Shown one piece after another: positions 1 through 24,481 of a stretch of 24,481 nucleotides of DNA; position 1 is the first letter of the stretch, and each line of letters opens with the position of its first letter. The stretch lies in IMG/VR virus record IMGVR_UViG_3300042863_003494, positions 1-24,481 of that record; one strand, written 5' to 3'. The position numbers were made by a program, and so were the translations under genes. The DNA is from a virus. The notes under the pieces are model-generated. The model saw only the letters and a list, made by a program, of their open reading frames with translations. It searched no databases and was not told where the DNA came from.

Positions 1-593
1 TGATGTCAGCGTTGATTTCTGCAGAAGAACTGTTAAGTCAAGCTTTGAATATGCAATCTTATGGTGCTGAAGCCATCATTATTATGGATTCTACAGGCAC
101 TTATATGCCAAAAGATGTTCAAGAAAGGATATCGCTCTTAGTAAATAATCTCTCTGTATCAGTTGGTTTTCATGGGCATAATAATCTAGGTCTTTCTGTT
201 GCAAATTCATTAGTTGCTGCTGAAAATGGGGCAGAAATAATTGATGCTTGTATTTGTGGATTTGGTGCTGGTGCTGGAAATACACCTTTAGAGTTAATCT
301 TGCCTGTATTAGAGAAAAACGGATTCAATACTTCAATAGACTTTAATGTTGTCATAAAAGAAGCAGAATCCGTTTTAGAATATTTGGTTCCTGAAATACC
401 AGTTGCAAATCCAGTAAATATTTTAACTGGATTGAATAAACTATTTTCTGGATTTGAAAAACCAATTATAAAAGCATCTAAGCTTTACAATATTGAATAT
501 TCTTCACTTATATTTGAGCTTGGAAATAGAAAATTAGTTGCTGGTCAAGAAGATCTTATTTTAGAAATAGCACAAAGTTTACAAAAAAAATGA
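1..593 (+). CDS. 4-hydroxy-2-oxovalerate aldolase-like protein, 5'-truncated by window edge
   Basis: This is the C-terminal 196 residues of a DRE-TIM metallo-aldolase of the DmpG/MhpE/BphI type, which splits 4-hydroxy-2-oxoacids into pyruvate and an aldehyde. Seen: the metal-binding HxH in GFHGHNNLGLSVANS (about residues 56-69), the GFGAGAGNTPLE loop (about 87-98), and a C-terminal section ending ELGNRKLVAGQEDLI that matches the region DmpG uses to contact its acylating aldehyde dehydrogenase partner. The first Met in the window lies where family members have an internal Met (MMSH-like), so the true start is upstream of the window; family length is about 340 residues. The stop at 591-593 faces the end of the minus-strand operon, 4 bases away. 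The sugar-gene setting suggests supply or modification of small carbonyl units, not aromatic degradation. A DmpF-like dehydrogenase just upstream would fit but cannot be seen. Confidence 0.85.
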   Translation, partial: MSALISAEELLSQALNMQSYGAEAIIIMDSTGTYMPKDVQERISLLVNNLSVSVGFHGHNNLGLSVANSLVAAENGAEIIDACICGFGAGAGNTPLELILPVLEKNGFNTSIDFNVVIKEAESVLEYLVPEIPVANPVNILTGLNKLFSGFEKPIIKASKLYNIEYSSLIFELGNRKLVAGQEDLILEIAQSLQKK

Positions 594-597
594 AAAA

Positions 598-888
598 CTA
601 AAATGCAATTTTTCCACGCAAAACATCGAATAACATCATCCAGTCAGCAATCTTTGCTTTGACTGGATTTTTAAATGCTGCGGGTTGATTTCTTTCAAAG
701 AAAAAATGACCACTCCAAGCAAATGGATAAACAACAAGTGGTGTTAGTAGCAAAAACCAGTAATATTCAAATCTAAAACATCCTACAATCCATAGAATTG
801 TAGCAACTTGTCCTAGCATATGAAGTCTTCTGCAAATTTTATTTTGATGCAAAAGAAGATAGTTTGCATAATATTCTTTCATACTCAT
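598..888 (-). CDS. Mpo1-like / DUF962 small membrane protein
   Basis: A 96-residue protein of the DUF962/YGL010w family. The yeast member Mpo1 is an iron-dependent dioxygenase acting on 2-hydroxy fatty acids; bacterial members are mostly uncharacterised. Seen: LLLHQNKICRRLHMLGQ near the N terminus, one strongly hydrophobic segment (WFLLLTPLVVYPFAWSG), then HFFFERNQPAAFKNP, with the conserved histidines and the E-x-N-x-P-A signature. The hydrophobic core implies a membrane location. A GTG at 897 is in frame but sits one base after an AGGAG. I chose the ATG at 888, which overlaps the upstream stop as ATGA and lies 10 bases after AGGAG. It is the last gene of the minus operon. A lipid-directed enzyme at the end of a sugar operon may point to lipid A or membrane remodelling, but that is conjecture. 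Confidence 0.85.
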   Translation of the reverse strand: MSMKEYYANYLLLHQNKICRRLHMLGQVATILWIVGCFRFEYYWFLLLTPLVVYPFAWSGHFFFERNQPAAFKNPVKAKIADWMMLFDVLRGKIAF

Positions 889-1655
889 ATAGTACACACT
901 CCTAATTTTTGAACAACTTTAGTTGCACAATCTTGAGCAAAATTAATTGCTCTATTGATATCTTTAGACCTTACCCATTCACAAACAAGCCCAGACATAA
1001 AAGTATCTCCTGCGCCTGACATATCCTTGCAATTTACTCTTTCAACTGGATGCATCAAGCTTCTATACTCACAGCCTTTGTCGGAATGAGTGATTATCAA
1101 CTTCTCATAAAGATTTAGTCTACATATTGTATGTTTTGTCTTTTCAAACTCTATGTGATTTATCTTTATATAATCACAATCCAAACACCAATCATCAAGA
1201 ATTTTTTTTGTATCGAGAAATATATTTTTATTATTTCTAGCAATAGTTGTTATATCAGATTCTTTTAAGAAGCCTTTGCAATAATCACTAATAACCAAGG
1301 CATCATAATGTACACCATCATAAAAATTATTTTTAATACTATTGACTAAATCTTGAGAAATTCGAGTAGCTTTATCATTAGTGTCCACTCTGATTAGAAG
1401 ACTATTAGTTCTTTCGTCAACATATCTAGTTTTGAAAATATTTTCTTCTTGAGTTACAAGTTTACATTTTGCACCAATAGCATTAATGTTTGCACAAACA
1501 TTAAGTGCCATACCCCCATTACTTTTCTCTTGTATTGGATTGAGTACAGGTGCTGGTCCTTCTGGAGCCAACCTAAAAGTGTGCCCATATATAAACACAT
1601 CTGTACATGAATCACCTATGACTAGTATATTTATATCTTTAAAATTTTCTTTCAT
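885..1655 (-). CDS. PfkB-family sugar kinase, HldE kinase-domain-like
   Basis: A 256-residue ribokinase-like protein closest in motif layout to the kinase half of HldE/RfaE, which phosphorylates heptose 7-phosphate at C1. Seen: N-terminal ILVIGDSCTDVFIYG followed by RLAPEGPAPVL (about 10-38; HldE has a RLSPEAPVPV-like stretch), NGGMALNVCANINAIGA for substrate and fold (47-61), SDYCKG (123-128), and DMSGAGDTF (211-219) with Asp217 as the expected catalytic base. It is shorter than HldE kinase domains (about 310-330 residues) and has no nucleotidyltransferase domain. No GmhA or HldD partner lies in the window, so the substrate may be another sugar phosphate. Its start overlaps the stop of the RmlC-like gene by 4 bases (ATGA), and its stop overlaps the start of the Mpo1-like gene, so translation is probably coupled. 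Confidence 0.85.
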   Translation of the reverse strand: MKENFKDINILVIGDSCTDVFIYGHTFRLAPEGPAPVLNPIQEKSNGGMALNVCANINAIGAKCKLVTQEENIFKTRYVDERTNSLLIRVDTNDKATRISQDLVNSIKNNFYDGVHYDALVISDYCKGFLKESDITTIARNNKNIFLDTKKILDDWCLDCDYIKINHIEFEKTKHTICRLNLYEKLIITHSDKGCEYRSLMHPVERVNCKDMSGAGDTFMSGLVCEWVRSKDINRAINFAQDCATKVVQKLGVCTI

Positions 1656-2158
1656 AATAATGGTATATTTTTATCTCTATCGGACAAAATAGGACTATCT
1701 AATAACCAATTTATACCTATTTTTGGATCTGACCATTTTACCGAGGTTTGAGAATCAACATCAGGATAATCTCCGTCATATGACCACTTATAGTGAAACA
1801 CTGCTTTTTCACTTAATACTAGATGTCCATTTAAGAATCCAGGGGGGACTAAAACACTGACTTTGTTTATATTTTCAGAGTCTAATACGTAATCTGTCCA
1901 GAACAAATATTGTTTTGATGTAGGGTCAAAATTTACAACAACTAATTGTATTTTCCCATAAACACAAGTGATTAGTTTCCAAGATTTATCAGTATGTAGA
2001 CCTCTTAAGACATTAAAATCAGAAGTTGCAATCTTGTCATGATTAAAGTCTAAAGCAGTTTCAGTGTTTTTCCATAAGGTGTAAAGTTCCCCACGATGAT
2101 CTTTGAAACTATCGTGAGTATACTCTTTAAGGCCTTCAAGGGTATTGACCCTAGCCAT
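1652..2158 (-). CDS. RmlC-like NDP-4-keto-6-deoxysugar 3,5-epimerase (cupin)
   Basis: A 168-residue cupin of the dTDP-4-dehydrorhamnose 3,5-epimerase family (usually about 180 residues). These enzymes epimerise C3 and/or C5 of 4-ketosugar nucleotides. Seen: DHRGELYTLW near the N terminus, NVLRGLH (49-55) with Arg52 and the catalytic His55, Lys61 followed by a TCVYGKIQLVVVNF strand, then VLVPPGFLNGHLVLS and a Tyr-rich FHYKWSYDGDYP, where the family places its second catalytic residue (Tyr). WSDPKIGINW near the end is also typical. Position 77 is Asn where many RmlC proteins have Asp. The ATG lies inside the last codons of the ColD-like gene (8-base overlap). Its expected substrate is the ketosugar of the same operon; which nucleotide carries it cannot be read from sequence. 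Confidence 0.88.
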   Translation of the reverse strand: MARVNTLEGLKEYTHDSFKDHRGELYTLWKNTETALDFNHDKIATSDFNVLRGLHTDKSWKLITCVYGKIQLVVVNFDPTSKQYLFWTDYVLDSENINKVSVLVPPGFLNGHLVLSEKAVFHYKWSYDGDYPDVDSQTSVKWSDPKIGINWLLDSPILSDRDKNIPLL

Positions 2159-3320
2159 TTAACACCTCAAGTAACTTCAAAATCTTTTCTTTCCCTAGCC
2201 CTGGATAATTGCCAATATACCAAGAAAAGTTATGAATATGCTCAATAACTGGATAGTCAGAAAAATCTTGATGAATAGATTTAAAGTAAGGTTGTCTCAT
2301 TTGATTTCCACCACCAGACAATCCTCTCCTAAATTCAATTCCATTATCAGAGAGTTTATTCTCTAAAGCATTTCTTTTATCAAAATTAGATTCCTTAAGT
2401 ATAACGATGAAAGCATAGTTACAATTGCCCTCAGTGTTGATTGCAATGTGATACTTTTCAGGACTTAAATTTGATATAAATAAATCGAAATTATCTATAC
2501 GCTCTTGATTTTTATTATCGAGCTTTGGCAACTGAGACAAACCAATAACAGCATTGATTTCAGTACTTCTAAAATTGTGTGATGGCCGCAAGAAAATAAA
2601 ATCAGGATTCAAATCTGGATTTGCTTCAATGATAGCTTCTTTCATACAAACACTGGTCATTTCTCTTGTCATTCCGTGAGATCTTAAAGCACGGCAAACT
2701 TGATAAAATTCCTCATTATTGGTAGAAATCATTCCGCCTTCAATAGTAGACATGTGGTGAGCAAAATAAAAACTAAAGTTGCTAGCAAATCCAAAGTTTC
2801 CAACTTTGCAGCCTCGAAAAGTTGTTCCATGAGATTCACAAACATCTTCAATAAGCAAAATATTATTTGCTTCACAGATTCCTAAAAGTTCATCAGTAAT
2901 ACCATTGATTCCTAAAACGTGAGTTAAGAATATAGCTTTAGTGTTAGGAGTGATTGCTGCTTTTAGTTTATCAATATCAAAAGAAAGATTTGTAAAATTT
3001 ACATCTACAAAAACTAATTTATGCCCTGCAAATAATACTGAAGAAATGTCAGAAATCCAAGTAAGAGGAGGAACAATAATTTCTCCTTCTCCTATCATAT
3101 GAGCAATAGCAAGCATAGTTAATTCATTTGCTGATGCTCCTGAGTTTACAAAAAGATTATATGAAGTTCCTAACCATTCACCCCATGCTTTTTCAAATTC
3201 GGCAACTTTGGGACCATTTGTAAGCTTGGGAATTGTATCTTGAGACAAAAAATCAATAACAGACTTAACGTCTTCTTTATCGATATTGTCATTCATCAAA
3301 GGTAAATAAAACTGATTCAT
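2151..3320 (-). CDS. ColD-like PLP-dependent NDP-4-keto-6-deoxysugar 3-dehydratase
   Basis: A 389-residue protein with the fold and motifs of DegT/DnrJ/EryC1/StrS aminotransferases, in which the PLP-anchoring lysine is replaced by histidine. The motif reads FSFYFAHHMSTIEGG, with His188 aligned to the lysine position. His at this position marks the 3-dehydratases ColD (GDP-4-keto-6-deoxymannose; 388 residues, His188 from memory) and DdhC/RfbH (CDP sugars). Other agreements with ColD are IEDVCESHGTTF (158-168), RALRSHGMTRE just after the active site, and IEFRRGLSGGG near the C terminus. The length fits ColD better than the longer, iron-sulfur-containing DdhC. The reaction would be removal of the C3 hydroxyl to give a 3,6-dideoxy-4-ketosugar. 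Its start is 2 bases after the stop of the E1-beta-like gene, and it lies just upstream of a RmlC-like epimerase. Confidence 0.88.
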   Translation of the reverse strand: MNQFYLPLMNDNIDKEDVKSVIDFLSQDTIPKLTNGPKVAEFEKAWGEWLGTSYNLFVNSGASANELTMLAIAHMIGEGEIIVPPLTWISDISSVLFAGHKLVFVDVNFTNLSFDIDKLKAAITPNTKAIFLTHVLGINGITDELLGICEANNILLIEDVCESHGTTFRGCKVGNFGFASNFSFYFAHHMSTIEGGMISTNNEEFYQVCRALRSHGMTREMTSVCMKEAIIEANPDLNPDFIFLRPSHNFRSTEINAVIGLSQLPKLDNKNQERIDNFDLFISNLSPEKYHIAINTEGNCNYAFIVILKESNFDKRNALENKLSDNGIEFRRGLSGGGNQMRQPYFKSIHQDFSDYPVIEHIHNFSWYIGNYPGLGKEKILKLLEVLNG

Positions 3321-3321
3321 T

Positions 3322-3858
3322 CTATTTCTCGTTATAAAAATCTCCCCACTCTACTAATACAGTGGGTCTATTGTCTGTTCTTAAGTAAGCATGTTTGTAA
3401 GCATCAAAAATCTGATTTGGTTCATCTAATCTAATAATATCTACAAAATCACACATTGCCTTGAATCCGCCAGTAAAGTCCGCTATATGTTGATGCTGAG
3501 GATGTAAAGGTCTTTGGGAGCCGATAGATGTTCTTATGATGATTTTTGGCTTATAACCACCATCTGACATTACTTTTATTTTATCAACATGATTAACCAG
3601 TTGATTTGCTGCTAATAAAAGAAAGTTCCACCTAGGATAGATTGAAATTGGTACAGTTCCATTTAATGCCATTCCTAGAGTCATACCCATTTGCATATCT
3701 TCGTTGACAGGAACTTCAAGCAATTTAGACTTATCTATGTTAGCAAGAGTATTTGTCATTGCTGTGCCTGGATATTCAACAGCCTGACCCAAAAACAATG
3801 TGTCATTTTGTTCACCAAGCCATTCCATAGAACGTTTTAGTTCGTCAAAATATTTCAT
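3322..3858 (-). CDS. E1-beta-like TPP enzyme subunit (transketolase pyrimidine-binding domain only)
   Basis: A 178-residue protein resembling the N-terminal half of 2-oxoacid dehydrogenase E1 beta subunits. Seen: LLEVPVNEDMQMGMTLGMALNG (47-67 region) with Glu53 where the family has the glutamate that activates the thiamine diphosphate aminopyrimidine, then YPRWNFLLLAANQLVNHVDK, matching the conserved stretch in which E1-beta contacts the cofactor. Usual E1-beta length is about 325 residues; the C-terminal transketolase domain is absent. An in-frame start at 3900 would add 14 residues lying within the alpha gene. I chose the ATG at 3858, which shares a base with the alpha stop (TAATG). With the alpha-like gene it should form a two-subunit TPP enzyme. 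Next to a ColD-like dehydratase, a role in adding a two-carbon unit to a ketosugar is likelier than in central metabolism, since no E2 or E3 is present. Confidence 0.85.
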   Translation of the reverse strand: MKYFDELKRSMEWLGEQNDTLFLGQAVEYPGTAMTNTLANIDKSKLLEVPVNEDMQMGMTLGMALNGTVPISIYPRWNFLLLAANQLVNHVDKIKVMSDGGYKPKIIIRTSIGSQRPLHPQHQHIADFTGGFKAMCDFVDIIRLDEPNQIFDAYKHAYLRTDNRPTVLVEWGDFYNEK

Positions 3859-4463
3859 TAAAATTGAATCCTTTTTCCAGCACCAGCATGAGGATAGCAT
3901 GACTGGTAACTATAATGAATAATTTTTTCTTTATTTTCATTAAAAGTAAGATCAACTGTATTCCAAACTTTACGAGTATCTGTGCAAACTGATTTATTGT
4001 TGTCCTCAACTACAAATGTAATAGGCAAATCATGATTGACAGCATACTTGTAATTTTCAAAAAATGTACCAGTTTCTGAAGCCATATCTCCAACAAAACA
4101 CCAAACGTGATTTTTTAGATTTTTTCTTTTGATATCCATAGCCACACCAGTAGCAATTGGTATGCTTCCAGTGACTATAGCAGAAGAATAAATACGATAT
4201 TCTGGATAGCAAAGTGTGATAGATTTACCATCCAAAATATCTTGCATAAGGGTTTCTTGAGGCACACCTTTCAACAAACATTGATAGTGTGATCTCCAAG
4301 TGCAGAAAATCCAGTCATCATCAGAAATGTTTTCAAAAACATTAATAATTTGCTCTTCATTTCCATCATAAAGATGCACTGGAGACTTAATCACTCCTGT
4401 GTTAAATATTTCTGCAACTTTTGTTTCAAAGTCAATAAGTTCTTGTTCAGTGTACTTTTTCAT
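3858..4463 (-). CDS. E1-alpha-like TPP enzyme subunit, short form
   Basis: A 201-residue protein of the pyruvate dehydrogenase E1-alpha type (usual length 320-360). Seen: VHLYDGNEEQI (29-39), matching the HlsiGqEA-like entry motif, WRSHYQCLLKG (56-66), matching RsHg/RdHahyLakG, and the thiamine diphosphate/magnesium motif GDM-x(27)-NN between residues 125 and 156 (VGDMASETGTFFENYKYA, then FVVEDNN). Thus the diphosphate-binding half is kept and the C-terminal helical part is trimmed. The ATG overlaps the preceding SDR stop as ATGA, and its stop overlaps the beta start (TAATG), so the two subunits are probably made in equal amounts. No lipoyl E2 is nearby, which argues against a dehydrogenase complex and for a carboligase-type role, as in some branched-sugar pathways. 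Confidence 0.87.
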   Translation of the reverse strand: MKKYTEQELIDFETKVAEIFNTGVIKSPVHLYDGNEEQIINVFENISDDDWIFCTWRSHYQCLLKGVPQETLMQDILDGKSITLCYPEYRIYSSAIVTGSIPIATGVAMDIKRKNLKNHVWCFVGDMASETGTFFENYKYAVNHDLPITFVVEDNNKSVCTDTRKVWNTVDLTFNENKEKIIHYSYQSCYPHAGAGKRIQF

Positions 4464-5419
4464 TTACTTAGATAATTTTCTTGATACCAAGCAACTGTTT
4501 TCTCAATGCCTTCTTGAAAGGTAAATTGTGGCTTGAACCCAAGCTCACTTGATATTCTTTCAGTACTTACCATTCTAAAAGGAATAGTAGTAGGTTTAGA
4601 ATTGTCCCAAACAACATCTGGATTTTTGCCAGTTGCTTTTAAAATACAATCTAAGATCTCACCAATTGTAATAGTTTGACCCATTCCAACATTGTATGGT
4701 CGCATTGGTATGCCTTTTTCCAGCACAAGCAAAGCAGCATTTACAACATCTTCTACATAAAGAAAATCTCTTACAACATCAGGACTTCCCCAAGCAGTAA
4801 ATGGATTTTCGCCAGTTAAGACTCTATTGATTAATGCTGGTACAACGTGGCAAGTCTTGGTGTCATAATTATCATATGGACCAAAAATTGCTGTACCCCT
4901 AGTGAGCATAATCTCAGTGTTAGAAAACTTGGAGACATGCTCCATAAGTTTTTCACGATATCTTCGCATCCAGCCATAACCATAATAAGCCTTGTATGGT
5001 TCATCATCCCAATATTCATCCTCAGTAATTGGATACCGCCTATCAGGATAACCAGTCGAGCTATTTAAGTCCAGGAACTTCTTTACGCCTGTTTGATTAC
5101 AAGCATCTAAAACATTTCCCAATACATTGATGTTTTGAATTGAAATTTGAATATCTGTAGGCACAGTAGATGGATGAGCAATGTTTCCTCCACTATGAAT
5201 GACATAATCTGCATCTTCAACTAACTTGATACAATCATCAATATTAGTCAAATCACAAAATGGCATCACAGTGATATTTTCTACTTTTGTTTGAAGAGGC
5301 TTGTGGTGAATATGTGTAAATACGTTCGCTCCTCTCTTGAAGAGCCCTTCTATATAGTTACTGCCCAAAAATCCACTACCGCCAGTTACAACAACTTTCT
5401 TTCCTTCAAAAAAACTCAT
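4460..5419 (-). CDS. GDP-L-fucose synthase-like extended SDR with Y-x3-R active site
   Basis: A 319-residue NAD(P)-dependent epimerase/dehydratase. Seen: Rossmann motif VTGGSGFLGS (11-20), NSSTGYPDRRYPITEDEYW (119-137), which matches the SSxxYP...PixE segment of GDP-fucose synthase (Fcl/GMER), and the C-terminal DFLYVEDV and YNVGMGQTITIGEI motifs. The catalytic tetrad position reads Tyr148-Gly-Trp-Met-Arg152: the usual lysine of YxxxK is arginine. The expected role is epimerisation and/or reduction of a 4-ketosugar nucleotide made by its neighbours. It lies 9 bases after the paralogous SDR (5429-6403), with a GGGGAAT sequence just before its ATG, and its stop overlaps the E1-alpha start. Paralogy with the preceding gene and its opposite defect (Tyr lost, Lys kept) make a heterodimer worth considering. 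Confidence 0.87.
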   Translation of the reverse strand: MSFFEGKKVVVTGGSGFLGSNYIEGLFKRGANVFTHIHHKPLQTKVENITVMPFCDLTNIDDCIKLVEDADYVIHSGGNIAHPSTVPTDIQISIQNINVLGNVLDACNQTGVKKFLDLNSSTGYPDRRYPITEDEYWDDEPYKAYYGYGWMRRYREKLMEHVSKFSNTEIMLTRGTAIFGPYDNYDTKTCHVVPALINRVLTGENPFTAWGSPDVVRDFLYVEDVVNAALLVLEKGIPMRPYNVGMGQTITIGEILDCILKATGKNPDVVWDNSKPTTIPFRMVSTERISSELGFKPQFTFQEGIEKTVAWYQENYLSK

Positions 5420-5428
5420 ATTATTCCC

Positions 5429-6403
5429 CTAATGATTGACAAATACATTATAGCGCTGATCTAAAGTATTTTTATTATTTTTGAACCATTCTGTCACTAC
5501 TCTGATGCCGTCCTCAAGTGAAGTGTTTGACTTAATTCCAAAACTTTCTGCCCTTTCAGTTGACATAATTCTAATTGCATCACCATTACCTTTATCTACA
5601 AGCCATTTTACTTCTAGATTTTCTTTACCAGATGTCTTGACAACAACATCAACTAACTCCTTGATTGTAAATCCTTTTCCAGAGCCTAAGTTAACAGGTA
5701 ATGTAACTTTGTTTTCCACACACTTGATCATAGCGTCAGCAACATCATCAGCAAAAATAAAATCACGAATTGGTGATCCATTTCCCCAAACTTCAAGCAC
5801 ATCATTTTCTTGTGCTTTCCTGATCAAAGATGGGATTACCATAGAATTGACTGGATTGAAATTATCATATTTGCCAAAAATATTTGCTGGTCTTACAATT
5901 GAAACTTTATCCCATCCATATTGAATTGAATATGCCTCTGCCTGTAGTTCTCCCATTCTTTTAGCCCATCCAGCAAACTTATCATTTGGTGACGGAAAAC
6001 TTGTCCACACATCGTCTTCATGAAAAACATCTGCAGGAGAATAAACTCCCACTGAACTTGTGTAAAGATACCATTGAACATCTGCTCTTCTTGCTGCTTC
6101 CATCATATTGGTGTTGAACTGAAGCATAGGAATCATAAAATCAGCAGGTTGGGTTGCACATACTTGAGGCGAACCCTTAACTCCTATGATATTGAAGACA
6201 AAATCTTTGCCTTGACAGATCTCTTCACAGTTATGTAGATACCTTAAGTCTTTATTCACAAAACTAACTTCTGGTTCTAAATCTGTTGGAAGATGTAAAT
6301 CAGCGATTGTAACTTTTGCCCCTAATGCTAATATCTTGGAGACTAAAGCCCTTCCGACCATTCCAGCACCACCAGTCACTAATACATTTTTATTTTGAAA
6401 CAT
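5429..6403 (-). CDS. GDP-L-fucose synthase-like extended SDR lacking the catalytic Tyr
   Basis: A 324-residue extended SDR. Seen: NAD(P)-binding VTGGAGMVGRAL (9-20), the TSSVGVYSP strand (115-123), PANIFGKYDNFNP, close to the family's TNLYGPHDNF-type segment, and DFIFADDVADA and NLGSGKGFTIKEL further on. At the active site it reads Phe143-Ala144-Gly-Trp-Ala-Lys148; aligned to E. coli Fcl (Tyr-Ala-Ile-Ala-Lys), the catalytic tyrosine falls on Ala144 while the lysine is kept. Unless Phe143 or a shifted residue compensates, standard SDR chemistry would be impaired. AAGGAT lies about 6 bases before the ATG, a good ribosome binding site. It follows the first operon gene by 10 bases and precedes its paralogue by 9. 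It may be a structural or regulatory partner of the next SDR, or catalyse a different step. Confidence 0.86.
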   Translation of the reverse strand: MFQNKNVLVTGGAGMVGRALVSKILALGAKVTIADLHLPTDLEPEVSFVNKDLRYLHNCEEICQGKDFVFNIIGVKGSPQVCATQPADFMIPMLQFNTNMMEAARRADVQWYLYTSSVGVYSPADVFHEDDVWTSFPSPNDKFAGWAKRMGELQAEAYSIQYGWDKVSIVRPANIFGKYDNFNPVNSMVIPSLIRKAQENDVLEVWGNGSPIRDFIFADDVADAMIKCVENKVTLPVNLGSGKGFTIKELVDVVVKTSGKENLEVKWLVDKGNGDAIRIMSTERAESFGIKSNTSLEDGIRVVTEWFKNNKNTLDQRYNVFVNH

Positions 6404-6413
6404 TTTTGTATCC

Positions 6414-7352
6414 TTACAGATTTGTGAAATCTTTGTTCTTAAAATTAGAAATCATTTTATACGCTTGAAGCAACTCTTGAATGCCTGCATCTAAAGAAAA
6501 ATTACAATTCCAGCCAGTACTTTCAAGTTTTTCATTTGAGACTACATAGTTTCTCTTGTCAAAATCTTCTTTGAATTGCTCTTCAATGATTACAAGATTA
6601 GGCACGTATTCTTTGATTTTTTGTGCAAGTTGAAGCTTGGACATATTTGCAGATGTTAGCCCCACATTGAATGCATTATTGTTGCAAGTTTGATAGTTTT
6701 CAATAAGATGAAGAAATGCATTTGCAACATCTCGTACATGAACATAGTTTCTCAAAAAATGTGATTCAAAGAGAACTAAAAACTCGTCTGTAAATGCTCT
6801 GTAAACAAAATCGTTAACAAGCAAATCCATTCTTTGTCGATAAGAAACTCCAAAAACTGTAGCCAAGCGAAGAGAGATACCATTTCCTGAATCCAATACT
6901 GCCTTTTCTGCGTCACATTTTGTTTGAGCATATAAAGAAAGTGGATTGAATGGACTATCTTCATTTATTACTGAATCAGAGCTTCCATATTGTGAATTAG
7001 TATTTGGTACTAGAAGTTTTTGACTTGGCCACATGAAAGCAACAATATCTTTGATTTGCTCATAGTTGACTGCTACTGTTAACTCAGGATCTTTTTTACA
7101 TGCTGGCATTCCTACAATAGCAGCCAAGGGAATAATAATATCGTGAGTCTCTACTAAATCTGATAACAACTGGCTATCTCTGACATCACCGTAAACAAAC
7201 TTAAAATTTTTATTATGGCAAAATGTAGTAAGAGAAAGTTGTTTGTAAATAAGATTATCTAAAACAGTTACAGAGTAGCCTTTAGACAATAAAACTTCAG
7301 ACATTACAGAGCCAAGATATCCAGCTCCACCAGTGATAAGTACTTTGTTCAT
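6414..7352 (-). CDS. NAD-dependent epimerase/dehydratase (extended SDR), first gene of the minus operon
   Basis: A 312-residue extended SDR with an intact active site: GGAGYLG (8-14) for NAD binding, PNTNSQYG (116-123) carrying the serine/threonine position, and Tyr141-x3-Lys145 (YAQTK). RNYVHVRDVANAFLH and FNVGLTSANMSKLQL are typical of UDP-glucose 4-epimerase- and RmlB-like proteins. It is probably a sugar-nucleotide epimerase, dehydratase or reductase; the substrate cannot be assigned. It starts the operon that runs to 598: GGTATAAT lies 11 bases before the ATG on the minus strand, and the next gene follows after 10 bases. Confidence 0.87.
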   Translation of the reverse strand: MNKVLITGGAGYLGSVMSEVLLSKGYSVTVLDNLIYKQLSLTTFCHNKNFKFVYGDVRDSQLLSDLVETHDIIIPLAAIVGMPACKKDPELTVAVNYEQIKDIVAFMWPSQKLLVPNTNSQYGSSDSVINEDSPFNPLSLYAQTKCDAEKAVLDSGNGISLRLATVFGVSYRQRMDLLVNDFVYRAFTDEFLVLFESHFLRNYVHVRDVANAFLHLIENYQTCNNNAFNVGLTSANMSKLQLAQKIKEYVPNLVIIEEQFKEDFDKRNYVVSNEKLESTGWNCNFSLDAGIQELLQAYKMISNFKNKDFTNL

Positions 7353-7363
7353 ATTTTGATCAC

Positions 7364-7371
7364 ATTATACC
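7364..7371 (-). promoter_or_regulatory. GGTATAAT promoter-like element for the 7352-598 operon
   Basis: On the minus strand GGTATAAT lies 11 bases before the ATG at 7352, so a transcript starting about 7 bases downstream would have a leader of only 4-5 bases. No TTGACA-like -35 is evident. The same octamer precedes other transcription-unit starts in the window. Confidence 0.6.
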
Positions 7372-7399
7372 AACGTAATGAACATATTATTTTTTTGAT

Positions 7400-7407
7400 G
7401 GTATAAA
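7400..7407 (+). promoter_or_regulatory. GGTATAAA promoter-like element, leaderless spacing to the 7414 start
   Basis: GGTATAAA is followed by exactly six bases (GTGTTT) and then the ATG at 7414. This is the distance expected if transcription starts at the A of the start codon. It is divergent from the minus-strand element at 7364-7371. It has one mismatch to TATAAT. Confidence 0.6.
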
Positions 7408-7413
7408 GTGTTT

Positions 7414-8202
7414 ATGAACTTGATTGTAAACTATATATGGGGTGACAAGTATACATTTTCATTGCCTCACAAATTGTATTTAGACAGTTTATCAAAAATT
7501 GATTGTTACAAATTGGTCATAGTTTACGACATGAGTGATGAAAATATAGATAGGTTGAAAGAAATTTACAATCATGTCGAAGTTATAGAAAAGCCAGATT
7601 TTCATTACACCTCGTCTTATGTTATTTACAAAACTATAGAAAGATATCAGTCTTTGTGTAAATATGTTTTGTTTACTGATTCTTATGATGTGATTTTTCA
7701 GTCAGATCCTTTTGAATACATTTCTAAGTTTGAAAATGAAATATTTTTAACTTCTCCTGGATTCAAAGTTAACGAGCAATGGCCTGATAGAAACTGGCAA
7801 GAGTATTTCAACAAGTCAGTTGGAGTTTCCTTAGATTTCAATGAAGACAAGGTTCTCAATGGTGGAATCATTGCTGGAAAAATTGATCCTATCCTCAACT
7901 TTTATGCTTTTGTTGCCTCTAACCTCAATAGAAATGGATGCCATATAGTTGATCAGACAGTTTTTTTGTATTTTGCTCAGCTAATGAAAGATCGAGGCAC
8001 AATTAAGATTTTTGATACTCGTTCAGATAATTTTATCTATCATTGCCAAAATGAATACTTTTTTAATAGAGAAGAAAAACCTAACGTCATTGATGGAAAA
8101 ATATACACTCAAGACGGACAACTTTATTGCATATGGCATCAATGGGATGACATTGGATATGAAGCATACTTGGACGATGATGGGCAGGTTTACATAAAAT
8201 GA
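7414..8202 (+). CDS. Glycosyltransferase-like protein, paralogue of the 17271 and 8199 genes
   Basis: A 262-residue protein that I read as a GT-A-like glycosyltransferase, though no named family is certain. Seen: YVLFTDSYDVIFQSDPF (84-100) with Asp89 and Asp92 arranged like a metal-binding DxD-type motif, VLNGGIIAGK in the middle, VDQTVFL, SDNF and a C-terminal WHQWDDIGYEA. All these blocks recur in the same order in the protein encoded at 17271-18080 and, degraded, in the next gene. A GTG at 7408 is in frame, but the ATG at 7414 gives the same N terminus as the paralogue (MNLIVNY versus MNNLLLNF) and fits the promoter spacing. Its stop overlaps the next start as ATGA. A likely task is transfer of a sugar made by the flanking operons. 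Confidence 0.82.
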   Translation: MNLIVNYIWGDKYTFSLPHKLYLDSLSKIDCYKLVIVYDMSDENIDRLKEIYNHVEVIEKPDFHYTSSYVIYKTIERYQSLCKYVLFTDSYDVIFQSDPFEYISKFENEIFLTSPGFKVNEQWPDRNWQEYFNKSVGVSLDFNEDKVLNGGIIAGKIDPILNFYAFVASNLNRNGCHIVDQTVFLYFAQLMKDRGTIKIFDTRSDNFIYHCQNEYFFNREEKPNVIDGKIYTQDGQLYCIWHQWDDIGYEAYLDDDGQVYIK

Positions 8203-8909
8203 ATACAATATTTTCGATAGTAAAAAATCCTAGTTTCATAAACGACAACAAATATAAACTATTCATTGAATCATTAAATAATCTTGACGGTGATACTAAA
8301 GTAGTAATATTGAATTCCACTTCATTGGATTTAAATCTCAAGCCCAATTCTAGGTTAGAAGTATTAAATATAACTCCTATGAATTCAGATTTGAATATCT
8401 ATGGAGCAATTTCAGGGTATTTAAGCAATGATAAAACTAGCAATGATGGTTATGTTTTAGTCGTAAACATTGAACATATTTTATTCACTAGGAATCCATT
8501 TTCTTTCTTAAAGCATTTCAAGAAAGATTTATATTTTTACAGTTTGAATCATTTATCTAATGAATCTGCTCAAAGAAAAAATGAGTATGTAAATTTTGTC
8601 AAAACATGCAATTTCTTCATGGGAAATGATTATGATTCATACTCTGTAGGAAACCATATTTTTGGCGGAAAAATGTATGCTTTCAAAGCCTTATTAGTTA
8701 CTTTGTTTTTAGAAGTTAATAGAAACTCAGCCCATTTGATTACAAGTCAATCTGTACTTTCCTATGTTCATAAACATTTTTTCAATCTTTTCGATATAAC
8801 AATGTTTAACAACCAATTCTGCAAAGTCGTTGAAAGTCAAATGATGGCTGAGTCTGCTTATAAGAATGATGAAGAATCAAAGAAACAATATGTGATTATA
8901 AATCTATAA
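8199..8909 (+). CDS. Degenerate glycosyltransferase-like paralogue
   Basis: A 236-residue protein in the same family as its upstream neighbour (7414) but with the putative active site lost. The neighbour's segment with Asp89 and Asp92 aligns to VVNIEHILFTRNPF (88-101), in which both Asp positions become Asn90 and His93. The NGG block becomes GNHIFGGKM, and the C-terminal HQWD block is missing, as the protein ends at QYVIINL. It starts within the neighbour's stop codon (ATGA), so the pair is co-translated. The reading frame is open and the codon use unremarkable, so it is probably an expressed non-catalytic partner or a diverged binding protein, not decay in progress. Its stop (8907-8909) directly abuts the convergent minus-strand gene. 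The function is not known. Confidence 0.78.
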   Translation: MNTIFSIVKNPSFINDNKYKLFIESLNNLDGDTKVVILNSTSLDLNLKPNSRLEVLNITPMNSDLNIYGAISGYLSNDKTSNDGYVLVVNIEHILFTRNPFSFLKHFKKDLYFYSLNHLSNESAQRKNEYVNFVKTCNFFMGNDYDSYSVGNHIFGGKMYAFKALLVTLFLEVNRNSAHLITSQSVLSYVHKHFFNLFDITMFNNQFCKVVESQMMAESAYKNDEESKKQYVIINL

Positions 8910-9311
8910 TCACCAACTAATTTCCCAGTCCTTAAAGTCGGCTGCTAAACAATCAATTTTGTAATCTTTTCTACCACCGACTACTTCTTGAATCTTATTT
9001 TTTGCAGTATTTCTAATTCCATTTAATCCATGAGTAAGTTCAAGATTGTTACCATCTTTGATTCCCTTGCGATAATTGGTTTCATTATGCCAAATATGTA
9101 AATTCATCTGTGACAAAACAACGATTGCTCTTATGACTTCTGCGTCAACTACAGCATTATGTTCATTGATATGTGCTTGAATATCATGAACAATATCTGA
9201 AATTTCATCTGCATATTCTGACTTGTGCTCAGAAATAAAAACTTCTTTAAGTTGGACAATAGATAACCTATCGATTAACTCTGATAAGGTAGGTAGGTAT
9301 TTACGATTCAT
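8910..9311 (-). CDS. Small conserved-looking protein of unknown function (possibly DUF4254-like)
   Basis: A 133-residue, soluble, probably helical protein. Seen: LSELIDRLSIVQLKEVF near the N terminus, HDIQAHINEHNAVVDAE in the middle, and MNLHIWHNETNYRKG followed by LTHGLNGIRNTAKNKI. The second half recalls DUF4254-type proteins from polysaccharide loci (a His/Asn-Trp-Glu-Arg pattern), but I would not assign it firmly. It is a single-gene unit with its own promoter-like element: GGTATAAT six bases before the ATG, facing the plus-strand element of the 9350 operon. The stop abuts the convergent 8199 gene. Its position between two sugar units suggests a supporting role in glycan synthesis; no catalytic motif was recognised. 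Confidence 0.75.
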   Translation of the reverse strand: MNRKYLPTLSELIDRLSIVQLKEVFISEHKSEYADEISDIVHDIQAHINEHNAVVDAEVIRAIVVLSQMNLHIWHNETNYRKGIKDGNNLELTHGLNGIRNTAKNKIQEVVGGRKDYKIDCLAADFKDWEISW

Positions 9312-9317
9312 AATCAG

Positions 9318-9325
9318 ATTATACC
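9318..9325 (-). promoter_or_regulatory. GGTATAAT promoter-like element, leaderless spacing to the 9311 start
   Basis: Read on the minus strand, GGTATAAT is followed by six bases (CTGATT) and the ATG at 9311. It lies back to back with the plus-strand copy at 9336-9343 within a 38-base intergenic region. Confidence 0.65.
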
Positions 9326-9335
9326 AGACATGAAT

Positions 9336-9343
9336 GGTATAAT
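9336..9343 (+). promoter_or_regulatory. GGTATAAT promoter-like element, leaderless spacing to the 9350 start
   Basis: GGTATAAT is followed by six bases (TGTAAT) and the ATG at 9350. No Shine-Dalgarno sequence fits between the element and the start. It drives the six-gene operon to 15684 if functional. Confidence 0.65.
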
Positions 9344-9349
9344 TGTAAT

Positions 9350-10303
9350 ATGAAAATTGTTTATATAACTGGTTGTCTTGGATTTATAGGTAGATATGTA
9401 ACTCAGTTATTGTTAGACGAAGGTTATTATGTTTATGGCATTGATAGTTGCACTTATGCCTCGGAACAAGAAATTTTAGAGAGATGGACATCAAATCCTA
9501 AGTTTAAATTTGAAAAAAGAAACATTTGTGATATTGACAGATTAGTTGATTGTGATTTTTTTATAAATATTGCTGCCGAAACCCATGTAGACAATTCTAT
9601 CAGAGATAGTAGAGTATTTCTAGACTCTAATGTTGTAGGTATTTACAATATTTTAGAACACCTGAAGATTTACAAAAAAGAAGGCTACAATATTCCTAGA
9701 CTAATTCATTTTAGCACTGATGAGGTTTATGGAGATATTTCTTCAGGAGAACACATAGAAACTGATACGTTAAAACCTAGTAATCCTTACTCTGCAACTA
9801 AAGCAGCGGCAGACCAACTTATTATTGCTTGGTCAAGAACTTATAATATTCCATTCAACATTATTCGTCCAACAAATAATTATGGTATTGGGCAGTATGT
9901 TGAAAAGTTAATTCCAAAGTCTTGTAAATTTTTGGGTCTAAGTAGAAAAATACCACTACACAATTATGGCACTCCTATAAGAAACTGGCTACATGCAAAA
10001 GACACAGCATCTGCAGTGCTAAAGATCATTGAATCAGGTGTTCCAAATGAAATTTACAATATTGCTGGTGGTTTTGAGCAATCAAATATAGATACAGTGA
10101 AAAAAGTTATTGATTGCTATTTTGAAAAAGAAATTTCAGACTATGATCAATATATCAACTTTGGTTTGGAACGTCCAGGCCAAGACGTAAGATATGCTTT
10201 GAATGATGATAAAATTCGCAAATTAGGCTGGTCTCCATCTTGTAATTTTGATGAAGAAATAGTGAAAATTGTTGAACATTATAAAGGCAAATTCATATGG
10301 TAG
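9350..10303 (+). CDS. RmlB-like NDP-glucose 4,6-dehydratase (extended SDR)
   Basis: A 317-residue dehydratase of the dTDP-glucose 4,6-dehydratase type, which converts an NDP-hexose to the 4-keto-6-deoxy form. Seen: ITGCLGFIG (6-14) for NAD binding, AAETHVDNSI (75-84), FSTDEVYGD (121-129) with the Thr-Asp-Glu catalytic triplet at 123-125, Tyr147-x3-Lys151 in NPYSATKAAADQL, and RPTNNYGIGQY. These are all hallmarks of RmlB. The C terminus (GLERPGQDVRYALN, then LGWSP) is also family-typical. It is first in the plus operon, under a GGTATAAT element. The next gene starts inside its last codons (10297), so translation is coupled. It probably feeds 4-ketosugar to the TPP and aldolase enzymes behind it; CDP, GDP or dTDP specificity is not readable. 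Confidence 0.9.
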   Translation: MKIVYITGCLGFIGRYVTQLLLDEGYYVYGIDSCTYASEQEILERWTSNPKFKFEKRNICDIDRLVDCDFFINIAAETHVDNSIRDSRVFLDSNVVGIYNILEHLKIYKKEGYNIPRLIHFSTDEVYGDISSGEHIETDTLKPSNPYSATKAAADQLIIAWSRTYNIPFNIIRPTNNYGIGQYVEKLIPKSCKFLGLSRKIPLHNYGTPIRNWLHAKDTASAVLKIIESGVPNEIYNIAGGFEQSNIDTVKKVIDCYFEKEISDYDQYINFGLERPGQDVRYALNDDKIRKLGWSPSCNFDEEIVKIVEHYKGKFIW

Positions 10304-11322
10304 ATTCTTCTAACATTCAACTCCTAGACTGCACTTTGCGAGATGGAGGATATGTAAATAATTTTTCTTTTGGAAAAGAAAACATTTCTAAAATTGTGAC
10401 TAATTTAAATTGCTCTGGGGTTGAAATAATTGAGCTTGGGTTTTTGAAGAATGGCGAACATTCCGCAGAACAAACACTTTTTAATTTTGTTGAAGAAGCG
10501 GAGCAATTTGTAACAAATATTAGTCCTGAACAGAAATTTTGTTTGATGATTCGTCCTGACTGGTATGACATTAACAAACTAACACCAGCAGTAGGTAAAA
10601 TTAAGTCATTGAGATTTGCTTTTCATTTAAAAGATTTAGATTTATTGCTTGAACAAACAACTATTGCAAAAGATTTAGGTTATGAAATCATGGTAAATCC
10701 TGTTAATATCCTAAGTTATTCACTAGATGAATTAAACTATCTACTTCCGATACTCAATAAAGTAAATCCAGATTGTGTTTCTATAGTAGATACTTTTGGC
10801 TCTCTCTTACCAGCAGACTTAAATAGGATTTTTTCTATTTTTGATAATCTTTTAAATAAAGAAATTAAATTTGGATTGCATTTGCATGAAAATTTATCTA
10901 TATCTTTAGCATTATCAATTATGTTTATTGAACTAATGCAAAACAACAGAAAGGGATATATAGATTCTTCTATTAATGGTATGGGTCGTATTCCTGGAAA
11001 TCTTTGCACTGAACTTATCATGAATTTTTTGAATATAAAATCAAATAAAAACTATGATTTAAAACCTATTTATGATGTGATCGATAATCCTATTTCAGGT
11101 TTCAAGAAAAAAGAACCTTGGGGTTATATGCCTTCTTATGCAATAACAGCATATAAAAATACACATAGATCGTATGCAGAGTTTTTGATGAAAAAACCAG
11201 ATATGTCATTGAATATGCTTACAGACATACTAGATAAGTTAAAGAATACAGAAGAAAAAGAGAATTTTTCTGAATCTGTTGCTGAGTTTTACTACAAAGA
11301 GATTGTTATAAATAATGATTAA
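10297..11322 (+). CDS. DRE-TIM (HMGL-like) aldolase-family protein
   Basis: A 341-residue TIM-barrel metallolyase of the HMGL/DmpG/LeuA superfamily. Seen: the signature LLDCTLRDGGYVNNFSFG (9-26) carrying the Arg-Asp catalytic pair, IIELGFL, SIVDTFGSLLP, and GLHLHENLSIS with the metal-ligand HxH, followed by INGMGRIPGNLCTEL. The last third, from about residue 255, carries a family-specific C-terminal extension with KKEPWGYMPSYAITA. Close relatives in databases are usually labelled 'aldolase catalytic domain' and occur in LPS and capsule loci; their reaction is not established. It lies between the RmlB-like and TPP genes with 7-8 base overlaps on both sides. A carbon-carbon bond step on a 2-oxoacid or ketosugar would fit. 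Confidence 0.85.
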   Translation: MVDSSNIQLLDCTLRDGGYVNNFSFGKENISKIVTNLNCSGVEIIELGFLKNGEHSAEQTLFNFVEEAEQFVTNISPEQKFCLMIRPDWYDINKLTPAVGKIKSLRFAFHLKDLDLLLEQTTIAKDLGYEIMVNPVNILSYSLDELNYLLPILNKVNPDCVSIVDTFGSLLPADLNRIFSIFDNLLNKEIKFGLHLHENLSISLALSIMFIELMQNNRKGYIDSSINGMGRIPGNLCTELIMNFLNIKSNKNYDLKPIYDVIDNPISGFKKKEPWGYMPSYAITAYKNTHRSYAEFLMKKPDMSLNMLTDILDKLKNTEEKENFSESVAEFYYKEIVINND

Positions 11323-13117
11323 AGTATCTGACTATATTGTTGACTTTTTACTAAAAAATCAAATTGATAAATGCTTTACAGTGACAGGTGGTGGAGCAAT
11401 GCATCTAAATGATAGTTTTGGCCACAACACTAATGTCACTAATATTTATTGCCATCATGAACAAGCTTGCGCTATGGCTGCTGAAGGATACACTAGAGTT
11501 TCTGGCATTCCTGCAATCGTTTCTGTTACATCTGGTCCAGGCACAACTAATGCTTTGACTGGTGTACTAGGTGCTTGGTTAGATTCTTTGCCTATGATTA
11601 TTCTTTCAGGTCAAATGCAACTTAATACCACATTGAAATCAACTCCTTTACCATTGAGACAATTGGGTTTTCAGGAATTTAACATTATTGATAGTGTTAA
11701 GTGTATGACAAAATACGCAGAGATGGTCACTGATGCTAAGTATATTGCTTATCATTTAGAAAAGGCATTATTTTTAGCAGAATCAGCAAGAAAAGGTCCT
11801 GTTTGGTTAGACATTCCACTAAATATACAATCAGAACTAGTTGATGAAAACGATCTCGTACACTTCACTTTTGAAAGTGAAACTAAAGAACACTTTGTCA
11901 ATCGAAAAACAATTTCAGATATTTACACAAAAATAAATGCTTCTAATAAGCCTGTTATTCTTGCTGGTTATGAAGTAAGGATGTCAGATGCTTATGAGGA
12001 ATTTTTAGAAGTTGTTTCTGCCTTGAAAATCCCTGTTTTGACTGAATGGAATTCTAACGATCTTATTTGGAATGACCATGAATACTTTGGAGGTAGACCT
12101 GGCACTATTGGGGACAGAGGTGGAAATTTTGTTTTACAAAATGCTGATTTTGTTTTAGCAGTTGGATGTCAATTTACTCTTAGACAAATAAGTTATGCTT
12201 GGACAAATTTTGCTAAAAATGCATATAAAGTAGCAGTAAGTGCTGACAAGAATGAACTAATTAAAGCAACAGTGAAGATTGATTTCCCAGTTGAATCAAA
12301 TATAAAATCATTTTTATCTGAAATGATAAATCAAAAGTCTCTTGTAGCGAATCGAACTGAAAACACTAAGTGGAACAAATGGTGTAACAATCTAAATAAT
12401 AAATACCCAGTAGTTTTAGAAAAACATTATAATACTGAATCACCCCTAAGTGTTTACGCCTTTGTAGGTACTTTGTCGAATTTGTTAAGCAGCAATGATA
12501 CGATTGTTTTAGCAAATGGCGCTGCTTGTGTTGTTGGATTGCAAGCTACCAAAATAAAACAAAATCAAAGAATCTTTACTAACGCTGGCGCTTCTAGTAT
12601 GGGTTATGGATTGACTGCCTCTATTGGTGCTTGTTACGCTAAACAACCAAAAGATAGGGTTATTTGTATTGAAGGTGATGGCTCTATCCAAATGAATCTT
12701 CAAGAATTGCAAACTGTTGTTCATAACAATTTGAATGTTAAAATTTTCTGGATTAATAATGATGGTTATCATTCAATAAAACAAACTCAAAATCTGATGT
12801 TTAAAGCAAAAGAAGTAGGCTTCTGTGGTGCAAACAAAAACAGTGGCATAAGTTTTCCATCTGCTGAGAAAATTGCTTATGCTTATAACTTACCATATTA
12901 TAAGATTGAAAACACAAGTGATTTACAATTTGTATTAGAAGATGTTTTGAATAATGAAGGTCCATCAATTTGTGAAGTTATAACAAATCCTAATGAAATT
13001 TTTGAGCCTAAGTTACAATCTAAACTGCTTGAAAATGGCAAATTCTTTACTCCATCTTTAGAAGATATGTATCCATTTTTGCCTGAAGAAGAAATGAAAG
13101 AAAATATATTTGAATAA
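11315..13117 (+). CDS. Acetolactate synthase-like TPP-dependent enzyme
   Basis: A 600-residue protein with the full three-domain layout of the acetolactate synthase / pyruvate oxidase family. Seen: VTGGGAMHLND near the N terminus, CHHEQACAMAAEGYTR (46-61) with Glu49 as the cofactor-activating glutamate, VTSGPGTTNALTGVLGAWLDS, the central domain around 190-330, and the thiamine diphosphate motif GDGS at 454-457 through INNDG at 480-484. Known relatives in sugar loci include YerE, which moves a two-carbon unit from pyruvate onto a 3,6-dideoxy-4-ketosugar to form yersiniose. No regulatory-subunit gene is nearby, so amino-acid synthesis is less likely. It sits behind RmlB-like and aldolase genes in one operon. 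A carboligase role on a sugar or 2-oxoacid is inferred; the substrate is unknown. Confidence 0.88.
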   Translation: MIKVSDYIVDFLLKNQIDKCFTVTGGGAMHLNDSFGHNTNVTNIYCHHEQACAMAAEGYTRVSGIPAIVSVTSGPGTTNALTGVLGAWLDSLPMIILSGQMQLNTTLKSTPLPLRQLGFQEFNIIDSVKCMTKYAEMVTDAKYIAYHLEKALFLAESARKGPVWLDIPLNIQSELVDENDLVHFTFESETKEHFVNRKTISDIYTKINASNKPVILAGYEVRMSDAYEEFLEVVSALKIPVLTEWNSNDLIWNDHEYFGGRPGTIGDRGGNFVLQNADFVLAVGCQFTLRQISYAWTNFAKNAYKVAVSADKNELIKATVKIDFPVESNIKSFLSEMINQKSLVANRTENTKWNKWCNNLNNKYPVVLEKHYNTESPLSVYAFVGTLSNLLSSNDTIVLANGAACVVGLQATKIKQNQRIFTNAGASSMGYGLTASIGACYAKQPKDRVICIEGDGSIQMNLQELQTVVHNNLNVKIFWINNDGYHSIKQTQNLMFKAKEVGFCGANKNSGISFPSAEKIAYAYNLPYYKIENTSDLQFVLEDVLNNEGPSICEVITNPNEIFEPKLQSKLLENGKFFTPSLEDMYPFLPEEEMKENIFE

Positions 13118-13119
13118 AT

Positions 13120-14514
13120 ATGAAAAATATCATTGATAAAGATATAAGTCTTTTTCTTCCAAAGAAATATAAATTTTTGTTATTGGGAGGCAATTTTTTG
13201 CTATCCAAAAGACTTTATGAAATTGCAAAAAGACAATTTGAAATAAAAAGAATTGATTATGATTTCAAAAATACGGAAGAATACTTTCCTTGTATTGATA
13301 GTCTGGGTTTTGATATTTTTCTAGAACCAGCAAAAAAAATTCAAACAATAATAGACTTGCATAATTCAAATGTTTTAGTTTTTACAAGTGAAATATTATT
13401 GCTCTTAAATGAAACAAAGTTTCAAGAATTTATTGAAGTAATAAAAGACTTGAAGAAGAGAAATATAAGAATTGTTTTTTTGTCAATAATAAATCCTTTG
13501 CACATATGTAAAAACAAAGAGCAAGAAATTGAACTGACAAATATGATGTCAAAATCTTGGTACATTTCAAGAATTGTTTTATTAAAAAATTTACTTGACC
13601 TGTCAAAAGACTTGTTGTTTCAATGTTCTTCATTCATAACTTATGTGCGTTCTAATATTCAAGTAAATATTATTGACTTGGAAAAAACACAACAAAACTT
13701 TTTAACTTGCCCAGAAGAATCACATTTTGAATTTCCCATAAGTATTGCAGACGATATTATAAGCTCATTGATAAATAACATTGAACTAGTTGGACACTTC
13801 TCTTACAATGAACAAAATTCTAGACAGATACAAATGCGCTTTATTGAAGATTTCTTGAAAACAGACTATATTTGTAATTATGTAAAGACTCAATCATTAT
13901 GCTCAGTAAACCTTATTTATCGCAAAAAATCTAGTGAAATAGAAAGAGATAAATCAATAGCAAACTGGAGATATGACTTAGGAAAAAATCTTGGTCAGAA
14001 TCTTTCAGATGTAATCAAAAATGAAATTGACATAGTAATTCCTGTGCCTGAAACTGGAAAATATTATGCCCAAGGATTATCTAATATTTTAGAAAAGCCG
14101 TATGTAGAAGCATTTTATAAAAAAACAGAGATTGGTAGAAGTTTTGATATTGCAGATGAAGAAAAAAGACAAAATTTTCTTCATTCAAAACTTGGAATAT
14201 TAAGCGATTTAGTTGCTAATAAAGTCGTTGCAATAGTTGACGAAGCAATATTCACTGGGCAAACTCTAAAGCTCGTGAAGAGCTTATTAGACTCTTCATC
14301 AGTAGAAAAGATTTATTTTTTTATAGCAAGTCCCATTTGTTCAAAAAAATGTGATTTCAATATGATGCCTGATCGCAAATTGCTTTCCAGTGAGTATGGA
14401 CAAGATGATATGGTTAGATACTTTAAAATCCAAGGTATAATATTTCAAGATTTAAAATCTTTCGAAGATATTTCTTTCGATGCTGGTTTTACTTGTACTA
14501 AATGCTTTAACTAA
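13120..14514 (+). CDS. Fusion: degenerate Rossmann/SDR-like N-domain + PurF-like phosphoribosyltransferase domain
   Basis: A 464-residue protein with two halves. Residues about 17-250 look like a degenerate RmlD/SDR-type Rossmann domain: FLLLGGNFLLSKRLYE at the nucleotide-loop position, strands VLVFTS and RIVFLSI, FPISIADDI late in the domain, and no YxxxK. Residues about 262-445 resemble the phosphoribosyltransferase half of PurF: WRYDLGKNLGQNLSD (283-297), DIVIPVPETGKYYAQGLS (304-321), IGRSF (338-342) and the PRPP loop VVAIVDEAIFTGQTLK (369-384), where PurF has VVLVDDSIVRGTTSK. The glutamine-hydrolysing Ntn domain of PurF is absent. Cysteines cluster near the end (CSKKC at 407-411; CTKC at 459-462) and could bind a metal. 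It follows the TPP gene by 2 bases and precedes a HAD gene. The reaction is unknown. Confidence 0.82.
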   Translation: MKNIIDKDISLFLPKKYKFLLLGGNFLLSKRLYEIAKRQFEIKRIDYDFKNTEEYFPCIDSLGFDIFLEPAKKIQTIIDLHNSNVLVFTSEILLLLNETKFQEFIEVIKDLKKRNIRIVFLSIINPLHICKNKEQEIELTNMMSKSWYISRIVLLKNLLDLSKDLLFQCSSFITYVRSNIQVNIIDLEKTQQNFLTCPEESHFEFPISIADDIISSLINNIELVGHFSYNEQNSRQIQMRFIEDFLKTDYICNYVKTQSLCSVNLIYRKKSSEIERDKSIANWRYDLGKNLGQNLSDVIKNEIDIVIPVPETGKYYAQGLSNILEKPYVEAFYKKTEIGRSFDIADEEKRQNFLHSKLGILSDLVANKVVAIVDEAIFTGQTLKLVKSLLDSSSVEKIYFFIASPICSKKCDFNMMPDRKLLSSEYGQDDMVRYFKIQGIIFQDLKSFEDISFDAGFTCTKCFN

Positions 14515-14515
14515 T

Positions 14516-14905
14516 ATGAATGTAGAAAATTTTTTAACTGAAACTGAGCATAATTTAAATAACACCATCTGTTTAGATTTTGATGGTGTTATTCATAATG
14601 ATGAGAAAGGTTTTTATGATGGCACAATTTATGGTGAACCCATTGAAGGTTCTCTTGAATCAATAAAAAGCCTTTCATCAAGATATAAAGTTGTAATATA
14701 CTCTTGCAAATCTAATCCTAAAAGACCACTGGTAGATGGAAAAACTGGTACAGAATTAATATGGCAATGGTTAGAAAAGTACAACATTAGAGACTGCGTA
14801 TCTGATGTGACATTCAACAAGCCTCATGCAATTGCGTATATTGATGACAAAGCAATTCGATTTGAAAATTGGAATCAAGTCAATAACTTTTTAGGAAATT
14901 TATGA
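14516..14905 (+). CDS. Small HAD-superfamily phosphatase-like protein
   Basis: A 129-residue HAD-like protein. Seen: ICLDFDGVIH (18-27) with the nucleophile Asp21 and the acid/base Asp23, a VVIYSCKSNPKRP segment at the motif II position, and AYIDDKAIRFENW with the paired acidic residues of motif IV. There is no large cap domain. An in-frame start at 14480 would run through the end of the preceding gene; the ATG at 14516 follows that gene's stop by one base and gives a compact N terminus. Its stop overlaps the next start (ATGA). In the operon it would remove a phosphate from a sugar-phosphate or phosphoribosyl intermediate, possibly the product of the preceding fusion protein; this is inference. 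A 12-base perfect inverted repeat spans the codons of the nucleophile motif. Confidence 0.84.
   Translation: MNVENFLTETEHNLNNTICLDFDGVIHNDEKGFYDGTIYGEPIEGSLESIKSLSSRYKVVIYSCKSNPKRPLVDGKTGTELIWQWLEKYNIRDCVSDVTFNKPHAIAYIDDKAIRFENWNQVNNFLGNL
14558..14593. repeat. 12-base perfect inverted repeat inside the HAD gene
   Basis: AATAACACCATC (14558-14569) pairs perfectly with GATGGTGTTATT (14582-14593) across a 12-base loop. It covers the codons around the DFDG motif. There is no T-run after it, so it is not an ordinary terminator. It could fold in mRNA near the start of the gene or be chance. Confidence 0.5.
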
Positions 14906-15684
14906 ATATTCTTATAACTGGAGGAGATGGCTATATTGCATCTACTTTGCAAATACATCTTTCAGCACATCACAATGTAACTTGTATTTCCAGAAAAGAT
15001 TTAGATTTAACAGTTTCATCAGAAGTTAATACATTTTTTGAAAATAAGTATTTTGATGTTATTTTTCACTGTGCAATTATTGGTGGAAGTAGATTAAAAA
15101 CTGATTCATATTTTGAAATGGATTGCAATTTGAAAATGTATTACAACTTGCACCAACTCAAAAGTAAACATTTTGGCAAATTTATTACTTTTGGATCAGG
15201 AGCAGAATTACATTCTCCAGATACTCCTTATGGTTTAAGCAAATTAATAATCTGCAAGTCAATTTCAGAAACTAAAAATTTTTACAACTTGCGTATTTTT
15301 GCACTTTTTGATGAGAATGAGTTAGAATCAAGATTTATCAAAGCGAACATAAAAAGATATATTGACAAAGATACAATGATTATTCACCAAGATAAATATA
15401 TGGATTTTTTCTACATGAAAGACTTCCTAAATATTATAGATTATTACGTCAAGAATGACTTTTGTCCAAAAGAAATTAATTTTACTTACAAAAATACTTG
15501 CAAACTTTCAGACATTGCTGAGAACATAAATAACTTGAGCGATTATAAAGTTGATATTTCAGTAAACGAAAAAGAAATAGCATCAAGTTACTGTGGTGAG
15601 TTTAATCTAGATTCTATAGATTGTAAAATAATTGGTTTGTATCAAGGTATTTTAAATACATATAATGTTTTAAAACAAAGATAA
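14902..15684 (+). CDS. Short extended-SDR sugar-nucleotide reductase/epimerase-like protein
   Basis: A 260-residue SDR. Seen: ILITGGDGYIAS (3-14), a GxxGxxA variant of the nucleotide motif, VIFHCAIIGGSRL (54-65), FGSGAELHSP with the active-site Ser (97-106 region) and Tyr110-x3-Lys114 (YGLSK). It is shorter than typical GDP-fucose synthase or RmlD proteins (about 290-320) and has a reduced C-terminal substrate lobe. It resembles the SDR encoded at 16370 in the CAxxGG segment and overall layout, so the two may be paralogues. It is last in the 9350 operon and starts on the HAD stop (ATGA). A reductase acting on a 4-ketosugar nucleotide is the best guess. Confidence 0.82.
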   Translation: MNILITGGDGYIASTLQIHLSAHHNVTCISRKDLDLTVSSEVNTFFENKYFDVIFHCAIIGGSRLKTDSYFEMDCNLKMYYNLHQLKSKHFGKFITFGSGAELHSPDTPYGLSKLIICKSISETKNFYNLRIFALFDENELESRFIKANIKRYIDKDTMIIHQDKYMDFFYMKDFLNIIDYYVKNDFCPKEINFTYKNTCKLSDIAENINNLSDYKVDISVNEKEIASSYCGEFNLDSIDCKIIGLYQGILNTYNVLKQR

Positions 15685-15703
15685 TAATCAATAAAATAAA
15701 AGA

Positions 15704-15710
15704 GTATAAT
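15704..15710 (+). promoter_or_regulatory. GTATAAT promoter-like element, leaderless spacing to the 15717 start
   Basis: GTATAAT is followed by six bases (AATTTT) and the ATG at 15717. It lies in the 32-base gap after the 14902 gene, and no -35 box is evident upstream. Confidence 0.62.
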
Positions 15711-15716
15711 AATTTT

Positions 15717-16373
15717 ATGTCCAGATTTGATACAGATTTAATTTTTAAGATAGATGATAAATGGTTTTGGCGTAAAGACGACCATAATCTCAAGACATTT
15801 AATGGATTGTCAAGTGAAACAGACTTACTAGAGGTTGTAAAGCCTTATCTAAAAGGAAACAGAGTTGTAATCCAAGCAGGCGGAAACTGTGGGATGCAAG
15901 TTGTAAAGTTTGCCGATCATTTTGAAATGGTTTACACGTTTGAACCCGATCCAGTAAACTTTCACTGCTTGGTAAATAATCTTCCATACAATAATGTAAT
16001 CAAATTTCAATGTTGCTTGGGAGATGACCACAGAATGGTATCTATGACAACACTTCCAAATGAAATTGGTGGTTTCTATGTCAACCCGAATTACGGAACA
16101 ACACCAACATTAAGGATAGATGACTTAGCATTGAGCCATTGCGATTTCATTCAATTAGATGTTGAGGGATATCAACTATTTGCTTTGATGGGTGCTGTAA
16201 ATACAATCAAAAAATTCAAACCTGTCATTAGTGTTGAATTTGACTGGGCATTTAGATACAACGTAAATGTTGGTGATATTAAGTCTTTTATGGCAAACTT
16301 GGGTTACGAAAAAGTAGAAACTTACACTACTGATCACATTTACACATATCAAAATCTTTCTTTTAGTTTATGA
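15717..16373 (+). CDS. FkbM-family methyltransferase
   Basis: A 218-residue SAM-dependent methyltransferase of the FkbM type. Seen: VVIQAGGNCGMQVVKF (50-65), the glycine-rich SAM loop, VYTFEPDPVNFHCL (72-85) with the acidic residue that binds the SAM ribose, TLRIDDL, and CDFIQLDVEGYQLFALMGA, matching the family's (I/L)KxDVEGxE segment. Family members methylate hydroxyl groups of sugars or secondary metabolites and occur often in O-antigen loci and aquatic phage genomes. The start is fixed by a GTATAAT element six bases upstream. Its stop overlaps the next SDR start (ATGA), so the two probably act on the same sugar. The acceptor is unknown. Confidence 0.9.
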   Translation: MSRFDTDLIFKIDDKWFWRKDDHNLKTFNGLSSETDLLEVVKPYLKGNRVVIQAGGNCGMQVVKFADHFEMVYTFEPDPVNFHCLVNNLPYNNVIKFQCCLGDDHRMVSMTTLPNEIGGFYVNPNYGTTPTLRIDDLALSHCDFIQLDVEGYQLFALMGAVNTIKKFKPVISVEFDWAFRYNVNVGDIKSFMANLGYEKVETYTTDHIYTYQNLSFSL

Positions 16374-17263
16374 ACATCTTAGTTACTGGTGCAAATGGTT
16401 TTTTAGGCTCAAATATATGTAATTTGCTGTCAAAAAATCATAACATTTATGCTGCCTCTAGAACATTTACTAAATTATCAAAACATAATATAGTCTGCAT
16501 TCGTTCTGAAATGTCAGACTATATTACTTTAAACGAAACTATTAAAGATAATAAAATAGATACAGTTATTCATTGTGCTTGGATGGGAGGAAATTCATCT
16601 AAGGATACTAATGAATTGTGGCAAACAGAAAATATAAGCTACAGTACTATTCTATTAGAAGCTTGCGCAAAACACAAAATTAAACATTTTATTGGTTTTG
16701 GTTCATCTGCAGAATACGGAAATCAAAATACTAAATTCAATGAAGACACAACGTGTTCTCCAACTACAATGTACGGAGTTAGCAAAAATTGTTTTAAAAT
16801 GATTTCTGAAAATTATTGCAAATCTAATAATATTTTGCATAGTTGGATAAGGCCAGTATATACTTATGGCCCAAATGATGTAGAGACTAGACTGATACCA
16901 AAAGTAATTTTGTCATTACTCAAAAATCAAAATTTGACATTGAATAAATGTTCTGCTGTAGTAGATTACTTGTATGTTGAAGATTTTGCCAAAGCAGTAA
17001 AAATTATTGTCGAAGAAAAACTTCAAGGCAACTACACTGTTTGTTCAGATGGAGAAATCGATATAAGAAACGTAGTTACATCTATATACAATAAAATAAA
17101 TCCTTCTTGCGTACTTAACTTTGATGATGAAATTGAAGAAATAGGCCCTAAGTATGTTTGTGGTACATCTCAAAAATTAAGGTCAGTAAGTAACTGGTTT
17201 CCTGAAATAGATTTTGAACAAGGTTTAGAACAAACTATTTCTTATTTTAAAAAGTTCGTATAA
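16370..17263 (+). CDS. Extended SDR, RmlD/GDP-fucose-synthase-like sugar reductase/epimerase
   Basis: A 297-residue extended SDR with an intact active site. Seen: VTGANGFLGS (5-14), DTVIHCAWMGGNSS (64-77), FGSSAEYGN (110-118) and Tyr135-x3-Lys139 (YGVSK), then IRPVYTYGPND and VDYLYVEDFAKAV. The CAWMGG block resembles CAIIGG of the 14902 protein. It probably reduces or epimerises a ketosugar nucleotide. The coding sequence ends at TAA in TTCGTATAATGA: the stop lies inside the promoter-like element of the next gene, followed in frame by a second stop (TGA). Confidence 0.87.
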   Translation: MNILVTGANGFLGSNICNLLSKNHNIYAASRTFTKLSKHNIVCIRSEMSDYITLNETIKDNKIDTVIHCAWMGGNSSKDTNELWQTENISYSTILLEACAKHKIKHFIGFGSSAEYGNQNTKFNEDTTCSPTTMYGVSKNCFKMISENYCKSNNILHSWIRPVYTYGPNDVETRLIPKVILSLLKNQNLTLNKCSAVVDYLYVEDFAKAVKIIVEEKLQGNYTVCSDGEIDIRNVVTSIYNKINPSCVLNFDDEIEEIGPKYVCGTSQKLRSVSNWFPEIDFEQGLEQTISYFKKFV

Positions 17264-17264
17264 T
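17258..17264 (+). promoter_or_regulatory. GTATAAT promoter-like element overlapping a stop codon, leaderless spacing to the 17271 start
   Basis: GTATAAT is followed by six bases (GAGATT) and the ATG at 17271. The TAA of the element is the stop codon of the upstream SDR. No ribosome binding site is visible in the 7-base gap. Confidence 0.6.
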
Positions 17265-17270
17265 GAGATT

Positions 17271-18080
17271 ATGAATAATCTGTTGCTTAATTTTTTACAA
17301 GGTGGTCGAATTCTAGAATCTTTAGATGCTGAAATTTATCTTTCATCTTTATCCAAGCTCAAAACATTTAAAAAACTTGTTTGTGTTTTTGATGTTCCAG
17401 CAGAACAGATCGAAAAACTTAAAAAATATTACGATTATGTAATCCCGGTTAATTCTGGACTTGTTCCTGTAAACTTTTGTTACTTAGCATACTTCAATTG
17501 GCTGTGTGAACATGGAAAGGACTTTGACTATGTAATGCACTGCGATATGCGTGATGTTGTTATTCAAAGAGACCCATTTCATTTTATGGAATCACATCCA
17601 GATAAAGAACTATTTTTAGTTTGCGAAGGTATGAAGATTGAGGAAAATGATTGCAATCAGATGTGGCATGATTGGGTTCTTAATACAATAGTTTATAATA
17701 AAGAAAAGTATAGTGATTCATATGTTTTAAATGGTGGAACATATGGAGGGAAAACAAACGCTTTCTTGAATTATTGTACTCTCATTCTTACTGCTATGAA
17801 TAGGAAGTACAACTATATTATTCCTGACCAGGCAATGTTAGGTTACTTGTATAGGCAACTTAATCAAAACCCAAATGTAATGCTTACACATCCTATGTCT
17901 GATAACTTTTGCGCTACAGGAGAGGCAATTAAGAGAGATAATGTAACTGTTACTTTTGACGGTAAAAATGTCTGCACTGTAAACAATGAACCATTCTATC
18001 TATTTCATCAATGGGATAGAACTATTTATGCAGACACTTTGAGACAAAAACAAGCGAATACTTTATCTTTTTCTATTTAG
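17271..18080 (+). CDS. Glycosyltransferase-like protein, paralogue of the 7414 gene
   Basis: A 269-residue protein sharing block order with the 7414 product: MNNLLLNFLQGG at the N terminus, YVMHCDMRDVVIQRDPFHFM (87-106) with Asp92 and Asp95 in a metal-binding-like arrangement, VLNGGTYGGKTNAFLNY, IPDQAMLGYLY, HPMSDNFC and a C-terminal YLFHQWDRTIYADTL. No named family is certain, but the DxxD site, NGG loop and terminal HQWD suggest a GT-A-fold transferase. It is a single-gene unit with its own promoter-like element, and its stop overlaps the stop of the convergent structural operon by two bases. Its position at the junction between sugar and virion genes leaves open whether it acts on the host surface or on virion proteins. 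Confidence 0.82.
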   Translation: MNNLLLNFLQGGRILESLDAEIYLSSLSKLKTFKKLVCVFDVPAEQIEKLKKYYDYVIPVNSGLVPVNFCYLAYFNWLCEHGKDFDYVMHCDMRDVVIQRDPFHFMESHPDKELFLVCEGMKIEENDCNQMWHDWVLNTIVYNKEKYSDSYVLNGGTYGGKTNAFLNYCTLILTAMNRKYNYIIPDQAMLGYLYRQLNQNPNVMLTHPMSDNFCATGEAIKRDNVTVTFDGKNVCTVNNEPFYLFHQWDRTIYADTLRQKQANTLSFSI

Positions 18081-18664
18081 CCTAATTGTCTTTCAACATC
18101 TATATCTATGTCAGCAATTGAACTTTTCCTTGACTCGTGTTTGGTAGCCAAGATTAGTTGCATAGTTTCAAATTCTTTCATAGACAATTTTGAGAACTCG
18201 TCTCTGCCAAAAGATACTAAACCTCTAAGCATGTAGTCTATTTCAACAATAATAGGCGGAACAGGATATGTTTCTGTGTCATTGGGGTTAAAGTATTTTT
18301 TGGCAGATATGTAATAAAAGTTTGCTTCATCTGCCGAAAGATACAAATAATTTTGATATTGCACCCAAAGTTTTTCAACAATAGTGTGGTCTAAAAAGTC
18401 AATTAACGACTTATTATATTCTGGGAAAAATGTAACTCCATCTTCAGAATTATAAGCAGATAAAATTGCAATATTTAATATTTCTCTTTTTTCAAATTCA
18501 GTATTTTGATAAACTACATTGTCTTTCTTGCGGAAAGACTTAGCGTCAATAAGCAACCCTTCTTTCCAAGTAATTTCTTTAATCAAAAATTTGACATTAT
18601 CAATATCAATAATGTGTACTTTATCTGATTTTACTTTTTCGTAATATTCTAAAAACTCTTTCAT
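18077..18664 (-). CDS. Unknown protein, last gene of the structural operon (possible assembly factor)
   Basis: A 195-residue soluble, charged, mostly helical protein. I do not recognise a family. Seen: an N-terminal beta-containing part (HIIDIDNVKFLIKEITWKEG), then KREILNIAILSAYN and further helices, and an acidic C terminus ending DIDIDVERQLG. Small proteins just downstream of tail tube genes are often tail-assembly chaperones, and the ITWKEG...EKREILNIAI pattern would suit that, but this rests mainly on position. Its ATG overlaps the stop of the 438-residue gene (ATGA). Its own stop overlaps that of the convergent glycosyltransferase-like gene. Confidence 0.75.
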   Translation of the reverse strand: MKEFLEYYEKVKSDKVHIIDIDNVKFLIKEITWKEGLLIDAKSFRKKDNVVYQNTEFEKREILNIAILSAYNSEDGVTFFPEYNKSLIDFLDHTIVEKLWVQYQNYLYLSADEANFYYISAKKYFNPNDTETYPVPPIIVEIDYMLRGLVSFGRDEFSKLSMKEFETMQLILATKHESRKSSIADIDIDVERQLG

Positions 18665-19977
18665 GATATATGAAATTCTGAAACCAGAGGATTTCCAGTA
18701 CCAAAATATGCTGTAAACTCACCAAGCTTAGCAACAAACTTATACTCGTGAGTGTAACCGCCTGTTGGACTAATTTGTACATCAGGATTTGACCAATCTA
18801 CATTCTTTATTCTATAAAAATATAATGGCCCAAATGACATAGTTAGCGAAGTTGTGTTCTTGTTTACAATACTAGTATTCACATAACTAAATATCTTAAT
18901 GGATCCTGTCACTTCTCTTGAAGACAAACTTGCGAATCTTGGACCAACTTTGTCACCAAAATAAACTGGACTTGAGCCATCGTTCAACAAATCTCCACCA
19001 GGCATTGTAAATTCAAACAAAATGTTTTGACTTACTTCTAAGGTCATACTTACAAGCCTGAAATTAACATTTTTGCTATTTCTAACAAAATTTATAAAGC
19101 TTGCATACGATTTGTGAAATGTTGAAGCATCGAAAAAACAATCAGTTAAATTAATAGGCCTATAATAACTTTGAAATGGTAATGACGATACGCCTGTAGA
19201 ATTCAAAGTTAGATTATATTCTGGCAAAACATTACCATCTAAATCAAGCATATTAGTTCTTGCAGTTGTAGTGAAAGGTTTGTAAGGCGGAATATTACTA
19301 GGAGATATCATTGATTTACCTCCTGAAAATGATGCTTGAATTTCTACATCACCAACAGAACTAGAACCATCTACAGAAATTCTAAAACTGCTCATGAAGC
19401 ATGGACCAAACGTTTTGTGTGTGGGAATAGAAGATGCAGTCATCATTGGATACAAAGGTATAACACTTGCTTTGTAAATAAGATACTCTGCATCATATTG
19501 AACATTAAATGAAGTTGAATAAAGTGGATTAAACGAAAAGTTTGCTGAGTATTTTTGTTCTGAAAATATTGGAACGTTATTTAATGTTAATCCAGTAAAG
19601 TTTGCAAGAGGTTTGTAAATATTGTTTCCTGCATTGTCATTATATGATGAACAATATAATGGAAAATAATTCTTATTGCTGCCTAGTAGATTTTGAGGAT
19701 CATTGAAAAAAGGATCAGAAAAAATTGGGACTCGAGTAAAATGACCATATTCTTTTCTGTTATTAGAAGCAGTGTATCCTAGACGATATAAATCCCAAAT
19801 ATATGCTCTTGATTTATTTGAGGCTTTATTTATTCTATGTCCACCATAACTTAAGATTAGTTGTGAGCCTGGAATAAAAAGTTTTTGAACATCAATGTTA
19901 TTTAAGATATCAGTAAGATAGATATTATGTGATGATGCTGGAGTGTTGTTAATAACATTTGAAACATAATTTGGCAA
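18661..19977 (-). CDS. Putative phage structural protein, tail-tube-like, TTG start
   Basis: A 438-residue beta-rich protein with no enzyme motifs. Two regions, GPCFMSSFRISVDGSSSVGD (about 191-210) and FRLVSMTLEVSQNILFEF, have the form of tail-tube strands and parallel two regions of the 482-residue protein upstream. SSREVTGSIKIFSY near residue 360 parallels its EGRSISGTMSYTG. It is therefore probably a paralogous virion protein such as a second tail tube or sheath-like component; the identification is tentative. The start is TTG: the codon lies one base after the upstream stop (TAAaTTG) behind GGCGGAAAG, and no ATG is available nearby in frame. Its stop overlaps the next start. Confidence 0.78.
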   Translation of the reverse strand: MPNYVSNVINNTPASSHNIYLTDILNNIDVQKLFIPGSQLILSYGGHRINKASNKSRAYIWDLYRLGYTASNNRKEYGHFTRVPIFSDPFFNDPQNLLGSNKNYFPLYCSSYNDNAGNNIYKPLANFTGLTLNNVPIFSEQKYSANFSFNPLYSTSFNVQYDAEYLIYKASVIPLYPMMTASSIPTHKTFGPCFMSSFRISVDGSSSVGDVEIQASFSGGKSMISPSNIPPYKPFTTTARTNMLDLDGNVLPEYNLTLNSTGVSSLPFQSYYRPINLTDCFFDASTFHKSYASFINFVRNSKNVNFRLVSMTLEVSQNILFEFTMPGGDLLNDGSSPVYFGDKVGPRFASLSSREVTGSIKIFSYVNTSIVNKNTTSLTMSFGPLYFYRIKNVDWSNPDVQISPTGGYTHEYKFVAKLGEFTAYFGTGNPLVSEFHIS

Positions 19978-19978
19978 T

Positions 19979-20389
19979 TTACTTTCCGCCTGTGAGCTCC
20001 AACCATTTCTTTGAGAGAGCTTTGACTAATTCATATCTCATATGATTAACATTATTGATATCAGGATAATAAACTTCTGTTTGATCTTCTTCTTTATCGT
20101 CAACAATTATTTTTTCTGTTATTCTGATACTTGAGAAAAAGGTAGATAAAATCATACGACAAAGAACTGAAGTCCTGAGAAGAGGATTGCCTGTAACTGA
20201 ATTTATAATTGTTGATTCTTCAATAATGTGTGACATCTCACTAAAACTTCTTGCCTTGACATCACAAGAAATTACTGACGAACCTGAAGGACTTATCTTA
20301 TAACAAATAATTTCTTTTTCAGCATCTCTAATGACATCACAATTTAATTTGAGCTCAAACCTTTTGCTTGCATCAACAAATATACTCAT
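19979..20389 (-). CDS. Small protein of unknown function between two structural genes
   Basis: A 136-residue protein without recognised motifs. The N-terminal half alternates strands (RFELKLNCDVIRDAEKEII); the second half is more helical, with an acidic stretch DDKEEDQTEVYYPD and a C-terminal helix VKALSKKWLELTGG. There is no signal peptide or membrane segment. The ATG overlaps the stop of the 482-residue gene (TAATG), and the TTG start of the next gene follows its stop by one base. Tight coupling to two putative tail genes suggests a completion or assembly role; nothing in the sequence proves it. Confidence 0.75.
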   Translation of the reverse strand: MSIFVDASKRFELKLNCDVIRDAEKEIICYKISPSGSSVISCDVKARSFSEMSHIIEESTIINSVTGNPLLRTSVLCRMILSTFFSSIRITEKIIVDDKEEDQTEVYYPDINNVNHMRYELVKALSKKWLELTGGK

Positions 20390-21837
20390 TAATAATTTCC
20401 TGTTGCTTCTAAAGTGAAGTCCTGGGTATAGTTTTGAGTAACAACTTGAAATGAAACTGTATTTTTTTGATACTGTTCACTGCCATGTTCTTGTGATTGT
20501 GCTGTCCAAACAACTTCAGGCAAATCAAGTTTCACTGGTCCCATATTGAAAGTTATACCACCATTGTTTACACTTGAAGGACCTGATAAAAACTCTGTCA
20601 TCAAATACGGCTTCATGGGACCAGTATAAGACATTGTTCCTGATATACTTCTCCCTTCGCTGTAATACCCAAAAGGAAGAAGATTTTTCATTTTATTTTT
20701 GACAGCTACGGAAGATTTAGAATTCAAAGTATATACTGGCTTTAAGTTATTTGTAATTTCAACAGAGATACTATTTACAAAAATACTATCTAGTCCGGTT
20801 TTTTGATAACCTTGAAATACCTTGCTGTCACTTACAGATCCCAAGCCAAAATATCCGTAGTCTGGTATATTTTTACTTACTTGTAAACTGTATCCATTTA
20901 AGAGATAACTTGGTTTTTTAGTCAAATATTTTTGAACAATAGTTTCAAAGTTATTATAGATACTTGTCTGATACTTTCTATCTACACCAAGTACTTTCAA
21001 GTCAACTTCAACATTGACTGTTTCTCCAGGGGTAAAACTAATTGAAAACTTATCTACAAGGCAACCAAAAAGTAATCCTTGCTTAACTGAAAATAAATTG
21101 AAAGTAGAATCTTTAGTATAGTTTTTTACATAAGAGGCTATATAACTAGTATCTCTTACAAAAGATGTTCCCAATCCGCTTGACAGTGTTATAGACCTGT
21201 TTGCTTTAGAAACACTTATAACTTGCACACTTTGCGAAGACTCAGTGATGTCATTCTTTATTTTAGCAGTGAAAGGTGTGTCAACTGCTAAAATTTCTGC
21301 AATATTATCAACATACAACACACTAGTACCAGTGCCAATAGTTGCTGAATTTGCTGATGTAAATCTGGATAATATCGATGTGGGTGAACCATATTTTGCT
21401 TGCATACAGTAATCAAAAAATGCTGCAAGAGAAAAGTCCATATATCCCCAAGCATCTATTCTAAATGGAAAACGTAATGTTACTGTATTCTCTATATGAC
21501 CTAAGCTGAAAGTTTGAGGATTGATACCCTCACCAGCCAATCTTTCAGTGCTTATCTGTTGATTTTTACCAATAGAAAAGTTCTCTACTGAAAAAATATA
21601 ATTTTGGTCAATATTATCAAAATTAAGATTATAGTCAGGGTCCTCACCATAATCTTTTGATAAAACTATCAAATCAAATGAGCCTAAATCATATGACGGA
21701 TACGAAATAATACTTTGAAAGTTTTCGTATGATTGTTTGTATATGTGTTGTGTTGCTACTGATTCAGAGCTAGCAATACCAGATACACCAAGCGTAACGT
21801 CAGCAAATGCCCTGACATTATTGTTAGATTTTCTCAT
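20389..21837 (-). CDS. Putative phage tail-tube-like structural protein with duplicated fold and beta insert
   Basis: A 482-residue beta-rich protein. Seen: IFSVENFSIGKNQQIS (81-96), GCLVDKFSISFTPGETVNVEVDLKV (258-282 region), a strand pair typical of tail tube monomers, and a second similar unit, FVNSISVEITNNLKPVYTL followed by EGRSISGTMSYTGPM. This suggests two tube-like domains (about 80-290 and 300-482). Within the first lies an insert at about 167-230 beginning IGTGTSVLYVDN that resembles one in the 817-residue protein upstream. No catalytic motifs are present. It begins 5 bases after the upstream stop with an ATG; no GTATAAT element precedes it, so it is read from the operon transcript. 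Tail tube is the best guess; a baseplate or head decoration protein is possible. Confidence 0.8.
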   Translation of the reverse strand: MRKSNNNVRAFADVTLGVSGIASSESVATQHIYKQSYENFQSIISYPSYDLGSFDLIVLSKDYGEDPDYNLNFDNIDQNYIFSVENFSIGKNQQISTERLAGEGINPQTFSLGHIENTVTLRFPFRIDAWGYMDFSLAAFFDYCMQAKYGSPTSILSRFTSANSATIGTGTSVLYVDNIAEILAVDTPFTAKIKNDITESSQSVQVISVSKANRSITLSSGLGTSFVRDTSYIASYVKNYTKDSTFNLFSVKQGLLFGCLVDKFSISFTPGETVNVEVDLKVLGVDRKYQTSIYNNFETIVQKYLTKKPSYLLNGYSLQVSKNIPDYGYFGLGSVSDSKVFQGYQKTGLDSIFVNSISVEITNNLKPVYTLNSKSSVAVKNKMKNLLPFGYYSEGRSISGTMSYTGPMKPYLMTEFLSGPSSVNNGGITFNMGPVKLDLPEVVWTAQSQEHGSEQYQKNTVSFQVVTQNYTQDFTLEATGNY

Positions 21838-21842
21838 AATAT

Positions 21843-24296
21843 TTACGGCACAGTTTCCACTGTAATTAAGTCATAAATATCCCAAATTATTGGACCATTG
21901 CTTTCTCTGTTTAAGTTTGTCCCAGGAACCACATAAACATCTAGCACTCTATCAAATAAATCGACTTCTGTTCCCAAAATAAATCTAGTATTTCTTGTTG
22001 TTCCTTGAGGTACAGTTGCACTTAAAGTCTTGACTTCACCGAATGAGCCGTTTCTTGCTGTTACATATACTACAAGATCATTTTTGATAGTTGTATCTGT
22101 AGTTGTAGCAATGCCTGTAGCAGAACCATTAAGTCTTATGGCAGATGTTGATAAGTCGTCTACTTGAGGAACATAAACTGATAATCTTCTTGGCTCAAAT
22201 GAGATTCTGTTTGTAAGTGATATGCCTTTTCTTACAACTTCTCCTATGATGTTTCCATTATCTAAGTAACCTCTTGCTTCAAACCAAAGCGTTCCACCAG
22301 TGCCTGTCCAAGAAACTGCATTGTCTATTGAAGTTTTTGCAACTCCTGTGATTCCGCTTGTAGTTCTTGTAAACAAAGATGTTGTGCCTAAGGCTGTCGC
22401 AAAAGATTCTGGCTTATTTATCATTACATAATAAAAAGAATCTTCGACAACATTTACTCCAGTGTCAAACTTGACAGTGTATGTATTTGTGCCTTGTGCT
22501 ATGTCGCTATATCTTAAGTATGCTTGGCTACTCAAGATACCATTATAAGTAGGTGTAGAACCTGTTGCTGAAAATATTGAGAGTGCTAGTCCTGTGTTTC
22601 CTGTGCCTGAAGTCTGACCACCAGCATCATATAGTAACTTTAAGCTCACTCCACCAATATATGCATCTTCTTTAGCTTGGAAAAGAAATGCATTGAATCC
22701 ATTTACTAAAGATAAACTTGTATTGTCTGTGTATGATGGAATAGTATTGTAAGGTGGATATTGTATTTCGTCAATATTGGTTATTTTTCTTTCGTAAAGT
22801 TCGTCTGTAAGTCTAGGCTTTTTATAAATATTATAGAAAAGCACGTTTGATATTGCAGTCCCTGTCCAATTCAATTCAACAAAATAATTATTGCTTGTTG
22901 TATTTGAAGAAATTAGATTGGTATAGGTATTTGTTGACTCAACATACTCAGAACCAGTAATATTGTATACGGTAGAAACTCCATAAATCTGAGTTCCGCT
23001 ATGTAATGAAGACAAATAGTTTGAACAAGAATATGTAGCGGCTGTCAATCCTACAGCACTAAAACTTGATGTATTACCAACTGCCGAATTATATGTATTC
23101 AAGTCTCCTCTGAAAATAGCAAAAGTGTGTTGTAAATCTTGACCTGTTGTGTTGTAATATGCTTTTGCAAAATTATATGGAAACTCAAATCTTTCTAAGC
23201 CGCTAAAACTTAAACCCTTAGAATAATACTCATTAGGTCTGAATGGTTGAGTTGATAGTAATTCTCTAACAGTAAGCCCACTAATATTTGCAGTGTAAGT
23301 TATATAGTTAAATATGCCATTCATAAGTACACTCAGATACTCATTAGACTTATAACTTTGCAATAAACTCAATGTGTCGTTACAGCTTTGAATAATTAAG
23401 TTTTGATCTGCCGAAGTGCCTAAAATAGGATCGCTTGAAGTGGCTGTTGGCATATCAATTGCAGTTCTTGTGAAACCTGTTCCTGAAGAAATGACAACTG
23501 GGTTTTCAGGATTTTTGCACAAAACTTTTGCAATAGGTAACCAACTTTGTGGTAATGGTGGAAAATACTTAAAACCTGTAATATATTCCAACGCTTCTTC
23601 AACAGGAAATCCAGTTATGTATTTAAGTTTTGGTTGAAATATGAATGTGACTGTAGAATTTACATATACAGCATTAGGAAGAGTGCCAAACGAACTTCCA
23701 TTATAATACGCAGGATCAATAGTTAGTGCTGTTCTGTCATCATTGATACCAGAAAATGTTATGACAGAATTTCCTACTACTCCCTGTATTGGAAAGCCTA
23801 AATTTTCTGCTACATTTACATCATTTACATAAAGTATTGAAGTACCAGCAGCACAGTTTTGAGTCACTGTTGTAAAAAATAATTGCTTTGCTTTTTGTAC
23901 TTCTTCTAATGGTAATCCAATAGTAATCCCATACTTATAGCCATCTGAGCCAACAAAAGTATCAGAGTAATCTTTTGACCATTCTTTTCTTAATGGTATT
24001 TTTTGTGTTGTTGTTTGAAGCAAACTGCCATCATAAGCAACTTGCCCACCATTTATTGTTAAATAATATGGGTCACTACTCAAGCTGTACGTAAGTCCGA
24101 AACCTAAGGGATTTGTTTCCACAACTCCAAAAAATGGATATCCATTGTTTGCCAAATTCAACAGATTATTAATTTCAAAAATTGATGAGTTTGGCTGATT
24201 GAAATCTCCAAGTCCTAAACTTAAGGCATCATATATATTACCAGCAGTTTTTGATAACTCTAAGATAATTTCTTCTATTTTTGATGATATTGCCAT
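21843..24296 (-). CDS. Large putative phage tail/baseplate protein with FN3-like region
   Basis: An 817-residue virion-like protein. The N terminus is helical (KIEEIILELSKTAGNIYDAL), followed by long Ser/Thr/Gly/Asn-rich beta regions. Seen: a beta insert at about 148-205 beginning AAGTSILYVNDV, and a fibronectin-III-like stretch at about 435-525 with YFVELNWTGTAISNVLFYNI and YKKPRLTDELYERKITN. The C-terminal third has repeated beta strands with turns rich in Gly and Thr, as in adhesin or receptor-binding modules. No lysozyme or protease motif is seen. It could be a baseplate, tail spike or tail fibre-attachment protein. The start ATG follows the upstream stop by one base (TAAaATG), and GGTATAAT lies 8 bases before it inside the upstream coding sequence. 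Confidence 0.82.
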   Translation of the reverse strand: MAISSKIEEIILELSKTAGNIYDALSLGLGDFNQPNSSIFEINNLLNLANNGYPFFGVVETNPLGFGLTYSLSSDPYYLTINGGQVAYDGSLLQTTTQKIPLRKEWSKDYSDTFVGSDGYKYGITIGLPLEEVQKAKQLFFTTVTQNCAAGTSILYVNDVNVAENLGFPIQGVVGNSVITFSGINDDRTALTIDPAYYNGSSFGTLPNAVYVNSTVTFIFQPKLKYITGFPVEEALEYITGFKYFPPLPQSWLPIAKVLCKNPENPVVISSGTGFTRTAIDMPTATSSDPILGTSADQNLIIQSCNDTLSLLQSYKSNEYLSVLMNGIFNYITYTANISGLTVRELLSTQPFRPNEYYSKGLSFSGLERFEFPYNFAKAYYNTTGQDLQHTFAIFRGDLNTYNSAVGNTSSFSAVGLTAATYSCSNYLSSLHSGTQIYGVSTVYNITGSEYVESTNTYTNLISSNTTSNNYFVELNWTGTAISNVLFYNIYKKPRLTDELYERKITNIDEIQYPPYNTIPSYTDNTSLSLVNGFNAFLFQAKEDAYIGGVSLKLLYDAGGQTSGTGNTGLALSIFSATGSTPTYNGILSSQAYLRYSDIAQGTNTYTVKFDTGVNVVEDSFYYVMINKPESFATALGTTSLFTRTTSGITGVAKTSIDNAVSWTGTGGTLWFEARGYLDNGNIIGEVVRKGISLTNRISFEPRRLSVYVPQVDDLSTSAIRLNGSATGIATTTDTTIKNDLVVYVTARNGSFGEVKTLSATVPQGTTRNTRFILGTEVDLFDRVLDVYVVPGTNLNRESNGPIIWDIYDLITVETVP

Positions 24297-24297
24297 T

Positions 24298-24481
24298 TTA
24301 AATAATTATACCCAACTCATTTTGGATGTATGTTTCAAGTGCTTCTGGTAAACCCTCTTCAGATACTGACCAAAATGTCCTGAAGTCTGGATCCCAACCG
24401 GAATTGCCAACCCAGTTTGAAATAATAGATTTGACCAAACTATTTTGATTATTATATATTTCTAGAATTTGTTCATAATTT
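24298..24481 (-). CDS. C-terminal fragment of an upstream structural-operon gene, cut by window edge
   Basis: Only the last 60 residues are in the window, read on the minus strand from the right edge to a TAA at 24300-24298. Seen: EQILEIYNNQNSLVKS, NWVGNSGWDPDF, RTFWSVSEEGLPEAL and the end YIQNELGIII. It has no stop in frame across the window, ends one base before the 817-residue gene, and continues the same operon. It is too short to name; a tail or baseplate component is likely from position. Confidence 0.7.
   Translation of the reverse strand, partial: NYEQILEIYNNQNSLVKSIISNWVGNSGWDPDFRTFWSVSEEGLPEALETYIQNELGIII
24305..24312 (-). promoter_or_regulatory. GGTATAAT promoter-like element within the 3' end of the upstream gene
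   Basis: Read on the minus strand, GGTATAAT lies 8 bases before the ATG at 24296 and encodes part of the upstream gene's C terminus (Leu-Gly-Ile-Ile). It matches the shared octamer but departs from the six-base spacing, so it may be a true promoter with a 1-2 base leader or coincidence. Confidence 0.4.

Follow-up and report, generated by a model that had tools for sequence, protein, structure and literature searches.

Within the window, the 24,481-base stretch of a virus record that we analysed as a fragment of an uncultivated phage, a 38-base gap separates two divergent genes, p133 and p317 (Table 1). The octamer GGTATAAT occurs on each strand of this gap six bases before the ATG of the gene that it faces, with 10 bases between the two octamers, and this layout, given in a preliminary description of the DNA, proved exact. 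The same description stated that the gap has no room for leaders, which was equally borne out: only six bases separate each hexamer from its ATG, leaving no space on either side for a Shine-Dalgarno site in a leader. Since a T precedes both octamers, each reads TGGTATAAT, a full extended -10 element (TGnTATAAT).

Table 1. Features of the 38-base gap, its flanking genes and comparable sites in the window.
Feature	Position	Strand	Remarks
GGTATAAT	7364..7371	-	11 bases before the ATG at 7352; in the 7353-7413 gap
GGTATAAA	7400..7407	+	six bases before the ATG at 7414; partner of the 7364..7371 element
p133, 133 aa	8910..9311	-	predicted helical bundle; 480 related stretches in viral contigs
Intergenic gap	9312-9349		38 bases between p133 (-) and p317 (+); large uncultivated phage
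Six-base discriminator	9312..9317	-	predicted +1 at the A of the ATG at 9311, from spacing
GGTATAAT, predicted extended -10 of a leaderless-type promoter, 133-aa gene	9318..9325	-	read 9325-9318, then six bases, then the ATG at 9311; kept in 6/6 gaps
10-base spacer separating the octamers	9326..9335	.	unconserved in relatives; no -35 or operator seen
GGTATAAT, predicted extended -10 of a leaderless-type promoter, 317-aa gene	9336..9343	+	then six bases, then the ATG at 9350; GTATAAT in 6/6 gaps, GG in 2/6
Six-base discriminator	9344..9349	+	predicted +1 at the A of the ATG at 9350, from spacing
p317, 317-aa NAD-dependent nucleotide-sugar dehydratase/epimerase	9350..10303	+	
TATAAT	15705..15710	+	six bases before the ATG at 15717, FkbM-type methyltransferase gene
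TATAAT	17259..17264	+	six bases before the ATG at 17271
TATAAT (inside GGTATAAT)	24305..24310	-	eight bases before the ATG at 24296

The start codons of both flanking genes look right, as matches to p133 begin at residue 1-3 in the best 80 of its 480 viral loci and the nucleotide-sugar domain of p317 begins at residue 4-6. For p317, the nearest NCBIfam model was dTDP-glucose 4,6-dehydratase, which scored below its cut-off. Relatives of p133 were found in 480 viral stretches and 26 genome-contig loci, with a mean column identity of 85% over 43 sequences; identification by sequence failed, as searches of Pfam, PHROGs, NCBIfam, named phages and PDB gave no match. Using the predicted fold, nothing was recovered at E 0.001 in PDB or among viral models, and the best viral matches (E 0.004 and 0.005, probability 1.00, TM 0.64 and 0.61) were parts of a giant-virus glycosyltransferase and of a GNAT-family protein. 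As a lead from these models, p133 may be an accessory domain of a glycan enzyme. Furthermore, the epimerase gene p312 begins directly after the apparent last codons of p133 in four related contigs (G003, G007, G008, and G011), which ties p133 to the nucleotide-sugar pathway of p317. Many window genes matched sugar-nucleotide or glycan families, namely, epimerases, dehydratases, a DegT-type aminotransferase, a dTDP-sugar isomerase, a PfkB kinase, and the FkbM methyltransferase; genes for thiamine-diphosphate and HMGL-like enzymes lie alongside. Of the 27 window proteins scanned, 9, p133 included, had no Pfam match at E 0.001. The gene pair is also present in G005, a 358-kb contig encoding a DnaE-like polymerase, Hsp70/DnaK, DnaJ, and a portal protein whose nearest named phage is Bacillus phage G (27.8% identity over 54% of the length), a gene content pointing to an uncultivated large phage group.

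The elements in the gap stand without an upstream partner. A scan of the gap for sigma-70 promoters with a -35/-10 pair found no site, and no TTGACA-like hexamer, the classical mark of such promoters, lay 16-18 bp upstream of either -10. For the same pair in G005, the best -35 scores were 3 and 4 of 6, the commonest background score being 3. No conserved operator was seen by eye in the spacer of the six gap sequences compared.

These six gaps came from a comparison of 240 viral loci (L029-L108 and L162-L321), several of which cover the same record. Hits to both p133 and p317 were found in 44 of the 240 loci, and the p317 hit reached at least 40% identity in 38 of these. Among these 38 rows, p133 and p317 were adjacent and divergent in 19, representing nine records besides the window; 8 rows, from five records (L033, L035, L038, L047, and L173), carried a gene of about 1 kb between the two, and in the other 11 the two genes shared a strand and lay 1-5 kb from each other. 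Merging near-identical sequences reduced the 10 records with adjacent genes to the gaps of the window (identical to L029 and L030), L031, L034, L036, L039 (identical to L040), and L072; the L032 gap equals that of L031 but for one base. In all six, GGTATAAT precedes p133 and GTATAAT precedes p317, while gap length ranges from 37 to 41 bases and the spacer and discriminators drift. In L031 the element on the p133 side, and in L039 that on the p317 side, stands seven bases from its ATG instead of six. The G immediately upstream of TATAAT is kept in all six gaps; TGn directly before TATAAT is present on both sides in the window and L036 and absent from the other four gaps. The preliminary description had held that loss of one octamer in close relatives would speak against its reading, and neither was lost in the nine other records with adjacent genes. 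It had also proposed checking the conservation of both octamers together with their spacing: the elements are indeed kept, but the spacing is not fixed, varying by 4 bp.

Rearranged loci displayed variations on the same theme. In L047, another gene adjoins p133, and TATAAT-N6-ATG is found on both sides if an internal in-frame ATG of the partner is used; in L173, the six bases are kept for p133 and nine are found for its partner, again counted to an internal ATG. More distant relatives (L033, L035, L037, and L038) have TATAAT 22-24 bases before the p133 ATG, which leaves a short leader and may reflect a natural transition between leaderless and led forms. Shine-Dalgarno-like bases were noticed by eye in some of these leaders. 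Across the best 80 of the 480 viral p133 loci, TATAAT lies 6-7 bases before the ATG in 10, suggesting that the promoter belongs to the phage group and not to the gene. This low count, the distances of 22-24 bases and the nine bases in L173 weigh against the leaderless reading.

The spacing seen in the gap is shared by many other genes of this group. We called open reading frames (ORFs) with our own simple caller (ATG only, at least 70 codons) in five related contigs, G002, G003, G005, G007, and G008. In 36 of the 732 ORFs, TATAAT started exactly 12 bases upstream of the ATG; these 36 are not independent, because orthologous genes recur among the five contigs. The mean at other offsets (-11, -13, and -14 left aside) was 1.36, and 3 of 15,384 internal ATGs had the hexamer at this distance. 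G005 alone contributed 19 of 375 ORFs. A G preceded TATAAT at 12 of 25 sites located 6-7 bases before an ORF of at least 40 codons, versus 64 of 634 TATAATs throughout G005. Two G005 sites, at 153,997 and 155,950, resemble main-sigma promoters, with a full TTGACA, 16 bases and TGaTATAAT, and most sites, including the gap pair, have a -35 score at about background. Shine-Dalgarno-like motifs before other genes of this contig peak at -11 and -12. Transcription usually initiates seven bases after the -10 hexamer, which would place +1 on the A of the ATG and makes leaderless promoters the best reading. Each gene of the pair has one mark of leaderless (TA-led) genes, a -10-like element at a fixed short distance before the start codon, and the earlier assignment to leaderless-type promoters is well supported at the sequence level by the fixed spacing in related contigs and by conservation in 6/6 gaps. 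We therefore hold with good confidence that the gap is probably a minimal divergent control region in which two leaderless -10 promoters lacking -35 elements, drawn from the ordinary promoter set of the phage, stand back to back.

Paired elements were also found elsewhere. In the window, long divergent genes also flank a second gap (7353-7413), which carries GGTATAAT paired with GGTATAAA, and its equivalent in G002 reads GGTATAAT-N8-ATG and GGTATAAA-N6-ATG. Scanning viral contigs for ATTATAC-N8-16-GTATAAT-N6-ATG returned at least 120 stretches, with 80 loci among the matches listed, 17 of which had a mirror-image match. At the 67 distinct sites among the matches listed, a CAT lay exactly six bases to the left in 14, against 0-6 sites for each other distance from 0 to 39; 4 of these 14 are the p133/p317 pair, and some of the remaining ones resemble one another. 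Paired TATAAT-N6-ATG without p133 or p317 was observed in L249, L259, L283, L309, L276, L320, L251, and L260, where some pairs adjoin short frames, possibly repressor/Cro-like switch regions. In L253, the frames on either side of the pair are 7 and 11 codons long, and this pair may be due to chance. Recurrence of the paired design in other viral contigs suggests that it may be a general space-saving solution. Single elements were likewise noted before the Hsp70/DnaK and DnaJ genes at L124:8567-10261 and L124:13392-14372, with TATAAT 8 or 6 bases before the start codon. By eye, a terminator-like stem with a T-run followed by TATAAT and the next ATG was seen at G005 positions 197426 (L118:17426-18235) and 116269 (L114:16269-16976), where a terminator and a leaderless promoter appear to be packed together.

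Several other explanations of the gap were considered. Chance matches to an AT-rich consensus might be anticipated in a genome of 32% G+C, the value for the window, and TATAAT alone is no commoner there than expected (42 found versus 40.7 after shuffling). However, GGTATAAT-N4-8-ATG was found three times in the window, two of them in the 38-base gap, against a mean of 0.09 in 100 shuffles, none of which reached three. This positional enrichment near ATG codons, that of TATAAT at -12 in the related contigs and the conservation in relatives contradict a chance origin, which we rejected as extremely improbable. The overlap could otherwise be a true either-or switch, in which polymerase exclusion is used for regulation. 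The predicted starts at 9311 and 9350 lie 39 bp apart, a distance that falls within one polymerase footprint, and the close packing is kept in every one of the six gaps; simultaneous occupancy of the gap by two polymerases, which the preliminary description had ruled out, is plausibly excluded on steric grounds as judged from this layout. In contrast, the spacing is variable and the spacer unconserved, which argues against a dedicated switch, and another gene separates p133 from p317 in the five records listed above. Moreover, among the 32 divergent gaps of at most 150 bases in G005, TATAAT was found 4-9 bases from both starts in one and on one side in eight, where 0.8 paired gaps would be expected if the two sides were independent. 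Pairing in G005 is thus at the independent expectation and needs no special explanation there, and the idea that pairing is a rule of the phage was not borne out. We consider a true switch very unlikely. The suggestion that the two units are mutually exclusive was not supported, given the 4-bp variation in spacing, the single element type, the lack of a conserved operator in the gaps and the pairing frequency in G005, and mutual exclusivity as a mode of regulation is unlikely; its companion, that the units are regulated together, likely holds in the weak sense that both belong to one promoter class. Two independent -10-only promoters of one class are the most likely reading. In such an arrangement, bacterial RNA polymerase would melt one -10 or the other in the gap and each promoter would direct initiation to the A of its ATG; both mRNAs would then be leaderless and be translated as such. 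The two promoters are probably active during the same phase and would provide p133 and the genes beginning with p317, and the overlap of polymerase sites, which may cause competition when either promoter is very active, would be mainly a by-product of compaction rather than a dedicated switch.

The reader of the elements could also differ from the main sigma factor of the host. A multisubunit RNA polymerase encoded by the phage was discarded as a candidate, as beta' matched in 0 of 12 records, mostly fragments, while the control matched in 14 of 14. Sigma region 4 was matched in 5 of the 12 records, above the cut-off in 4, and G005 carries two small sigma factors. The gene for one of them, of 188 aa (G005 64302-64868, L112:4302-4868), is preceded by GTATAAT-N6-ATG in both G005 and G002 and by TATAAC-N6-ATG in G008. 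Three named-phage records matched this protein, and the two top matches were sigma factors of Bacillus phages, at 27% identity. The elements might accordingly form a dedicated G-TATAAT class without -35, read by the 188-aa sigma of the phage and not by the host main sigma. Such a class would include the sigma gene itself, and it would stand apart from the host-like TTGACA-N16-TGaTATAAT promoters of G005; the recurrence of region 4 among the records also favours it. Yet TATAAT is likewise the consensus of the bacterial main sigma and is common to both classes, and the intact region 4 of the 188-aa protein normally reads a -35 element, of which none was seen. Region 2, the would-be reader of the -10, gave only a weak Pfam match (E 0.095, below the cut-off), and TATAAT is absent from the 60 bases that precede the other sigma gene of G005. 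On balance, reading by the phage sigma is somewhat unlikely, although the GTATAAT before its gene suggests, from sequence, a possible phage-sigma regulon. A fuller version, in which the phage group would have a dedicated -10-only leaderless regulon with its own small, self-activating sigma, and in which paired sites would be the shortest workable divergent control region with polymerase choice setting the output ratio, appears doubtful.

Taken together, these results indicate that positional information alone is enough to recognize a leaderless promoter grammar in an uncultivated phage. The gap offers a compact and conserved setting in which to ask how closely two divergent promoters can be placed before interference between polymerases sets in, and the occurrence of the element before the sigma gene of the phage itself suggests a regulon that can be tested.

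Extended -10 sigma-70 promoters carry TGnTATAAT, and both window sites conform to this as TGGTATAAT in the absence of a -35 element, but TG is kept in only one of the five other gaps, whereas the single G is kept in all. The phage sigma gp55 of T4 reads -10-only late promoters with the element TATAAATA; the gap resembles these in its -10-only sites and in the presence of a phage-encoded sigma, and differs in its GTATAAT element and in a sigma that has region 4. Leaderless (TA-led) bacterial genes are described by Zheng et al. (2011, PMC3160421) as having a TA-like signal roughly 10 bp ahead of the start codon. The gap shares with those genes a TA-like signal near the start codon and no Shine-Dalgarno leader, but here the setting is a divergent pair within 38 bases of an uncultivated large phage that, unlike the genes described there, also has many genes with Shine-Dalgarno-like signals. 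Phage transcripts are described as often leaderless, with leaders of 26-491 nt in jumbo phage AR9 (PMC5312081), and the present genes would likewise lack leaders; AR9 relies on multisubunit polymerases that it encodes itself and on a late motif unrelated to the present element, whereas no beta' gene was found here in 12 records. Bidirectional promoters of E. coli and Salmonella are described as having starts 7-25 bp apart around one shared -10 (PMC10268837), and five such promoters of E. coli are summarized as competing only on strong activation, with no competition at basal activity (PMC12825309). The gap resembles them in divergent transcription from very short DNA with an expected polymerase clash (PMC10268837, PMC12825309). 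It has, however, a -10 element of its own on each strand, with predicted starts 39 bp apart at 9311 and 9350, so that a shared-element bidirectional promoter, as defined in that outline (PMC10268837), was rejected. Titles and abstract openings of openly licensed PMC papers yielded no description of paired back-to-back leaderless phage promoters. The paired elements of this phage are real and conserved, yet made of known parts.
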